A stretch of 64,000 nt of DNA from Pseudomonas sp. B6002 (lineage in GTDB: Bacteria; Pseudomonadota; Gammaproteobacteria; Pseudomonadales; Pseudomonadaceae), in the NCBI RefSeq assembly GCF_013385985.1, contig NZ_JACAOY010000011.1, forward strand, positions 61,329-125,328, read 5' to 3'. The notes beneath the pieces were generated by a model, which was not told the origin of the DNA, searched no databases, and saw only the letters and a list, made by a program, of their open reading frames with translations. This document shows, piece by piece, positions 1 to 64,000 of the stretch. The position numbers were made by a program, and so were the translations under genes. Within the stretch, counting starts at the first letter, position 1, and the number at the start of each line of letters is the position of its first letter.

Positions 1-129
1 AGTCCGGTTGTGGCCGGTGCGGACGATTCCAGCCTGGCTGGGCATGTTGGTAATCCGGCCTGGATGGTCGCGGGCGACGCCACTGCTGCGGGTGGTTTGC
101 CTCGGGCGCTTGCAGTGGATTGCTCGTAG
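1..129 (+). CDS. Possible 3' end of an unidentified gene (partial)
   Basis: Frame 1 is open from the first base of the window to a TAG at 127-129, giving about 42 residues rich in Gly, Ala, Val and Asp and ending in LAVDCS. The composition looks more protein-like than the overlapping frames, which are rich in Trp, Arg and Cys. The 5' part lies outside the window and I do not recognise a family. The neighbouring glycosyltransferase converges on it from the other strand. It could equally be a chance open frame. Confidence 0.3.
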   Translation, partial: SPVVAGADDSSLAGHVGNPAWMVAGDATAAGGLPRALAVDCS

Positions 130-202
130 CCGCCGGAGTGCTGAAGTGCCAATGGCCGTGAGCCGATGCTCTGCTGATGTGTGTCGACATAAAAATCTCT
201 TT

Positions 203-259
203 CAGATTATGGGGTGCCCACCTTCACCAGGCAGGTACGTTATGGGTGGTCATAATCTG
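203..259. repeat. Compound inverted repeat in the left intergenic region
   Basis: A perfect 9-bp outer pair, CAGATTATG at 203-211 and CATAATCTG at 251-259, encloses an inner 6-bp pair, CCCACC at 217-222 and GGGTGG at 244-249. The two stems could stack into one long hairpin of 57 bases. No T-tract follows on either strand, so it is not a textbook terminator. It does not match the REP family seen elsewhere in the window. The rest of 130-393 shows nothing I can assign. Confidence 0.45.
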
Positions 260-393
260 AGCGGCGTTCCTGACATATGCAGTTTGATAGCGGCGATTCC
301 GACAATGCCTATTGCCTATTCCGAATCGCTGTCACGTAAACCCTCGGTTGTAGCCGCTGAGCGGTGAAGTGGACGACGGGCGCTGTCGACGGA

Positions 394-1605
394 TCAGCGT
401 GTAGACGGTAACGGCGAAGCAACAAATTCTCCCTGGCACACACCTCGTAACTGTTGCTCAAACTGCTCGATAATCGCCGGCCAGCCCTGACGGCTGGCAT
501 GTTGCCGGGCATTGAGGCGCATGCGGCGCAGGCTTTCGGCGTCTTCCAGCAACCAGTTGGCCGCCTCACAGAATGCGTTTTCGTCCCCCGGCATCGCCAA
601 CACGCCGTTGTAGCCATGACGAATATGCTGGGTCGCCGCGGCCTGGTCATAGGCCACCACTCCCAACCCCGACGCCATGGCTTCCAGCACCACATTGCCA
701 AAGGTTTCAGTCAGGCTGGGGAACAGGAACACATCACCCGAGGCGTAATGCCGCGCCAGCTCTTCACCGCGCAAAGTGCCGCAGAAAATCGCCTCCGGCA
801 GTTCCTTCTCCATGATTGCCCGTTGCGGCCCATCGCCGACGATGATCAGTTTCATCTGGCGCATGGGGTAGGTGTCTTGCAATGTCTCGAAGCAGCGCTT
901 GAGCAGCCCCAGGTTTTTTTCCTGCGCCAATCGACCTACATACAACACAGCGGTTTGCTCGTCGTTCAAGGCCCAGCTTTCACGCAGCGCGTTATCGCGC
1001 TTTGCCGGGTGGAACAGCTGGCTGTCAACACCGCGCGACAGCATGCCCAAACGTTCGAAATGCCGGCGCTCCAGTTCCAGTCGCTGACTGGCACTGGGCA
1101 CCAGGGTCAAAGTCGAGCGGTTGTGAAACCAGCGCAGGTAATGGGTGACCATCCGGCTCAACACACTCAAGCCGTATTGGTTGGAATACTGCTGGAAGTT
1201 GGTATGAAAACCGCTGACCACACTGATGCCCAGTCGCCGCGCTGCACGCAGGGCAGACAGGCCCAGTGGCCCTTCGGTTGCGATATACAGCACATCCGGG
1301 CGCTGGCGCGTCCAGCGCCTGAGCAACTTGTGCATTGACGACTGCCCCCACTGCAGGCCGGGGTAACCCGGCAACGGCCAGCCACGGCACAGCAGCAGTT
1401 CATCGTCGCTGGGCCGGCTCTGGTCACTGCCCTGGCGTGGGCGTACCAGCTCGACTTGATGGCCGCGCGCGCGCAAACCCTCGCACAGGCGGCCAAGGGT
1501 ATTGGCCACCCCGTTGATCTCTGGCGGGAAGGTTTCGGTAATAAGGGTGATGTGAAGCGAGGCTGTCGTCATGACCCACAGTGTCACCGTGGGCCATGTC
1601 GTCAT
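394..1605 (-). CDS. GT4-family glycosyltransferase, probable GDP-mannose-dependent mannosyltransferase
   Basis: The 403-residue product has the GT-B layout of family 4 glycosyltransferases. The N-terminal domain begins with LITETFPPEINGVANTLGRL, the typical start of mannosyltransferases that act on lipid or glycan acceptors. The C-terminal nucleotide-sugar domain carries AVLYVGRLAQEKNL and the E-x7-E signature SLTETFGNVVLEAMASGLG. It should act at the cytoplasmic face of the inner membrane. Two starts are possible: ATG at 1605 is preceded by GGAAG at good spacing, while ATG at 1572 fits the family start better but has no clear ribosome binding site. cysZ lies just downstream of this start on the same strand. 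The sugar donor is inferred from family only. Confidence 0.8.
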   Translation of the reverse strand: MTTWPTVTLWVMTTASLHITLITETFPPEINGVANTLGRLCEGLRARGHQVELVRPRQGSDQSRPSDDELLLCRGWPLPGYPGLQWGQSSMHKLLRRWTRQRPDVLYIATEGPLGLSALRAARRLGISVVSGFHTNFQQYSNQYGLSVLSRMVTHYLRWFHNRSTLTLVPSASQRLELERRHFERLGMLSRGVDSQLFHPAKRDNALRESWALNDEQTAVLYVGRLAQEKNLGLLKRCFETLQDTYPMRQMKLIIVGDGPQRAIMEKELPEAIFCGTLRGEELARHYASGDVFLFPSLTETFGNVVLEAMASGLGVVAYDQAAATQHIRHGYNGVLAMPGDENAFCEAANWLLEDAESLRRMRLNARQHASRQGWPAIIEQFEQQLRGVCQGEFVASPLPSTR

Positions 1606-1626
1606 TGTGTCTTCCAGATGATGGAT

Positions 1627-2394
1627 TTATGACGGGGTCACTTTTTGCTGCTGTGCCATGGCCTCGGCACCTTGTTCACGCACCCAAAACAACGTGGCGC
1701 CGGCCACTGCGGCCGGCATCATCAGCAGGTTGACCACCGGCACCAGCAACACCAGGTAAACGATCCCGCCGAAGCTCATGCTCTGCCAGCGTTTCTGGCG
1801 CAGCCAGGCGAGCATTTCGTTCCAGCCCAGCTTATGGTTGTCGGCCGGGTAGTCGATGTACTGGATCGCCATCATCCACACGCCGAACAACAGCCACAGC
1901 GGCGCGGCGACCAGGTTGACCACCGGAATGAACGACAGGATAAACAGGCCGATGGCCCGTGGCAGGAAGTAGCCCAGCTTGCGCATTTCCCGGGCCAGGG
2001 TGCGCGGCACCATGGCGATCAGTTCACCCCAGCTGAAGGCCGGGAAGTCATCCGTGCCGCGCACCACCACCTCAACTTTCTCCGAGAGAAAACCGTTGAA
2101 CGGCGCGGCGATGATATTGGCCAGCATGGTGAAGGTGAAAAACACCATCAACACCACCAGCACCACAAACAGCGGCCACAAGAGGTAATTCAGAAAACCC
2201 AGCCAACTGGGCAGCGTCGGCATCAAATGGTCGACCCACACGCTGAACTGGTGGCCGGCGAAATAGATCAAGCCGACGAACAGCACCAGGTTGATTGCCA
2301 GCGGCAGCAGCACAAACAGGCGCAGGCCAGGGCTCAACACCAGTTTGAGGCCTTCACGCAGGTATTGCGGGCCGGAAAGAGCAGGGGCAGGCAT
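1627..2394 (-). CDS. cysZ: Sulfate transporter CysZ
   Basis: The 255-residue integral membrane protein matches the CysZ (EI24) family in length and sequence. Family features include [20 protein letters not shown] near the start, the cytosolic motif [14 protein letters not shown], and the hydrophobic stretch around [20 protein letters not shown]. Several hydrophobic segments are visible. CysZ imports sulfate across the inner membrane for cysteine synthesis. The C-terminal tail is hydrophilic and Gln-rich. It is transcribed toward the glycosyltransferase and diverges from trxB, a neighbour common in Pseudomonas genomes. Confidence 0.9.
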
Positions 2395-3638
<1,244 letters not shown>

Positions 3639-3654
3639 ATCCGTTGAAATAAAA

Positions 3655-3679
3655 AACCGGCTGAAAAGCCGGTTTTTTT
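3655..3679 (+). terminator. Rho-independent terminator of trxB
   Basis: An 8-bp perfect stem, AACCGGCT at 3655-3662 and AGCCGGTT at 3667-3674, with a GAAA tetraloop is followed by an uninterrupted T run to 3679. It starts 16 bases after the trxB stop codon. Confidence 0.93.
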
Positions 3680-3712
3680 ATGCCCGCGATCCAATCAACA
3701 CCACAAGACAAC

Positions 3713-3785
3713 TGTGGGAGCTGGCTTGCCTGCGATAGCGGTGTGTCAGCCACCACCGCCATCGCGGGCAAGCCCGGCTCCCACA
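3713..3785. repeat. REP/BIME inverted pair
   Basis: Two oppositely oriented REP units, GTGGGAGCTGGCTTGCCTGC and its near-complement ending in GGCTCCCAC, surround a short spacer. The element lies between the convergent ends of trxB and the hopJ operon. It is one of at least eight such units in the window. Confidence 0.9.
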
Positions 3786-3807
3786 TTGACCGTGTTCCGT
3801 TGTTGAT

Positions 3808-4146
3808 TCAGCGGCGGGTCAGTGGCTGCGCGGTGAACTTCACACCCGCCAGACCGTGCGCGATCAACGCACGAATGTTGCCATGGTCGCTGCCCTCAGG
3901 CGTGGCCACCACCGAGCGGTAATGCTCACCAAACGCCAGCAACGCTTCCTGATCGCTCAAGCCTTCCAGCAGTGCCAGGCCCAAGGTCTTGCACGAGCCT
4001 TCGTTCTGTCCGGCTGCGTTATCCACGGGACCATTGGTGAACGCTTGCGGCTGGTAGTCGTAACCGGCAGCGACAAAGGCCAGGGTATCGGCAAATACAT
4101 GTTCGCCGCTGTTGAGGCTGGCACGCAGGGCATTCAAATCAGTCAT
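3808..4146 (-). CDS. HopJ-family protein
   Basis: The 112-residue product starts MTDLNALRASLNSGEHVFAD and contains FVAAGYDYQPQAFTNG and NEGSCKTLGLALLEGLSDQE, hallmarks of the HopJ (HopPmaJ) family. The family was named after a Pseudomonas syringae type III effector candidate but is widespread in bacteria without a plant lifestyle, so effector function should not be assumed. The ATG at 4146 overlaps the end of the DUF1244 gene by 8 bases, implying translational coupling. It is the last gene of the folM-folE-folX-DUF1244-hopJ operon. No type III secretion genes are present in the window. Confidence 0.8.
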   Translation of the reverse strand: MTDLNALRASLNSGEHVFADTLAFVAAGYDYQPQAFTNGPVDNAAGQNEGSCKTLGLALLEGLSDQEALLAFGEHYRSVVATPEGSDHGNIRALIAHGLAGVKFTAQPLTRR

Positions 4147-4435
4147 GGGTTTTTCCTTTGGCAAACGCCGCCTGTTGGTCGGCGCTGGCTTCTTTCTGGT
4201 AGTGGGCTTTCCATTCGGCATACGGCATGCCGTACACCACTTCGCGGGCGTCATCGAGGCTCAGCTCGATGTGGCGTTCGTCGGCCTCGGCCTTGTACCA
4301 CTTGGACAAGCAGTTGCGGCAGAAACCGGAGAGGTTCATCAGGTCGATGTTCTGCACATCCTTGCGGCTGTCCAGGTGGGCCACCAGCCGGCGGAAGGCG
4401 GCGGCTTCGAGTTCGAGGCGTTGTTGATCGTTCAT
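4139..4435 (-). CDS. DUF1244 domain protein
   Basis: The 98-residue product is small and mostly helical, with the conserved core DVQNIDLMNLSGFCRNCLSK. The two Cys in FCRNC could bind a metal, but no function is established. ATG at 4435 is chosen because it begins the conserved MNDQQRLELEAAAFRRLVAH; a GTG three codons upstream is an alternative. It sits between folX and hopJ with tight spacing, so it is probably co-transcribed with the pterin genes. Any role in pterin metabolism is inferred only from the operon. Confidence 0.8.
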   Translation of the reverse strand: MNDQQRLELEAAAFRRLVAHLDSRKDVQNIDLMNLSGFCRNCLSKWYKAEADERHIELSLDDAREVVYGMPYAEWKAHYQKEASADQQAAFAKGKTHD

Positions 4436-4458
4436 AGGGCTCACGCAAATCTCAGGGG

Positions 4459-4830
4459 TTAGCGGCTGGCCGCCAGGGTAATCGACACCGATTCGGCAAA
4501 GCGTAGCGCATGGGGCTTGTCCACTTCGACTTCGGCATACAGCACAGACTCGTTGCTCATCACCAGGTCCAGCAGCTCCTGGGTCAGGCGCTCCAGCAGG
4601 GCAAAGCGGTTGCCTTCGACGTGGGCAATGATGGCCTTGGTGATGGTGCGGTAGTTCAGCGCGTGGTCGATATCGTTGTCGCGCACGGCTTCCTGCGCGG
4701 CGTACAGGATGGTCAGGTTGATCAGCACGTCCTGCTTGTTGAGGATCTCATCCTCGTTGATGCCGATGTACGTACGCAGGCACAGGTCCTTGACCCGGAT
4801 GCGCGCCATGCCTGGTTGAAGTTGTGGCAT
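4459..4830 (-). CDS. folX: Dihydroneopterin triphosphate 2'-epimerase FolX
   Basis: The 123-residue enzyme belongs to the FolB/FolX fold. [20 protein letters not shown], the [14 protein letters not shown] segment and [12 protein letters not shown] resemble Escherichia coli FolX more than FolB. FolX epimerises dihydroneopterin triphosphate to the monapterin form, the first committed step toward tetrahydromonapterin. ATG at 4830 lies 2 bases after the folE stop codon. Grouping with folE and folM supports the monapterin route rather than folate synthesis. In Pseudomonas the end product is the cofactor of phenylalanine hydroxylase (established knowledge). Confidence 0.92.
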
Positions 4831-4832
4831 TG

Positions 4833-5393
4833 CTACTTGCTCCGTCCAATCAGTTGCAGGAACTCCATGCGCGTGGTGTTCGACTCGCGGAACGCGCCGA
4901 GCATCACCGAGGTGTTCATGGTTGAATTCTGTTTTTCCACGCCGCGCATCATCATGCACATGTGCTGCGCCTCAATCACCACCGCCACGCCGGCCGCCTG
5001 GGTGACGCTCTGGATGGCGTCGGCGATTTGCCGCGTGAGGTTCTCCTGGATCTGCAGGCGCCGTGCATACATGTCGACAATGCGCGCCAGCTTCGACAGG
5101 CCCAGTACCTTGCCCGTCGGGATGTAGGCCACGTGGGCCTTGCCGATAAAGGGCAGCAGGTGGTGCTCGCACAGCGAGTACAGCTCGATGTCCTTGAGGA
5201 TCACCATCTCGTCGTTATCGGAGGTGAACAGTGCACCGTTGACGATGGTTTCCAGGTTCTGCTCGTAGCCATGACACAGATACTGCATGGCCTTGGCGGC
5301 GCGCTTGGGCGTGTCGAGCAACCCTTCGCGCTCCGGGTCTTCGCCCAGGCTCTTGAGGATCTCGCGGTAGTGTTGGGGCAGGGACAAGGTCAT
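4833..5393 (-). CDS. folE: GTP cyclohydrolase I FolE
   Basis: The 186-residue enzyme opens GTP to dihydroneopterin triphosphate. The zinc ligands are visible: Cys75 and His78 in [10 protein letters not shown] and Cys146 in QHMCMMMRG. The length is that of the compact bacterial FolE type I. Translation starts at ATG 5393 behind GAGGATGTTGT. It lies 20 bases downstream of folM and directly before folX, so the operon encodes three enzymes of the tetrahydromonapterin pathway. The neighbouring LitR-like and LOV genes raise the possibility of light control, but no operator was identified. Confidence 0.95.
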
Positions 5394-5413
5394 ACAACAT
5401 CCTCACAAACGGC

Positions 5414-6124
5414 TTACTTGATATGCCGCCCGCCGTTGACGGTCAGGGTGGTACCAGTGACATAAGGGTTATCCAGCAGGTAACGCACGCTCTGGTAGAT
5501 CACTTCGGGCCCGGGCTCGATGCCCAGGGCCGATTTGGCCAGGACCTTGGCGCGGTAGGCCGCGTCGTCGCCCTCGTTGAACATCACCATCGCCGGGGCG
5601 ATGCCGTTGACCTTGATCAGCGGCGCGAACTGCGCGGCGAACGACAACGTGAGGCTGTCGAGCCCGGCCTTGGTGGCGCAGTAGGCGATGTGCTGGCGGC
5701 TGCCCTTGCGCACCACGTCATCGCTGATGTGCACGATGTCTGCCGGTGTCGAGCGTTGCAGCAAGGGTGAACAATGCAGGTTGATCAGGTAGGGCGCAAG
5801 CATGTGCACGCTGAACATGTCGCTAAACGCTTGGCTCTCGTCGCCTGGGGCTTCTGCGACCCACGCCGAGGCGTTGTGGATGATCGCGCGCAGGCTGTCG
5901 GTGTGAGTCTTCAGCTCAGCGATAAAGGCCAGGATCCCGGCCTCGCTGGAGAAATCGGCAAACACGCCCACGGCACCACGCTCGCGCAGGGCGTGTACGC
6001 CAGGGCGTTCGCTGCGGTAGCTGAAAATCACCGAGTGGCCGTCATCCAGCAGGCGCTCGGCACAATGCAGGCCGACACGCTGGCCGGCGCCGGTGATCAG
6101 GATCGGGGCGTTTGTTGCATTCAT
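5414..6124 (-). CDS. folM: Dihydromonapterin reductase FolM
   Basis: The 236-residue short-chain dehydrogenase carries the FolM-type cofactor motif TGAGQRVG at residues 11-18 in place of the usual TGxxxGxG. It also has a catalytic Tyr-x3-Lys in HIAYCATKAGLDSL and ends in VTGTTLTVNGGRHIK. FolM reduces dihydromonapterin to tetrahydromonapterin with NADPH. It is the first gene of the minus-strand operon, with folE starting 20 bases later. The call is firm because FolM, FolE and FolX are found together. Confidence 0.9.
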   Translation of the reverse strand: MNATNAPILITGAGQRVGLHCAERLLDDGHSVIFSYRSERPGVHALRERGAVGVFADFSSEAGILAFIAELKTHTDSLRAIIHNASAWVAEAPGDESQAFSDMFSVHMLAPYLINLHCSPLLQRSTPADIVHISDDVVRKGSRQHIAYCATKAGLDSLTLSFAAQFAPLIKVNGIAPAMVMFNEGDDAAYRAKVLAKSALGIEPGPEVIYQSVRYLLDNPYVTGTTLTVNGGRHIK

Positions 6125-6180
6125 GGGGGGCTCGATTCGCTGGCAGGCTCAAATCATACCAGCGACCGCGCCCCCTGTAC

Positions 6181-6741
6181 TCACGCGGCGGCTTCGGTGG
6201 CCTTGCGAGGTGCGGGTGCGGGATGCAGCCAGCTGGCGAGCAGGTGAGTCGACAGCGGAATGAACAGGTAAACCATCAATGGCGTGAGTGCCAGGGTGCT
6301 GACCAATACGCGGGGAGCCAGGTCCAACTCGCCGAGCAACGGGCCCAGTACAAAGTTGAAAATCAGCGACACCGGGAAAAACGCCAGCCAGATCGCCACC
6401 GCCTGCTTCCAGCGCGGTGGCCGTGAACCTGCCGCACCAAACCAGCCATCAATGCCGCTCACGCGATGCTCTGACGGGTCGGCAAACAGCTCACTGCCAC
6501 GACCCAGCCAGGCGCTGCGGGAGGCGGAAAACTCCCAGGCATGCAGGGTCTTTTCGTCGGCAAAGCGGAAGATGATCTGGAATTCGTCATCGTGGGGCGG
6601 CGGGGCGAGCACGCCTGAGCCCAGGTAACCAGGGAAGTCGGTGGCCAGTTGTTCGCCTTCGCGCAGCCAGCTCATCAATTCTTCATAGCGCCCTTTGGCC
6701 ACGCGGCGCGCAACCATCAGGGTGACGGGTGAGGTAGACAT
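6181..6741 (-). CDS. Antibiotic biosynthesis monooxygenase (ABM)-domain membrane protein
   Basis: The 186-residue product has two parts. Residues 1-95 resemble the ABM dimeric alpha-beta barrel domain (SPVTLMVARRVAKGRYEELMSWL, then FQIIFRFADEKTLHAWEFSASR). The C-terminal half has two hydrophobic segments, around AVAIWLAFFPVSLIFNFVLG and VSTLALTPLMVYLFIPLSTHLLASW. Such two-part proteins are common in Proteobacteria and have no firm substrate. ATG at 6741 follows GGAGATACACA. It diverges from the LitR-like regulator, so it may be that regulator's target. Confidence 0.75.
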   Translation of the reverse strand: MSTSPVTLMVARRVAKGRYEELMSWLREGEQLATDFPGYLGSGVLAPPPHDDEFQIIFRFADEKTLHAWEFSASRSAWLGRGSELFADPSEHRVSGIDGWFGAAGSRPPRWKQAVAIWLAFFPVSLIFNFVLGPLLGELDLAPRVLVSTLALTPLMVYLFIPLSTHLLASWLHPAPAPRKATEAAA

Positions 6742-6791
6742 TGTGTATCTCCAAGTAATCAGGTGCGCTGGGCCGGGTAGGCGGCGCACAA

Positions 6792-6847
6792 ACGTAGCGG
6801 CCGGGTGGGGCTGCTACGTAAAAACAGGCAAGGATTATTCCTGTTTT
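6792..6847. promoter_or_regulatory. Two dyads in the divergent promoter region of the LitR-like gene
   Basis: ACGTAGC at 6792-6798 pairs with GCTACGT at 6813-6819 across 14 bases. AAAACAGG at 6821-6828 pairs with CCTGTTTT at 6840-6847 across 11 bases. Both are perfect and both lie between the divergent ABM-protein and MerR-type genes. MerR regulators bind spaced inverted repeats of this size, so they are candidate operators; the second could also be a terminator-like hairpin. Function is inferred. Confidence 0.4.
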
Positions 6848-6953
6848 GCCCAAATACGCCAGAGACTTCGGACAGATCGCCGCAGACCTTGAATCGGCGA
6901 CGGCAATCGGCGTTAAATAGGATCCACATTTGCACGGCTGTTTCCGACTCCAG

Positions 6954-7910
6954 ATGCCCGAAATCATTGCCCCACAGCGTGAAACCACACAAGACAGCCA
7001 GGCTGACGACGTGGTGTTGTTTCCGATTCGCGAAGTCGCAAGGCTGACCGGCGTCAACCCGGTCACATTGCGTGCGTGGGAGCGACGGTACGGGCTGATC
7101 CAGCCCGTGCGCACCGAAAGCGGGCACCGGCTGTACTCAAGCACCGATATCGACACCGTGCACCGCATTCTCGACTGGATCGAGCGCGGCGTAGCGGTGA
7201 GCAAGGTGAGCAAGATCCTGGCGCGTGATGAGTTGCGCAGCGCGCCAACCAGCACATCGCGCGTCGATACCGAGATGGAGTGGAGCCAATGGCAAGTGCA
7301 ATTGCGCCAGGCCATCAGTGCATTCGATGACCGCCAGCTTGACCGCCTATACGGCCAGATCTTCTCGGCCTACTCCATGGCCGTGGTGTTCCAGGACATC
7401 CTGATGCCGCTGTGGCAGCAATTGCTGCGGCACCATGGTGGCTTCGGCCAGGCCAGCGAGTGGCTGTTCTTCGACAACTTCCTGCGCTCACGTACCGCGC
7501 AACGGCTGCAAATGGCGACGGCAACGCCTGCGCCCAGGGTGCTGTTATCCGCCATCGCCGGGGAGTGCCGCGAGCTGGAGTTGTTGGTTGCAGGCTTGTT
7601 GATGTCGACGGAAAACCTCGCGGTCAAAGTCCTGGGGGTTGGTCAGCCCTTCGATGAGCTGACGCTGGTCTGCGAAAAGACCCGGCCCCAGGCGCTGGTG
7701 ATGTTTTCCAATCGTTTTCCTGGCAGTGAGTTGCCGTTGCGCCTCAAGCGTCTCGCCATGACGCTGGATTGCCCGCTGCTGCTGGCCGGTGATGCATCAG
7801 ACTTGGCAGAGGCGAGCCTGGCAGGCTCGTCGATTGGCTGCCTGGGCAACGACGCACGGCTGATGCAGCGCCGCTTGCAGCAGTTTCTCAGCGGTCAGCT
7901 GGATACCTGA
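6954..7910 (+). CDS. MerR-type regulator resembling class II LitR (light-response repressor)
   Basis: The 318-residue product has a MerR winged-helix domain at about residues 22-90 (FPIREVARLTGVNPVTLRAWERRYGLIQP). A C-terminal region at about 105-315 is laid out like the B12-binding part of CarH/LitR. The residues expected to hold adenosylcobalamin are absent: the W-x3-E-x-H region reads EWLFFDNFLRSR, and the position of the usual His in the D/E-x-H-x2-G motif reads GECRELE. That matches class II LitR proteins of Pseudomonas, which work with a LOV partner instead of sensing light through B12 (known from P. putida). The adjacent short LOV gene supports this. ATG 6954 is preferred over TTG 6930. 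Confidence 0.8.
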   Translation: MPEIIAPQRETTQDSQADDVVLFPIREVARLTGVNPVTLRAWERRYGLIQPVRTESGHRLYSSTDIDTVHRILDWIERGVAVSKVSKILARDELRSAPTSTSRVDTEMEWSQWQVQLRQAISAFDDRQLDRLYGQIFSAYSMAVVFQDILMPLWQQLLRHHGGFGQASEWLFFDNFLRSRTAQRLQMATATPAPRVLLSAIAGECRELELLVAGLLMSTENLAVKVLGVGQPFDELTLVCEKTRPQALVMFSNRFPGSELPLRLKRLAMTLDCPLLLAGDASDLAEASLAGSSIGCLGNDARLMQRRLQQFLSGQLDT

Positions 7911-7912
7911 TC

Positions 7913-8518
7913 TCAGGCGTGCACCTGTGGATGCACCAAACGGTGCTGATGCAGGATGAACTGGCGTAGGCGCTCGGTCTCATCCGCATCGCCCTGGCTC
8001 AGGCGATAAGCGAACAAACCCCGGGCGGTTTCCCGCTCCAGCGTGCCGCGCAGTGCGATGCGTTCGTAACCGGAAGGGCTGAACCACAGCGAAAAGGTTT
8101 TCGGTGGTTTGATCCGGCCACGAATTTCCACCAACACACCCTTGAATGACACCTCGTGCACCCACAGCGCGCCCGGGTTGCCCTTGACGTTCTCCAGTGC
8201 CACCGGGGTTTCCAGTGCCAGCCGCCACGGGCGGATCATCGGCCCATCTTCAAAAATGCTCGGCACGCCCAGGCGCAAATGCACCGCGTGAAACTCATCC
8301 TCCACCAGATGCAGGGGGAAGGTGAGTTGCTGGTTGTCGAATTGTGCCTGGATGGTGAGGTGGTCGTGAGCGGCCAGCCGGGTGAGCAAGTCACGGATCT
8401 GCGCGCCGCCGTTGACGGTCAGGCTCGACGATGCGTCCCGCAGGTTGAGCTGCGGGTTGTGCTGCATGTTCTGGATGAAGTCCAGTTCGTCCTGGGTCAG
8501 TAGAGCGTCGCGATGCAT
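7913..8518 (-). CDS. PilZ-like domain protein (putative)
   Basis: The 201-residue product has an N-terminal helical part and, from about residue 75, a beta-rich region (FPLHLVEDEFHAVHLRLG, RPWRLALETPVALENVKG, WVHEVSFKGVLVEIRG) with the rhythm of a PilZ domain. The c-di-GMP motif D/N-x-S-x2-G is only partly kept: VSFKG lacks the Asp. Ligand binding is therefore doubtful. ATG 8518 is chosen because GTGAG precedes it; GTG 8530 is an alternative. It lies between the convergent end of the LitR-like gene and the downstream end of the LOV gene, so it is probably expressed with the latter. Confidence 0.55.
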   Translation of the reverse strand: MHRDALLTQDELDFIQNMQHNPQLNLRDASSSLTVNGGAQIRDLLTRLAAHDHLTIQAQFDNQQLTFPLHLVEDEFHAVHLRLGVPSIFEDGPMIRPWRLALETPVALENVKGNPGALWVHEVSFKGVLVEIRGRIKPPKTFSLWFSPSGYERIALRGTLERETARGLFAYRLSQGDADETERLRQFILHQHRLVHPQVHA

Positions 8519-8574
8519 GAGAGTGCTCACGGTGAGACATTAAAAAGCCATTATCGCTCTAAAGGCCGCGTTTT

Positions 8575-9042
8575 CTACAATTTGTTGGTTCCGCTCGTCG
8601 CCTGAAGGGCGGCCAACTGGTCTTTCAATTCGGCCACTTGTGCCTCCAACTGCGCAACGCGCTGCTGCGCCTTGACCTGCGTGGTCACGTCTTTTTGCAC
8701 GCCCACAAAATAGGTCTGTTTGTCGGCCTCGTTATACACCGTCGAAATCGACAGCTCGTTCCAGAAGGGGGTGCCGTCCTTGCGATAGTTGCGCAGGGTT
8801 TCCCGGCAGGAATCGCCGCTGTCGAGGGCCTGGCGAATGGCGATCAAGGCGGGCTGGTCACGGTCGCCCGACTGCAGGAAGCGGCAATCCTGATAAAGGA
8901 TGTCGTCCACACCATAGCCGGTTATCCGCTCGAACGCCGGGTTGACGTAGATCAGCGGTTTGTCCTTGCCTTCGCGCTCTGCGATGACGATGCCATCGTT
9001 GGAAGCGTTGATGACCATTTGCATCAGTTGGGCGTTGATCAT
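8575..9042 (-). CDS. Short LOV-domain blue-light photoreceptor
   Basis: The 155-residue protein is almost only a LOV core with a C-terminal helix. From MINAQLMQMVINASNDGIVI the photoactive Cys falls at residue 53 in YQDCRFLQ, followed by NYRKDGTPFWNELSI and TYFVGVQKDVT. Numbering and motif match the short LOV proteins of Pseudomonas putida (PpSB1-LOV type), including Asp in place of the usual Asn before the Cys. The last 30 residues (VKAQQRVAQLEAQVAELKDQ) form a probable dimerising coiled coil. There is no effector domain, so it must act through a partner; the LitR-like regulator is the natural candidate. An ATG four codons upstream (9054) is possible. Confidence 0.92.
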   Translation of the reverse strand: MINAQLMQMVINASNDGIVIAEREGKDKPLIYVNPAFERITGYGVDDILYQDCRFLQSGDRDQPALIAIRQALDSGDSCRETLRNYRKDGTPFWNELSISTVYNEADKQTYFVGVQKDVTTQVKAQQRVAQLEAQVAELKDQLAALQATSGTNKL

Positions 9043-9171
9043 TGAGCGGTCCATGGCTGGAGTTTGAAAAGTGGAGTTTATGGCATGCCTTGAATGTTGC
9101 ACGACGCACGCCGAAACATTTGCGGTAGCTGCTAATATCCCACGCTTTCGCTCAACTACAGGATCAGATTG

Positions 9172-9627
9172 ATGAAAGTCGCCATCCTTTCCGGCTCGGT
9201 GTACGGTACCGCAGAAGAAGTCGCCCGCCACGCCGCCGGCATCCTCAACGCCGCCGGTTTCGAAGCCTGGCACAACCCGCGCGCCACCTTGGCCGACGTG
9301 CAGGCCTTCGCTCCCGAGGCGTTCCTGGCGGTGACGTCCACCACCGGCATGGGTGAGCTGCCCGACAACCTGCAGCCGCTGTACTCGACTATTCGTGACC
9401 AACTGCCTGCCGCCTGGCGCGACCTGCCTGGCGCCGTGATCGGCTTGGGCGACGCGAGCTACGGCGATACCTTCTGCGGCGGCGGCGAGCAAATGCGCGA
9501 GCTGTTCGGCGAGTTGGGCGTGCGCGAAGTGCTGCCAATGCTGCGCCTGGACGCCAGCGAAAGCGTGACCCCCGAAGCCGATGCCGAGCCGTGGCTGGCG
9601 GAGTTGGTCACTGCACTGCGCGGCTGA
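9172..9627 (+). CDS. Small flavodoxin (MioC-like)
   Basis: The 151-residue protein binds FMN through SGSVYGTAEEVARHAAG near the N-terminus. STTGMGELPDNL and GLGDASYGDTFCGGGEQM form the other flavin loops. Length and sequence fit the MioC/YqcA group of short-chain flavodoxins, which act as electron carriers. ATG 9172 follows AGGATCAGATTG. It diverges from the short LOV gene across 129 bases. Its 3' end overlaps the end of the convergent LysR gene by 20 bases. Its redox partner is unknown. Confidence 0.88.
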   Translation: MKVAILSGSVYGTAEEVARHAAGILNAAGFEAWHNPRATLADVQAFAPEAFLAVTSTTGMGELPDNLQPLYSTIRDQLPAAWRDLPGAVIGLGDASYGDTFCGGGEQMRELFGELGVREVLPMLRLDASESVTPEADAEPWLAELVTALRG

Positions 9628-10504
9628 CCGGAAACTCGCGCAGCAACGCCAACCAGGCCTGGGCGGCTTTCGACAGATAGGCGCCCTCACGCCAGATAAA
9701 GGCGATGTCCCAGCGCAGATAGTCCGGCGCCTTGAGCGTCAGGCGCACCACCCCCGGTCGCACTAGCCCACGGGCGACCACACTGGGCAGCAGCACCACC
9801 CCCTGGCCGGCTGCCACCAGTGCCACGAGAAAATCCGCCTGCCCGCTGCGGCCGATCTCCTTCGGGGTGAAGCCCAACTGCTGACAGGCTTGCATCAACC
9901 GATCGTTCAACACAAAGCTGCGCTGGTACATCAGGAATGGCGTGTCGGCCAATTCTTCCAGGCGCACCTGGGCGTTTTCCGCCAGCGGGTGGTCCATCGG
10001 CAGCAGGGCATCCAGCGGTTCATCGCAGAAGGCTTGCCAGGCAAAGGCCGGGTCGCTCGGCATCAGGCTGCCACCCACGTCCAGTTCGCCACTCAAGATC
10101 GCCTGCTCGATGGTGCGGCTGCCGCCTTCCAGCAATTGGATAGTGACGTTTGGGTAGCGCCTGCGGTATTCGGCAAACAACCCGGCAAACAGCGTGTCTC
10201 CCGCCAGCAGCGGCAGGCCCAGGCGCAACTCGCCACGGGTCAGTTGCTGCATGTCATCCAGTTCGCTGAGCAATTCGGACTGCAGGCGCAACATGGCCTC
10301 GGCGCGCTGCAACACCACCTCGCCTGCGGCGGTCAGGCGGATCTGCGAACCCGTGCGCTCCAGCAACGGCACGCCCAGGTTTTGCTCCAGTTGCGCAACC
10401 TGTTTGCTCACGGCCGATTGGCTGATGTGCAGGGTTTTACCGGCCTGGGTAAAACCCCCTCGGTGGATCACTTCGACAAAGCTGCGAAGCTGTTTGAATT
10501 CCAT
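9608..10504 (-). CDS. LysR-family transcriptional regulator
   Basis: The 298-residue protein begins MEFKQLRSFVEVIHRGGFTQ and has the helix-turn-helix AGKTLHISQSAVSKQVAQLE. The rest is the usual periplasmic-binding-like effector domain. It diverges from the lrgA/lrgB pair over about 100 bases, the classical layout of a LysR activator (CidR-like) with its target. That suggests control of the holin-like pair in response to overflow metabolism, by analogy only. Confidence 0.9.
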   Translation of the reverse strand: MEFKQLRSFVEVIHRGGFTQAGKTLHISQSAVSKQVAQLEQNLGVPLLERTGSQIRLTAAGEVVLQRAEAMLRLQSELLSELDDMQQLTRGELRLGLPLLAGDTLFAGLFAEYRRRYPNVTIQLLEGGSRTIEQAILSGELDVGGSLMPSDPAFAWQAFCDEPLDALLPMDHPLAENAQVRLEELADTPFLMYQRSFVLNDRLMQACQQLGFTPKEIGRSGQADFLVALVAAGQGVVLLPSVVARGLVRPGVVRLTLKAPDYLRWDIAFIWREGAYLSKAAQAWLALLREFPVSRAVQ

Positions 10505-10602
10505 GGGCCTGATTCCAGTTTGGAATAGTTGGCAGTCTAACAATTCGCTGTGGGGATGGGCATGGCCTCTTTAAAATGGCCTTCTGCGAGGAACCCAAGC
10601 CC

Positions 10603-10989
10603 ATGAAACGTTTCACCCTCAAACATCTCGGCCGCCTGCTGACTGAGCTGGTCGTGCTATTGGCCATCTACCTGCTGGGCTGCGAACTGGCCGTGTGGCT
10701 GAACTGGCCAATCCCGGGCGGTGTGGTGGGCCTGGGCCTGTTGCTGGCGACCTTTGCCAGTGGGCTGGTCAAGCCGGCCGCCCTGCAATTGGGCGCCGGG
10801 GTGTTGATGGCGGAGATGCTGCTGTTCTTCATTCCGGCCTTGATGAGCCTGCTCGATTACGGCGGCCTGTTGCGCAACGATGGCTGGCGCATCCTGTTGG
10901 TGATCGGCTTCAGCACGTTGGCGGTGATGCTGGTGACCGCGTTCACCGTCGAGCTGGTGTGCCGCTGGAGAATGCGCCGTGAAGCTTGA
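10603..10989 (+). CDS. CidA/LrgA-family holin-like membrane protein
   Basis: The 128-residue protein has four hydrophobic segments and the LrgA pattern ELAVWLNWPIPGGVVGLGLLL. Family members were described as holin-like modulators of murein hydrolase activity, and more recently as partners in pyruvate or glycolate transport. ATG 10603 is preceded by GAGGAACCCAAGCCC. It overlaps the lrgB-type gene by 11 bases, so both are translated together. Which of the two roles applies cannot be read from sequence. Confidence 0.88.
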   Translation: MKRFTLKHLGRLLTELVVLLAIYLLGCELAVWLNWPIPGGVVGLGLLLATFASGLVKPAALQLGAGVLMAEMLLFFIPALMSLLDYGGLLRNDGWRILLVIGFSTLAVMLVTAFTVELVCRWRMRREA

Positions 10990-11665
10990 GCTGATGCCGG
11001 TGTTCTGGCTCGCCCTGACCCTGGGTGCCTATATTTTCAGCCGCTGGATCTATCGCCGCACCGGGCGCTATCTGCTGTCGCCATTGATCCTGGTACCCGT
11101 GCTGTTGCTGGCGGTGGCCGTGCCGATGAAAACTGCCTATGCCGAATACGCCGCCGACACCCATTGGCTGATGCTCGTGCTGGGCCCGGTCACCGTGGCG
11201 TTCGCCGTGCCGATCTGGCAACAGCGCCGCTTGCTGGCACGTCACTGGTCGGCGTTGCTGTTGGGCATGGTCGCAGGCAGCGCGGCGTCCATCGCCACCT
11301 CGTTCGGCCTGGCCAAGGCGTTGGCGCTGGACAGCTCGGTGACGATGTCCTTGGTGCCGCGTTCCATCACCACACCGTTTGCCATGCCCGTATCTTCCGA
11401 CCTCGGCGGCGTGCCGGAACTCACCGCCGTGTTCGTGATGTTTACCGGTGTGTTCGGCGCCATGCTCGGCGGTGTGCTGCTCAAGTGGTTGCCACTGCGC
11501 ACACCGCTGGCGCGGGGCGCTCTGTTTGGCGTGGGCGCCCATGGCGCGGGTGTCAGCCGGGCGCGGGAAGTGGGCGGCGAAGAGGGCTCGGTGGCGGGCC
11601 TGGTGATGGTGTTGACGGGGTTGCTTAACCTGTTTGCCGTGCCTTTATTGGCGGCGCTTCTCTGA
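10979..11665 (+). CDS. LrgB/CidB-family membrane protein
   Basis: The 228-residue protein starts at a GTG inside the end of the upstream lrgA-type gene. It has the conserved LrgB core VTMSLVPRSITTPFAMPVS followed by GVPELTAVFVMFTGVFGAMLG and FGVGAHGAGVSRARE. Many hydrophobic segments place it in the inner membrane. It forms a functional pair with the preceding protein. The plant homologue PLGG1 exports glycolate, and bacterial pairs have been linked to pyruvate uptake; substrate here is not known. Confidence 0.92.
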   Translation: MKLELMPVFWLALTLGAYIFSRWIYRRTGRYLLSPLILVPVLLLAVAVPMKTAYAEYAADTHWLMLVLGPVTVAFAVPIWQQRRLLARHWSALLLGMVAGSAASIATSFGLAKALALDSSVTMSLVPRSITTPFAMPVSSDLGGVPELTAVFVMFTGVFGAMLGGVLLKWLPLRTPLARGALFGVGAHGAGVSRAREVGGEEGSVAGLVMVLTGLLNLFAVPLLAALL

Positions 11666-11770
11666 CGCCATTTGGACTATTCTTCTGACTGACTCGTACG
11701 GTCATCAAGCTGGCTGCCAAGGCAACTACGGCGGCTGGGGTGTCTGACTAGACTGGCCCATCACTAAAAA

Positions 11771-11785
11771 AACAATAAATAAGAA
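11771..11785 (+). promoter_or_regulatory. Candidate Hfq/Crc binding site before the aldolase-like gene
   Basis: Two overlapping matches to the catabolite-activity motif AANAANAA are present: AACAATAA at 11771-11778 and AATAAGAA at 11778-11785. They lie 23-37 bases upstream of the GTG start, next to AGGAGGT. In Pseudomonas, Hfq with Crc binds such A-rich sites and blocks translation of catabolic genes when preferred carbon is present. Position and sequence fit; binding is inferred. Confidence 0.5.
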
Positions 11786-11807
11786 GTGCGCCAAGGAGGT
11801 CATTGCC

Positions 11808-12590
11808 GTGAGCCTAGCCCCCGCTCTAACGCCACAGAATGTCAAAGCCCAAGTCAGCGCTGCCGAATGGCAAGCCCGTGTCGACTTGGCGGCCTGTTAT
11901 CGCCTGGTGGCGTTGCATGGCTGGGACGACCTGATCTTCACCCACATATCGGCCAAGGTGCCGGGCACCGATGACTTCCTGATCAACCCTTATGGCCTGA
12001 TGTTCCATGAGATCACCGCGTCGAGCCTGGTCAAGGTCGACCAGGCCGGCAACAAGCTGATGGACAGCCCCTACGAGATCAACCCGGCGGGCTACACCAT
12101 CCACAGCGCCATCCATGAAGTGCGCCACGATGTGACCTGTGTGTTGCATACCCACACGGCTGCGGGTGTGGCGGTGGCCGCGCAGAAGCAGGGCGTGTTG
12201 CCGATCAGCCAGCAATCGATTTTCGTGCTGTCCAGCCTGGCTTACCACGCCTATGAAGGCGTGGCGCTGAACCACGAAGAGAAAGCCCGCTTGCAGGCCG
12301 ACCTCGGCGAAAACAGCTTTTTGATGCTGCACAACCACGGCCTGCTCACCTGCGGCAGCACCATCGCCGACACCTTCCTGATGATGTTCACCTTCCAGCG
12401 CGCCTGCGAAATCCAGGTGCTGGCGCAAAACGGTGGGGCGGAACTGATTGCCATCGGGCCGCAGATTCTGGCCGGGGCCAAGGCGATGGTGGCCGCTGTC
12501 ACAAAGAGCGCGCAAGGTATGGGAGGCGCGCTGGCCTGGCCGGCGCTGCTGCGTAAGCTGGACAGCCAAGACCCGGGGTATAAAAGCTGA
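11808..12590 (+). CDS. Class II aldolase/adducin-family protein
   Basis: The 260-residue protein has the family's metal site: two His in LHTHTAAG, a downstream His in LMLHNHGLLTCG, and the N-terminal GWDDLIFTHISAKVPG. Fuculose-phosphate aldolase and adducin-type proteins share this fold; many environmental members act on unknown hydroxyacids. GTG 11808 follows a near-perfect AGGAGGT. Its stop overlaps the start of the hydrolase (TGATG), so the two are co-translated. The A-rich motif upstream suggests catabolite repression. Confidence 0.85.
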   Translation: MSLAPALTPQNVKAQVSAAEWQARVDLAACYRLVALHGWDDLIFTHISAKVPGTDDFLINPYGLMFHEITASSLVKVDQAGNKLMDSPYEINPAGYTIHSAIHEVRHDVTCVLHTHTAAGVAVAAQKQGVLPISQQSIFVLSSLAYHAYEGVALNHEEKARLQADLGENSFLMLHNHGLLTCGSTIADTFLMMFTFQRACEIQVLAQNGGAELIAIGPQILAGAKAMVAAVTKSAQGMGGALAWPALLRKLDSQDPGYKS

Positions 12591-13495
12591 TGCCACTCGC
12601 CGAGATCCCGCTCAGAGCCTGGCGCAAACGCAGCCAGGCCTTCGACTTCCGTGGCCGCACGATCCGTTACTGGGTGGCCGGGCAAGGCGAACCGCTGCTG
12701 TTGATTCATGGCTTCCCCACCGCCAGCTGGGACTGGCATTACCTGTGGCAGCCCCTCGCCCAGCGCAACCTGGTGATTGCGTGCGACATGCTGGGGTTCG
12801 GCGAGTCCGCCAAGCCGCTGGATCACGACTATTGCCTGTTGGAACAGGCCGACTTGCAACAGGCCTTGCTCGACCACCTGCGGGTGGAACAGCCGGTGCA
12901 CGTGTTGGCCCATGATTACGGCGACAGCGTCGCCCAGGAATTGTTGGCGCGGCACTACGAAGGCCGGTTTCAGATGGCCAGTTGTGTGTTCCTCAACGGT
13001 GGCTTGTTTCCGGAAACCCATCGCCCGGCCCTGGTGCAGAAACTGCTGCTCAGCCCTCTGGGCTGGATGATCGGCCGTACCTTCGGGCGCAACGCGCTGT
13101 CGAACAGCTTCAGCCAGATTTTCGGGCCTCACACACGTCCCAGCGAAAGTGCCCTGGATGACTTCTGGAGCCTGATCAATTGCAACGACGGCACGCGCAT
13201 CCTGCACAAACTGATCGCCTACATTCCCCAGCGCCGTCGCCAGCGCGAGCGTTGGGTCGCGGCGATGCAGCGCGGTGACGTGCCTTTGCGGGTGATCGAT
13301 GGCGAGGTCGACCCGATCTCCGGCGCGCACATGGTGGAGCGCTATCACCAGTTGGTGCCGCACGCTGACACGGTGCTGCTGGCCGGCATCGGTCATTACC
13401 CGCAGATCGAGGCGCCGGTGCAGGTACTCAAGCATTACCTGGCGTTTCGCGAGCGCATCGCCGGGCCTGTGTGGGAGCTGGCTTGCCTGCGATAG
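12590..13495 (+). CDS. Alpha/beta hydrolase with Asp nucleophile (dehalogenase/epoxide-hydrolase type)
   Basis: The 301-residue protein has the oxyanion motif LLLIHGFPTASWDWHYL, a nucleophile elbow AHDYG with Asp rather than Ser, a general acid region VIDGEVDPIS and the catalytic His in AGIGHYPQIE. An Asp nucleophile is typical of haloalkane or fluoroacetate dehalogenases and epoxide hydrolases, so simple esterase activity is unlikely. The last eight residues, VWELACLR, and the stop codon are encoded by a REP element that starts at 13471; the ancestral end probably lay nearby. It is translationally coupled to the aldolase-like gene. Confidence 0.85.
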   Translation: MPLAEIPLRAWRKRSQAFDFRGRTIRYWVAGQGEPLLLIHGFPTASWDWHYLWQPLAQRNLVIACDMLGFGESAKPLDHDYCLLEQADLQQALLDHLRVEQPVHVLAHDYGDSVAQELLARHYEGRFQMASCVFLNGGLFPETHRPALVQKLLLSPLGWMIGRTFGRNALSNSFSQIFGPHTRPSESALDDFWSLINCNDGTRILHKLIAYIPQRRRQRERWVAAMQRGDVPLRVIDGEVDPISGAHMVERYHQLVPHADTVLLAGIGHYPQIEAPVQVLKHYLAFRERIAGPVWELACLR

Positions 13496-13557
13496 CATCA
13501 CCTGGGTACAACTGAAAACCCGAGGTGCCTGCATCGCGGGCAAGCCCGGCTCCCACA
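13471..13557. repeat. REP/BIME inverted pair overlapping a coding end
   Basis: A forward REP unit (GTGGGAGCTGGCTTGCCTGC) and an inverted unit ending in GGCTCCCAC flank a spacer beginning ATAGCATCACCTGGGT. Its first 25 bases are translated as the C-terminus of the hydrolase. The spacer is nearly identical to that of the REP pair at 22909-22994. Confidence 0.9.
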
Positions 13558-13701
13558 TAAGCCAGTGTCCAAACACGTGAACCTGCGCACAATCATCCCG
13601 CTGCCTTATCGAGCACCATTCAGCCTCGGCCGACTTTATTGTGACCGCAGGCGCTGTGCCTGACACTCAACCTATTCCCATTGTCGCCAGCGGAGTTCGG
13701 T

Positions 13702-14613
13702 ATGAGTGAGTCAGTGCAGTTCCAGGATAAGGTCGTGATCGTCACCGGTGCCGGCGGCGGGTTGGGCCGGGCCCATGCGCTGCTGTTCGCCAGGCATGGG
13801 GCCAAAGTGCTGGTCAATGACCTGGGCGGATCCACTCAGGGCGAGGGCGCCAATGCCTCCGCTGCCGACCGCGTGGTCGCCGAAATCCGTGAAGCGGGCG
13901 GCATTGCCGAAGCCAACCATGACTCCGTCACCGATGGCGACAAGATCGTCCAGAACGCGCTGGATGCCTTCGGCCGCATCGACGTGGTGGTCAACAACGC
14001 CGGCATCCTGCGCGACAAGACCTTCCACAAAATGGACGACAGCGACTGGGACCTGGTTTACCGGGTGCATGTCGAAGGCGCCTACAAAGTCACCCGCGCC
14101 GCCTGGCCGCACCTGCGTGAACAAGCTTACGGCCGGGTGATCTTCACCGCGTCCACCTCGGGCATCTACGGCAACTTCGGCCAGTCCAACTACGGCATGG
14201 CCAAGCTTGGCCTGTATGGCCTGACCCGCACCCTGGCGCTGGAAGGGCGCAAGAACAACATTCTGGTCAACGCCATCGCCCCCACGGGCGGCACGCGCAT
14301 GACCGAAGGCCTGATCCCGCCGCAAGTGTTCGAGCGGCTCAAGCCGGAACTGGTCAGCCCGTTGGTGGTGTACCTGGGCAGCGAGGCGTGCCAGGAAACG
14401 TCGGGGTTGTTTGAAGTGGGCGGCGGCTGGATCGGCAAGACCCGTTGGGAACGCAGCCTGGGCGTGGGCTTCGACCCGGAAGCCGGGTTCTCGCCGGATG
14501 ATGTGGCTGCGCATTGGGCACAGATCTGCGACTTCGAAGGCGCCGCTCATCCCAAGGACAACATCGAAGCATTGAAGGAGATGATGGCCAACTTACAGAA
14601 GTTCAGCCTCTGA
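13702..14613 (+). CDS. Short-chain dehydrogenase, hydroxyacyl-CoA dehydrogenase (MFE-2) type
   Basis: The 303-residue SDR has the NAD-binding VTGAGGGLGRAHALLFA, the VNNAGILRDKTF motif and the catalytic Tyr-x3-Lys in NYGMAKLGL after FTASTSGIYG. RDKTFHKM and the C-terminal extension after residue 240 are those of the (3R)-hydroxyacyl-CoA dehydrogenase domain of peroxisomal-type multifunctional enzymes. The likely reaction is oxidation of a hydroxyacyl-CoA in beta-oxidation of an unusual acid. ATG 13702 follows CGGAGTTCGGT. A REP element separates it from the hydrolase, and it has its own terminator. Confidence 0.88.
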   Translation: MSESVQFQDKVVIVTGAGGGLGRAHALLFARHGAKVLVNDLGGSTQGEGANASAADRVVAEIREAGGIAEANHDSVTDGDKIVQNALDAFGRIDVVVNNAGILRDKTFHKMDDSDWDLVYRVHVEGAYKVTRAAWPHLREQAYGRVIFTASTSGIYGNFGQSNYGMAKLGLYGLTRTLALEGRKNNILVNAIAPTGGTRMTEGLIPPQVFERLKPELVSPLVVYLGSEACQETSGLFEVGGGWIGKTRWERSLGVGFDPEAGFSPDDVAAHWAQICDFEGAAHPKDNIEALKEMMANLQKFSL

Positions 14614-14640
14614 TCGTTGCTGGAACACTGCTGAATCCCA

Positions 14641-14668
14641 CGGGGCGCTGAGAGCGCCCCGTTTTATT
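14641..14668 (+). terminator. Rho-independent terminator after the SDR gene
   Basis: A perfect 9-bp stem, CGGGGCGCT at 14641-14649 and AGCGCCCCG at 14653-14661, has a GAG loop and is followed by TTTTATTT. It lies 28 bases after the SDR stop codon. Confidence 0.93.
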
Positions 14669-14682
14669 TGGGGCATAAAAAA

Positions 14683-14704
14683 GGCCGCTGCAAAGGCAGC
14701 GGCC
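14683..14704 (-). terminator. Hairpin, terminator-like when read on the minus strand
   Basis: GGCCGCTGC at 14683-14691 pairs perfectly with GCAGCGGCC at 14696-14704. The A-run lies on the left, so the T-tail follows the stem only on the minus strand. No convincing minus-strand gene lies upstream. It may be a back-stop against antisense transcription or a remnant. The rest of 14705-15096 shows no gene or operator I can support. Confidence 0.55.
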
Positions 14705-15096
14705 GAAGTAAGACGTTGGATCAAGGAGCGACAAATCAACGTCAGTGAACACCGATAACAGATTGAAAACAGGCATCAATCCATTTGAATCCAGCTGTTC
14801 TTCCGGTTGCGGAAGCGGGCGGTTCGCCCTGAAAGCCCGCTAAGAGTAGTCGGTTGTAACAGAATGAGTAATAGCGGATCGGGACAAGGACTGTTACTGA
14901 ATCGGCAATAGTTGCTTTGCGTGCTATCCATGCCCCTGATAACCCACCATCCACCCGGTCCATGCCCCCGCGAAAACCCCGGCCAGAGCGCCGGCTAATC
15001 CTTTCGAGCGACAGCACGAATACCCCTTTGGTGCGCTTATCGCTCCTGATGCGCGGCAGTAGGGTGGGGCCTTCTGTCACTCACCGGGGAAGACGC

Positions 15097-16887
15097 ATGA
15101 CAAAAACAACAATGCGCGCCATCTTCACGCCGCAAGCGCTGGCGGCTGCGGTTGCACTGGGTTGCTGTGCCCAGGCGCAGGCTGTTTCGTTCAACATTGG
15201 CGAGATCGAAGGGCAATTCGACTCCTCGCTGTCGGTCGGCGCGAGTTGGGGCATGCGCGATGCCGACAAGAAGTTGGTGGGCACCGTCAACGGTGGTACT
15301 GGCCAGGCGTCTACCGGCGATGACGGACGCCTGAACTTCAAGAAAGGCGAGACCTTCTCCAAGATTTTCAAGGGCATTCACGACCTGGAACTCAAGTACG
15401 GTGACAGCGGCGTGTTTGTGCGCGGCAAGTACTGGTACGACTTCGAGTTGCAGGACGAAGACCGCGAATTCAAGCAGATCAGCAACCACCACCGTGACGA
15501 GGGCGCGCGTTCTTCGGGCTATGAATTGCTCGACGCCTTCGTTTATCACAACTACTCCATCGGCGATCAGCCGGGCAACGTGCGGCTGGGCAAGCAAGTG
15601 GTCAGCTGGGGCGAGAGCACCTTTATCGGTAACTCCATCAACAGCATCAACCCCATCGACGTTTCGGCGTTCCGACGCCCGGGCGCAGAGATCAAGGAAG
15701 GGCTGATCCCGGTGAACATGCTGTTCGCCTCCCAGAGCCTGACCAACCAGCTGACAGTGGAAGGCTTCTACCAGTTGAACTGGGAAAACACCGTCCTGGA
15801 TAACTGCGGCACATTCTTTGGTGGGGATGTGGCGGCCCACGGCTGTAATGACAACTACACGGTCGGTAACCCGGCGATTGCGCCGTTGCAGCCCGTCGCC
15901 GCCGCGTTTGGGCAGGGCTTTCAAGTGACGCGCGAAGGGGTGATCGTGCAGCGTGCACAGGATCGCGACGCCCGTGACAGTGGCCAATTCGGTACGGCGT
16001 TGCGCTGGTTGGGGGATGATACGGAATACGGCCTGTACTTCATGAACTACCACAGCCGCACCCCGACCGTGGGCACCATCACCAACAACACGAGCCTGGC
16101 CAGGCTCGGTGCGATCGCCGGTGCAGCCAATGGTCTCGCGCCCGGCTCTGGCGCAGGTCTGGTCCAGAGCCTGATGCTTGGTCGTGGCCAGTATTACCTC
16201 GACTACCCGGAAGATATCCGCCTGTTCGGCGCCAGCTTCTCCACCACCTTGCCCACCGGCACGGCGTGGACCGGCGAGATCAGTTACCGCCCCAACGCTC
16301 CGGTGCAACTCAACACCACCGACCTGACCCTGGCCCTGATCAACCCGGTCGCCGGGCAACTGGCCTCGCCGATCCGCAGCAACTTCGGTGACGACAACAA
16401 AGGTTACCGCCGCAAGGAAATCACTCAGATTCAAAGCACCCTGACCCAGTTCTTCGACCAGGTGCTGGGCGCTGAACGCCTGACACTGGTAGGCGAAGCG
16501 GCTTACGTGCACGTCGGCGGGCTGGAAGACAAATCCAAACTGCGTTACGGCCGCGACTCGGTATACGGCGCCTACGGCTTCCAGGGTGACACCGACGGTT
16601 TCGTCACGGCCAACTCCTGGGGTTACCGCGCCCGGGCGATCCTCGACTACAACAACGCCATTGCCGGGGTGAACCTCAAGCCTAACCTGTCCTGGTCCCA
16701 TGACGTGGCCGGCTATGGCCCCAACGGCCTGTTCAACAAAGGCGCCAAGGCCATCAGCGTTGGGGTGGATGCGGATTACCGCAGCACCTACACCGCAAGC
16801 CTGAGCTACACCGACTTTTTTGGCGGTGACTACAACACCCTGACCGACCGTGACTTTATCGCCCTCAGCTTCGGCGCGAACTTCTGA
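15097..16887 (+). CDS. DUF1302 family outer-membrane-like protein
   Basis: The 596-residue protein has an N-terminal signal peptide (FTPQALAAAVALGCCAQAQA), then the DUF1302 start VSFNIGEIEGQFDSSLSVGASW. Repeated amphipathic strands follow and the protein ends in Phe (FGANF), as expected of an outer-membrane beta barrel. ATG 15097 is chosen because GGGGAAGACGC precedes it and the signal peptide starts there; the frame stays open upstream. DUF1302 and DUF1329 proteins always travel together and are linked to uptake or degradation of hydrophobic compounds. The ligand here is unknown. Confidence 0.9.
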   Translation: MTKTTMRAIFTPQALAAAVALGCCAQAQAVSFNIGEIEGQFDSSLSVGASWGMRDADKKLVGTVNGGTGQASTGDDGRLNFKKGETFSKIFKGIHDLELKYGDSGVFVRGKYWYDFELQDEDREFKQISNHHRDEGARSSGYELLDAFVYHNYSIGDQPGNVRLGKQVVSWGESTFIGNSINSINPIDVSAFRRPGAEIKEGLIPVNMLFASQSLTNQLTVEGFYQLNWENTVLDNCGTFFGGDVAAHGCNDNYTVGNPAIAPLQPVAAAFGQGFQVTREGVIVQRAQDRDARDSGQFGTALRWLGDDTEYGLYFMNYHSRTPTVGTITNNTSLARLGAIAGAANGLAPGSGAGLVQSLMLGRGQYYLDYPEDIRLFGASFSTTLPTGTAWTGEISYRPNAPVQLNTTDLTLALINPVAGQLASPIRSNFGDDNKGYRRKEITQIQSTLTQFFDQVLGAERLTLVGEAAYVHVGGLEDKSKLRYGRDSVYGAYGFQGDTDGFVTANSWGYRARAILDYNNAIAGVNLKPNLSWSHDVAGYGPNGLFNKGAKAISVGVDADYRSTYTASLSYTDFFGGDYNTLTDRDFIALSFGANF

Positions 16888-16913
16888 TCTGGCTTAAAGA
16901 AGGATAAGACTCT

Positions 16914-18272
16914 ATGCGTAAGATATTTGCGGTGATGGCCCTCAGCCTGTTGGCCGCCAACGTGATGGCGGCGGTGTCGCCTGAAGAAGCCGCCAAGCTC
17001 GGCACCACCCTGACCCCCATGGGCTCGGAAAAGGCGGGCAACGCCGATGGCTCGATCCCGGCCTGGACCGGCGGCATCCCGAAAAACGCCGGTGCGGTCG
17101 ACAGCAAGGGCTTTCTCGCCGACCCGTTCGCCAGTGAGAAACCGCTGTTCGTGATCACCGCAGCCACCGTCGACAAGTACAAGGACAAACTCTCCGACGG
17201 CCAGGTAGCGATGTTCAAGCGCTACCCCGAGACCTACAAGATCCCGGTCTACCCCAGCCATCGCACGGTCAACCTGCCGGCGGACATCTACGAGTCGATC
17301 AAACGCAGCGCCTTGAACGTGCACGCGATCAACGACGGTAACGGCCTGGAGAACTTCACCGGCAATCGCTACTACGCGTTTCCGATTCCGAAGAACGGCG
17401 TGGAGGTGCTGTGGAACCACATCACCCGCTACCACGGTGGCAACCTGCGCCGCATCATCACCCAAGCCACCCCGCAGACCAACGGCAGCTACACCCCGAT
17501 CCGCTTCGAAGAGGAGGTGGCGGTACCGCAATTGATCCCGGACATGGACCCGGCCAAGGGCGCCAACGTGCTGACCTTCTTCAAGCAGTCGGTGACCGCG
17601 CCGGCGCGCCTGGCCGGTAACGTGCTGTTGGTGCACGAGACCCTCGACCAGGTGAAGGAGCCGCGCCTGGCCTGGATCTACAACGCCGGCCAGCGCCGCG
17701 TGCGTCGCGCGCCGCAAGTGGCGTATGACGGGCCGGGCACGGCGTCCGACGGCCTGCGCACCTCGGACAACTTCGACATGTTCTCCGGCGCGCCCGACCG
17801 CTACGACTGGAAGTTGGTGGGCAAGAAGGAGATGTACATTCCCTACAACAGCTACAAGCTCGACCAGCCAACCCTCAAATACGACGACATCATCAAGGCC
17901 GGCCACATCAACCAGGATCTCACCCGCTATGAGCTGCACCGCGTGTGGGAAGTGGTCGGTACGGTCAAGCCTAGCGAGCGGCACATCTACGCCAAGCGCC
18001 ACATGTACATCGACGAAGACAGCTGGCAGGTGGCGCTGGTCGATCACTACGACGGCCGTGGCCAACTGTGGCGGGTGGCCGAAGGTCATGCACAGTTCTA
18101 CTACGACCATCAGGTGCCGGCCTACACCGTGGAAACCCTGTATGACCTCATCGCCGGACGCTACATCGCCCTGGGCATGAAAAACGAAGAGAAGAGCAGC
18201 TTCGTGTTCGGCTTCGCAGCGAAAGCGGCGGACTACACCCCGGCAGCCCTGAGGTCCGAGGGCATTCGCTGA
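16914..18272 (+). CDS. DUF1329 family exported protein (lipoprotein-sorting-like fold)
   Basis: The 452-residue protein has a clear signal peptide (MRKIFAVMALSLLAANVMAA) and the family start VSPEEAAKLGTTLTPMGSEK. It lies 26 bases after the DUF1302 gene with AAGGATAAGACTCT before the ATG. The pair forms an operon closed by a very strong REP hairpin. DUF1329 is thought to have a LolA/LolB-like fold, which would fit carrying a lipid-like substrate to or from the barrel partner. No catalytic residues are evident. Confidence 0.9.
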   Translation: MRKIFAVMALSLLAANVMAAVSPEEAAKLGTTLTPMGSEKAGNADGSIPAWTGGIPKNAGAVDSKGFLADPFASEKPLFVITAATVDKYKDKLSDGQVAMFKRYPETYKIPVYPSHRTVNLPADIYESIKRSALNVHAINDGNGLENFTGNRYYAFPIPKNGVEVLWNHITRYHGGNLRRIITQATPQTNGSYTPIRFEEEVAVPQLIPDMDPAKGANVLTFFKQSVTAPARLAGNVLLVHETLDQVKEPRLAWIYNAGQRRVRRAPQVAYDGPGTASDGLRTSDNFDMFSGAPDRYDWKLVGKKEMYIPYNSYKLDQPTLKYDDIIKAGHINQDLTRYELHRVWEVVGTVKPSERHIYAKRHMYIDEDSWQVALVDHYDGRGQLWRVAEGHAQFYYDHQVPAYTVETLYDLIAGRYIALGMKNEEKSSFVFGFAAKAADYTPAALRSEGIR

Positions 18273-18294
18273 TCGCAATGTGAAATGTTGTTCA

Positions 18295-18370
18295 ACTGTG
18301 GGAGCTGGCTTGCCTGCGATGACGATAGTGAATTCACTGCCGTCATCGCAGGCAAGCCAGCTCCCACAGT
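18295..18370. repeat. Nearly perfect 76-bp REP palindrome
   Basis: The two arms, 18295-18324 and 18341-18370, are perfectly complementary over 30 bp. The 16-base centre contains the 12-bp palindrome AGTGAATTCACT. It sits 22 bases after the DUF1329 stop codon and could act as an mRNA-stabilising hairpin or a transcription block. It is the most symmetric REP pair in the window. Confidence 0.93.
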
Positions 18371-18457
18371 CGGTTTTATGCATGGCTTGAAATCAGTTCG
18401 CTGAATACTTCTTCAACAACCGCCGACCACAGGACTAGGGTAGGCGCCAGGTTGCAT

Positions 18458-18465
18458 AACAATAA
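18458..18465 (+). promoter_or_regulatory. Candidate Hfq/Crc binding site before the MalT-type regulator
   Basis: AACAATAA matches the catabolite-activity motif AANAANAA exactly and is followed by more A residues. It ends 17 bases before the ATG at 18483, right beside the AGGA ribosome binding site. The same octamer precedes the aldolase-like gene at 11771. Confidence 0.5.
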
Positions 18466-18482
18466 AAAAGCAGGATGCAGCA

Positions 18483-20987
18483 ATGACCGCCATGACACGC
18501 TGCCTGGACCGTCCTGGATTCATGCCACGGCTGTCCTCCCACCATTTATTGCGCCCGCGCCTGGCCGAACCGTTGCTGGCGGCGCAGGTGCGCGTGAAAT
18601 TGCTCTGCGCGCCCGGTGGCAGCGGCAAAAGTGCGTTGCTCGCCGAATGCGCCTTGCAGGCGCCCACGGGGTGCCAGGTGCACTGGCTGCCACTCAATGG
18701 CGTGGCCTTGAGCCCCCTCGATCTGTGCCAGCGGCTGGCGCAAAACCTGGGTCTGGCGTTCACCGATGAAGCCACGCTGTTGCTGGACCTCTCCCGCTGG
18801 CAAACCCCGGCGTGGATATTCCTCGATGATTTCTGCCGACTGCCTACGCCAGACACCGACGCCTTGCTCGACCGCCTGCTCACCGCCAGCAGCCCCACGC
18901 TGACGTGGTGGCTGGGTGCGCGCCGACGGCCGTTGTGCAACTGGCCACGCTTGCTGCTCGACGATGAGTTGCTGGAGTGCAGCGCCGAACTGGCATTCAA
19001 CCCGGCAGAGGTCCAGTCACTGCTGCGGCATGCGCCAGGGCAGTCGGTTGAGCGTGTCATGCAGTTCAGCGGCGGCTGGTGCGCGGGCGTGCGCATCGCC
19101 TTGCTGGGCGATGGCCACCCTGAAAAGACCTTGCTCGACTACCTGCAACACGAACTGTTTGGCACCTTGCCGGCCGAGCTGGCGGAGGCCTGGCGCGTGC
19201 TCGCCCATCTGCCGCGCTTCAATGCGGGGCTGTGCGAGCACTTGTTCGGCTTTGGTGACGGTGACCACTACCTGCGCGATTTACAGGCGCTTGGCGCGTT
19301 CATCCAGCCGTGGGAGGACACTGACTGGCTTCAGGTCTTCCCACCGCTTGCCCGATTGCTTAGCGAGGAACCCTGGTCGGCCAAACGTTCCTGGCACCGA
19401 CGGGCCTGCCAGTGGTTCACCGCCGAGCAGGACTGGCAGGCCGCCTTCGAACAGGCGCTGCTCGCTGAAGAATACGAAGTGGCCGTGAGCCTGTTGCAGC
19501 ACTTCAGTTTCGAAGACCTGTTCCGCCAGCAGAACGCCGCGTTGCTGTTGCGCTTGCACGAGCAGCATGGCGATGAATTGATGCTCGGCTCGGCGCAATT
19601 GGTGGGCTTGGTCACGGCCGCGCTGCTGTTTGCCGGGCGCTTTGAACAGGCCGCGCAATGCATCGATCAACTGGCGCGCTTTGCGCCGCAACCGACGGCG
19701 GCCCAGCAACGTTACCTGCTCGCGCGCTGGCAGGCGCAGTGGGGCTGGTTGTTGCACCTGGGCGGCGATGCCGAGCGCTCCCGCGAGCACTTCCTGGAGG
19801 CGCTGCAAGCCTTGCCCGACAGTGCGTGGACTTCGCGCCTGATGTGCCTGTCCGGGCTGACCCAGCAAGCGTTGCTGCGCGGCGAGCTGGATACGGCCCA
19901 AGCCTTGAGCCGCGAAGCGTTGTGCCTGGCGCGTGCCCACGGTTCGCTGTTGCTGGAGGCTCTGCTCGAACTGGATCACGCGCAATTGCTGGAACAACGC
20001 GGTGCGCCGTACCGGGCGCAAAGCCTGCTTGAACAGGTGCAGGCGAGGTTGCTTGCGCAGCGGCTGAAGGCCGGCCCGCTGGTGGGGCGTATTGCGTTGC
20101 GGCGCGGGCATCTGGCGTTGCGCCAAGGCCAGGATGAAGTGGCGGCCGAGTGTTTCGACGCGGGTTTGAAGATGTGCCTGCACAGCCAGGACAAGCGCGT
20201 GCTGTACGGGTTTCTCGGGTTGGCGTTGCTGGCGGCGAACCGCGGCGATTACGCCCAGGCGTTTATCCAGTTGCGTGAGGCCGAGCGCTTGATGCAACAG
20301 CGTCATGTACCCGACACGGTGTATCGCGCCGTGTTGCTGTTGGTCAGCGGGCATTTCTGGCTGCAGCAAGGCCGCGCCGAATTGACGGTGGAAGCGGTTC
20401 GCCGGGTGTTGCGTCACTTCCGTGGGCCAAACGCCCGCCAGGCGCCACCGGCCACGCTGGAGTTGATCCCGCGCCTGGAATACCTGCTGGTGTTGGCCGA
20501 GGTCAAACTGGGCTGCGCCGAACAACCGATCCCACGACTCACTGCCTTGCTCGACGCCACCCGCGAACGCGGCATGCTGTGCCTGGAAACCGAGGTGCAA
20601 TTGGTGTTGGGCGAAGTGGCGTGGCAACTGGGTGACCCGGCCCTGGCCCGTACAGCCTTGCGCGCGGGCTTGGAATTGGCGGGGCGTTGCCAGGTGCAGC
20701 AAGCCATCCGCGAGTTGCGCCTGCGTTCGCCTGGGCTGCTGAGTGAGTTGGGCCTGGAGCCACAGGCGTCGCCCGCCGGTGCGGTGGACAACCCGTTGAG
20801 CCAGCGTGAGCTGGAAGTGCTGCAGTTGATTGCCCTGGGCAACTCCAACCTGGAAATCGCCGACCGCTTGTTTATCTCCCTGCACACCGTGAAGACCCAC
20901 GCACGGCGTATCCACAGCAAGCTGGGCGTGGAACGTCGCACGCAAGCGGTGGCCAAGGCCAAGACATTGGGCTTGATGGGCGGTTGA
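18483..20987 (+). CDS. MalT-type LuxR-family ATP-dependent regulator (LAL/STAND)
   Basis: The 834-residue protein has a P-loop NTPase domain with Walker [10 protein letters not shown] at about residues 43-51 and a Walker B-like WIFLDDF. A long helical repeat region of TPR character follows. It ends in a LuxR-type helix-turn-helix ([20 protein letters not shown], then [14 protein letters not shown]). Such STAND regulators bind an inducer and ATP, oligomerise and activate catabolic operons. It lies directly downstream of the DUF1302-DUF1329 operon on the same strand and is the obvious candidate to control it. ATG 18483 is used; ATG 18492 is also possible. Confidence 0.9.
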
Positions 20988-20990
20988 AGG

Positions 20991-21863
20991 TTAAGCGAAC
21001 GCCTGGCGGTATTCCCCGGGCGTCGCGCCCATGGCCTGGCGGAAACGGTGGGTGAAGTGGCTGGCGCTGGAGAAACCGCACAACCAGGCGATCTCGCCCA
21101 GCGGCAGGGTGCCGCCGCGCAGCAAGGCCTGTGCGCGGGCCAGGCGACGTGCCAGCAGGTATTGATGGGGTGGCAGGCCGAAGCTTTGGCGGAACATCCG
21201 CGCAAAGTGGTATTCCGATAGCGCGCACAGGCCCGCCAATTGGCCGAGGCTGATCGGCTCTTCCAGGTGATGCTCGACGTAGTCCACCAACAGCCGCCGC
21301 TGGTGTGCGGCCAGCCCGCCTTTCAAACGCAGCCCTTCACGTGCGCCCACCTGGCTGAGCAAGGTGTGGCTGAGCATTTCATGGGCCAGGCTGCTGGTCA
21401 GCAAGCGCTCGGCCGGTTCCTGCCAGTTGAGCGCAATCAGTTGGTGAAAACGTTGGGCCTGGCGCGCGTCTTCAAGAAAAGTGCTTTCGCGCAATTGCAG
21501 CTCACGGGGTTCGCGGTCGAGCAGGGTGACGCAGCCGAGGGCAAATTGCTCCGGGCTGAAATACACGTGGGCCAGGCGGATCTCGCCGTTGATCACCCAG
21601 GCTGAACGGTGTTCAGCCGGCAGGATGCACAGCTTGTCGGGGCCGCCCTTGGTGCCCGGCTGATCGCGACGAAAGGTACCGGTGCCGCCACCGATGTAGC
21701 ACGACAGGGTGTGGTGCCCAGGCGCCTGGTAATCCTGGGAGTCGTGATGGTTACTCCACAAGGCTGCAGACAAGCCGTCACCCAGCTCGGCGCAGGCCTC
21801 GAGGCGGGCGTGGGGCGAGCGGTTGAGGGCTTGAAAGACTTGCAGGGATTGCAGATCAGGCAT
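20991..21863 (-). CDS. AraC-family transcriptional regulator
   Basis: The 290-residue protein has an N-terminal cupin-like sensor region (GHHTLSCYIGGGTGTFRRDQ, then HRSAWVINGEIRLAHVYFSP). The C-terminal double helix-turn-helix is clear: ISLGQLAGLCALSEYHFARM and LPLGEIAWLCGFSSASHFTH, ending GATPGEYRQAF. It converges on the MalT-type gene with only 3 bases between stop codons. It diverges from the DMT exporter, which is its likely target. Confidence 0.92.
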   Translation of the reverse strand: MPDLQSLQVFQALNRSPHARLEACAELGDGLSAALWSNHHDSQDYQAPGHHTLSCYIGGGTGTFRRDQPGTKGGPDKLCILPAEHRSAWVINGEIRLAHVYFSPEQFALGCVTLLDREPRELQLRESTFLEDARQAQRFHQLIALNWQEPAERLLTSSLAHEMLSHTLLSQVGAREGLRLKGGLAAHQRRLLVDYVEHHLEEPISLGQLAGLCALSEYHFARMFRQSFGLPPHQYLLARRLARAQALLRGGTLPLGEIAWLCGFSSASHFTHRFRQAMGATPGEYRQAFA

Positions 21864-22001
21864 GGTGTGTATTCTCCGACGCCTTGCATCCTACTCTGCA
21901 CAGCGGCTGCTGTGATCCTGCCAGCCGACAAAAGCGCAAGAATGTGCAAGAGATCGGGGCTGGCTGCGAGGGACACTGTGGCTCAATCACCGGAGCCCAC
22001 C

Positions 22002-22904
22002 ATGAACCTTTTCCTGTATGTACTCACCGTGTTGATCTGGGGCACCACCTGGATCGCCCTCAAATGGCAATTGGGCGTCGTGGCGATTCCCGTGTCGATC
22101 GTCTACCGCTTTGGCCTGGCGGCCCTGGTGCTGTTTGTGCTGCTGTTGCTCAGCCGCAAGTTGCAGGTGATGAACCGGCGCGGGCATTTGATTTGCCTGG
22201 CCCAGGGCTTGTGCCTGTTCTGCGTGAACTTCATGTGCTTTCTCACCGCCAGCCAGTGGATCCCCAGCGGCCTGGTGGCCGTGGTGTTTTCCACCGCCAC
22301 GCTGTGGAACGCGCTGAATGCCCGGGTGTTCTTTGGCCAACGCGTCGCGCGCAACGTATTGATGGGCGGCGCGCTGGGCTTGTTGGGGCTGGGCTTCTTG
22401 TTCTGGCCGGAACTGGTCGGGCATACCGCCAGCCCGCAGACCTTGCTGGGGTTGGGCCTGGCGTTGCTCGGCACGATGTGTTTCTCGGCGGGCAACATGC
22501 TCTCGAGCCTGCAACAGAAAGCCGGGCTCAAGCCGCTGACCACCAACGCCTGGGGCATGGCCTACGGTTCGGTGATGCTGGCGACCTACTGCGCGGTGCG
22601 CGGCATCCCGTTCGACATGGATTGGAGTGCGCGTTACATCGGCGCCCTGTGGTACCTGGTGATCCCGGGCTCGGTGATCGGCTTTACCGCCTACCTCACC
22701 CTGGTCGGGCGCATGGGGCCGGAGCGTGCGGCGTATTGCACGGTGTTGTTCCCGGTGGTGGCGCTGAACGTCTCGGCGTTTGCCGAGGGCTATCAGTGGA
22801 CCGCTCCGGCCCTGGCGGGGTTGGTGCTGGTGATGCTGGGGAATGTGTTGGTGTTTCGTAAACCCAAGCCTGTGAGCCCGGCCTTCGAAGCTAAGCCGGT
22901 TTAA
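22002..22904 (+). CDS. EamA-family (DMT superfamily) transporter
   Basis: The 300-residue protein begins MNLFLYVLTVLIWGTTWIAL, the classic start of the EamA fold, and has about ten hydrophobic segments in two repeats. PGSVIGFTAYLTLVGRMGPERAA belongs to the second repeat. Members export metabolites or amino acids. ATG 22002 follows GGAGCCCACC. The divergent AraC gene suggests inducible expression. Its substrate is unknown. Confidence 0.9.
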   Translation: MNLFLYVLTVLIWGTTWIALKWQLGVVAIPVSIVYRFGLAALVLFVLLLLSRKLQVMNRRGHLICLAQGLCLFCVNFMCFLTASQWIPSGLVAVVFSTATLWNALNARVFFGQRVARNVLMGGALGLLGLGFLFWPELVGHTASPQTLLGLGLALLGTMCFSAGNMLSSLQQKAGLKPLTTNAWGMAYGSVMLATYCAVRGIPFDMDWSARYIGALWYLVIPGSVIGFTAYLTLVGRMGPERAAYCTVLFPVVALNVSAFAEGYQWTAPALAGLVLVMLGNVLVFRKPKPVSPAFEAKPV

Positions 22905-22908
22905 ACCT

Positions 22909-22994
22909 GTGGGAGCTGGCTTGCCTGCGATAGCGTCACCTGGGTGCAACTGAGAGACCGAGGTGCTTGCATCGCAGGCAAGCCAGCTCCCACA
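22909..22994. repeat. REP/BIME inverted pair
   Basis: A forward REP unit and an inverted unit ending in CCAGCTCCCACA flank a 46-base spacer beginning ATAGCGTCACCTGGGT. The spacer is a near-copy of that at 13471-13557. It lies between the convergent ends of the DMT exporter and norR. Confidence 0.9.
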
Positions 22995-23030
22995 CAAGCC
23001 AGCCGCCACATATGATCCGCGTTGTGGTGT

Positions 23031-24578
23031 TTATTTGAGGCCCAGGCGCTTGGCCATGCGGCCGAGGTTGGCGCGGTCCAGCCCCAGTTCGCGGGCGGCG
23101 CTGGCCCAGTTGTGCTGATGGCGTTCCAGGCAGGCGCTGATCACCTGGCGCTGGTACTGCTCGGTGGCCTGGCGCAGGTCGCCGCTGACCACGGGCGCTG
23201 TTTCGGCCGCGGCTTCTATTGCAGGCGGCGCGCTGACGTCGGGCAGGTCGAGGTCCTGGGCGCTCAGGCTGAGAATCTTCGGACGCTCGCGGCAATTGCC
23301 CAGGGCCTTGAGGGCGCTGCGGCCAATCAAATGTTCCAGCTCCCGCACGTTACCTGGCCAGTTGTAGGCCAGCAGCGCCGCCTGGGCATCGCTGGTCAGG
23401 CGCAGGCTGCCCAGGCCCATACGCGAGCGGTTTTGTTCGAGGAAGTAACCCGCCAGCAACAACACATCACGGCCACGCTCGCGCAGCGCCGGCACTTGCA
23501 ACGGGTACACGCTCAGGCGGTGGTAGAAATCGGCGCGATAGCGGCCGTTGCGCACTTCTTCGGCGAGGTCGCGGTTGGTGGCAGCGATCAGGCGCACATC
23601 CACCTGGTGCTCCTTGTCCGATCCCAGGCGCTGCAATTGGCCGCTTTGCAGCACGCGCAACAGCTTGGCCTGCACGGTCAGGGACAATTCGCCCACTTCG
23701 TCCAGGAACAGCGTGCCGCCATTGGCCAGCTCGAATTTGCCACGGCGCTCGTTCAGCGCGCCGGTAAACGCACCGCGCACATGGCCGAACAGTTCGCTCT
23801 CGACCAGGGTTTCCGGCAGAGCGGCGCAGTTAAGGCTGATCAAGGGTTTGTCGGCGCGCGCGGACGCGGCGTGGATCGCCTGCGCCACCAATTCTTTGCC
23901 CACACCGGTTTCGCCGGTGATCAGCACCGTCAGGTCGCTGCCGCCCACCAGTTTGATTTCTTCGACCAGGCGCTTGTGGGCCTTGCTCTGGCCGATCATT
24001 TCCTTGTGCTGCTGGCCGCTGGCCTGGCGGTAGATCTCGGCGCGCTGGTGTTCATCTTCGGCACGCAGGGCCAGGCGCTCGATGCGCTCGGCGACATTCA
24101 CCGTGGCCGCCGCCAGACTGGCGAAGGCCTGCAGGGCGTCCAACTCGACCCGTTCGAAACGCTCGGTATCGAGGGCGTCCAGGGTCAGCAGGCCCCACGG
24201 CCGGTCGTCGACAAACAGCGGACAGCCCATGCAATCGTGGACTTCCAGGTGGCCGTGAATGCCGTCCACCAGACCGTCGTAGGGGTCGGGCAGTTGGCTG
24301 TCACTGTCAAAGCGGGTCGGACCGGGGCTGCTCAGCAGCACCTCGAAGCGCGGGTGCTCACTGACCTTGAAGCGTCGGCCCAGGGTGTCGGCGCTCAAGC
24401 CATCCACCGCCAGCGGTACCAGCCACTCGCCGTCCAGGCGCAGCAACGCGGCGGCATCGCAGGGCAGCAGGGCGCGCATGGCCTGCAGCAGGCGGCGGTA
24501 GCGCTCGCTCTCGGGCAGATCGCGGGACAGGTCGGCGACCAGGGGGAGCAGGGTGGTGAGCAGGGAATGTGCAGTCAT
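23031..24578 (-). CDS. norR: Nitric-oxide-sensing sigma-54 activator NorR
   Basis: The 515-residue protein has an N-terminal GAF domain that carries the non-haem iron NO sensor in the family. An AAA+ domain follows, with Walker A GETGVGKELVAQAIH, the sigma-54 contact loop GAFTGA and Walker B GGTLFLDEVGELS. A C-terminal Fis-type helix-turn-helix ends the protein (SAARELGLDRANLGRMAKRL). NorR activates NO-detoxifying genes with sigma-54. It diverges from hmp, and NorR-type sites lie between them. ATG 24578 follows AAGGAGTCATT. One binding site covers its own start codon, suggesting autoregulation. Confidence 0.95.
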   Translation of the reverse strand: MTAHSLLTTLLPLVADLSRDLPESERYRRLLQAMRALLPCDAAALLRLDGEWLVPLAVDGLSADTLGRRFKVSEHPRFEVLLSSPGPTRFDSDSQLPDPYDGLVDGIHGHLEVHDCMGCPLFVDDRPWGLLTLDALDTERFERVELDALQAFASLAAATVNVAERIERLALRAEDEHQRAEIYRQASGQQHKEMIGQSKAHKRLVEEIKLVGGSDLTVLITGETGVGKELVAQAIHAASARADKPLISLNCAALPETLVESELFGHVRGAFTGALNERRGKFELANGGTLFLDEVGELSLTVQAKLLRVLQSGQLQRLGSDKEHQVDVRLIAATNRDLAEEVRNGRYRADFYHRLSVYPLQVPALRERGRDVLLLAGYFLEQNRSRMGLGSLRLTSDAQAALLAYNWPGNVRELEHLIGRSALKALGNCRERPKILSLSAQDLDLPDVSAPPAIEAAAETAPVVSGDLRQATEQYQRQVISACLERHQHNWASAARELGLDRANLGRMAKRLGLK

Positions 24579-24630
24579 AATGACTCCTTGTAGTCCTTAT
24601 GACTATAAGGTGTAGGAAGTCAAAATGACT
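24573..24630 (+). promoter_or_regulatory. Three NorR-type enhancer sites between norR and hmp
   Basis: Two perfect copies of AGTCA-N3-TGACT are present at 24573-24585 (TAA centre) and 24618-24630 (AAA centre). A third site with one mismatch, AGTCC-TTA-TGACT, lies at 24592-24604. They match the GTCA-N3-TGAC core known for Escherichia coli NorR, where three sites are also needed. The first overlaps the norR start codon. All lie 40-110 bases upstream of the sigma-54-like promoter of hmp, the normal enhancer position. Confidence 0.85.
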
Positions 24631-24669
24631 ATTTTTTATTCAAGCCATTGAAATATAAGGATTAATAAG

Positions 24670-24685
24670 TTGGCACGAATACTGA
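24670..24685 (+). promoter_or_regulatory. Sigma-54-like -24/-12 promoter of hmp
   Basis: TTGGCACGAATACTGA has the -24 GG at 24672-24673 and a -12 dinucleotide at 24684-24685, ten bases apart as required. The -24 part TTGGCACG is perfect; the -12 GC is replaced by GA, so it is slightly degenerate. It lies about 40 bases upstream of the hmp ATG. Confidence 0.7.
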
Positions 24686-24725
24686 GTAAGTAAAGGCAAT
24701 CAGTCAAAAGACCCAGGAGTCTGCC

Positions 24726-25907
24726 ATGCTTAGTGCCCAAGACCGTGCCATCGTCAAATCCACTGTGCCCCTGCTGGAAAGCGGCGGCGAAGCGCTGATC
24801 ACCCATTTCTACCGCATGATGCTCTCCGAGTACCCGGAGGTTCGCCCGCTGTTCAACCAGGCCCACCAGGCCAGTGGCGACCAGCCGCGTGCCTTGGCCA
24901 ACGGCGTGCTGATGTACGCACGGCACATCGACCAACTGGACCAGTTGGGCGACCTCGTCGCCAAGATCATCAACAAGCACGTGGCCCTGCAGATTCTGCC
25001 GGAGCACTACCCGATCGTGGGCGCCTGCCTGCTGCGTGCAATTTCCGAAGTGCTGGGCAGCGAGATCGCCACGCCTGAGGTGATGAGTGCCTGGGGCGCC
25101 GCCTATGGCCAGCTGGCCGACATCCTGATCGGTGCCGAAGCGGCCATCTATGACGAGAAAGCCCAAGCCCCGGGCGGCTGGCGCGGTGCGCGGCCGTTCA
25201 TCCTGGTCAAGCGTGTGGAGGAGAGCGACGAAATCATCTCCTTCTATTTTGCCCCGGTGGACAACGGCCCGATCCTGGCGGCTGCGCCTGGCCAATACAT
25301 CGGCATGAAGCTGGTGCTCGATGGCGAAGAAGTGCGCCGCAACTATTCCCTCTCGGCCCTGAGCGATGCGGGCCTGTACCGCATCAGCGTCAAACGTGAA
25401 GCCGGTGGGCGGGTGTCCAACTACCTGCATGACCAGATGCACGTCGGTGCGACTATCGACCTGTTCCCGCCTTCGGGCGAGTTCACCCTGGCGGCCAGCG
25501 ACAAACCGCTGGTGCTGATCAGCGGCGGGGTCGGCATCACGCCGACATTGCCGATGCTCGAAGCGGCCCTGGCCACCGAGCGCCCGGTGCACTTTATCCA
25601 CTGCGCGCGTAACGGCGGGGTGCATGCGTTCCGTGACTGGGTGGACGGCCTGGCCGCCAAGCACCCGCAACTCAAGCGCTTCTACTGCTATGCCGAGGAC
25701 GATGGCGTGAGCCCTGCGGCAGACAAGGTGGGCATGCTGACCCAGGAGCAACTGGCCGCGTGGTTGCCGGAGCAGCGTGATGTGGATGCGTACTTCCTGG
25801 GGCCTAAAGGTTTCATGGGCGCGGTCAAGCGTCACCTCAAGGCGTTGGGTGTACCGGAAAAACAAAGCCGCTATGAATTCTTTGGCCCGGCAGCGGCACT
25901 GGAATAA
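24726..25907 (+). CDS. hmp: Flavohemoprotein (nitric oxide dioxygenase) Hmp
   Basis: The 393-residue cytoplasmic enzyme turns NO and oxygen into nitrate using NAD(P)H. Residues 1-140 are a globin with Tyr29 in HFYRMM and the proximal His85 in NKHVALQI. A FAD domain has RRNYSLSAL and an NAD domain has LISGGVGITPTLPML, ending in YEFFGPAAAL. Length and residues are those of Hmp. ATG follows AGGAGTCTGCC. NorR sites and a sigma-54-like promoter upstream indicate NO-induced expression. Confidence 0.97.
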   Translation: MLSAQDRAIVKSTVPLLESGGEALITHFYRMMLSEYPEVRPLFNQAHQASGDQPRALANGVLMYARHIDQLDQLGDLVAKIINKHVALQILPEHYPIVGACLLRAISEVLGSEIATPEVMSAWGAAYGQLADILIGAEAAIYDEKAQAPGGWRGARPFILVKRVEESDEIISFYFAPVDNGPILAAAPGQYIGMKLVLDGEEVRRNYSLSALSDAGLYRISVKREAGGRVSNYLHDQMHVGATIDLFPPSGEFTLAASDKPLVLISGGVGITPTLPMLEAALATERPVHFIHCARNGGVHAFRDWVDGLAAKHPQLKRFYCYAEDDGVSPAADKVGMLTQEQLAAWLPEQRDVDAYFLGPKGFMGAVKRHLKALGVPEKQSRYEFFGPAAALE

Positions 25908-25933
25908 GGTTTCGGCGTAAATCGCATCGGCAT

Positions 25934-26002
25934 CATCGCGGGCAAGCCCGGCTCCCACATTAGACCGAGATCGAATGTGGGAGCCGGGCTTGCCCGCGAT
26001 GG
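25934..26002. repeat. REP pair in inverted (tail-to-tail) arrangement
   Basis: An inverted unit (CATCGCGGGCAAGCCCGGCT, continuing to CCCACAT) and a forward unit (ATGTGGGAGCCGGGCTTGCC, continuing to CGCGATG) form 27-bp perfect arms around a 14-base spacer. The order of the two units is opposite to that in the other pairs. It lies between hmp and dsbB. Confidence 0.9.
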
Positions 26003-26119
26003 CGTCCGCACAGCCACAACATTTTCCCCGATTAATCCCCCGTTAACCCCCTTCTGTTTAAACCACTCTCTGTGTGTAAACTTGCGGCCATTGGCACAAC
26101 CAAACAAAAGGATACGGGG

Positions 26120-26626
26120 ATGAGTGACGAATTGCGTTTAGGCAGGGAGCGGCGCTTTCTGGTGTTGCTGGGCATCATCTGCCTGGCGCTGATCGGCGGT
26201 GCGTTGTACATGCAGGTGGTGTTGGGCGAGGCGCCTTGCCCGCTGTGTATCCTGCAGCGCTATGCGTTGCTGCTGATCGCCGTGTTCGCGTTTATCGGCG
26301 CGGCCATGCGCACCAAGGGCGCGGTCACGCTGTTCGAAGGGCTGGTGATCCTCAGCGCCCTGGGCGGTGTCGCGGCGGCCGGTCACCATGTGTACACCCA
26401 GTTCTTCCCTGAGGTCAGCTGCGGCGTGGATGTGCTACAGCCGATTGTCGATGAGCTGCCCCTGGCCAAGGTGTTCCCTTTGGGGTTCCAGGTGGATGGC
26501 TTCTGCAGCACGCCGTACCCACCGATCCTCGGCCTGTCCCTGGCCCAATGGGCGCTGGTGGCTTTCGTGCTGACGGTGATCCTGGTGCCGCTGGGCATCT
26601 ACCGTAATCGCCAACGCAACGCCTGA
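26120..26626 (+). CDS. dsbB: Disulfide bond formation protein B
   Basis: The 168-residue inner-membrane protein reoxidises DsbA and passes electrons to quinone. It has four hydrophobic segments. The two cysteine pairs are in place: Cys40 and Cys43 in APCPLCILQRY, and Cys101 and Cys129 in SCGVDVLQP and DGFCSTPYP. The conserved Arg follows the first pair. ATG 26120 is preceded by AGGATACGGGG. A strong terminator follows. Pseudomonads usually have two DsbB paralogues; which one this is cannot be decided here. Confidence 0.93.
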   Translation: MSDELRLGRERRFLVLLGIICLALIGGALYMQVVLGEAPCPLCILQRYALLLIAVFAFIGAAMRTKGAVTLFEGLVILSALGGVAAAGHHVYTQFFPEVSCGVDVLQPIVDELPLAKVFPLGFQVDGFCSTPYPPILGLSLAQWALVAFVLTVILVPLGIYRNRQRNA

Positions 26627-26637
26627 GTCGGTTATGC

Positions 26638-26677
26638 AAAACGCCCCGGTTCTCCTGATGGGAGACCGGGGCGTTTT
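26638..26677 (+). terminator. Rho-independent terminator of dsbB
   Basis: AAAACGCCCCGGT at 26638-26650 pairs with ACCGGGGCGTTTT at 26665-26677, extended by TCTCC and GGAGA around a short loop. The stem is flanked by A and T runs on both sides, so it could also work on the minus strand. Confidence 0.95.
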
Positions 26678-26928
26678 GCTTTGTAGGGATTTTGTGAAAC
26701 TGCCGTGACGAGGAGCAATTTCAGGTGCGCGCAGCGTGCGACATGTTGTCACACGGAACCTGTCGCAGGACGTTTCTGACCCCGCGCGTAACCCATTAAA
26801 TTTGCCTCGGACGCGTGATTTGTGCTGTCAGTTCGTCGTTTGAACGATCCCGCGAAACACCTGTCGTGCGAGCCGTTCGGTGATGTCCGAATGCCTTGTT
26901 TTATGGGGGGTTGGATCCGTTTTGCATG

Positions 26929-26947
26929 CCCTTACAGCGTGTAAGGG
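26929..26947. promoter_or_regulatory. Palindrome 1 upstream of cyoA
   Basis: CCCTTACAGCGTGTAAGGG is a perfect 8-3-8 inverted repeat. It could be an operator or a small hairpin. No T-run follows. Confidence 0.45.
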
Positions 26948-27003
26948 ATGTGACGGTTTATCGAATAACACGGCAATTTTTGTGGTTTTTGTTGAGAATC
27001 GAA

Positions 27004-27018
27004 CGCGATAAGATCGCG
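27004..27018. promoter_or_regulatory. Palindrome 2 upstream of cyoA
   Basis: CGCGATAAGATCGCG is a perfect 6-3-6 inverted repeat within the AT-rich probable promoter zone, an expected place for an operator. Confidence 0.45.
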
Positions 27019-27342
27019 AACCGTTGCAATAATGGTGAAGGATTATTGCTGTAATCGATAAAAATTATTTCTTTATAAGACATGGTTTATACATCGCTAG
27101 CTAACTACAATCGCCCGCACTGAATGTCCGGTGCTGTTCAATATTTGAGCATTGGAGCGGTCGAGGGGCAGATGGATGGCTCTGTGCGACCCCAGGTTCC
27201 GGCAGCCTTTCAACTATCCGCACCAAATGGAATTGGTCTGTAACAAGGCCTTTAACCACGAAATCGAATAAGAACTCACCGCAGGTCCGTGAAACGCTCC
27301 GTTATGGCGTAGCGGGCAGGCTCTTATTCAATCGAAGAGAAA

Positions 27343-27357
27343 TGCCAACCCTTGGCA
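27343..27357. promoter_or_regulatory. Palindrome 3 upstream of cyoA
   Basis: TGCCAACCCTTGGCA is a perfect 6-3-6 inverted repeat 62 bases before the cyoA ATG, probably inside the mRNA leader. Confidence 0.4.
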
Positions 27358-27418
27358 GGGTGAAGTGTTGGCGATCAAAACCCAACTGCATTGCGCAAGC
27401 TGCTTTAGAGGTCGTGAG

Positions 27419-28360
27419 ATGAGTAAAAACAGGTACCCCCGATTACTAGGCTTTTTGCCGCTGCTTGGCATGATGTTAATGCTCGGAGGCTGCAAGTGGA
27501 CCTTGATGGACCCAAAAGGACAGATCGGTCTGGATCAACGCAACCTGATCATCACCGCTACTCTGCTGATGCTGCTGGTCGTGGTCCCTGTGATCATCAT
27601 GACCTTCGCCTTCGCCTGGAAATACCGCGCGTCGAACACCAGCGCCACCTACGCGCCCAAGTGGTCGCACTCCACCAAGATTGAAATCGCGGTGTGGCTG
27701 GTACCGGTCCTCATCATCATCGCCCTGGGTTACATCACCTATAAGTCGACCCACGAGCTGGACCCGTACCGTCCGCTGGAATCCGACGTCAAGCCGATCA
27801 ACATCGAAGTGGTCGCGCTGGACTGGAAGTGGCTGTTCATCTACCCGGATCTGGGTATCGCCACGGTCAACGAGATCAAGTTCCCAGAGAACACCCCGCT
27901 TAACTTCCGGATCACCTCCGACGCCGTGATGAACTCGTTCTTCATCCCAGCCCTGGGCGGTCAGATCTACGCGATGGCAGGCATGCAGACTCGCCTGCAC
28001 CTGATCGCCAACGAAAAAGCTGAAATGGAAGGCATCTCCGCTAACTACAGCGGCGCTGGCTTCACCGGCATGAAATTCAAAGCGATCTCGACGAGCCAGG
28101 ACGATTTCAACGCCTGGGTAGCCGAAGTCAAGGCCGCACCTAAACAGCTTGATCAAGCTGAATACGATGCCCTGACCAAACCAAGCCAGAACAACCCAGT
28201 CGCCCTGTACTCCACGTACGAGCCGAACCTGTTTCAGAAAATCGTCGACAAGTACGAAGGTATGAAGCCAGGCAAGCCGGTCAAGCACGAGAAGAAAGAA
28301 GTGGCCGCGGTTGAAGGTTCTGAAACGGGCGCGCATTCAACTGCTGGGGCAGAGGAGTAA
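27419..28360 (+). CDS. cyoA: Cytochrome bo3 ubiquinol oxidase subunit II CyoA
   Basis: The 313-residue lipoprotein has a lipobox MLMLGGC with the acylated Cys at residue 25, two transmembrane helices and a periplasmic cupredoxin domain (VVALDWKWLFIYPDLGIATV). It lacks the CuA ligands, as expected for a quinol oxidase. The extended C-terminal tail is rich in Lys and Glu. ATG 27419 follows GAGGTCGTGAG. It is the first of five cyo genes, which are 3-11 bases apart or overlapping. In Pseudomonas this oxidase is used at high oxygen and influences catabolite control. Confidence 0.96.
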   Translation: MSKNRYPRLLGFLPLLGMMLMLGGCKWTLMDPKGQIGLDQRNLIITATLLMLLVVVPVIIMTFAFAWKYRASNTSATYAPKWSHSTKIEIAVWLVPVLIIIALGYITYKSTHELDPYRPLESDVKPINIEVVALDWKWLFIYPDLGIATVNEIKFPENTPLNFRITSDAVMNSFFIPALGGQIYAMAGMQTRLHLIANEKAEMEGISANYSGAGFTGMKFKAISTSQDDFNAWVAEVKAAPKQLDQAEYDALTKPSQNNPVALYSTYEPNLFQKIVDKYEGMKPGKPVKHEKKEVAAVEGSETGAHSTAGAEE

Positions 28361-28363
28361 ACG

Positions 28364-30382
28364 ATGTTTGGTAAATTAAGTTGGGATGCGGTCCCGTTCC
28401 ACGAGCCGATCGTAATGGTGACTATCGCCATGATCGCGCTGGGTGGTCTGGCGCTCGTAGCAGGTATCACCTATTTCAAGAAATGGTCCTACCTGTGGAC
28501 CGAGTGGTTGACGTCGGTCGACCACAAGAAAATCGGCGTCATGTACGTCATCGTTGCCATGGTCATGCTGCTGCGTGGTTTTGCCGACGCCATCATGATG
28601 CGTACCCAGCTGGCCATGGCCACCGAGGGTTCGCCTGGCTACCTGCCACCTGAACACTATGACCAGATCTTCACCGCTCACGGTGTGATCATGATCATCT
28701 TCATGGCGATGCCATTCTTCACCGGCCTGATGAACCTTGCCTTGCCGCTGCAGATCGGTGCCCGTGACGTTGCCTACCCGTTCCTGAACTCCCTGAGCTT
28801 CTGGCTGCTGGTTTCCGGCGTTGTGCTGATCAACGTTTCCCTGGGCGTCGGCGAATTCGCCAAGACCGGTTGGGTTGCGTATCCGCCACTGTCGGGCATT
28901 CAGTACAGTCCGGGCGTGGGTGTGGACTACTACATCTGGGCGCTACAGTTATCAGGGCTCGGGACGACGCTAACGGGGGTCAACTTCCTGGCCACCGTGC
29001 TGAAAATGCGCGCCCCTGGCATGAAACTGATGGACATGCCGATCTTCACCTGGACCTGCACCTGGGCCAACGTCCTGATCGTGGCTTCGTTCCCGATCCT
29101 GGCCGCTACCATGGCGCTGCTGTCGCTTGACCGTTACCTGGATTTCCACATTTTCACCAACGAACTTGGTGGCAATCCAATGATGTACGTGAACCTGTTC
29201 TGGGCATGGGGTCACCCTGAGGTGTACATCCTGATCCTGCCAGCGTTCGGTATCTTCTCTGAAGTGATCTCGACCTTTACCGGCAAGCGCCTGTTCGGTC
29301 ACCACTCGATGGTCTACGCATCGGGCGCAATTTCTGTACTGGGCTTCATGGTGTGGCTGCACCACTTCTTCACCATGGGTTCGGGTGCCAGCGTCAACGC
29401 CTTCTTCGGCCTGGCAACGATGCTGATTTCCATCCCGACGGGGGTGAAGCTATTCAACTGGCTGTTCACCATCTACCACGGCCGTCTGCGTATCACCAGC
29501 CAGGTTCTGTGGACCCTGGGCTTCATGGTGACCTTCGCCATCGGCGGCATGACCGGCGTACTGCTGGCCATCCCGGGTGCTGACTTCGTCCTGCACAACA
29601 GCCTGTTCGTGATCGCTCACTTCCACAACGTGATCATTGGTGGTGCTGTATTCGGTTACATCGCTGGTTTCAGCTTCTACTTCCCGAAAGCGTTCGGCTT
29701 CAAGCTGCACGAAGGTTGGGGCAAGGCTGCATTCTGGTTCTGGATCTCGGGCTTCTTCGTCGCGTTCATGCCGCTCTACGCATTGGGCTTCATGGGCATG
29801 ACCCGTCGTCTGAACGCCACGACCAACCCTGAGTGGGTGCCGTACCTGTACGTCGCCATGTTCGGTGCGGTGATGATCGCTGTGGGTATTGCCTGCCAGC
29901 TGATCCAGCTGTACGTGAGCGTCCGTGACCGTAAGCAGAACGCTTGCGACTCCGGCGACCCATGGAATGGCCACACCCTGGAATGGTCGACTTCGTCGCC
30001 ACCGCCGTTCTACAACTTCGCCGTGATCCCTACTGCGAACACCATTGATGCGTTCACCGAAGCCAAGGAAGACGGTACTGCGTACCAGCGTCCGAAGCAC
30101 TACGAGCCGATCCACATGCCAAACAACACCGCCACTGGCGTGGTGATGGGCGGCCTGCTGACCGTATTCGGTTTCGCGATGATCTGGCACATCTGGTGGC
30201 TGGCGATCGTGAGCCTGGTGGGCACTATCGGTTACTTCATCATTCACGCTGCCCGTGATGATCAAGGCTACATGGTGCCGGTCGAGACGATCGAGCGCAT
30301 CGAAGCCGAGCAGCACGCTCGCCTGGTAGCCGAGAAGAAGATTCCGGCCAACCGTGTAGAAACCTCGTTGGAACAGGCTTAA
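28364..30382 (+). CDS. cyoB: Cytochrome bo3 ubiquinol oxidase subunit I CyoB
   Basis: The 672-residue catalytic subunit carries the haem-copper centre. The haem b ligand region [16 protein letters not shown], the CuB-Tyr loop [17 protein letters not shown], the double His in WLHHFFTMG, and the haem o ligand region [12 protein letters not shown] are all visible. It pumps protons while reducing oxygen to water. It follows cyoA by 3 bases with GAGGAGTAAACG before the ATG. Confidence 0.97.
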
Positions 30383-30385
30383 ACC

Positions 30386-31012
30386 ATGTCGAACTTAGTG
30401 ACCAATGCTGGACACGCCCATGTCGATGACCATGGGCACGATGACCATCACCACGACTCGGGGCCAATGACCGTTTTCGGTTTCTGGCTCTACCTGATGA
30501 CCGACTGCATCTTGTTTGCGTCGATCTTCGCGGTGTACGCGGTACTGGTAAACAACGTAGCGGGTGGCCCGTCGGGCCACGACATCTTCGAACTGCCTTA
30601 CGTGCTCGGCGAAACCGCCTTGCTGTTGTTCAGTTCGATCACCTACGGCTTCGCCATGTTGGCCTTCTACAAGGGCAACAAGAAAGGCGTTCTGAGCTGG
30701 TTGGCACTGACCTTCCTGTTCGGCCTGGGCTTCATCGGCATGGAGATCAACGAGTTCCACCTGCTGATCTCCGAAGGCTACGGCCCGCACCGTTCCGGCT
30801 TCCTGTCCGCGTTCTTCACGCTGGTAGGCACCCACGGTCTGCACGTTTCGGCTGGCCTGCTGTGGATGGCGGTGATGATGTATCAGGTCAATAAACACGG
30901 CCTGACCAACACCAACAAGACTCGCCTGACTTGCCTGAGCCTGTTCTGGCACTTCCTGGACGTGGTCTGGATCTGCGTATTCACCGTCGTCTACTTGATG
31001 GGGACTCTGTAA
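30386..31012 (+). CDS. cyoC: Cytochrome bo3 ubiquinol oxidase subunit III CyoC
   Basis: The 208-residue membrane protein has five hydrophobic segments, a His/Asp-rich N-terminus ([15 protein letters not shown]) and the subunit III signature [17 protein letters not shown]. It follows cyoB by 3 bases and overlaps the start of cyoD by one base. Confidence 0.95.
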
Positions 31013-31353
31013 TGGCTAATGCACACTCCCATGACCATGACAGCCATGATGCGAGCCACGGCAGCGTTAAGTCCTACGCTATCGGCTTCATCCTGTCGGT
31101 CATCCTGACGCTCATCCCGTTTGGTCTGGTGATGTACCCGACCCTGCCAAAGTCGGTCACCTTGATGATCGTGCTGGCATTCGCGGTGATTCAGGTTCTG
31201 GTTCACCTGGTGTACTTCCTGCACCTGGACCGTTCCAAGGAACAGCGCGATAACGTGGTTGCCTTCGTGTTCGCAGGCATCGTAATCGTGCTGCTGGTTG
31301 GCCTGTCGATATGGATCATGTTCAGCATCCATACGTTCATGATGGCGAAGTGA
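31012..31353 (+). CDS. cyoD: Cytochrome bo3 ubiquinol oxidase subunit IV CyoD
   Basis: The 113-residue protein has a His-rich start ([17 protein letters not shown]) and three transmembrane helices, with VIQVLVHLVYFLHLDRSKEQ between the second and third. It assists assembly of the oxidase. ATG 31012 overlaps the cyoC stop (TAATG). Confidence 0.95.
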   Translation: MANAHSHDHDSHDASHGSVKSYAIGFILSVILTLIPFGLVMYPTLPKSVTLMIVLAFAVIQVLVHLVYFLHLDRSKEQRDNVVAFVFAGIVIVLLVGLSIWIMFSIHTFMMAK

Positions 31354-31364
31354 GGTAAGACCCG

Positions 31365-32252
31365 ATGTCGCTTAAGCACTTTATCCAAATCACCAAACCG
31401 GGGATCATTTTCGGTAACGTGCTTTCTGTGGCGGGCGGTTTCTTCCTGGCCTCCAAGGGACATGTCGATCTGGCCATCTTCCTGGCTGCAATGATCGGCA
31501 CGTCCCTGGTGGTAGCTTCCGGATGTGTGTTCAACAACTGCATCGACCGTGACATCGATATCAAGATGGAACGCACCAAGAACCGTGTGCTGGTCCAGGG
31601 CCTTATCTCCCTGAAACTGGCACTGGTCTACGCGACCGTCCTGGGTGTTGCCGGTGTGGCACTGTTGTACAAGGTGGCCAACCCGTTGGCGGCGCTGTTT
31701 GCCGTGATCGGGTTTGTTATCTACGTCGGCCTCTACAGCCTGTACCTCAAGCGCAAGTCGGTTCACGGCACGCTGGTGGGCAGTCTGTCGGGGGCGATGC
31801 CGCCGGTGATTGGTTATGTGGCTGTGACCAATAGCTTCGACATGGCCGCGCTGACGCTACTGGTGATGTTCAGCCTGTGGCAGATGCCGCACTCCTACGC
31901 CATTGCGATTTTCCGCTTCAATGACTACTTGGCTGCGTCGATTCCGGTATTGCCGGTCAAGCGTGGCATTCAGGTGGCCAAGAAACACATCCTGCTGTAC
32001 ATCCTGGCCTTCCTTCTGGCGACCTTGATGTTGACCTTCAGTGGCTACGCCGGCATGAGCTACCTCGCCGTCGCGGCTGCCATGGGCATGTACTGGTTGT
32101 ACATGGCCTGGACCGGCTACAAGGCGGTGGATGACACCGTCTGGGCGCGCAAGCTGTTCGTGTTTTCGATCTTCACCATCACCGCGCTCAGCGTGATGAT
32201 GTCCCTGGATTTCCAAGTGCCGAAAGAGCTGTTGCTGACCTACGCTCACTGA
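31365..32252 (+). CDS. cyoE: Protoheme IX farnesyltransferase (heme o synthase) CyoE
   Basis: The 295-residue membrane prenyltransferase has the Asp-rich motif [18 protein letters not shown] and the second conserved loop [20 protein letters not shown]. It makes haem o for CyoB. It lies 11 bases after cyoD and is followed by a strong terminator that closes the operon. Confidence 0.96.
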
Positions 32253-32266
32253 GTGGTCCTGCAGTG

Positions 32267-32304
32267 AAAAAGCCCCGCCTTCGAGAGAAGCGCGGGGCTT
32301 TTTC
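32267..32304 (+). terminator. Rho-independent terminator of the cyo operon
   Basis: AAAAAGCCCCGC at 32267-32278 pairs with GCGGGGCTTTTT starting at 32292, followed by further T residues. Confidence 0.95.
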
Positions 32305-32396
32305 TTGGGCGCCGGTTAAATCAGCTGGGGCAATGCTCGTCATACCCCTCTGAATGAGTAGTGAGAATTCATCGCCCGCCTACAAGGAGTAGCTCC

Positions 32397-33482
32397 ATGT
32401 TCAGCGTCAGTCGCCGGTCCCTTCTCACCGTGGGCGCAGCCCTGCCTCTGCTGGGGCGCCTGGATTGGGCGGTTGCCAGCCCGCCACCGGCCAAGGCCGA
32501 GAGGCTGCGGCTGAACTACAACGAAAGCCCCTACGGGCCCTCTGGCGCGGCGCGGGAGGCCATGCAGCGGGGGATCGCCACCGCTGCGCTGTATCCCTAT
32601 GGCCATATGTATGCGCTGGCCGAACTGTTCGCCCAGCAACAAGGCATTGCCGAAGACCAGGTGGCGGTGTTTTCCGGCTCGATGGCGGCCCTGCGTTATG
32701 CCGTGCTGGCGTTTACCAGCACTACGCGCGGCCTGGTGATGGGCACGCCGTCCTATGAAGTGCCGCGCCAGGCAGCCGAAAACTGGAAGGCGCCGGTTCA
32801 GGAAGTGAACCTCAACGCTGCGCACGCCCACGACATTCCCGCCATGTTGGCTGCTGACCCCCAAGCCGGCATGCTCTACGTATGCAACCCCAACAACCCC
32901 ACCGGCACCCTGACCCCCACCGACGCCATCCGCGAGGCACTGGCGAACAAGCCCAAGGGCAGCGTGCTGGTGGTGGATGAGGCCTATATCGACTTCTCCG
33001 ATGCGCCCAGTTGCATCAGCTGGGTCAAAGAGCACGACGACCTGCTGGTGCTGCGCACCTTCTCGAAAATCTACGGCCTGGCCGGTGCCCGTGTGGGCGT
33101 GGCGATTGGCCATCCGGCGCTGCTGGAACGGCTGGCGGTATTCGGTGGCGACAACGTACCGGCCGGCTCCAGCCTGCTGGGTGCCCATGCCAGCCTGGAA
33201 GACGTGAAGCTGTTGCCCCAACGCAAGGCGCTCAATGCCCGGGCCCGCGATGAGACGGTCGCCTGGTTCAAGGCACGCGGTTTTACCTGCACGGTGTCGG
33301 CCAGCAACTGCTTCATGATCGACGTGAAACGCCCCGCCGAGCAGGTTATCGAGCGGCTGGCCGAGCACGGCGTGTTGATCGGGCGGGTGTGGAAGAACTG
33401 GCCGCAGTGGGTGCGGGTGACCGTTGGCAGTGCGCAGCAGATGCAGCGTTTCCGTGAAGTGTTTGCCGCACAGGTGGTCTGA
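32397..33482 (+). CDS. Tat-exported HisC-like PLP-dependent aminotransferase
   Basis: The 361-residue protein is a fold-type I aminotransferase close to histidinol-phosphate aminotransferase. It has CNPNNPTG at residues 163-170, the cofactor Asp194 in VVDEAYIDF and the PLP Lys224 in RTFSKIYGLAGARVG. Unlike cytoplasmic HisC it starts with a twin-arginine signal, SRRSLLTVGAALPLLG, with the pair at residues 6-7, ending around WAVAS. Export with cofactor bound is known for the Pseudomonas PLP enzyme PvdN. ATG 32397 follows AAGGAGTAGCTCC. It precedes the orphan LuxR gene on the same strand. The substrate is unknown. Confidence 0.85.
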   Translation: MFSVSRRSLLTVGAALPLLGRLDWAVASPPPAKAERLRLNYNESPYGPSGAAREAMQRGIATAALYPYGHMYALAELFAQQQGIAEDQVAVFSGSMAALRYAVLAFTSTTRGLVMGTPSYEVPRQAAENWKAPVQEVNLNAAHAHDIPAMLAADPQAGMLYVCNPNNPTGTLTPTDAIREALANKPKGSVLVVDEAYIDFSDAPSCISWVKEHDDLLVLRTFSKIYGLAGARVGVAIGHPALLERLAVFGGDNVPAGSSLLGAHASLEDVKLLPQRKALNARARDETVAWFKARGFTCTVSASNCFMIDVKRPAEQVIERLAEHGVLIGRVWKNWPQWVRVTVGSAQQMQRFREVFAAQVV

Positions 33483-33567
33483 GCTGAGGGATTGTCCTGC
33501 CCATGGTCGGCTTACCGTGGGAACCACTGGACAAGGCGTTTGGGGCATGTTTCATTCTTCTTGTTGT

Positions 33568-33584
33568 GTAGGGATATTTCCTAC
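33568..33584 (+). promoter_or_regulatory. Dyad upstream of the orphan LuxR gene
   Basis: GTAGGGATATTTCCTAC has perfect 5-bp arms (GTAGG/CCTAC) around seven bases, 95 bases before the luxR-type ATG. Its size and symmetry fit a helix-turn-helix dimer, perhaps the LuxR-type protein itself. Confidence 0.4.
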
Positions 33585-33678
33585 TGGGTGAGTCGACTCT
33601 GAATCGGGAGCTTCGGGATTGAAGCGCCCCGGCCAGAACGCTAGGCTCACCCGTAGTCACTCATCAGGGACGAGATTC

Positions 33679-34386
33679 ATGCGAAGCAATGGTCAACCCA
33701 ATAACAGCACGCCCATGCAGCCTGCCGACGTGCGCCAACTGCTCGATGCCGAGCTGACCCGACGGGGGCTTGGGCACTTTGAGGTCTATCAATGCGGGCC
33801 GACGCTGGATGAGGCGGAGATCATCTCCAACTACCCCGACGCCCTGGAGCGAGCGGACTCGGCCGATGACTTCTATCAGCGTGGCCAGTTGCTCTCTCTG
33901 TCCAAGGAACGGGTAAAACCCTTCTTCTGGAGCGATGAAAACCTGCTGACACCGGCTGAAGAGGCCGTGCCGGTGCCCGGGCCCTGCGCGCCGGTGGGGG
34001 AGGGCGCGAGTTTTATCGTGCACGGCAACCGTGGGTTTTACTCGATCCTCAACCTGTGCAGTTTCGGCGAAGGGCAACGGTTTCGTGACACCGTGCTGGC
34101 CAACAAAAGCGAGCTGCAGATGCTGCTGGTCTCGGTGTACGACGAGGCATTGGAAAGCTGCGCGCCCGCACTGACCCAGCAGACCGTGCTCACCCCCCGC
34201 GAAACCGAAGTGCTGTCGTGGACCAGCCTGGGCAAGACCTACAACGAAATTGCGCTGCTGACGTCGATGAGCCCGCGCACGGTCAAGTTCCACATGAAAA
34301 ACGTCTTCGACAAGCTGGACGTCACCAACGGCAAATCTGCCATTCGCAAGGCCCTGCAACTGGGCTATATCCGCGAACAAGCCTGA
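33679..34386 (+). CDS. Orphan LuxR-type regulator with autoinducer-binding-like domain
   Basis: The 235-residue protein is the size of a quorum-sensing LuxR. Residues 10-150 resemble the autoinducer-binding domain (IISNYPDAL, KPFFWSDENL). The C-terminus is a clear LuxR helix-turn-helix (LTPRETEVLSWTSLGKTYNE, then MSPRTVKFHMKNVFDKLDV). Residues equivalent to TraR Trp57, Tyr61 and Asp70, which hold acyl-homoserine lactones, appear replaced. No luxI-type synthase is in the window, so it is a solo that probably senses another ligand. ATG 33679 follows AGGGACGAGATTC. It directly precedes the five-gene biosynthetic operon and is its likely activator. Confidence 0.85.
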   Translation: MRSNGQPNNSTPMQPADVRQLLDAELTRRGLGHFEVYQCGPTLDEAEIISNYPDALERADSADDFYQRGQLLSLSKERVKPFFWSDENLLTPAEEAVPVPGPCAPVGEGASFIVHGNRGFYSILNLCSFGEGQRFRDTVLANKSELQMLLVSVYDEALESCAPALTQQTVLTPRETEVLSWTSLGKTYNEIALLTSMSPRTVKFHMKNVFDKLDVTNGKSAIRKALQLGYIREQA

Positions 34387-34405
34387 CCCATACCGGTTAA
34401 CCCCA

Positions 34406-34435
34406 CGCCCGCCTGCGATTTTTCGCAGGCGGGCG
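34406..34435 (+). terminator. GC-rich hairpin after the LuxR-type gene
   Basis: CGCCCGCCTGCGA at 34406-34418 pairs perfectly with TCGCAGGCGGGCG at 34423-34435 around a TTTT loop. The following bases are only moderately T-rich, so termination may be partial. It separates the regulator from the biosynthetic operon. Confidence 0.7.
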
Positions 34436-34461
34436 TTCGCGTGCGCGTGGCATTGGGGCCT

Positions 34462-34481
34462 ACCTGTCTAAAAGGGCAGCT
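34462..34481 (+). promoter_or_regulatory. Candidate lux box before the biosynthetic operon
   Basis: ACCTGTCTAAAAGGGCAGCT matches the NNCT-N12-AGNN pattern of LuxR-type operators, with CTGTC and GGCAG forming an imperfect dyad. It lies 176 bases upstream of the desaturase ATG, ahead of an AT-rich stretch that could be the promoter. The pattern is short, so chance cannot be excluded. Confidence 0.5.
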
Positions 34482-34656
34482 TGTTAGCGATAGGGCGGTG
34501 CTTTAGTTTTTTTCGCAGCCGAAGAGTCTAGCTCAGGCAAAAAAAACGTTAGCTGTAATACCTAAAAAAATGCCCGAGCCGGTAATGAGCCAGGAAGTCC
34601 AGTGCCACTCGCGCGGGTTGGGTGTTGCAGCGTGCCGCTTAATTAATGGAGTGATT

Positions 34657-35727
34657 ATGCTGGTCGATCAGAACAAAGAAGCTGCTGGCGAATACGCCGC
34701 GGGTATCTCCCGCGAGACCTTCGGGATGCTCAAGCACTTATGCAAAAAAGATAACTATCACTGGGCCGTCGCGCTGGGCAAGGACTACGCCATCATCGCG
34801 TTTGCGATCTACCTGTCCCTGGGGATCAGCTACTGGTTCTACCCGGTTTCGCTGTTTCTGATTGGCACCACCCAACGGGCGTTGGCGAACGTGCTGCATG
34901 AGTCGGCGCACAAGATGTTGGCCAAGAACCGCTTTATCAACTGGTTTTCCGGCACCTTCCTCTCCGGTTATCTGATTTTCCACCTGCACCAGTCCTACAG
35001 CATCTCGCACATCAAGAACCACCACGTGCACCTGGGCCACCCGGAAAAAGACCCGGACTACAACTTCCACCTCAAGTGCGGGCTGTACGACGTCAAGCAG
35101 AGCGAGCGTGAGTTCTTCCTGAAAAACGTACTGCTGGCCCTGTCCGGCTACCGCACCGTGCAGTACATCCGTTACATCATCAAGGACCGCGTCAAGGCCC
35201 AGGGTTCGGACAAGAAGATCCGCAACGAACGCCTCATGCTGTGGACCTACTGGGCGGCGATCTTCGCCGTGGCCGCCAGCTTCGGCGTGGTCACCGAGTT
35301 GCTGCTGTTCTGGCTGGTGCCGCTGTTCACCACCGCCGTGGCTGTGGGCTGGATCATCGAGCTGGCCGAGCACTACCCGCTGCCCGCTGCGGAAACCGAG
35401 AAGCTGCTGTTGACCCGCAACCGCAAGGGCAACGCACTGGAGAACTTCTTCTTCGGCCGCCACGACGACAACTACCACCTGGTGCACCACCTGCACCCGG
35501 CCATTCCGCACTGGAACATGCGCAAGGCCCACGAGCTGCTGATGTCGCACCCCGAGTACGCCCGCTGGGACAACCTGTGGGCCGGGATTTTCACCCGCGA
35601 CCGCCACAGCCCCAACAAGGAAACCATGCTCAGCTACGCGGCCAAGTTCCGCGCCCACAAGATTGCCAACCATGCCGACGACTCGAGCTTCGCCCGTCGC
35701 ATGCTCAACCAGGCCTACGGGGTTTGA
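34657..35727 (+). CDS. Membrane di-iron fatty-acid-desaturase-family enzyme
   Basis: The 356-residue protein belongs to the membrane desaturase/hydroxylase family. Its histidine boxes are HESAHK (81-86), HIKNHHVHLGH (118-128) and HLVHH (274-278), with an extra conserved ELAEH near 235-239. Hydrophobic stretches lie at about 45-75, 97-112 and 195-235. Such enzymes desaturate, hydroxylate or form acetylenic bonds on acyl or amino-acid-derived substrates. ATG 34657 follows GGAGTGATT. It is the first gene of a five-gene operon (next start 5 bases later), which suggests a tailoring role in small-molecule synthesis rather than membrane lipid metabolism. This is inference. Confidence 0.85.
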   Translation: MLVDQNKEAAGEYAAGISRETFGMLKHLCKKDNYHWAVALGKDYAIIAFAIYLSLGISYWFYPVSLFLIGTTQRALANVLHESAHKMLAKNRFINWFSGTFLSGYLIFHLHQSYSISHIKNHHVHLGHPEKDPDYNFHLKCGLYDVKQSEREFFLKNVLLALSGYRTVQYIRYIIKDRVKAQGSDKKIRNERLMLWTYWAAIFAVAASFGVVTELLLFWLVPLFTTAVAVGWIIELAEHYPLPAAETEKLLLTRNRKGNALENFFFGRHDDNYHLVHHLHPAIPHWNMRKAHELLMSHPEYARWDNLWAGIFTRDRHSPNKETMLSYAAKFRAHKIANHADDSSFARRMLNQAYGV

Positions 35728-35731
35728 CACC

Positions 35732-36703
35732 ATGAACGACACAGACAACAGCCTGCTGGCGACCCTGGCCCTGAAAAAGCTTGCGGCCAACAAGACCTAC
35801 CGCGACCTGTTCCTGGCCAGCGACACCCTGCGTGATTTCCTGCGCCCGGCCGCCTTGCGCTACATCATTTCCGAAGACCGCCTGGAGATGCTCGACAAGC
35901 TCGCTGCCCTGCAAGGCAAAGGCTATCGCACCGGGGTCGAATACGTGGGCGAAGAGGCCACCACCCTGGCCGAGGTGACCACCGCCACCGACGAATACCT
36001 CAAGCTGATCGACCTGATGGCGCTGCACCCTACGCTGAACGAGCCGCCGCAACTGGGCTTCGACCTGTCCAACGTCGGCACCATCATTTCCCGTGAACTG
36101 GCGATCGAGAACTGCTCGAAGATCCTCACCCATGCGGCCGACAAGGACGTCGGCGTGATCCTCAGCATGGAGCGGTCCCAGTGGACCGACTCGATCCTCG
36201 ACATCTTCATGCACCTGAGTGCGCGGTTTCCCCACCTGGGCATCACCCTGCAGGCGCAGTTGAACCGCACGCCCGATGACCTGGGTGAGATCCTCGGTAC
36301 CGGCTGCAAAATACGCCTGGTCAAAGGCGTCTACGCCGAGCCGGCTGCCATCGCCTTGCCCCGTGGTGCGCAGTTGGATGAGCGCTACCTGGGCCTGCTC
36401 GACCGCATCAACGGTGCCAGCAGCAACTACGCGTTCGCCACCCAGGACCCGCAACTGGTCGAGCAGATCCTCACCAGCGGCATCGCCAGCCGTGGCGAGC
36501 TGGAGATGCTCCACGGCGTGCGTCCCGAGTTGATCAAGGCCGTCAAGGACGCTGGCCAGGTCAAGACCCGCGTGTCGGCGGTGTACGGCACCAACTGGTA
36601 CTTGCACCTGCTGCACCGCGTCGCCGAATTCCCGCAGAACATTTTCCTCGCGCTGGACGACGTGGCGTCGCCGCGCCCTTCCGAAACCGCCACTCATTAC
36701 TGA
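35732..36703 (+). CDS. Proline-dehydrogenase-like flavoenzyme
   Basis: The 323-residue protein fits the length of monofunctional PRODH. The barrel motifs are present: VGVILSME, RLVKG at 195-199, YAFATQDPQLV at 233-243, GELEMLHGV at 255-263 and YGTNWYLHLLHRVAEFPQN. In true PRODH the last motif contains an Arg-Arg pair that binds the proline carboxylate; here it reads His295-Arg296. This hints at a different substrate. No P5C dehydrogenase is nearby, which argues against plain proline catabolism. It is the second gene of the operon, 4 bases after the desaturase. Confidence 0.82.
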   Translation: MNDTDNSLLATLALKKLAANKTYRDLFLASDTLRDFLRPAALRYIISEDRLEMLDKLAALQGKGYRTGVEYVGEEATTLAEVTTATDEYLKLIDLMALHPTLNEPPQLGFDLSNVGTIISRELAIENCSKILTHAADKDVGVILSMERSQWTDSILDIFMHLSARFPHLGITLQAQLNRTPDDLGEILGTGCKIRLVKGVYAEPAAIALPRGAQLDERYLGLLDRINGASSNYAFATQDPQLVEQILTSGIASRGELEMLHGVRPELIKAVKDAGQVKTRVSAVYGTNWYLHLLHRVAEFPQNIFLALDDVASPRPSETATHY

Positions 36704-36716
36704 AAAGGACATCCTC

Positions 36717-37967
36717 ATGAAACAGTACGTCGCCTTGGTTGATGTCTACTCCAGCGGTAACTTCCTGCCTAAATTCTTTCGGGATGCCGGCCTGGGCCTG
36801 ATCCATGTACAGAGCACCCCGGAACTGATGCCGAGCATGCTCGGGCCGAACCTGGATGAGTTCGAACACAATCTGATCTTCAACGGCAGCGCCGAAGCCG
36901 TGGCGCGCCGCCTGCGTGAGTTCGACGTGGTGGCGGTGGTCGCGGGCCAGGAGCCTGGCGTGCCGTTTGCCGACTACCTGAGCGAACAGCTGCAATTGCC
37001 GACTTCCAACGGTAGCGCGGGCTCCCGGGCGCGTCGCGACAAATTTGAAATGATCGGCAAGGTGGCCGCTGCCGGCCTGTTGACTGCGCGGCAGATCAAG
37101 TCCGCCGACCCCGCCGAGTTGCTGGCGTGGGTCGAGGCCGGCCAGGTGTTCCCGTGCGTGGTCAAGCCACTCAGCTCGGCGTCCACCGACGGGGTTTCGA
37201 TCTGCCACAACGTCGAGGACGTGAAGCGCGCCTGCCAGGAAGTGGTGTCCAACCTGGACATCTTCGGCCTGGCCAACACCGAGATCCTCTGCCAGTCCTA
37301 CCTCAAGGGGCCGGAGTTCATCGTCGATACGGTCAGCCGCGACGGGCAGGTGTATGTCTGCGGGATCTGGCGTTATGTGAAGCGCGAAGTCAGCGGTGGC
37401 AAAAACATCTATGACCGTGACGTGCTGATCGCCCCTGACAGCCCGGAAGCCAACGTGCTGGTGGACTACATCGTACAAGTGCTCAAGGCCCTGGGGATCA
37501 ACAACGGCCCGGCCCACTCGGAAGTGATCCTGACCGAGGCCGGCCCTGCGCTGGTGGAAGTCGGCGCGCGCTTGAACGGCAACATGGAGCCCAACTTCCA
37601 TGACATCAGCCTGGGCGGCAACCAGGCGCAGTTGACCTACCTGGCCTACTGCGAGGGCGAGGCGTTCAAGGCCGGTTACGCCGGCAAGCGCTACCACAAG
37701 CTCAAGGAAGCCTGCGTGATCAACACCGACACCACGCTGCAAGGCGAAGTGACCGGCTTCAACGAAGCGGCCATTCACCTGATCGAAGCGCTGCCCTCGG
37801 TGCACAAGCTGAGCGTGAAGTACAAGGCCGGCAAGCTGATGAAGAAGACCGTCGACCTGCTCAGCAGCCCGTTGCGCGTGTTCCTGCTGTCGGAGAACCA
37901 GCGGGATATCGACCAGGATTACGAACAGATCCGTCAGTACAAAGACAACGTCTACGTGATCCGCTGA
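36717..37967 (+). CDS. ATP-grasp ligase (amino-acid/carboxylate ligase type)
   Basis: The 416-residue protein has an ATP-grasp core: the nucleotide-binding Lys150 in FPCVVKPLSSASTDGV, the loop YLKGPEFIVDTVS and the metal-binding EVGARLNGN at 281-289. The architecture resembles BacD-type L-amino acid ligases, which join amino acids through acyl phosphates. That would build an amide or dipeptide. The gene is third in the operon, and its stop overlaps the MFS start (TGATG). Substrates are unknown. Confidence 0.85.
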   Translation: MKQYVALVDVYSSGNFLPKFFRDAGLGLIHVQSTPELMPSMLGPNLDEFEHNLIFNGSAEAVARRLREFDVVAVVAGQEPGVPFADYLSEQLQLPTSNGSAGSRARRDKFEMIGKVAAAGLLTARQIKSADPAELLAWVEAGQVFPCVVKPLSSASTDGVSICHNVEDVKRACQEVVSNLDIFGLANTEILCQSYLKGPEFIVDTVSRDGQVYVCGIWRYVKREVSGGKNIYDRDVLIAPDSPEANVLVDYIVQVLKALGINNGPAHSEVILTEAGPALVEVGARLNGNMEPNFHDISLGGNQAQLTYLAYCEGEAFKAGYAGKRYHKLKEACVINTDTTLQGEVTGFNEAAIHLIEALPSVHKLSVKYKAGKLMKKTVDLLSSPLRVFLLSENQRDIDQDYEQIRQYKDNVYVIR

Positions 37968-39172
37968 TGGGCACTTATCGCGCGTTACGCGGGCTCAACG
38001 CCCGGCTGCAGTCGCTGTTCATGATCACCCTGGTGTTCCGCATGGGCACCATGGCGTTCCCGTTCTACGCGGCGTACCTGATTCATCAGCACGCCGTGTC
38101 GGCGGGCACTGCCGGCCTGTTGGTCGGCGTGTATGGCGCGGGTGCGCTGTTCGTGGACCTGATCATCGGCGCGGTGATCAAGCGCCTGGGGGCTAACCGG
38201 GTGATCCTCGGCTCGTTGCTGCTCAACGCGTTGCTGCTGTTGATCATCCCGTCGGTGGACAACACCGCCGCGCTGTTCGTGCTGTCGTTCCTCTGGGGCG
38301 CCTGCTACGAAGCCTTCACGCCGGCGACGTTCTCCGAGACGGTGACCCACAGCAGCAGCGAGACGCGCAAGGTGGCGTTCTCCTGCAACCGGTTGGCGAT
38401 CAACATCGGCATGGCGATCGGGCCGCTGTTGGGCAGCCTGATTTTCCTGAGCAACGCTGACGCGGTGTTCTACATCAACGCGGCGTTGTCCCTGGTGTCG
38501 TTTGCCGCCTGCCTGCGATTCGGCCGTGCGGTCACGGTTGATGCGGCGCAGGCAGCGCCATTGGCGAGCAAGGGCAATGGCTTGCCGGAAACGGCTCCGC
38601 ACGAACGTTCGCGCTTGCTGGTGATTTTGCTGGCGGCGCTGCCGGTGCATGTGGCCTACGCCTTGCCGCCGACGTTTCTGTCGGCCTACATCATCACTTA
38701 CACCGAACTGCCGGCGTATTACGTCGGCATCATTTTCTTCATCAACGCCTTGCTGGTGATCCTGTTCGAAGTGCCGATCAACCAGCGCATGGCGCACCTG
38801 TCGAGCAGCCGCTCACTGGTGGCGGGGTTCCTGGTGGCCGGGGTCGGGTTTTTCCTGATGGGCTTCAGCCATGTCGGCGCGGTGCTGTTGGTGGCCACCG
38901 TACTGTGGAGCCTGGGCGAGATGATCGTGTTTCCCGGCATTACTCATTACGTGAGCAGCATCTCCAGCCGGCACACCGTGGACCGCAACCTGGGTTACTA
39001 CTCGGCGGGGGTCAACATCGGGGTGATGATCACGCCGTCGCTGGCGTTCATGTTGGTGGCGCAGCCGTCCCTGCCGTCGCCGTGGCTGCTGGCTGGCACC
39101 GTGTTGCTGCTGTTCGCGGTGGCAGTGGGCGTGATGAAAAGCTCAACCCTCTTGTGGAACAAGGAAGCGTGA
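37967..39172 (+). CDS. MFS transporter, probable product exporter
   Basis: The 401-residue protein has twelve hydrophobic segments and an MFS layout, with the loop around VIKRLGANRVILG between helices 2 and 3. It sits between two biosynthetic enzymes in one operon, overlapping the ATP-grasp gene by one base and ending 1 base before the PLP gene. Export of the pathway product, and perhaps self-resistance, is the simplest reading. Confidence 0.85.
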   Translation: MGTYRALRGLNARLQSLFMITLVFRMGTMAFPFYAAYLIHQHAVSAGTAGLLVGVYGAGALFVDLIIGAVIKRLGANRVILGSLLLNALLLLIIPSVDNTAALFVLSFLWGACYEAFTPATFSETVTHSSSETRKVAFSCNRLAINIGMAIGPLLGSLIFLSNADAVFYINAALSLVSFAACLRFGRAVTVDAAQAAPLASKGNGLPETAPHERSRLLVILLAALPVHVAYALPPTFLSAYIITYTELPAYYVGIIFFINALLVILFEVPINQRMAHLSSSRSLVAGFLVAGVGFFLMGFSHVGAVLLVATVLWSLGEMIVFPGITHYVSSISSRHTVDRNLGYYSAGVNIGVMITPSLAFMLVAQPSLPSPWLLAGTVLLLFAVAVGVMKSSTLLWNKEA

Positions 39173-39173
39173 A

Positions 39174-40292
39174 ATGAGCATCGTGCACTTGAACACCGCT
39201 GGCGCGGGCCTGATGTCCACGGCCACATTGAATGCGATCCAGCGCTTTACCTCGATCGAAGCGCGCATTGGCAGTTATGAGACTGAACTGGCCTACGAGG
39301 AACTGCTCAACGTCGACCTGTACCGGGTCGCCGCTGGCCTGTTGAATGCGCAGCCGAGCGACATCGGTTTTTTCAGCAGTGCCACCGAGGCCTGGACCAG
39401 CATCCTCAGCAAGCTCAACTTCCCCCGGGGCAAGCGGGTGTGGGTGTCGGCCTCGGAGTACGCGGCCAACCTGATCTTCTTCAACTACCTCAAGCTGTCT
39501 CGCGACCTCCGTGTCGAGGTGATCCCGACCACCGCCACCAGCCCGTTGGACCTGGATTGGGTACAGCGCAACCTGGACGAGGACGTATTCCTGGTCAGCG
39601 TGTCGCACCTGCCGTCATGCTGCGGCGTGATCAACCCGGTGGAAGCGTTGGGCGCGTTGCTCAAGGACTCGAGCGCGTTGTATGTGGTCGACGCCTGCCA
39701 GTCCCTGGGCCAGTTGCCGCTGGACGTGCGTGACATTCACTGTGATGTGTTGACGGGCGCGGGGCGCAAGTTTCTCTGCGGGCCGCGTGGCAGCGGGATT
39801 GCCTATGTGTCGCCACGCTTGCTTGGACAGTTGGAACTGAATTTTGCCGACCTGCATGCGGCCAGCACCGATGGCCAGGTCAACCGTATCGAGGTGTCCA
39901 GTGCGCGGGTGTTGGAGATTGCCGAGAAAAGTTTTTCAGCCCTGGTGGGCTTGCACACGGCGATGCGCGAATACGCGGAGGTGGGGGCGGCGGTGAACAC
40001 CGAACCTTATGCCTTGCTGGTGCAGGAGCTGCGGCGCTTGCCACAGGTGCAACTGCTGTGTGAGCCGTTCGAGCAGACCGGGACTGTGTCGTTCGTGCCG
40101 CGCAACAGCTCGGCCAAGGTGTTCGTCAGCCTGGCCCGCGAACTGGGCCTCAACCTGTGGGCGGGCACTGCCGCCCACACGCCGTTGCTGCTCAAGGACC
40201 TGGGCGCCACGCATTTCGTGCGCGCCTCGGTCGGCCGGCAGGTCACCCTGGCCCAGGTGGAACAGGCCCTGGTGACACTGCGCAGTTTGTAG
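39174..40292 (+). CDS. Class V aminotransferase-fold PLP enzyme (EgtE/isopenicillin-epimerase-like)
   Basis: The 372-residue fold-type I enzyme has its PLP Lys199 in TGAGRKFLCGPRGSG and the cofactor Asp in YVVDACQSLGQLPLD. VHLNTAGAGLMS at the start and the overall length resemble EgtE-type C-S lyases and isopenicillin N epimerase more than NifS desulfurases. Possible reactions are C-S cleavage, beta-elimination or epimerisation of an amino acid. It is the last gene of the operon, with ATG 39174 after GGAAGCGTGAA. No biosynthetic gene follows on this strand. Confidence 0.85.
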   Translation: MSIVHLNTAGAGLMSTATLNAIQRFTSIEARIGSYETELAYEELLNVDLYRVAAGLLNAQPSDIGFFSSATEAWTSILSKLNFPRGKRVWVSASEYAANLIFFNYLKLSRDLRVEVIPTTATSPLDLDWVQRNLDEDVFLVSVSHLPSCCGVINPVEALGALLKDSSALYVVDACQSLGQLPLDVRDIHCDVLTGAGRKFLCGPRGSGIAYVSPRLLGQLELNFADLHAASTDGQVNRIEVSSARVLEIAEKSFSALVGLHTAMREYAEVGAAVNTEPYALLVQELRRLPQVQLLCEPFEQTGTVSFVPRNSSAKVFVSLARELGLNLWAGTAAHTPLLLKDLGATHFVRASVGRQVTLAQVEQALVTLRSL

Positions 40293-40302
40293 CGTCAGGC
40301 AG

Positions 40303-41007
40303 TCACTGCGCGGCGATGGTGTAGCCGTCGAACGCGCTCTGCTGTTGCAGCGCGGTCACGATGCTTTTGCGCGTGACCGGCTGCTCGACGCCGCTGTTGT
40401 CGACGAAGGTTTCGCCTTCCAGCTCGGCTTCGCTGCCTTCGCCCACGAAGGCAAAGCCGAGGAACTCCAGCGCTTCACGGTCGACGTTGAGCTTGGAGCG
40501 CGGTGTGCGCAGCGGCAGGGTGACACTGATGCCGTCCTTGCTGATCACATACACTTCTTCTTTCTTGGCCCGTGTGGCCTTGCTCTTGCCGGCGCTCGGG
40601 TTGCTGATGGCCTGGTGGCTCTGGTTCAGCACCTTGAGGGCCAGGCCGTAGACCAGCTCCTGGAACTCAGGGTCGTCCTTGAAGCTGGACAGGATGCGGC
40701 TGATGGAGAATTGGCTGCTGAGGTTTTCCAGGGCGGCGTTGTCGGCAGCCTCGGCGTCTTTCAGCTGCTTGAGCTGGCCCATCAGGTCGTAGGCCTTGTC
40801 GTCATCGAAGGCATCGTGGGCCTGGCGGATGGCGACGCGCAGCTCGCGGATCTGGTCGCTTTCCTTGGAGGTGTGGAAGGCGTCCAGCACCATTTCGCTG
40901 ATGATCTTGGCCGCTGGCACATGCTGTGAAAGATTGATGGCGTTTTCGTATTCAGCTTTGGATTGCAAGGCGACTACGGATTCTTCTTCGGTGTAGGAAT
41001 CGGACAT
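40303..41007 (-). CDS. Hypothetical protein
   Basis: The 234-residue soluble protein is acidic in its N-terminal half, which looks mainly helical (VAIRQAHDAFDDDKAYDLMG, QLKQLKDAEAADNAALENLS). A Lys/Arg-rich linker KSKATRAKKEE near 150 is followed by a beta-rich segment (VYVISKDGISVTLPLRTPRS). There is no signal peptide or membrane segment. I do not recognise the family. The basic linker could touch nucleic acid, but that is a guess. It converges on the biosynthetic operon, with 10 bases between stop codons, and is probably unrelated to it. Confidence 0.75.
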   Translation of the reverse strand: MSDSYTEEESVVALQSKAEYENAINLSQHVPAAKIISEMVLDAFHTSKESDQIRELRVAIRQAHDAFDDDKAYDLMGQLKQLKDAEAADNAALENLSSQFSISRILSSFKDDPEFQELVYGLALKVLNQSHQAISNPSAGKSKATRAKKEEVYVISKDGISVTLPLRTPRSKLNVDREALEFLGFAFVGEGSEAELEGETFVDNSGVEQPVTRKSIVTALQQQSAFDGYTIAAQ

Positions 41008-41077
41008 TGAAATTTCACTACTTCAGTAAACGGAGACAAAAAAGCGTCGCGCATTTTCAGGGGGGAGGGGGATCAGG

Positions 41078-41581
41078 TCAAGGCAGCACGCTGCCCACCT
41101 TGCCACGCAACGCGGCCAGCGCCCGGTGCAGGCGCACGGCCCGCCCGCAGAACAGACCAACGGTAAACCCCGAGACCGCGCCGACCGTCGCCAGCATCTC
41201 TGGCGTGCTCAACAGCAACGGATGCACCGCCTGCTGGTAGCCGAAATAGTACTTCACCGCAAAGAACAGCTGGGAGATCAACAGGGTTTTCCAGGTGCCC
41301 GCCAGCACCAGGGTTTCGCCATTGGCATCCAGGTGCGCGCCGTTGGCGTTGAACAACCGCATGCCCAACAGGCTGCCCACTACGGCGCCGCCCACCCAGG
41401 CGCTGCTCGACAGCAGCGAAGGCGGCAACGCCATCAGCGACCACACCACCAGCACCACCGGCAGGATCATCAACGAGCGACGACTCTCACGTCCACCCAG
41501 GCAGGCCTTGATGCCGTAGTAGCCAATCCACAGGTAAACGGCATAGACCCACAGGGGCGTGCCTTGGAGGATATCGAGCAT
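41078..41581 (-). CDS. Integral membrane protein of unknown function
   Basis: The 167-residue protein has about four or five hydrophobic segments (WVYAVYLWIGYYGIKACLGG, LMILPVVLVVWSLMALPPSL, AWVGGAVVGSLLGM, ATVGAVSGFTVGLFCG). It resembles small uncharacterised membrane proteins related to CcdC-like families. No catalytic residues stand out. The ATG has only a weak ribosome binding site. It lies upstream of the previous hypothetical gene with a 70-base gap and may share its transcript. Confidence 0.75.
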   Translation of the reverse strand: MLDILQGTPLWVYAVYLWIGYYGIKACLGGRESRRSLMILPVVLVVWSLMALPPSLLSSSAWVGGAVVGSLLGMRLFNANGAHLDANGETLVLAGTWKTLLISQLFFAVKYYFGYQQAVHPLLLSTPEMLATVGAVSGFTVGLFCGRAVRLHRALAALRGKVGSVLP

Positions 41582-41782
41582 GGGGTGCGTCCGTGCGGTA
41601 GGGGGGAGCGGTGGATAGTCGTCGAGCGTTCAGGGGTTTGTCTATCGAATTGAGCCTGACCCACATCAAAACGCCATGTCGACAAAACCGTTACAACACA
41701 GAGGCCTGATGAACCCATAAAAATGACCACAGACCTGCGCCGAGGGGCCCACCCCACGCCGGGTTATTAAAGGATTAATGTG

Positions 41783-43807
41783 ATGGCGCTTTCCCTCTCC
41801 CGCCTGGCCTTGCTGGGGGCGACGCTGTGTCTGGCGCTACCCTTGCACGCCAGCCCACCCGATACCCCGTTGATCGAACACGGCCGATATGTTGCGCAAC
41901 TGGGCGACTGCATTGCCTGCCACACCGCCCAGCAAGGCAAAGTGATGGCCGGCGGGCTGGCGTTGAGCACGCCCATGGGCACGATCTACTCCAGCAACAT
42001 CACCCCGGACCGTGAGACGGGGATCGGCGCCTACACCTTCGAACAGTTCGACCGGGTGATGCGTGAAGGTGTTACCCCGGCCGGTATGAGCCTGTACCCG
42101 GCGATGCCGTATCCGTCCTACGCGAAGATGAGCGAAGCGGACATGCGCGCCTTGTACGCCTACCTGATGCAGGGCGTGGAGCCCGTGCAACAGGCTAACC
42201 TCGACGCCGACATGGGCTTCCCCTTCAACCAGCGTTGGGGCCTGGCGCTGTGGAATTTTGCCTTTCTCGACAAGCAACCGTTCACCCCGGACCCTGCCCG
42301 TAACGAGGTGCTCAACCGGGGCGCCTACCTGGTCCAGGGCTTGGGGCATTGCGGCTCCTGCCATACCCCACGCGGCATCGCCTTCCAGGAAAAGGCCATG
42401 AGCGATGACGGCCGCAGCGGCCGGTATTACCTGGCAGGTGAAACCGTCGAGCACTGGCGCGCCTTGAGCCTGCGCAACCTGTGGACCGTGGAGGACACCG
42501 TGCAACTGCTCAAGACCGGGCAGAACCGCTTTGCCACGGTGGCTGGCAACATGGCGGACGTGATTCACCACAGCACCCAGCACTTCAGTGATGACGACCT
42601 CACCGCCATCGCCAGCTACCTCAAATCCCTGCCACCGGGCAAAGACGACCTGCCGATGCCGGCTGTGGCCCGCGCTCCGGCCACGCCGCCTGCCGACTTG
42701 TTCACCAGTCGGGGCGGGCTGGGGTACATGCAGTTTTGCAGCGACTGCCACCGTGCCGATGGCGCCGGGGTGACGGGGCTATTTCCACCTTTGGCCGGCA
42801 ACCCGAGCATTGCGTCCAACAACCCGACGTCGTTGCTGCACATCACCCTCACCGGTTGGGAAACCGCGCAAACGGCGGCCCACCCACGGGTCTACACCAT
42901 GCCCGGTTTCGCACGCCTGGCGGACGCGGAAATTGCCGAGATCCTGAGCTTTGTGCGCACCCGCTGGGGCAATGAAGGCACGCCGATCAGCGCCGCCCAA
43001 GTGAAGAAACTGCGCGACCAGCTCAACCCGGCCACCACCGATTCATCGGCGTTCGAAACTCCGCGCCTGGCAGATCTGCTCGCCGCCCCCAACGCTGACC
43101 AGGTGGTGCGTGGCATGCGCCTGCACCTGCAAACCAAGGCGTTGCTGCCGGATAACGTGGGTAACTCACTCAATTGCACCAGCTGCCATCTCAACGCCGG
43201 CACCGTGGCGGACGGTTCGCCCTTTGTCGGCGTGTCGGCGTTTTTCCCCAGCTATGCGCCGCGTGCGGGCAAGGTGGTCAGCCTCGAAGAACGCATCAAC
43301 GGCTGCTTCCGCCGTTCGATGAACGGCACGCCGTTGGCGCCGCAATCGGCTGACATGCAGGCCATGGTCGCGTACTTCGACTGGATGAAAAACAACACAC
43401 GGCCCGAAGACAAGGTGGCCGGGCGCGGTGTGGGCAAGATCGACCCGGCGATCAAGCCGGACCTGGCCAATGGCAAGGCGGTCTACGCCAAACAGTGTGC
43501 GGTGTGCCATGGCGATAACGGCCAGGGCTTGGCGCGTGCCGATGGGGAACTGGTGTACCCGCCGCTGTGGGGCGAGCAGTCGTTCAATATCGGCGCTGGC
43601 ATGGCCCGCCCTTACACGGCGGCGGCGTTCGTCAAACGCAACATGCCGATCGGCTTTCACGAAAAATTCCCGCTGGGCCAGGGCGGTCTGACGGACCAGG
43701 AAGCGGTGGACGTGGCGGCGTACTTCTCGGGCCAGCCACGCCCGGACTTCCCGGACAAGGTCAAGGACTGGCCGAGCGGCGGCAAACCCGCCGATGCGCG
43801 CTATTAG
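41783..43807 (+). CDS. Pentaheme cytochrome c: triheme dehydrogenase-type subunit fused to a TsdA-like domain
   Basis: The 674-residue protein has a signal peptide (LALLGATLCLALPLHA) and five haem motifs: CIACH at 43, CGSCH at 190, CSDCH at 319, CTSCH at 465 and CAVCH at 572. Residues 25-400 resemble triheme cytochrome subunits of alcohol or sugar-acid dehydrogenases. Residues 440-670 resemble the diheme thiosulfate dehydrogenase TsdA: NCTSCHLNAG, then INGCFRRSMNG, whose Cys508 is the unusual haem ligand in TsdA. ATG 41783 is used; an in-frame GTG just precedes it. It stands alone and ends with a 4-base overlap with the convergent aminotransferase. The fusion suggests electron transfer between thiosulfate chemistry and a dehydrogenase-like chain. 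Confidence 0.88.
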   Translation: MALSLSRLALLGATLCLALPLHASPPDTPLIEHGRYVAQLGDCIACHTAQQGKVMAGGLALSTPMGTIYSSNITPDRETGIGAYTFEQFDRVMREGVTPAGMSLYPAMPYPSYAKMSEADMRALYAYLMQGVEPVQQANLDADMGFPFNQRWGLALWNFAFLDKQPFTPDPARNEVLNRGAYLVQGLGHCGSCHTPRGIAFQEKAMSDDGRSGRYYLAGETVEHWRALSLRNLWTVEDTVQLLKTGQNRFATVAGNMADVIHHSTQHFSDDDLTAIASYLKSLPPGKDDLPMPAVARAPATPPADLFTSRGGLGYMQFCSDCHRADGAGVTGLFPPLAGNPSIASNNPTSLLHITLTGWETAQTAAHPRVYTMPGFARLADAEIAEILSFVRTRWGNEGTPISAAQVKKLRDQLNPATTDSSAFETPRLADLLAAPNADQVVRGMRLHLQTKALLPDNVGNSLNCTSCHLNAGTVADGSPFVGVSAFFPSYAPRAGKVVSLEERINGCFRRSMNGTPLAPQSADMQAMVAYFDWMKNNTRPEDKVAGRGVGKIDPAIKPDLANGKAVYAKQCAVCHGDNGQGLARADGELVYPPLWGEQSFNIGAGMARPYTAAAFVKRNMPIGFHEKFPLGQGGLTDQEAVDVAAYFSGQPRPDFPDKVKDWPSGGKPADARY

Positions 43808-45054
43808 TCCAACTGCTTGAGGCAGGCCTGGAGAATATCCAGGCCTTCTTCGAGTACAGCAGGCTCGATGGTCAGTGGCGCCAGCAGGCGGATGATGTGC
43901 CGCGATTTGCCGCTGGGCATCAGCAGCAAACCGGCGTCACGCGCCAGGCTCAGTAATTGAGCCAGCTGTTTCGGCGCGGGTGAACCGTCGGCGTTGGCCA
44001 GCTCAATGCCGCGCATCGCTCCGACGCCGGTCAGGCGGCCGAGGTAGGGGGTGAGGCCTTGTGCGCGCCAGCCGTCATAACGGCTGACGATGGCTTCCTG
44101 TTGCTGTGAGCCCCAGGCTTGCAGGTGTTCATCGGTCATTGCATCGAGGGTGGCCAGCGCCGCTGCACAGGCGATGGGGTTGCCGGAATAGGTGCCGCCC
44201 AGGCCGCCCTTGGGCAGGTTGTCCATCAGCGCTTTGCGCCCCACCACCGCACCCAGTGGTACCCCACCGGCAATGCTTTTACCGAGCAGGAGCAGGTCCG
44301 GTTCGATCCCCAGGCGCGAGAACGCAAAGCGCTGGCCGGTACGCCCGAACCCCGACTGGATTTCATCGGCGATCAGCAGGATGTTTTTCTCGTCGCAGAA
44401 ACGCCGCAGCGCCTGGGCGAACTCGACATCCAGGGCGAGGAAACCACCTTCGCCCTGTACCGGTTCGATGATGAAACAGGCGACATCGTCCACGTCGATT
44501 TCCACGCTGAACAGGCGCTCCATCGCCTTCAGGGCCTCGGCGCAGCTCACGCCGTTATCGGCGCTGGGGTAGGGCAGGTGGTACACCGGGCCCGGCAGCA
44601 CGCCGACTTTTTGCTTGTAGGGCGCCACCTTGCCATTGAGGTTGAGGGTGGCCAGGGTACGCCCGTGGAACGCGCCATCGAAGGCGATCACCGCCGTGCG
44701 GCCGGTGGCGCCGCGCACAATCTTCAAGGCGTTTTCTGCGGCTTCTGCGCCGCTGTTGGTGAGCATGCCGCTGACCGGGTAGCCCACCGGTATGAATGCG
44801 GTCAGACGTTCCATCAGCTCAATGTAGGGCGCATGCGGGGCGGCGTTGAACGCGTAGTGCGTGAGCTGGGTGGCCTGTTCACGAATCGCCTCGACCACGC
44901 CGGGGTGGCAGTGGCCGAGGTTGAGCACGCCGATGCCGCCAACAAAGTCGATGTAGCGCTTGCCCGTGGTGTTCCACACTTCGGCGTTCTTGCCGTGGCT
45001 GAGGCTGATGGGGTGGACGATGGAAATCGATTGGCTGATGGTTTCGCGGCTCAT
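43804..45054 (-). CDS. Class III aminotransferase (GabT-like; possibly 2-aminoadipate type)
   Basis: The 416-residue PLP enzyme has FVGGIGVLNLGHCHP, LTNSGAEAAENALKIVRG, the cofactor region IADEIQSGFGRTG and the PLP Lys in LLLGKSIAGGVPLGAVVG. These are hallmarks of the 4-aminobutyrate aminotransferase group. Pseudomonads carry several paralogues that act on 4-aminobutyrate, 5-aminovalerate or 2-aminoadipate. The isolated position, without a gabD partner, makes plain GabT uncertain. ATG 45054 is chosen; the frame continues upstream only to a TTG. The divergent or upstream LysR gene and amino-acid-binding protein suggest amino acid catabolism. Confidence 0.85.
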   Translation of the reverse strand: MSRETISQSISIVHPISLSHGKNAEVWNTTGKRYIDFVGGIGVLNLGHCHPGVVEAIREQATQLTHYAFNAAPHAPYIELMERLTAFIPVGYPVSGMLTNSGAEAAENALKIVRGATGRTAVIAFDGAFHGRTLATLNLNGKVAPYKQKVGVLPGPVYHLPYPSADNGVSCAEALKAMERLFSVEIDVDDVACFIIEPVQGEGGFLALDVEFAQALRRFCDEKNILLIADEIQSGFGRTGQRFAFSRLGIEPDLLLLGKSIAGGVPLGAVVGRKALMDNLPKGGLGGTYSGNPIACAAALATLDAMTDEHLQAWGSQQQEAIVSRYDGWRAQGLTPYLGRLTGVGAMRGIELANADGSPAPKQLAQLLSLARDAGLLLMPSGKSRHIIRLLAPLTIEPAVLEEGLDILQACLKQLD

Positions 45055-45143
45055 GAATCGTGGACTCGGCAATGGCGGGCGTCTTTTTATCTAAGCCGTG
45101 CGCCCGGCCTTGCCGCAAACGAAATAAAGTCGCCGGGTCATTA

Positions 45144-46037
45144 TTAAAAGTCGGGATGTGCCTTGATGTAGCTCACCATCCACTTCAGGAAGGCCTTCAC
45201 TTTCGGTACTTCGCCGGCGTGTTCGGCGTGGGCGATAAAGTGCGCGCCGGCGCTGGGCATCGTGTAATTCCACGGGATCATCAGGCTGCCGTTGGCCAGC
45301 TCTTCGGCCACCAGGTATTGGGGCACCAGCGCCACCCCGTAGCCCGATTGCGCGGCGCGGATGCACATGTAGAACGTGTCGAAACGCGGCCCGTGGTAGC
45401 TGTTCTGCGAATGCAGGCCCTGTTCCAGAAACCACTCATGCCAGGCCTCCGGGCGCGAGGTGCATTGCAGCAGGGTGTGGCGCGAGGAGGCATCGCTGCC
45501 GTCGGCGACAAAACCCGGTGCACACACCGGCACCACGGCCTCACGGAACAGCTCGATGCACGTTGCCCCGGGCCATGAACCCTGGCCGAAGAAAAACGCG
45601 ATATCGGCCTTGGCCTGCAGCACGTCGAAGGGCTCCAGCTCATTGCGCACATCGAGGTGGATGTTCGGGTGCTTGGCCGCGAAATCCTTGAGCTTGGGCA
45701 CCAGCCAGCGGTCGCCGAAGGTCGGCTGGGTAGCGATGCGCAGCACTTCGGTCTCGCCGCCGTAGGTGAGGATGTAACGGCTGGAGATGTCCACCTGGGT
45801 CAGGATCTTGTGCACCTCGGCCAGGTACAGCGAACCCGCCGGTGACAGGTACAAGCGCTGGCGCACCCGTTCGAACAGGTTGTGGCAAAGCATCTCTTCC
45901 AACTGCGCGACTTGTTTGCTCACCGCGCTCTGGGTCAGGTGCAGCTCTTCGGCGGCGCGGGTGAAGCTCAGGTGGCGGGCGGCGGCTTCGAAGCATTGCA
46001 GGGCCGTCATCGAAGGGGTCAAGCGTTTTGAAATCAT
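45144..46037 (-). CDS. LysR-family regulator (GcvA-like)
   Basis: The 297-residue protein starts MISKRLTPSMTALQCFEAAA with the helix-turn-helix LSFTRAAEELHLTQSAVSKQ, as in GcvA-type regulators of amino acid metabolism. The second half is a LysR effector domain. ATG 46037 is preferred by family alignment; ATG 46046 is possible. It lies upstream of the aminotransferase on the same strand and diverges from the amino-acid-binding protein, so it may control both. Confidence 0.9.
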   Translation of the reverse strand: MISKRLTPSMTALQCFEAAARHLSFTRAAEELHLTQSAVSKQVAQLEEMLCHNLFERVRQRLYLSPAGSLYLAEVHKILTQVDISSRYILTYGGETEVLRIATQPTFGDRWLVPKLKDFAAKHPNIHLDVRNELEPFDVLQAKADIAFFFGQGSWPGATCIELFREAVVPVCAPGFVADGSDASSRHTLLQCTSRPEAWHEWFLEQGLHSQNSYHGPRFDTFYMCIRAAQSGYGVALVPQYLVAEELANGSLMIPWNYTMPSAGAHFIAHAEHAGEVPKVKAFLKWMVSYIKAHPDF

Positions 46038-46181
46038 GCAGTTCATTCCAAATCGGAAGGAGCCTTTGCCTAAAGGTCGTTTGTGGCAGCGCCGTAAAGC
46101 CGTGGATACTGCCCGGCAGCACTATAAACCGGCGCGGGCTGTGAGGCGCCGAATAATAAGGAATGACAGGGAGTGCCTTGC

Positions 46182-47210
46182 ATGAATCCATTCAAAACCA
46201 CCTTGGCCGTACTCGGCACGAGCGCCGTATTGGGCTTGGCCGGCACCGCGCACGCGGGCGCCACACTGGATGCGATCCAGAAGAAAGGCTTTATCCAGTG
46301 CGGTGTCAGCGACGGCCTGCCAGGCTTTGGTGTGCCGGACAGCAAGGGCAAGATGACCGGCATCGACGTGGATGTGTGCCACGCCGTTGCGGCGGCCGTG
46401 TTTGGTGACGCCTCGAAAGTGAAGTTCAGCCAACTGACCGCCAAGGAGCGCTTCACCGCGCTGCAATCGGGCGAAGTGGATGTGATCTCGCGCAACACCA
46501 CCTGGACCAGCTCCCGCGACTCAGGGATGGGCCTGGTGTTTACCGGCGTGACCTACTACGACGGCATCGGCTTCCTGGTGAACAACAAGCTGGGCGTGAC
46601 CGGTGCCAAGCAACTGGACGGCGCGACCATCTGTATCCAGGCCGGCACCACCACGGAACTCAACGTGTCGGATTACTTTCGCACCAACGGCATGAAATAC
46701 ACACCGATCACCTTCGACACCGCCGATGAAAGCGCCAAGGGCCTGGAATCCGGACGCTGCGACGTGTTGACCACCGACCAATCGGGCCTGTACGCCCAGC
46801 GTATCAAGATGGCCCACCCGGACGAGTTCGTGGTGCTGCCGGAAGTGATTTCCAAGGAGCCGCTGGGGCCCCTGGTGCGCAAGGGCGATGATGAGTGGTT
46901 CAGCATCGTCAAATGGACCCTGTTCGCCATGCTCAACGCCGAGGAAATGGGCATTACCTCGCAGAACGTCGAGGAGCAGGCCAAGACCACCAGGAACCCG
47001 GATGTGGCGCGCTTGCTCGGTGCCGACGGTGAATACGGGCGGGACCTGAAACTGCGCAAGGATTGGGTGGTGCAGATCGTCAAGCAGGTGGGTAACTACG
47101 ACGAAGTGTTCGAGCGCAACATTGGCCAGGGCAGCGTGCTGAAGATCAAGCGCGGGCTTAATGCCCTGTGGAGCCAGGGCGGTATCCAGTACGCACCGCC
47201 CGTACGGTAG
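46182..47210 (+). CDS. ABC transporter substrate-binding protein for amino acids (AapJ-like), orphan
   Basis: The 342-residue periplasmic protein has a signal peptide ending AGTAHA and the family-3 binding fold (IQKKGFIQCGVSDGLPGFGV, then GIDVDVCHAVAAAVFGD). Length and motifs match AapJ-type general L-amino acid binding proteins. No permease or ATPase genes follow, since the next gene is a convergent diguanylate cyclase. It must therefore share a transporter or act as a sensor. ATG 46182 follows GGGAGTGCCTTGC. Confidence 0.9.
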   Translation: MNPFKTTLAVLGTSAVLGLAGTAHAGATLDAIQKKGFIQCGVSDGLPGFGVPDSKGKMTGIDVDVCHAVAAAVFGDASKVKFSQLTAKERFTALQSGEVDVISRNTTWTSSRDSGMGLVFTGVTYYDGIGFLVNNKLGVTGAKQLDGATICIQAGTTTELNVSDYFRTNGMKYTPITFDTADESAKGLESGRCDVLTTDQSGLYAQRIKMAHPDEFVVLPEVISKEPLGPLVRKGDDEWFSIVKWTLFAMLNAEEMGITSQNVEEQAKTTRNPDVARLLGADGEYGRDLKLRKDWVVQIVKQVGNYDEVFERNIGQGSVLKIKRGLNALWSQGGIQYAPPVR

Positions 47211-48224
47211 TTATTCCGACGCGGTGTCCTTCCCTGCCGCTTTGGCGCGGTACAACGCCTGATCGGCACGCGCCATCAGGGCTGCAGGGGATTCACCGCT
47301 ATGGCGCTCGGCCAAGCCCAAGCTCAGCGTCACCTTGAAGTCGCCCACGGCGGGCATCCGGCTGATCTGCTGGCGAATGCTTTGGGCCACGCCCTTCGCC
47401 GCTTGCAGGTTGCTTTTGGGCAGGATCAGCATGAACTCGTCACCGCCCCAGCGGGCCAACAGGTCGCCGGGGCGCACGCACGCCTCCAGGTTTTGCACGG
47501 TGCGAACCAGTGTCTGGTCACCGACCGCGTGGCCATGTTTGTCATTGATTGGCTTGAAGTCATCGAGGTCCATGGCCACCAGCGTCAACGGCAGACGAAA
47601 GCGCTCGGCGCGGTCGCATTCTTCCAACAGCACTTTTTCGAGGCGGTAGCGGTTGGCCACGCGGGTCAGGGTGTCGAGTTCCGCCAGGGAGCGGTTTTCG
47701 TCGAGCTGCACTTGCAGTTGCTGGTTGACCCGCGACAACTCGCGAGTGCGCTCGGCCACCAGGGCTTCAAGGGATTGGTTGCGCCGTTCAAGCTGCTCGA
47801 TCGATGACTTGCGCGTATGGATATCACGGTGTGCGCCCACCATACGCGCCACCGTACCGTCGGGGTTGCGTGCGATCACGTAGCCGCGGTCTTCAATCCA
47901 CAGGTAGGAGCCATCTTCCTTACGGCAGCGGTATTCCACTCGATACTGGGGCGCACGGCGGCTGACGTAGTCATCAAACACCGTCATGACTTGCGGGTAG
48001 TCTTCGGGGTGGATCACGTTCTCCCAGGTGAACACACTGTTCTCCAGGGAGTGGCGGGGGTAACCGAGCATTTCGTACCAGCCGGGGTTGCGGTAGACGA
48101 ACCCGGTATTGGCGTTCCAGTCCCAGATGCCGTCGCTGACCAACTCCATCACGGCATGCAGCATGTCGGCATTGAGGTCAGAAAAGTCATTGCGTAGCGG
48201 CTTGCTGTCGGATGTATCGTCCAT
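47211..48224 (-). CDS. Diguanylate cyclase with PAS domain
   Basis: The 337-residue soluble protein has an N-terminal PAS-PAC sensor (YRNPGWYEMLGYPRHSLENS, then VEYRCRKEDGSYLWIEDRGY), a coiled linker and a GGDEF domain. The active site GGDEF is intact in LLARWGGDEFMLILPKSN. The inhibitory site RxxD is present as RPGD five residues upstream, so product inhibition by c-di-GMP is expected. There is no EAL domain. ATG follows AGGAAGCGTTCAG. Its stop codon is adjacent to that of the binding protein. Confidence 0.93.
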   Translation of the reverse strand: MDDTSDSKPLRNDFSDLNADMLHAVMELVSDGIWDWNANTGFVYRNPGWYEMLGYPRHSLENSVFTWENVIHPEDYPQVMTVFDDYVSRRAPQYRVEYRCRKEDGSYLWIEDRGYVIARNPDGTVARMVGAHRDIHTRKSSIEQLERRNQSLEALVAERTRELSRVNQQLQVQLDENRSLAELDTLTRVANRYRLEKVLLEECDRAERFRLPLTLVAMDLDDFKPINDKHGHAVGDQTLVRTVQNLEACVRPGDLLARWGGDEFMLILPKSNLQAAKGVAQSIRQQISRMPAVGDFKVTLSLGLAERHSGESPAALMARADQALYRAKAAGKDTASE

Positions 48225-48362
48225 CTGAACGCTTCCTGCGTGGGCTGGCTCCCAAGGCCAGTCAGGGTTGACGCCGATACTCCGTGGCTGGGGTTACTGT
48301 ACAACGGGGCGGGTGTGGTTTGAATAGGGTGGGGGCGATGCTTTAGTAGCAGTGAAGCGTTA

Positions 48363-50255
48363 TCACTTCGGCGCCACCATCCTCGTCCGAGGCTTCCCGT
48401 CGGCGTTGTGCTGGTAGATGTCCTCAGGCTGCCCCTGCTCATTGAAAAACACCTGGCCTATCCCTGCGCTGTTCCACAGCCGCTCGCCAGCTTCGGCATG
48501 CTCGGGAATATGGGGCACCACCTGCAGGGCACGGCGGCGGGTGAAGCCGTTGAGGGGCGAGCGTGGCGAGTAGAGCCAACGGTTGAGGCGGTCGAACCAT
48601 TCCAGCAGGCGCGGCGGGAATTCGTTCTTGATGCCGCTGCTGGTGATCTGCCAGATCCTGGGGCCCGCGTTGCGGTGCCGGATCAGCACTTCGTACACGA
48701 ACGAGTAATGCACATCGCCCGAAAGAATCACGTAGTTACCCGGCGTACGGGAGTGGCGGAAGATGTTGAGGATCGCGTGGGCGGCGCCGCGATGGGCCAT
48801 CCAGTTTTCCGCGTCCACCAGCAATGGGTGGCCGCACCAGCTGAAGACTTTTTGCACGGTTTCGATCAGCTTGACCCCGAAGATCGGCGCGGGCGAGACG
48901 ATGATGGCCGAGGGATGGTCCAGCAGCTCTTGTTGCAGTTCGCTCAAGGCTTCCCAGTCGAGCAGGCCAGAGGGTTGCTTGAGGGCGAACTCACTGCGCC
49001 AGCGTCGAGTGCGGGTGTCGAGCACCACGAGGGCCGGGGTCGTCGGCAGCACGTAGTGCCAGTGCTGGAATTTCAGCAGCACCTTGAGCAACTCGTCCTG
49101 TGCGGATGCGTCCAGGTGGTTGTCCTGTGTTCGGGTGGTCAATGCCTGGGTTTGGTTCAGCAGGTCGCCAAATACATCTGGCTGGTTACCCCAGCCCTGG
49201 CACAGCAGATAAGCGAGCAAAGCATTGCCGATGATGCGCCGGGAAAAGGGGTGGCTGTAGGCAGTTTGTTCCCACTGGGCGCTGAGGTTCCAGTCGTCGG
49301 TGATGTCGTGATCGTCAAAGATCATCAAGGTGGACAGGTGAGCGAATACCCGTGCAACACCGGGCAGTCCCTGGCGGAATTGGTCGATCTGCACTAGCTC
49401 GCGGGCGTAGCGCTGTTGTTCGGCTGCGCTCAGCGTCGGGGCCTGCGTGTCGATCAATGTCCAGGGGGTTGGCGACCAGACCAGCAAGTACATCGCGATC
49501 ACTTCGGCGAAGGTCACGAGATGGTTGTCGGCGGTGCTGCTGGTAAAGATCGGCTTCTTCACGCCACCAAAAAAGCGTTCGCGCAGGGTCTCGTTGCTGT
49601 CCAGCGCAGGCAGCAGGTCGGCGCGATGGTAATAACTGGCGCGATGCCTGTAGAGGCTGGTGCTGTCGTCGACCACCGCACCTTCCAGGTATTCATCGAA
49701 CAAGCCCAGGCGTGCGATCAAGGCATGAATCGCACGCAACATCGGCCCGGCGACATCGTCGGCGTAGATCTGGTCACCGCTCATCATCAGCAAGGTCGGG
49801 CGTTCGGCCGGGGTATGGGCTTCGGCCAGCAGGCGGTCGACACAGAGCAGGCCTTCGTCGGCGCGGTGATGGGGCTTGCGGCAGGAACCGTGGACCAGTT
49901 GGTGAATGCGGCTGTGTACAACGAAGTGGGGCATTGAGGCCCCTGCGTAAAGCAAGTGAGGGGCCCACTCGGCAATACCGTGATTGTCGATCAGCACATC
50001 AAAGCCGATGTTTACATCGCTGGGCATTTCCTCTGCCAGCGGTACATCGATCAAATAGATAAATGCGTGACGACCGACAGCAATGACCTGGCTATGAGCT
50101 GCCAGGGGAATAGCCAATATTGTTTGAGGAAGTTGCAACCTTAGGGTCAGCGTCAACTGCCGACTGGCCACGAGCCATAACACCAGGCGCTTGGGTTCTA
50201 CACGGCGTAGCAATGGGCCGGCGAGTATGGCGGGTAGCGATGATGACGCTGGCAT
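48363..50255 (-). CDS. PhoD-like metallophosphatase family protein
   Basis: The 630-residue protein carries metallophosphoesterase motifs of the PhoD type: SGDQIYADD for the first metal ligands, FDDHDITDDWN and LSGDVHYSFVYE. No clear signal peptide is seen, so it may be cytoplasmic, unlike typical PhoD. The N-terminal 100 residues (ILAGPLLRRVEPKRLVLWLV) form a beta-rich domain common to this group. The substrate is unknown; phosphodiesters are the family default. ATG 50255 is chosen over TTG 50258. Confidence 0.85.
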   Translation of the reverse strand: MPASSSLPAILAGPLLRRVEPKRLVLWLVASRQLTLTLRLQLPQTILAIPLAAHSQVIAVGRHAFIYLIDVPLAEEMPSDVNIGFDVLIDNHGIAEWAPHLLYAGASMPHFVVHSRIHQLVHGSCRKPHHRADEGLLCVDRLLAEAHTPAERPTLLMMSGDQIYADDVAGPMLRAIHALIARLGLFDEYLEGAVVDDSTSLYRHRASYYHRADLLPALDSNETLRERFFGGVKKPIFTSSTADNHLVTFAEVIAMYLLVWSPTPWTLIDTQAPTLSAAEQQRYARELVQIDQFRQGLPGVARVFAHLSTLMIFDDHDITDDWNLSAQWEQTAYSHPFSRRIIGNALLAYLLCQGWGNQPDVFGDLLNQTQALTTRTQDNHLDASAQDELLKVLLKFQHWHYVLPTTPALVVLDTRTRRWRSEFALKQPSGLLDWEALSELQQELLDHPSAIIVSPAPIFGVKLIETVQKVFSWCGHPLLVDAENWMAHRGAAHAILNIFRHSRTPGNYVILSGDVHYSFVYEVLIRHRNAGPRIWQITSSGIKNEFPPRLLEWFDRLNRWLYSPRSPLNGFTRRRALQVVPHIPEHAEAGERLWNSAGIGQVFFNEQGQPEDIYQHNADGKPRTRMVAPK

Positions 50256-50358
50256 CAAACGGATAACTCAAGTTAAGAGGTAGGCCGGCAGGGTACAATA
50301 ATGAATGTAGAAGTTTCGTTAATAGGTGGCGTTGTATTAAGGTGCCGACGTGAAAATA

Positions 50359-50387
50359 GAAAAGCAGCGTATTGAACGCTGCTTTTC
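50359..50387 (-). terminator. Rho-independent terminator, best on the minus strand
   Basis: GAAAAGCAGCGT at 50359-50370 pairs perfectly with ACGCTGCTTTTC at 50376-50387 around a 5-base loop. On the minus strand the stem is followed by TATTTTC. It lies 27 bases past the stop of the small minus-strand frame at 50414-50620. Confidence 0.85.
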
Positions 50388-50413
50388 AACAAACTACTGA
50401 ACGGGCGGTAGGG

Positions 50414-50620
50414 TTACAGTATGTTTCCCCGGCCGAGGCTGTCCATACCTCCGCCATTGCGCCTGCGGGGCTTGTCTGCACTGGAGGTGGTTTCAAAGGC
50501 CGAAACCTGAAGGTCTTGCTCTTCAAGGCTGCGCTTTTGGCGAGAACGGGTGGATGGGGTGTGTTGAGTGTCTGGGCTAACAGGGAATTGAACGGGGTAA
50601 GTGCTGATAGCGCTGATCAT
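50414..50620 (-). CDS. Possible small protein gene with its own terminator
   Basis: A 68-residue frame begins MISAISTYPVQFPVSPDTQH and ends GGGMDSLGRGNIL. It is rich in Ser, Thr, Gln and Arg and has no hydrophobic segment. Codons are ordinary for Pseudomonas, and GAGACACCCTT precedes the ATG. The terminator just downstream supports a short transcript that would otherwise be unexplained. I do not recognise a family. A non-coding RNA from the same strand is an alternative. A longer plus-strand frame overlaps it but looks less protein-like. Confidence 0.45.
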   Translation of the reverse strand: MISAISTYPVQFPVSPDTQHTPSTRSRQKRSLEEQDLQVSAFETTSSADKPRRRNGGGMDSLGRGNIL

Positions 50621-50639
50621 AAGGGTGTCTCTTTTTTAA

Positions 50640-50870
50640 AAGTTGATAATGAGTTCTACATGGCATGTTCTTCCCTGTAACAGTGCGGGAGTTAAGCTAG
50701 TTGTTTTTGTTCGGGCAGGCGAGGTCGCGAGTGTTGCGGATTGTAATGTGCTGGATGGAGACTTTTTAATAAAAAAGTTAAGAGTGTGTGGGATGTTTAT
50801 TAACTGTCGCTTAACGGCATCAGTGTTCAGGTACGCGGATGAATACAAGGTATTTATCCGGTAAGAGGGA
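50640..50870. other. AT-rich intergenic stretch with no assigned gene
   Basis: This stretch between the small frame and bphP is visibly more AT-rich than the rest of the window. It contains only short frames without good start signals. It probably holds the promoter of the small minus-strand transcript. Confidence 0.4.
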
Positions 50871-50871
50871 A

Positions 50872-50896
50872 GGCCGGGGCAGCAAGGCTGCCCGGC
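50872..50896 (-). terminator. Probable terminator of bphP
   Basis: On the minus strand GCCGGGCAG pairs with CTGCCCCGGC around a short loop, with one bulged base, followed by a pyrimidine-rich CTTCCCTCTT. It lies 12 bases after the bphP stop codon. Confidence 0.65.
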
Positions 50897-50907
50897 GGGG
50901 TGATCGA

Positions 50908-53151
50908 TTATCGGTGCACGTCGTCTGTCACTTTAGGCACGGTGAACCGGAACTCGCTGCCACGGCCCACTTCACTTTCAGCAACAATCTTGCCGCCATG
51001 GGCCTGGACGATGCCTTGCGTGATGTACAGCCCAAGGCCGCTGCCGGTCGGGTTGTTTTCCGTCTGGGTCCAATAGCGATCAAACACGTGAGGCAGTTGT
51101 TCCGGCGCAATCCCTTCGCCGGAATCGCGCACCGAAAACACAATCTCCTCGCCATTGCTCATGGCGCTGATGCCGATATTGCCTTGGCGCGGGGTGAACT
51201 TGATGGCATTGCCGATCAGGTTCGACAGTACCTGGAACAAGCGCTCCGGGTCGGCGTTGATCTGCAGGCCAGGCTCGGTGTTGAACGACAGGTCGATGCC
51301 TTTCTCCATCGCCAACGGCGCCAGCAGTGAATAGGCCTCTTCAAAGATCTGGCTGACATCCAGCGGCACCGGTTTGACCACGTAGCGCCCGGCTTCGATT
51401 TTCGAGGTGTCGAGCAAATCTTCCAGCAGCACATTCATGCGCCCGGCGGCCTGTTGCATGGTGTCGATGGCCGAGGAAATCCGTCGCGAGGTGTGCGGGC
51501 CGTCGGAGCTGAAAGCCTTTTGCATCATGCCGCACAGCATGGAGATCACGGTCATCGGGTTGCGCAGGTCGTGGGAGACTACCGCCACCAGCTCGTCACG
51601 AGCGCGCACGGCTTGTTGCTCGCGCAACACTTGGCGGGCCAGGTCGTTTTCCAGGGCTGAGCGACGCAGGTCATTGGCGGCAAAGCGGTCGCCGTGGCTC
51701 CACTTGGTGGAGATGCCGGCCATTTCCACTTTCCAGATTTCAAACGATGTGCGTGGGCGAAGGCGCAAGCCCGCGTCGGAGTTTTCCAGGTCCAGCGGTT
51801 TGCTCGGGTCGCCACTCCAGTTGATGTTCTCTTTGACTTCCGGGCGGAACCACAGCACGCCGTTATCCACAGGCTTGGGCAGGCTCATGGCCAATACGCC
51901 GCTGGCCACTTGTTGATACTCGGCGGCAGGCGGGTACACCGACGCCAGGTTGTGGCTGGAAAACACCGGCTCGCCGGTCTCGATCAGCCACTTGTGCAGG
52001 GCGCGAATCTGCGCCGGCTCCGGGCAGTTGCCATAGCGATGCAGTTGTTTGTCTTCGATGATCGCCACACCGCCGGCCAGGGCCAGGTCCATCAGCACTT
52101 GCGGCTGTTGGGCCAGGCCGTCGAAGACGTTTGCTTCGCTGGCCTTCATTGCCTGAGCCAGCAGGGCCAAAGCCTCGACCTTCTCTTCACGCTGACGGCT
52201 CAGGTCCAGGGCTTCCATGGCGCTGATCTGCAGCGACAACACCTGGCCGATGGTCTGGCAGGCCGTACGCAGCTCATTGGGCACCAACAACGGCTCGCGG
52301 TTGCCGCAACTGATCAGACCCCACAGTGTGTCGCCCTTCATCAACGAAATGCTCATGGACGACAGCACGCCCATGTTCTGCATGTACTGGCAGTGAATCG
52401 GCGACACGCTGCGCAGAGTGGCGAAACTCAGGTCCAGCGGCTGTCCGGTGTCCGGGCGCAGCTTGGGCAGCAGCGGCACCGGCTCATAGGCGGCATTCGG
52501 GATGATGCGCAGCCAGTTGGTGCGGTACAGCTCGCGGGCCTGCTCCGGAATGTCGGACGCGGGGAAGAACAACCCGTTGAACAGCTCCATGGACGGCGCC
52601 GATGCCTCGGCGATCACCTGGCCGTGGCCTTCCTCTTCGAAACGGTAGATCAGCACCCGGTCATAACCGGTCATGGCCTGGATTTCATTCACACTGATTT
52701 CGTACAACGCTTGCAGGGTTTTCGCCGACTGCAAGCGCTGCAACATTTTGCCCAGGTCGCTGGTGCGGCCGTTCAGTGCGCGTGGTTTGAAGTCTTCAAT
52801 ACGCAGTTCGAATTCCAGCACCAGTACGTTCTGATGGCGATGCAGCAGACCTTCGAACGACGCGCCGTTGAGGGTGACATGCAGGGGCGGCGCGTCGAAA
52901 AAGCTGTTGCTCTCAGCCATGGATTGCACAGCGTTAGCGTGTTCAACCCCCAACAGAGTGTGCAGAGGCTTGCCTAGCAGCGCCTCAGGCGCCTGGCCGA
53001 ACAACGTGCCCACGTTGGCGCTGACCTGGATGATATTCAGGTCGGGTTCCGACAAGGTCAGCAGCACACCGTGAGGTTGGATCGCCCCCGGAAAACGGAT
53101 GGGCTCGTCGGCGCAGTTGGCAAGCAGCTCTTCAAAATCTTCGGGTTTCAT
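50908..53151 (-). CDS. bphP: Bacteriophytochrome histidine kinase BphP
   Basis: The 747-residue red/far-red photoreceptor has PAS-GAF-PHY-histidine kinase architecture. The biliverdin-binding Cys13 lies in LLANCADEPIRFPGAIQPHG. The GAF domain has FPASDIPEQARELY, the PHY tongue has RPRTSFEIW, and the phosphoacceptor His527 is in VVSHDLRNPMTV. ATP-site motifs DSGEGIAPEQLP and GSGLGLYI follow. ATG 53151 is preceded by AGAGGTACTGCT. Its start overlaps the stop of the heme oxygenase gene (ATGA), so chromophore supply and apoprotein are co-translated. Confidence 0.96.
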   Translation of the reverse strand: MKPEDFEELLANCADEPIRFPGAIQPHGVLLTLSEPDLNIIQVSANVGTLFGQAPEALLGKPLHTLLGVEHANAVQSMAESNSFFDAPPLHVTLNGASFEGLLHRHQNVLVLEFELRIEDFKPRALNGRTSDLGKMLQRLQSAKTLQALYEISVNEIQAMTGYDRVLIYRFEEEGHGQVIAEASAPSMELFNGLFFPASDIPEQARELYRTNWLRIIPNAAYEPVPLLPKLRPDTGQPLDLSFATLRSVSPIHCQYMQNMGVLSSMSISLMKGDTLWGLISCGNREPLLVPNELRTACQTIGQVLSLQISAMEALDLSRQREEKVEALALLAQAMKASEANVFDGLAQQPQVLMDLALAGGVAIIEDKQLHRYGNCPEPAQIRALHKWLIETGEPVFSSHNLASVYPPAAEYQQVASGVLAMSLPKPVDNGVLWFRPEVKENINWSGDPSKPLDLENSDAGLRLRPRTSFEIWKVEMAGISTKWSHGDRFAANDLRRSALENDLARQVLREQQAVRARDELVAVVSHDLRNPMTVISMLCGMMQKAFSSDGPHTSRRISSAIDTMQQAAGRMNVLLEDLLDTSKIEAGRYVVKPVPLDVSQIFEEAYSLLAPLAMEKGIDLSFNTEPGLQINADPERLFQVLSNLIGNAIKFTPRQGNIGISAMSNGEEIVFSVRDSGEGIAPEQLPHVFDRYWTQTENNPTGSGLGLYITQGIVQAHGGKIVAESEVGRGSEFRFTVPKVTDDVHR

Positions 53152-53762
53152 AGCAGTACCTCTTGGCGGTCGAGCCATTGCTCAAAGCCGCTGAATGTCG
53201 AACGGGCAGCCTCTACCGCGTGCTGTTTGGCGGGTGCATCCAGCGGCAGGCGGCCCAGGTAGTCGAGAAAGTCTTTCCAGCGTCGACCGGTCTCGGCGCC
53301 ATATACGTTGAGAAATGCGCCACCGTTGTCAGCATCCAGGCCCAGGCGCTGGGCCATTTCCCGGCGCAGCACTTGGCCGCCCAACGTCGCGCCTTCGAGC
53401 ACATACAGGGCGCCGAGGCAGGCAGCGGGAGTGTTGAAGGTGGGCAAATCGGTGCAACGAGGCAGGGCGTCGAGAGTGTCGTTGTCCAGGCCTAGGGCAT
53501 GGAGGTCTTTCACCAATGTTGGCGTTTTCACACGCATCACTGTGTCGAAGCCCTCGGGAATCAAACCACTGCCGTACAGCGCTGTTTCCATCGGGCGGTA
53601 AAAGCCGTAGTACGCCTGGAGCAGTCGCCGATACCAGTTGGCATCCAGGCGCTCGGAGAAGAACGGCAGGCGCTTTTCCAACGCCACATGCAACAGGGCA
53701 GTGCCTGTACGCAGTGTTTCCAGCAGTGAGGGCGCACTGACGTCATGGGCCTGTGAATGCAT
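53148..53762 (-). CDS. bphO: Biliverdin-producing heme oxygenase BphO
   Basis: The 204-residue protein resembles bacterial heme oxygenases: LLETLRTGTALLHVALEKRL contains the proximal His region, and ALYVLEGATLGGQVLRREMA is the distal helix with the Gly kink. It opens haem to biliverdin, the BphP chromophore. ATG 53762 is chosen from spacing and alignment; an in-frame ATG at 53795 lacks a binding site. Coupling to bphP by an ATGA overlap fixes its role. Confidence 0.92.
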   Translation of the reverse strand: MHSQAHDVSAPSLLETLRTGTALLHVALEKRLPFFSERLDANWYRRLLQAYYGFYRPMETALYGSGLIPEGFDTVMRVKTPTLVKDLHALGLDNDTLDALPRCTDLPTFNTPAACLGALYVLEGATLGGQVLRREMAQRLGLDADNGGAFLNVYGAETGRRWKDFLDYLGRLPLDAPAKQHAVEAARSTFSGFEQWLDRQEVLL

Positions 53763-53958
53763 GCAATGAGCTCGAACAGTGGGCCTTGCGGCCATGAATG
53801 ACGCGTGAAAAGGGGCGACGATTCTACACAACTCATTCGCTTCGACTGTACGCACAAGGCGAAAAGCCTGACCAGCGGATCAGAAAAGTCGCTCCTTGCT
53901 CATTGCAATGACCACAACTCCCCGTCTCAAGTTCGGTTTAAGTGATATCGCGGGGCTA

Positions 53959-54339
53959 TCAATGCATGGACGATCCTTGTTGAGTCAGCGCCGTTTGCAC
54001 ACATTCAAGCAAGTGCTCGGCGCTCCACGGCTTGGGCAGGAAACGTACGCTGCTGCCCAGTTGCGCTGCCAGCTTGGTATTGCCGGACGTCAGCACCACC
54101 GGCACTGACGGCCAGCGGTGGGCCACGACCCGGCTCAAGTCATAACCGTTGAGCAAACCCGGCATCTGGATATCGCTGACAATCAGGTCCACCGGGTCAT
54201 CGGCCCGCTCGAGAAAAATCATCCCTTCGTCCGCCGAAGGAAACGAGGTGACATGGGCACCAAACTCCTCCAGCACGTCCACCATCAACGAGCGAATGAT
54301 CTCGTCGTCTTCCAACACTAAAATCGATGGCTGAGCCAT
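53959..54339 (-). CDS. Single-domain response regulator, probable BphP partner
   Basis: The 126-residue protein is a receiver domain only. The phosphoacceptor is Asp56 in VDLIVSDIQMPG, with acidic residues in LVLEDDE, Thr/Ser in VVLTSG and Lys in FLPKPW. It lies 196 bases upstream of bphO on the same strand and no output domain follows. It is the likely phosphorylation target of BphP, as in many phytochrome operons. ATG 54339 follows TAAGGATC. Confidence 0.9.
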   Translation of the reverse strand: MAQPSILVLEDDEIIRSLMVDVLEEFGAHVTSFPSADEGMIFLERADDPVDLIVSDIQMPGLLNGYDLSRVVAHRWPSVPVVLTSGNTKLAAQLGSSVRFLPKPWSAEHLLECVQTALTQQGSSMH

Positions 54340-54538
54340 GATCCTTACTCCACCATCAGGGTTCAATTGGGTGGAGTGGGACACGCTTCAATAGGTTCGA
54401 TTGGATATTCGCTAAACGATGGGTGGTCGTGCAAACGCTCTGGCTTGCGCGGTTGCCAGCTGTTACTGCACGATACCCGCGCATCAACTACAGAGGACCG
54501 GCCTGACCTCTCACAGGCTTTCGCACAAGGCTGCCCCC

Positions 54539-55081
54539 GTGAATGCTCCCGTTGCCCCACTTATCGACCACGACCTCGGCAACCGCATGATCAAAGTCGA
54601 CCATGCCGGAGAGCATGGCGCGATCTGCATCTACAGCGGCCAACTGTTCATGGCGCGTTTTTTTGCGCGCAGCATGGTGGCCGAACTGCAGGAGTTTCTC
54701 TCCCACGAGCGCCGCCACCGCGCAGTGTTCCAGGCCGAGTTGCAACGCCGCGCTTACCGTCGCTGCCGCAGTTATTGGCTGTGTGGCCTGGGTGGCCTGG
54801 TGCTGGGGTTGGTGACTGGCCTGTGCGGGCGCAAGGCGATTGTCGCCACGACGGTCGCGGTCGAAAGCGTGGTGCTCAAGCATCTGGCCCATCAACTGCA
54901 CACCTTGCAGGGCATCGACCCCTTGGCGGTGGCTGCTATTGCGTCCATCGTCGAGGAAGAACAACACCATCATGACCACTCGGCCGCGCAGATTGATGAG
55001 CGCGACCCGTGGTTCCGGGCGCTGGCGCCGGTGGTCACGGCATGGACCGAAACCGTGATCTGGATGGGCATGCGCTCCTGA
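54539..55081 (+). CDS. Coq7-like di-iron protein (demethoxyubiquinone hydroxylase family)
   Basis: The 180-residue protein has the four-helix di-iron ligands: Glu25 in VDHAGEHGAICIY, the E-x2-H in LSHERRHRAVF (57-60), a Glu in VAVESVVLKHL and E-x2-H in VEEEQHHHDH. Coq7 hydroxylates demethoxyubiquinone in ubiquinone synthesis. Pseudomonads already have a coq7 elsewhere, and this copy is shorter, so it may be a paralogue with another role. A GTG start at 54539 is used because no better ATG fits. It diverges from the phytochrome-linked response regulator. Confidence 0.82.
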   Translation: MNAPVAPLIDHDLGNRMIKVDHAGEHGAICIYSGQLFMARFFARSMVAELQEFLSHERRHRAVFQAELQRRAYRRCRSYWLCGLGGLVLGLVTGLCGRKAIVATTVAVESVVLKHLAHQLHTLQGIDPLAVAAIASIVEEEQHHHDHSAAQIDERDPWFRALAPVVTAWTETVIWMGMRS

Positions 55082-55119
55082 TTGGGCATAATGACCGCTA
55101 CCTTGATGTGGAGCCTTCC

Positions 55120-55494
55120 ATGAAACGCCTCGCCTTGTTGACCCTTGCCATGATCCTCAGCGCGCCGGCCTTCGCCGCCGGCGATGCCGAGGCCGGTGGC
55201 AAGCTCTTCACCAAGACCTGCGGCGGCTGCCATAGCATCGGCGAAGGTGCACGCGGCGGCTTCGGGCCTCAGCTCAACGGCATCATCGACCGCCCGGCCG
55301 GCACCACCACCGACTATCAATATTCCGACGCGATGAAGAACTCGGGCGTGGTCTGGACCCGCGACAAACTCGCCGCCTACATCGAGGCACCAAAGAAAGT
55401 CGTCAGCGGCACGCGCATGATTTTCTGGGGGATCAGCGACCAGGAAAAAATCCAGGACATCCTGGCGTACCTCGAGACATTCCAGGCCAAGTGA
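55120..55494 (+). CDS. Class I cytochrome c
   Basis: The 124-residue protein has a signal peptide (MKRLALLTLAMILSAPAFAA), one haem motif CGGCH near residue 37, and a Met ligand region SGTRMIFWGISD. This is the mitochondrial-type cytochrome c layout of small periplasmic electron carriers. It lies 38 bases after the Coq7-like gene with GGAGCCTTCC before the ATG, so both may be co-transcribed. Confidence 0.93.
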   Translation: MKRLALLTLAMILSAPAFAAGDAEAGGKLFTKTCGGCHSIGEGARGGFGPQLNGIIDRPAGTTTDYQYSDAMKNSGVVWTRDKLAAYIEAPKKVVSGTRMIFWGISDQEKIQDILAYLETFQAK

Positions 55495-57516
55495 TCACTC
55501 GCGCACATTCCTGAACAGCATCAGCCGCGCACTCTCATGCAGCCCGCGCGTCAGCCCCTGCAGGCGCTCGAACTCTTCGGGATGTTGCTGCGCCACGTCT
55601 TCCCTCGGTGTTTGCGACGCCAGGTCGTGCAGGGTGGGTGAACTGCCGTCGTGCTGCATCTGCAGCAGGAAGTCCTTGGTCACGCCACCAATCACCGGGA
55701 ACGTGCCCTCCTGCAACACCAGCGGCACCATGCGTTCGCCCTCGGGCGCGGGTTGCTGGATGTCGCGGCCCATGGCGCCATTGCGAAACGGCACGCCCGC
55801 CATACCGGCGACGGTGGGCAACAGGTCGGCCAGGCCCACGGCGTCTTCGATCACCCGGGGCGCCAGGCCCGGGGCATGAATCAGCAGCGGTACGTTATTG
55901 CTCTCCAAACCCAGCTGTTCGAAGGCCGGTGCCATGTGCGGGATCTGGCTGATGCGGGTGTTGTGGTCGCCGAAGAACACAAAGATGCTGTTGTCGTACC
56001 AGCCACCGGCCTTGGCGATGTCCATCAGGCGCCCGATGTTGTAGTCCAGCAAGCGCACGGCCTGGTACTGCTCGACGCTGCGGGAGCCAGCCGCCTGCAC
56101 CTGTTCCAGCGTCACGTCGCTTACCTGGAACCCGTCGTTGTGTTTGGGGATGGTGAACGGTCGGTGATTGCCTGAGGTTTGCAGGAAGGCAAAGAACGGC
56201 TGGCCGTCGGGCACGGCTTGCAGCAGCGCGTCGCTTTCCTTGAACAGGTCCAGGTCGGAGATGCCCCACACATCCACCCGTGGCGAGCGCCAGTGGCTTT
56301 CTTCAAACAACTGCACGCCGTCGATGCTCTGGCGGATCAGCGCGTTGATGTTCGCCCAGCCGGCGTTGCCGCCAATCATGTAGAACTTCTGGTAACCCTC
56401 GAACGCGTTGATCAGCGTGTGTTGCCGCGTGATCAGCGGGTTGCGCGTGGCCGTCTCCTGGCGGGTCACGTCCGGTACGCCGGTGATGCTCGCCCACACC
56501 GTCTTGGCGGTGCCAGTGACGGGCACGTAGAAGTGTTTGAAAAACAGGCTTTGCGTGGCCAGTTTGTCCAGGTTCGGCGTGGGGTTGAGCGGGTTGCCAT
56601 AGGCCCCCACGGCGCTGGTGCCGAGGGATTCGAGCATCACAAAGACGATGTTGGGCGGCTGGCTGCCGGCCAGGCGATAGGGCTGCACGCCTTGCTCGCG
56701 GATGAAGTTCAGTTGCGCTGCGTCAGGTTGATTGACGCCCAGGTAGTGGGCGACTTGCGGGTACAGCTCGCGCACTTTGGTTTCATCGAACTGCGACTGG
56801 CCGACCTTGAGTGTGTCGTATAAAAACAGCACCGGGTTCAAACCCACGGCGGCCACTTGGCTGTTGCCGGAAAAGAACGCATCGCTCCAGCGCAGCGGTA
56901 CCGGGTTCTCCAGGTTGAGGTTAGCCACGCGGCCGAGCAGGGCCAGCAGCACGGTGATCACGCCGACCACTGAAACGGCGACCAGCATCGGCTTGCCGAT
57001 GGCCTTGGGTTCGCGGTCCAGGGTGATTCGTTCCAGGCACACCAACGCCCACACCCACAGCGCCACGGCGGCCAGCCAACAGGCAGTTATCCACAGCACC
57101 GGGTAGGTTTCCCACACCATCTGCCGAGAAATCTGCGCGTCTTGCAGGTAACGCAGCACCGTCGCGTTGATGCGCACGCCGAGGTAGGCGTAGTGGCCGA
57201 AGTCGATGATGTACACCAGGCCGACCACGGCCAGCGCTATCACCAGATAACCCCGCGCCAGCCAGCGCAGGGCGGGCAGGGTGGTGAGGTTCCAGCGCGG
57301 CAGCCACGCCAGCACGGCCAGCGGCAGCAGGATCAGTACCGCCAGGCGCAGGTCGAAACGCAGGCCGATACCTAGGGTTTCCAGCAGCGCTGGCGTGTTG
57401 AACCCGAGGCCCGAAAAGCCCACCACAAACACCAGCCGCAAGGCGGCCAGCAACACAAACACCAACCCGATCGCGCCCACGCCGTAGCGCAGGCGGCGTG
57501 ATTGCAACGCACTCAT
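55495..57516 (-). CDS. LTA-synthase-like membrane sulfatase/phosphotransferase
   Basis: The 673-residue protein has about five N-terminal transmembrane helices (up to residue 205) and a periplasmic alkaline-phosphatase-superfamily domain. IVFVMLESLGTSAVGAYGNP holds the first metal ligand, TGTAKTVWASITG the catalytic Thr, and FVFFGDHNTRIS the second metal site. In Gram-negatives these enzymes modify glycans or lipids with phosphoglycerol or phosphoethanolamine. ATG 57516 after GGGGATAAAA is preferred to ATG 57528. Its stop is adjacent to that of the cytochrome c gene. Confidence 0.9.
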   Translation of the reverse strand: MSALQSRRLRYGVGAIGLVFVLLAALRLVFVVGFSGLGFNTPALLETLGIGLRFDLRLAVLILLPLAVLAWLPRWNLTTLPALRWLARGYLVIALAVVGLVYIIDFGHYAYLGVRINATVLRYLQDAQISRQMVWETYPVLWITACWLAAVALWVWALVCLERITLDREPKAIGKPMLVAVSVVGVITVLLALLGRVANLNLENPVPLRWSDAFFSGNSQVAAVGLNPVLFLYDTLKVGQSQFDETKVRELYPQVAHYLGVNQPDAAQLNFIREQGVQPYRLAGSQPPNIVFVMLESLGTSAVGAYGNPLNPTPNLDKLATQSLFFKHFYVPVTGTAKTVWASITGVPDVTRQETATRNPLITRQHTLINAFEGYQKFYMIGGNAGWANINALIRQSIDGVQLFEESHWRSPRVDVWGISDLDLFKESDALLQAVPDGQPFFAFLQTSGNHRPFTIPKHNDGFQVSDVTLEQVQAAGSRSVEQYQAVRLLDYNIGRLMDIAKAGGWYDNSIFVFFGDHNTRISQIPHMAPAFEQLGLESNNVPLLIHAPGLAPRVIEDAVGLADLLPTVAGMAGVPFRNGAMGRDIQQPAPEGERMVPLVLQEGTFPVIGGVTKDFLLQMQHDGSSPTLHDLASQTPREDVAQQHPEEFERLQGLTRGLHESARLMLFRNVRE

Positions 57517-57550
57517 TTTTATCCCCATTCTTTAAATCGACGCAGTCTCA

Positions 57551-57641
57551 ATGTGGGAGCGGGCTTGCCCGCGAAAGCGGTGTATCAGTGCCAAATATGT
57601 AGCCTGACACTGCGCATTCGTGAGCAAGCCCACTCCCACAG
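57551..57641. repeat. Diverged REP pair overlapping a coding end
   Basis: A forward unit ATGTGGGAGCGGGCTTGCCC and a more diverged inverted unit GAGCAAGCCCACTCCCACAG flank a spacer. The inverted half is translated as the end of the membrane protein at 57585-58196. Confidence 0.85.
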
Positions 57642-58196
57642 TTTGAGTTGCATGAATCCCGCGATGACGCAGTAGCCCGCCAACAGCGGGTCTACCAGAT
57701 AATCCCAATAGTTTTCCGACGCCTTGAGCCGCAACGCGAACGCCAACGTGCCCACCGCCAACATCCACACCGCCAACGAATGGCGCAGCCACAGCATCAG
57801 CAGCGCTGCCGCACCCACCAGCCCAATCATCGGCCGAGGGTTGAACCCCCAGCGATACGGGTCCACATACGTCAGCCCCAGGGTGGCTGGATACAGCAGC
57901 AGGCTCAGCCCGCCAAACAGCACCAGCAGTTGCAGCTTTTGTGGGCAATGCAGCGGTTGCAATACACCCAACCGGCACAGCGCAACCCACGCCAGCAACA
58001 CCAACGTGCTGAACGCCAGGTCATCGGTAAAGCTGCGCACATACGCCGCCAGGGGCAGTTCATTCACCGGCATAACACTGAGCACCACTAATACTGGCAG
58101 TAGCCATGGGCGCCACTTTGCGGTGAATCGAAACGTGCTCAAGAGCACAAACCCCAACAGCACAAAACTCAAATGCGCCTGCCATAAAGCAGTCAT
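57585..58196 (-). CDS. Hypothetical membrane protein, partner of the sialidase-like gene
   Basis: The 203-residue protein has about six hydrophobic segments (WQAHLSFVLLGFVLLSTFRF, LQLLVLFGGLSLLLYPATLG and others). Its start overlaps the stop of the sialidase-like gene (TGATG). The final 18 residues, beginning LWEWACSRMRS, are encoded by a REP unit, which has replaced the original end. I do not recognise a characterised family. Its tight coupling implies a shared function with the sialidase-like protein. Confidence 0.78.
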   Translation of the reverse strand: MTALWQAHLSFVLLGFVLLSTFRFTAKWRPWLLPVLVVLSVMPVNELPLAAYVRSFTDDLAFSTLVLLAWVALCRLGVLQPLHCPQKLQLLVLFGGLSLLLYPATLGLTYVDPYRWGFNPRPMIGLVGAAALLMLWLRHSLAVWMLAVGTLAFALRLKASENYWDYLVDPLLAGYCVIAGFMQLKLWEWACSRMRSVRLHIWH

Positions 58197-59464
58197 CACA
58201 AACGCTCCGCCAGCCAGGCTTCGTTGAAGCTGACATGTTTGATAAAGGTGTTATTCCACGAGTACACCACGTGGTACATGCCGTCCGGGCTGCGGCTGAA
58301 ATACGGGTACTCGTACTCAAAATCGCAGCCACGGGGTTTGCACACGCGGTAATCCAGGTTGCTCAGGAAACGTTGTTCCAGCGGCAGACGCTTGGCACCG
58401 CTGGAGGCGCGGAAGCCCTCGCCGATGATGGCCTTGTACGCCTCGGGGGTGAACGGTTGGCCGAGCGGGTCGGGGGACTGGTCCAGCTCGACCACGGTGC
58501 GCCATTGGCTGAGCTGGGCGTCGGTGCCGTAGAGGCTGAGTTTGAAGCGGCCGTCCTGCAGGTCGTTGAGGGCCACCAGCAAACCGTCGTCCTCGGTGGC
58601 CACGGCCGCGAGCGACGAGTTGGGGTTGGCCGGTTCCAGCGGGTACGGCTCGCTCCAGGTTTGCCCGGCATCTTCGGTGCGGCTGGCGAGTACGCGGTGA
58701 TGGGTTTCACCGGCGTAGCGCAGCATCGCCACGGCGCGTTGGCCGTCCTGGGGCACGATGGTCGGTTGCAGCGAATGTTTGCCCCGGCTGATGCGGAATT
58801 TATCGATCACTGCCCCGTCGGCACTCAAGTACAGGTACTCGGCAAACTTGCCCATGAACTCGTGGTACACCGGCAAGCCAATCGAGCCGTCCGCATGGAA
58901 CACGGGCGCGGCGCGCACCAGCGTACTGATGTTGAAGAACGGCGAGGTCACCAACTGCTTGGGTGCCGACCAGGTGGCACCCAAGTCTTCCGACACCATC
59001 AGATTGATCGCACTGGTGGCCCAGCCGCCGACCGACACCGACACGTAAAACATCCACAGGCGTTTGTCCGGCCCCAGGGCGATCACCGGGTTGCCGAGCT
59101 TGCGGATATAGCGCTGCGTGCCGTCGCGGGTACTTTCCCGCGTGGCCAGTACCTGCTCGGCGCCCCATTCGCCGCTGTGCGCATCAAAGCGTGCGCTGCG
59201 CACCTGCACATCGGCGGCGCCCTCGCGGGAGCCGGCAAACCACACGGCCATCAGGTCGCCGCCAGGCAGTGCGGTGACGGATGACGCGTGCACAAAATCG
59301 GTGAGCTGCGAAGACACAAAACGACTGCTGTACTGCGGAGCCGCTGCCACCTTGGCGGTGTTCGGGCTGGCCTGTGCAAAAGGTGCCAGCATATGGGGCG
59401 GATGGCTCAGCCAGGCGGCGAGAAATACCCCCAGCAGGCTGCAGATCAATAAGGCGGAGCGCAT
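58196..59464 (-). CDS. Exported BNR-repeat sialidase-like protein
   Basis: The 422-residue protein has a signal peptide (MRSALLICSLLGVFLAAWLS) and a six-bladed propeller pattern with Asp-box motifs SEDLGATWSAP and TEDAGQTWSEP. An Arg-rich triad typical of true sialidases cannot be confirmed by eye, so the substrate is open; related proteins are annotated as exo-alpha-sialidase. ATG 59464 begins the signal peptide and has AGG six bases upstream. It lies 22 bases after the cytochrome b561 gene and may belong to the same transcript. Confidence 0.82.
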   Translation of the reverse strand: MRSALLICSLLGVFLAAWLSHPPHMLAPFAQASPNTAKVAAAPQYSSRFVSSQLTDFVHASSVTALPGGDLMAVWFAGSREGAADVQVRSARFDAHSGEWGAEQVLATRESTRDGTQRYIRKLGNPVIALGPDKRLWMFYVSVSVGGWATSAINLMVSEDLGATWSAPKQLVTSPFFNISTLVRAAPVFHADGSIGLPVYHEFMGKFAEYLYLSADGAVIDKFRISRGKHSLQPTIVPQDGQRAVAMLRYAGETHHRVLASRTEDAGQTWSEPYPLEPANPNSSLAAVATEDDGLLVALNDLQDGRFKLSLYGTDAQLSQWRTVVELDQSPDPLGQPFTPEAYKAIIGEGFRASSGAKRLPLEQRFLSNLDYRVCKPRGCDFEYEYPYFSRSPDGMYHVVYSWNNTFIKHVSFNEAWLAERL

Positions 59465-59486
59465 AGGGAACCTGTCTGGAAAAGGA

Positions 59487-60032
59487 TTACTGCACAGGCT
59501 CATCCGGCAGGCGCTTCCTGCGACCGGTGAGCATGGATAACGGCAGGTTGTCCCGCACCTGGACACTTTCAAACAGCGCCGCCAGTACATGCACACCTAC
59601 CAAACCGAGCAGCACATTGGCCGCCGTTTCGTGCAGTTGCAGCGGCCAGTCGGCGCCCCACAAGGCATCGACTTCCTGCATCAGGAAGCCACTGACGCCG
59701 AGGGTCAGCAGCGCGAGCAACATCAACAGCATCACCAGGGCGCCAATGGGCGAATGGCCCAGACGATGCTGTGGCCGGCCCTTGAGCAGTGAGTGCGCGT
59801 GGGCTTTCAGGCGCGCGGGTGTCGGCCAAAAATCTGCCCAACGCGCGCTGCGTGGCCCGACAAATCCCCACACCGTCCGCACCAGCAGCCAGGCCATGGC
59901 GTAGTAGCCCAGCCAGACGTGCCAGTCATCGCCAGCCTCATTGAAGAAGTAATTGGCGATGAAGACCCCGGCGATAGACACATGAAACAGCCTCACCAGC
60001 GGGTCCCACAGGCGCAGGGATTGCTCTGGCAT
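59487..60032 (-). CDS. Cytochrome b561-family membrane protein
   Basis: The 181-residue protein has four transmembrane helices and the haem-binding His positions of bacterial b561/Ni-Fe hydrogenase cytochrome b proteins: RLFHVSIAGVF, DDWHVWLGYYAM and LLGLVGVHVLAA. It probably passes electrons between quinol and a periplasmic acceptor. Its start overlaps the PepSY gene stop by one base, so the two are co-translated. Confidence 0.9.
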   Translation of the reverse strand: MPEQSLRLWDPLVRLFHVSIAGVFIANYFFNEAGDDWHVWLGYYAMAWLLVRTVWGFVGPRSARWADFWPTPARLKAHAHSLLKGRPQHRLGHSPIGALVMLLMLLALLTLGVSGFLMQEVDALWGADWPLQLHETAANVLLGLVGVHVLAALFESVQVRDNLPLSMLTGRRKRLPDEPVQ

Positions 60033-60298
60033 CAGCCCTTGATCTCAGTCTTCACTGCCTTGCCGGTGACGGGGTCGTGGTAGATCTCGACCTTGCGTTT
60101 GTCTTTGTCGAAGCCGTAGATCTCGTAGCAGTTGCCGTCGGTGACCTTGAACTTGCTGATTTCGTAACCTTGCGCCTTGAGCTTGTCCTGGAAGGCTTGC
60201 TGGTCTTGCCATTGCGAGCGCTCCGCGGTGGTGCACTGTGGGCCGGCAACGGCCAGGGGGCTGGCGAGAATCAGGGACAGCAGGAGAATTTTGCGCAT
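60032..60298 (-). CDS. PepSY-domain periplasmic protein
   Basis: The 88-residue protein has a signal peptide (MRKILLLSLILASPLAVAGP) and a single PepSY domain (FQDKLKAQGYEISKFKVTDG, then EIYHDPVTGKAV). It is paired with a cytochrome b561, an arrangement common in Pseudomonas. It diverges from a two-component system that likely controls it. PepSY domains are thought to be inhibitory or binding modules; the partner is unknown. Confidence 0.9.
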   Translation of the reverse strand: MRKILLLSLILASPLAVAGPQCTTAERSQWQDQQAFQDKLKAQGYEISKFKVTDGNCYEIYGFDKDKRKVEIYHDPVTGKAVKTEIKG

Positions 60299-60445
60299 GG
60301 AAAAGCTCTCGGCGTTTGTAGGAGATTTCACAGTGCAAAACCAACCTTAGTGCAACCTTAGTTGGCAACGAGCCGTAACATCTTTAGCGGAATCGCCCGC
60401 GCCAGAACCCGGCATGATGCCGCCGTTTCCTACAGAGATTTTGCT

Positions 60446-61108
60446 ATGCGCCTACTCCTTGTCGAAGATGATCGTGCCCTCGGCCAGGGGATTCGTGTGG
60501 CGTTGGGCGCCGAAGGCTACACCCTGGATTGGTTGCAGGACGGCGTGGCCGCCCTGCATGCCCTGCGCACGGAAAATTTCGACCTGTTGCTGCTCGACCT
60601 CGGCCTGCCACGCCTCGATGGCTTGGACCTGTTGCAGCAATTGCGCGCCGAACAACATGACCTGCCGGTGCTGATCCTCACTGCCCGCGACGGCACCGCC
60701 GAGCGCATTGCCGGGTTGGACGCGGGCGCCGATGACTACCTGATCAAGCCGTTCGATGTGGAAGAACTCAAGGCCCGCGTGCGTGCTTTGTTGCGCCGCA
60801 GCCAGGGCCGTGCGCAACCGATGCTGGAGCATGCTGGCATCAGCCTCGACCCGGCCACGCAGCAGGTGCGTTATGGGGATGAAGAAGTCGTCGTGACGCC
60901 GATGGAGTACCAACTGCTGCACCAATTGATGGTGCGCCCTGGCAAAGTGGTGACCCGTGAACGGCTGTCCCGTGCGCTGTATGGCTGGCAGGACCGGGTC
61001 GAGAGCAACACGCTGGAGGTGTTGATTCACAACCTGCGCAAAAAGTTATCCACCGAGCTGATCCGCACCGTGCGTGGCGTGGGTTATGTGTTGGTGCTCA
61101 AGCCATGA
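60446..61108 (+). CDS. OmpR-family response regulator (QseB/PmrA-like)
   Basis: The 220-residue protein has a receiver domain with Asp51 in LLLLDLGLPRLDG and Lys101 in YLIKPF. It also has a winged-helix output domain (VVTPMEYQLLHQLMVRPGKV, then ESNTLEVLIHNLRKKL). It overlaps its kinase by 4 bases (ATGA). The divergent PepSY-b561 operon 147 bases away is the probable target, as for related systems in Pseudomonas. Confidence 0.92.
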   Translation: MRLLLVEDDRALGQGIRVALGAEGYTLDWLQDGVAALHALRTENFDLLLLDLGLPRLDGLDLLQQLRAEQHDLPVLILTARDGTAERIAGLDAGADDYLIKPFDVEELKARVRALLRRSQGRAQPMLEHAGISLDPATQQVRYGDEEVVVTPMEYQLLHQLMVRPGKVVTRERLSRALYGWQDRVESNTLEVLIHNLRKKLSTELIRTVRGVGYVLVLKP

Positions 61109-62457
61109 CCTCGGTTCGCGCGCGCATTTTGATCCCAGTGCTGGTGCTGATCCTGCTGGGGGACGCCCTGATCAGCTGGCTGGTGCTGCGCGACAGCCAC
61201 CACGAAATCGAAGAAGTCTACGACGCTCAACTCGCACAAAGCGCACGTTTGCTGCAGGGTGTGTTGCGCCAGCGTGACCCTGGGGACGCTGATTGGGACC
61301 GCCTGCACCAGGCCTTTGACCAGGCCATGAGTCGCGTGGGCGAGGAGGGCGTGGCCCATCCCTATGAAACCCGCCTGACCTTCCAGGTGTGGAACAGCGC
61401 GGGTGAATTACTCGTGCGCTCGGCCGAAGCGCCGGTGCTGAAGGCGCCACCGGCGACCCTCGGTTCCCACGACCTGATGGATAACGGTAATGACTGGTGC
61501 GCCTTCCTCCTGGCCGACCCGCAGCAGGGGCTGCTGATCTGGGTGGGCGAGCGCGACGACATCCGCCAGGACGTGATCCAGCGCATCATGCGCCACACGC
61601 TATGGCCCACCCTGATTGGCGTGCCGTTGCTGGCGCTGCTGATCTGGCTGGTGATTGGCTGGGGGCTTGAGCCGTTGCGTGTCATGGCCCGATCGATCCG
61701 CGGCCGTACCACTGACACGCTGCAGCCGTTGCAGCTCAAGCCGTTGCCCAGCGATCTGGAACCGATGCAAACGGCGCTGAATCGGGTGTTGGTGCAAATC
61801 GATGACCTGCTGGAGCGCGAGCGCCGTTTTATCGCCGATGCCGCCCATGAGCTGCGCACGCCGTTGGCCATCCTGCGTATTCATGCTCAGAACGCCCAAA
61901 CTGCCGTTACAGATGAGCAGCGGCGCGAGGCGTTGGATTTTCTGGTGAGCGGTGTGGACCGCGCAACGCGCATTGGTAGCCAATTGTTGACCATGGCGCG
62001 CATCGAACCGCACTTGAGCAATCCCGTGCGCAGTCGTGTGCAACTGACGGAACTGGTGCGGGAAGAACTCGCGGAGCTGACGCCCCTGGCGATGGAGAAG
62101 GGCGTGGAGTTGGTGCTTGAAGGCGAGGAAGCGTGCTGGGTGGAAACCGAACCGGTGGCGCTGGCGATTGCCCTGCAAAACCTGGTGACCAACGCGCTGA
62201 ATTTTTCGCCAGAAGGCAGCGAAGTCAAAGTGATCATCGGCGCCTATTGCCTGAGTGTGGAAGACGCTGGGCCTGGCATTGATGAAGCGGAAATGGGGCG
62301 ATTGGTGGAACGCTTCTACAGCCGTGGCAATGCCAACGGCGCCGGGTTGGGGTTGGCGATTGTCGACATGATCGTCGGCAAGATTGGTTGCCGGCTGGTG
62401 TTGCAGAATCTGGAGCAGGGCGGGTTGAGTGCGCGGTTGGTGTTCGGCGAGCGTTGA
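61105..62457 (+). CDS. Sensor histidine kinase (QseC-like)
   Basis: The 450-residue inner-membrane kinase has a first helix at 8-27, a periplasmic region of about 140 residues, a second helix near 170-192, a HAMP-like linker and His248 in ADAAHELRTPLAI. ATP-site motifs NLVTNALNFSPEG, DAGPGI and GLGLAIVDMIV follow. The architecture is that of the QseC group. It is translationally coupled to its response regulator. Confidence 0.92.
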   Translation: MTSVRARILIPVLVLILLGDALISWLVLRDSHHEIEEVYDAQLAQSARLLQGVLRQRDPGDADWDRLHQAFDQAMSRVGEEGVAHPYETRLTFQVWNSAGELLVRSAEAPVLKAPPATLGSHDLMDNGNDWCAFLLADPQQGLLIWVGERDDIRQDVIQRIMRHTLWPTLIGVPLLALLIWLVIGWGLEPLRVMARSIRGRTTDTLQPLQLKPLPSDLEPMQTALNRVLVQIDDLLERERRFIADAAHELRTPLAILRIHAQNAQTAVTDEQRREALDFLVSGVDRATRIGSQLLTMARIEPHLSNPVRSRVQLTELVREELAELTPLAMEKGVELVLEGEEACWVETEPVALAIALQNLVTNALNFSPEGSEVKVIIGAYCLSVEDAGPGIDEAEMGRLVERFYSRGNANGAGLGLAIVDMIVGKIGCRLVLQNLEQGGLSARLVFGER

Positions 62458-62559
62458 GGGTGGGGGCATTGCGGGCATTTTCGTTGCCTGACAGGCCGCT
62501 TTCGCAGCCTCGCTAAAGCTCGACAGCTCCCACAGGGGGCCGCGTAACGACGACGATCC

Positions 62560-62652
62560 ACTGTAGGTGCTGGCTTGTCAGCGATGGCGGTGGGTCAGTT
62601 GCAACGCTGTTCACTGATGGATCGCTATCGCCGGCAAGCCGGCTCCTACAGT
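62560..62652. repeat. REP pair (GTAGG variant)
   Basis: ACTGTAGGTGCTGGCTTGTC and an inverted unit ending GCCGGCTCCTACAGT are a variant in which GTGGGAG is replaced by GTAGG. The arms are imperfect. Confidence 0.85.
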
Positions 62653-62740
62653 GAGGGCAGGTCAGCGGGTGTACTCGGTCAACTGTGGGCGTTTTTATGG
62701 CTGTCTTGATGATGATTCTTTAAAACCTTTAAGACAGTTG

Positions 62741-62780
62741 CTCCCACAGGAATAGGTGCTACTGGCCGCGACGCTGATCA
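62741..62780. repeat. Direct repeat, copy 1
   Basis: A 40-base segment beginning CTCCCACAGGAATAGGTGCT recurs 107 bases downstream with 4 differences. The copy is the tail of one REP unit plus flanking sequence. Confidence 0.85.
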
Positions 62781-62856
62781 ACTGTAGGAGCTGGCTTGCC
62801 AGCGATGGCGGTGGGTCAGTCACCGATGATGTGACAGATAAGCCCAGCTCCCACAG
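62781..62856. repeat. REP pair between the direct repeats
   Basis: ACTGTAGGAGCTGGCTTGCC and an inverted unit ending CCCAGCTCCCACAG enclose a spacer that includes GTGACAGATAAG. It overlaps the second direct repeat by 9 bases. Confidence 0.85.
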
Positions 62857-62887
62857 GAATAGGTACTGCTGGCCGCGACGCCGATCT
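62848..62887. repeat. Direct repeat, copy 2
   Basis: The segment begins CTCCCACAGGAATAGGTACT and matches copy 1 at 36 of 40 bases. A further partial REP (ATGTGGGAG) starts at 62889. Confidence 0.85.
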
Positions 62888-63064
62888 AATGTGGGAGATG
62901 TCGAGCCCTGGCGAGGCTGCGAAGGGATCACCTCGGTAGGCCTGCCAAGCCACAACTCTTGCATCGCTGATTGCTTGAGCATCAGCCGCTTATTCGGTCC
63001 CAGCGGAACAAAATGTTTAAACTCGGGTCCAGTCTTCACTCTCATCCCCGATAAGGACATCCCC

Positions 63065-63637
63065 ATGAAGCGCATCACGCTGCTCTCCCTCGCCCTGGCC
63101 CTGGGCGCCTGCCAATCCAACCAACGCGACTCTTCGCCTAGCCTGCTCAAGGACGGCGTGCAATTTCGCCAGAAAACCGTAGCGGTCGATGCCGAACACG
63201 CCAAAGTCATCATGAAAGCCTACGGCGGCACCAACCCCGTCGAATTTTCCATCCGCCGCGAAGGCGACCCCGACCAACGCGTGGAAACCTTGGGTACGGT
63301 GGTGGACACCGGTGAAGGCCGCGTTTTCAACTGGATCGCCAAACTCAACCAGACAGTCGCCAGCGCCGGGTTCAAACGCTTTCCGCAGTTGGAGATCCAG
63401 GCGGACCCAGGCAAGAAACTCACCGTATTTGGTCGGGCGGGAAACATAGGCAATGGCGCTTATTACAGCTGCATACCGCCGGAGAGCACGTTCACCCCAG
63501 AGAAAGCGAAGGTGTATCTGGTGGAGTTCCAGTTCACGCCTAGTCGTTCGGCGTGTGCACAGCAGGTATTTGATATCACCGATCCGGCGAATCGGGTGTT
63601 GATGGGTGGGGAGGGGAGTGAGACGAAGGCGGGGTAG
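63065..63637 (+). CDS. Hypothetical lipoprotein
   Basis: The 190-residue protein has a lipoprotein signal MKRITLLSLALALGAC, with the acylated Cys at residue 16 followed by Gln-Ser, which predicts outer-membrane sorting. The mature part is soluble and mixed, with two Cys in SCIPPES and RSACAQQ that could form a disulfide. I do not recognise the family. ATG 63065 begins the signal peptide; the frame is open further upstream but crosses REP sequence. Its end overlaps the convergent gene by 62 bases. Confidence 0.8.
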   Translation: MKRITLLSLALALGACQSNQRDSSPSLLKDGVQFRQKTVAVDAEHAKVIMKAYGGTNPVEFSIRREGDPDQRVETLGTVVDTGEGRVFNWIAKLNQTVASAGFKRFPQLEIQADPGKKLTVFGRAGNIGNGAYYSCIPPESTFTPEKAKVYLVEFQFTPSRSACAQQVFDITDPANRVLMGGEGSETKAG

Positions 63638-64000
63638 GCTGAGTTGATTGAATGGTGGGCATTGCCCACCGTTTGTGTGGTAAAGGCTGGGCGAATATCA
63701 CCCCGTTGAAGGTGTGGGTGTAGCCGTCGTAAAAGGGTTTCATCTGCTCGGGCGTCAGATGCGGATTGACCTTTTGCAGCAGGCCGGCTTCGTCGACCCA
63801 CAGACCGCTGAAATAGCTGTTCTCATCCGTTCTTACATATTCCTGTTTGTCGCTTTCATGTAGCGCAACCATCCAGAACACCGGCTCCAGGCGATCCAGG
63901 CGGGATTTGGCTTCGCTGAAAACCTGACCCCATGGCTGACCGACTTTAGACAGGAGAAAGCGGAACAGCGGGGTGTAATCAAAACCGTGACGTTGATGGC
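63576..64000 (-). CDS. Hypothetical protein, 5' end outside the window (partial)
   Basis: The minus-strand frame stays open to the right edge, giving at least 141 residues. The readable part includes GFDYTPLFRFLLSKVGQPWG, EPVFWMVALHESDKQEYVRT and LQKVNPHLTPEQMKPFYDGY. The last 25 residues are a Pro/Ser/Thr-rich tail antisense to the end of the lipoprotein gene, so the real domain probably ends near FNGVIFAQPLPHKRW. I do not recognise the family. Confidence 0.65.
   Translation of the reverse strand, partial: HQRHGFDYTPLFRFLLSKVGQPWGQVFSEAKSRLDRLEPVFWMVALHESDKQEYVRTDENSYFSGLWVDEAGLLQKVNPHLTPEQMKPFYDGYTHTFNGVIFAQPLPHKRWAMPTIQSTQPTPPSSHSPPHPSTPDSPDR

Follow-up and report, generated by a model that had tools for sequence, protein, structure and literature searches.

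The 64,000-nucleotide (nt) window of Pseudomonas sp. B6002 DNA analysed here contains, at positions 34657–40292 of the forward (+) strand, five intact open reading frames separated by intergenic gaps of 4, 13, −1 and 1 bases, which agrees with the packing described in an earlier sequence-only reading of this DNA. In order, they encode a membrane desaturase-fold enzyme (hereafter referred to as DES; 34657–35727, PF00487), a proline dehydrogenase (PRODH)-like flavoenzyme with a rebuilt substrate site (35732–36703, PF01619), an ATP-grasp ligase of the predicted L-amino acid ligase kind (36717–37967), a presumed MFS exporter (37967–39172, PF07690) and a class V PLP enzyme with a SufS fold (hereafter PLP5; 39174–40292). 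On the same strand, the operon is preceded by a gene for a LuxR-type regulator (33679–34386; PF03472 (Autoind_bind) and PF00196 (GerE)), a 14-bp perfect hairpin 3′ of that gene (34405–34436) and an invariant 25-bp block (34461–34485). The families assigned by Pfam to the five genes and the LuxR gene are those that the sequence-only reading had named, and existing annotation of related clusters in other bacteria labels the DES, PRODH-like and PLP5 products only as ‘fatty acid desaturase family protein’, ‘proline dehydrogenase family protein’ and ‘aminotransferase class V-fold PLP-dependent enzyme’. That reading had also taken in the gene at the left edge of its span (32397–33482), which does not belong to the unit: its product matches the NCBIfam equivalog for PtaA, a transaminase of pyoverdine tailoring, at 660 bits (cut-off 500), and in two of six Pseudomonas relatives the gene was not found beside the unit. 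Its statement that the set holds no NRPS or PKS stands, as Pfam detected no adenylation, ketosynthase or carrier domain in the eight proteins scanned from 32361 to 41007. Scans of the whole window for tRNAs and Rfam families gave no matches.

We scanned genomes with the PRODH-like protein as the query and fetched 26 loci, and this comparison of neighbourhoods across Pseudomonas, which the sequence-only reading had proposed, revealed that the five genes are co-conserved. All five families occur together in 18 of the 26 loci, with PLP5 interrupted in one (L058). Six Pseudomonas loci (A-type) and three Streptomyces loci have the five genes in the order found in B6002, and nine Pseudomonas loci (B-type) have a rearranged five-gene set with an added aldolase. 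In the other eight, which are actinomycete loci, DES–PRODH–PLP5 lie within larger clusters, complete in six and with one of the three lost to a contig end in two. The annotated actinomycete version also contains two ATP-grasp genes, an AMP-binding gene and genes for a P450 and RidA, and NRPS genes are present in this version as well. This clustering is far beyond chance. Furthermore, pairwise distances agree between the genes in 10 of 10 gene pairs (r = 0.914–0.996; none of 999 permutations as high), an agreement that is partly a product of the strong split between cluster types. Two alphaproteobacterial plasmids, from Pseudosulfitobacter and Roseovarius, carry DES–PRODH–PLP5 only, adjoining AzlC/AzlD genes and an Lrp regulator; they are closely related, share protein accessions and are hardly independent, and the DES gene of the second (Roseovarius) is broken by an IS. 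In two relatives, the operon is missing from the same site, with ptaA and the gene at 40303 separated by about 67 and 306 bases.

Routine scattering of the homologues, which the sequence-only reading had named as evidence against a unit, does not apply to this clade, although remoter homologues of the PRODH-like protein and of DES can stand by themselves. A PRODH-like gene was found at E = 1e-50 in one of 398 genomes of the phylum, that one being the B6002 genome itself. In the Streptomyces group, 11 of 295 genomes have such a gene, and three of these have the cluster. Eight of ten further Streptomyces-group PRODH-like loci are without DES and PLP5 within 19.5 kb, no DES or PLP5 genes are annotated by the PRODH-like copies on Bacillota plasmids, and 6 of 19 Pseudomonas DES homologues with at least 35% identity lack the rest of the set. 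The ligase (30%) and the MFS carrier (22%) are so divergent between the B-type and the A-type that the B-type product may differ from that of the A-type.

The LuxR gene adjoins the operon in all six A-type Pseudomonas loci of the scan and, as the sequence-only reading had it, is an orphan, with no luxI-type synthase gene beside it; a luxI search gave no match in the B6002 genome, nor in any of 14 control genomes. AHL-responsive LuxR receptors have conserved ligand contacts at W60, Y64, D73 and W88 (LasR numbering). In an alignment with LasR and QscR, the B6002 protein has L, D, G and W at these positions and is missing most of the contacts. The 25-bp block is the longest invariant run in all seven A-type upstream regions (none of 10,000 column shuffles gave one as long) and contains a lux-box-like site of the CT-N12-AG form (ACCTGTCTAAAAGGGCAGCT, 34462–34481), of which a genome search found one exact copy and one further copy at three mismatches. 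This putative site is likely to be the target of the LuxR protein. In the hairpin, 6 of the 14 pairs are changed on both sides among seven sequences, and covariation exceeds that of shuffled alignments (0.320 versus 0.158; none of 500 shuffles as high), with further pair types not above the shuffles (8 versus 7.7); it is probably a transcript end or a regulatory stem. A scan for sigma-70 promoters found no site.

The Pro_dh domain of the second enzyme (56.8 bits; cut-off 27) places it in the PRODH superfamily, as the sequence-only reading had proposed, and its active site refines the substrate side of that proposal. Like the monofunctional Thermus-type PRODH, it has the PRODH fold by homology and retains R184, K187 and R289 in the alignment. 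Unlike the Thermus enzyme, it has K99 replaced by D, D133 by S, Y285 by H and R288 by H in 27 of 27 sequences, leaving only R289 of the canonical combination of catalytic lysine and Arg–Arg carboxylate site, and no P5C dehydrogenase gene is present in the operon. The roles of the lysine and arginines are known from Escherichia coli PutA (accessible part of PMC10651016). A canonical PutA encoded elsewhere in the B6002 genome aligns its K, D, R and R with those of the Thermus enzyme, both actinomycete genomes checked likewise encode a PRODH with these four canonical residues, and a pruA-linked Rhodococcus control PRODH retains them all. By this alignment, the operon enzyme forms a separate subfamily and, because its site is rebuilt, is unlikely to oxidize proline in the usual manner.

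The sequence-only reading was right about the desaturase family, which the closest matches move away from lipid desaturases. DES has the three histidine boxes (H81, H85, H118, H122, H123, H274, H277 and H278) in 26 of 26 sequences and scores 326 bits against the NCBIfam equivalog for the L-arginine γ-hydroxylase GntB, below the cut-off of 380. One more A-type and three actinomycete DES proteins score 331, 322, 310 and 285 bits, and the three B-type proteins tested exceed the cut-off (420, 455 and 420 bits). By these scores, the kin of DES is GntB, which oxygenates an amino acid, and not the lipid desaturases. An arginine route, in which DES would be a GntB-like γ-hydroxylase and the product a cyclic guanidino amino acid, with the PRODH-like enzyme, for instance, dehydrogenating an imidazoline to a 2-aminoimidazole, draws on GntB being the one named family to which DES is close, on the B-type scores, on a GntG-family aldolase in the B-type (306 bits; cut-off 230) and on the lysine-to-aspartate change in the PRODH-like site, which could suit a cationic substrate. 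We nevertheless regard it as unlikely, as the plasmid versions adjoin AzlC/AzlD, which are known for branched-chain amino acids, and the GntB model is broad: it gives 314 bits to the desaturase of a rhizobitoxine-like locus (L036), much as it scores the A-type DES, and for this reason we do not take DES to be a proven arginine hydroxylase. The guanitoxin pathway, as presented in the accessible part of PMC10367076, shares the DES family with the operon and the GntG-family aldolase with its B-type relatives, but differs in its GntC-type cyclase, for which the operon has no gene.

The L036 desaturase, about 40% identical to DES, lies with O-acetylhomoserine sulfhydrylase-like and PhnW-like genes in a rhizobitoxine-like set. 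In rhizobitoxine synthesis, the desaturase-fold enzyme RtxC is said to desaturate an amino-acid side chain. DES might likewise desaturate a side chain to yield a vinylglycine-type antimetabolite, a mechanism-based inhibitor of PLP enzymes. The identity to the L036 enzyme is consistent with this, but the operon has no sulfhydrylase or ether-forming gene and, unlike the rtx genes, no RtxA-like sulfhydrylase/aminotransferase gene, making such a product rather improbable.

The ATP-grasp ligase falls within the PRK07206 subfamily (361 bits; cut-off 302), and its nearest solved structure is an L-amino acid ligase (PDB 30vh, E = 2.9e-53). Its likeness to the dapdiamide synthase DdaF (238 bits) covers the ligase alone and is far below that model's cut-off of 840. 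L-amino acid ligase activity is predicted, and the substrates are a guess from the family. The best NCBIfam matches of the MFS carrier are efflux models, every one below cut-off, and the direction of transport is guessed from the family. For PLP5, the class V assignment of the sequence-only reading stands and can be narrowed to a SufS fold without the desulfurase cysteine. The 50 matches listed are desulfurases and near kin, and the missing catalytic loop cysteine rules out a SufS/IscS cysteine desulfurase: residues 330–337 contain no cysteine in any of 26 sequences, whereas the aligned desulfurase has GHHC. The C–S lyase EgtE is likewise ruled out (113.7 bits; cut-off 400).

Collectively, the LuxR gene and the five-gene operon probably form a mobile, self-contained unit that produces and exports a compound derived from an amino acid, with no NRPS involved. 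DES would act first, hydroxylating or desaturating an amino-acid side chain, and the PRODH-like enzyme second, removing two electrons from a C–N bond of the intermediate to give an imine or enamine. PLP5 could finish the unusual residue by elimination, cyclization or amino transfer, the ATP-grasp ligase would couple it to a second amino acid, and export of the product would fall to the MFS carrier. The LuxR protein would bind the box upstream of DES in response to a ligand other than a classical acyl-homoserine lactone. Most likely, an unusual amino-acid or dipeptide compound is made and exported by way of an altered proline dehydrogenase relative. Its role as an antimetabolite or signal, which the sequence-only reading had inferred, is putative. 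The reverse arrangement, in which the MFS carrier imports an amino-acid derivative that the enzymes degrade, seems to us quite improbable. PRODH and PLP families are frequently catabolic, and a compound from a plant or host could be what the LuxR protein senses, but an ATP-spending ligase family that joins amino acids, the NRPS and P450 genes of the actinomycete version and the rare, scattered occurrence (1/398 and 11/295 genomes) better suit specialized biosynthesis. Furanomycin, which both a Pseudomonas and a Streptomyces produce, was set aside as the product, as its polyketide-like origin does not fit.

DES, the PRODH-like enzyme and PLP5 would be the transferable core of this exported-compound unit. 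Tentatively, we suggest that the three could represent an unrecognized, transferable cassette common to gammaproteobacteria, alphaproteobacteria and actinomycetes. Through a flavin oxidation not known for the PRODH fold, it would build a new type of amino-acid warhead, with hosts varying the ligases and exporters; in the Pseudomonas clade of B6002, a LuxR protein with a non-AHL ligand, perhaps the product, might act through a single dedicated box. A PRODH subfamily that has lost the catalytic lysine and kept other conserved residues offers a direct test of how the fold turns to new chemistry, and the five genes offer a laboratory-tractable route to an exported amino-acid compound. As three or more bacterial classes contain the cassette, a single assay would annotate many clusters.

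No publication describing the gene set was found among the matches listed from the open-licence literature, in keeping with its earlier designation as uncharacterized. The gene sets in the accessible parts of a Pantoea PNP-1 paper (PMC4010436) and a β-lactone paper (PMC11427300) differ from that of B6002. The phaseolotoxin (pht) genes, likened by description only, also form a cluster for a Pseudomonas antimetabolite, in which desaturase-like and aminotransferase-like genes accompany one for an L-amino acid ligase, but no PRODH-like gene is described in the accessible part of PMC8473136. In the portion of PMC13185094 available, mangotoxin (mbo) and related Pseudomonas ATP-grasp clusters have a haem-oxygenase-like oxidase and two ligases, with neither a PRODH-like enzyme nor a class V PLP enzyme described, but share with the B6002 operon a short, NRPS-free organization, ATP-grasp ligation and iron-dependent oxidation.

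The operon at 34657–40292 comprises five genes, encoding a desaturase-fold enzyme (DES), a proline dehydrogenase (PRODH)-like flavoenzyme, an ATP-grasp ligase, an MFS carrier and a class V PLP enzyme of the SufS fold (PLP5), which Pfam assigns to FA_desaturase, Pro_dh, ATP-grasp, MFS and Aminotran_5, respectively. All five are intact and as tightly packed as the sequence-only reading had described. The upstream gene (33679–34386) encodes a LuxR protein with autoinducer-binding and GerE domains (Pfam), and adjoins the operon in all six operon-bearing Pseudomonas relatives. That reading had also taken the cluster to begin at 32397, but 32397–33482 encodes PtaA, a transaminase of pyoverdine tailoring (660 bits against a cut-off of 500), which is a neighbour ruled out as a member of the unit; ptaA is not beside the operon in two of the six relatives. 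On the minus strand at 40303–41007 lies a 234-residue ORF with no Pfam or NCBIfam match; a search of 28 other relatives showed it to be conserved in 8 (DNA identity 78–86%). In the genomes of two relatives, G004 and G017, the operon is absent between ptaA and this ORF, with aligned ends approximately 67 and 306 bases apart. The LuxR gene and the five genes are a real, moving block, present in this arrangement (A type) in 4 of 299 Pseudomonas genomes searched, including the genome holding the window, and as a second type in 9.

A scan of 84,980 species (one genome each) with the PRODH alignment, a pattern scan that may miss members, found 26 loci. In Pseudomonas, all five genes cluster: six A-type loci are complete with LuxR, and nine rearranged B-type loci have the order PRODH, GntG-family PLP aldolase, ligase, MFS, PLP5, DES. 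In one B-type cluster, PLP5 is split by an insertion with a 573-residue ORF (L049:10721–14464). Three Streptomyces loci contain the five genes in the order of the A type, and their products are 36–54% identical to those of Pseudomonas. Eight actinomycete loci (C type) have DES–PRODH–PLP5, six of them with a ligase of the operon's type; DES is absent in L070 alone, PLP5 in L066 alone, and the ligase in L065 and L070, each time with a contig end close by. C-type additions, seen in L072 and L073, are an S9 peptidase, an NRPS, a P450 and a further ATP-grasp gene that carries a fused enolase-type domain, and RidA is also near an annotated plasmid copy of the actinomycete version. Two Roseobacter-group plasmids carry AzlC/AzlD and an Lrp regulator followed by DES–PRODH–PLP5 alone; they amount to nearly one case because they share protein accessions, and an IS breaks DES in one. 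Gene-to-gene distance matrices agree for all ten gene pairs (r 0.914–0.996; 0 of 999 permutations as high). Between the A and B types, identity is 45% for PRODH and 41% for PLP5, versus 36% for DES, 30% for the ligase and 22% for MFS. On these sequence comparisons, the constant chemistry seems to lie with PRODH and PLP5, and the ligase and the carrier seem to be exchangeable ends.

The PRODH-like enzyme aligns to most of Thermus PRODH. In all 27 sequences, Thermus K99, D133, Q252, Y255, Y285 and R288 are replaced by D, S, E, H, H and H, respectively, and R184, K187 and R289 are retained. We take Lys329 and Arg555/Arg556 of E. coli PutA to be Thermus K99, R288 and R289, which the alignment of this genome's own PutA to the Thermus enzyme fits. 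In the E. coli enzyme, Lys329 is described as acting as base, and Arg555/Arg556 as binding the carboxylate (PMC10651016). A Rhodococcus pruA-linked enzyme retains K/D/R/R and groups with the Thermus enzyme away from the PRODH-like clade in a tree with long branches, and K, D, R and R are also retained by the second PRODH copy of each of the two actinomycete genomes that were checked. Elsewhere in the genome holding the window, a 1334-residue frame encodes a canonical PRODH (358 bits versus 56 for the operon enzyme). Given this enzyme and the changed residues, the operon PRODH is therefore probably not for proline catabolism.

PRODH-like genes also occur outside the set. Eight of ten further Streptomyces-group loci (the ten include L149, identical to L073) have one without DES and PLP5 within 19.5 kb, which counts against a strict PRODH–DES–PLP5 link; in these eight the diagnostic places vary, and none has His at R288. 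A third Streptomyces-group set (L124, L126, L129 and L150–L157) has no DES or PLP5 nearby, and its varying diagnostic residues suggest either drift or a new role. In L126, which is the C-1027 plasmid of S. globisporus, the gene lies close to SgcE6 and a type I PKS, and in L124, L154 and L155 a partial match to the operon ligase adjoins it. Bacillota plasmid genes (L125, L127 and L131) encode D and S at K99 and D133, H at R288 and a retained Y285, with no DES or PLP5 annotated beside them.

Upstream of DES, 25 consecutive bases (34461–34485) are invariant in all seven relatives, counting the window, in a region with 135 of 261 columns invariant (such a run in 0 of 10,000 shuffles). This block contains ACCTGTCTAAAAGGGCAGCT, of the form CT-N12-AG, which we take to be that of las/rhl boxes; the genome has one exact copy and one further at three mismatches. 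A covarying hairpin lies 3′ of the LuxR gene. Aligned with LasR, the LuxR protein carries L, D and G in place of W60, Y64 and D73, and these replacements make a non-AHL ligand likelier.

The simplest account is that the unit makes and exports a compound derived from an amino acid. The DES–PRODH–PLP5 core would build an unusual residue, to which the ligase would attach a partner; the pairing of the core with AzlC/AzlD suggests that the core alone already yields an exportable amino acid. None of the open-licence papers listed by our literature searches describes the five-gene set. On the substrate, we keep two rivals to this account: an arginine route, in which DES would be GntB-like, and a vinylglycine-type antimetabolite, in which it would resemble the rhizobitoxine desaturase. 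In another Pseudomonas genome, a GntB-family gene (384 bits) adjoins an NRPS gene (L050:9279–14521), and a rhizobitoxine-like set in a Pseudomonas (L036:8203–12610) comprises PhnW-like, O-acetylhomoserine sulfhydrylase-like, desaturase and peptidase C26 genes.
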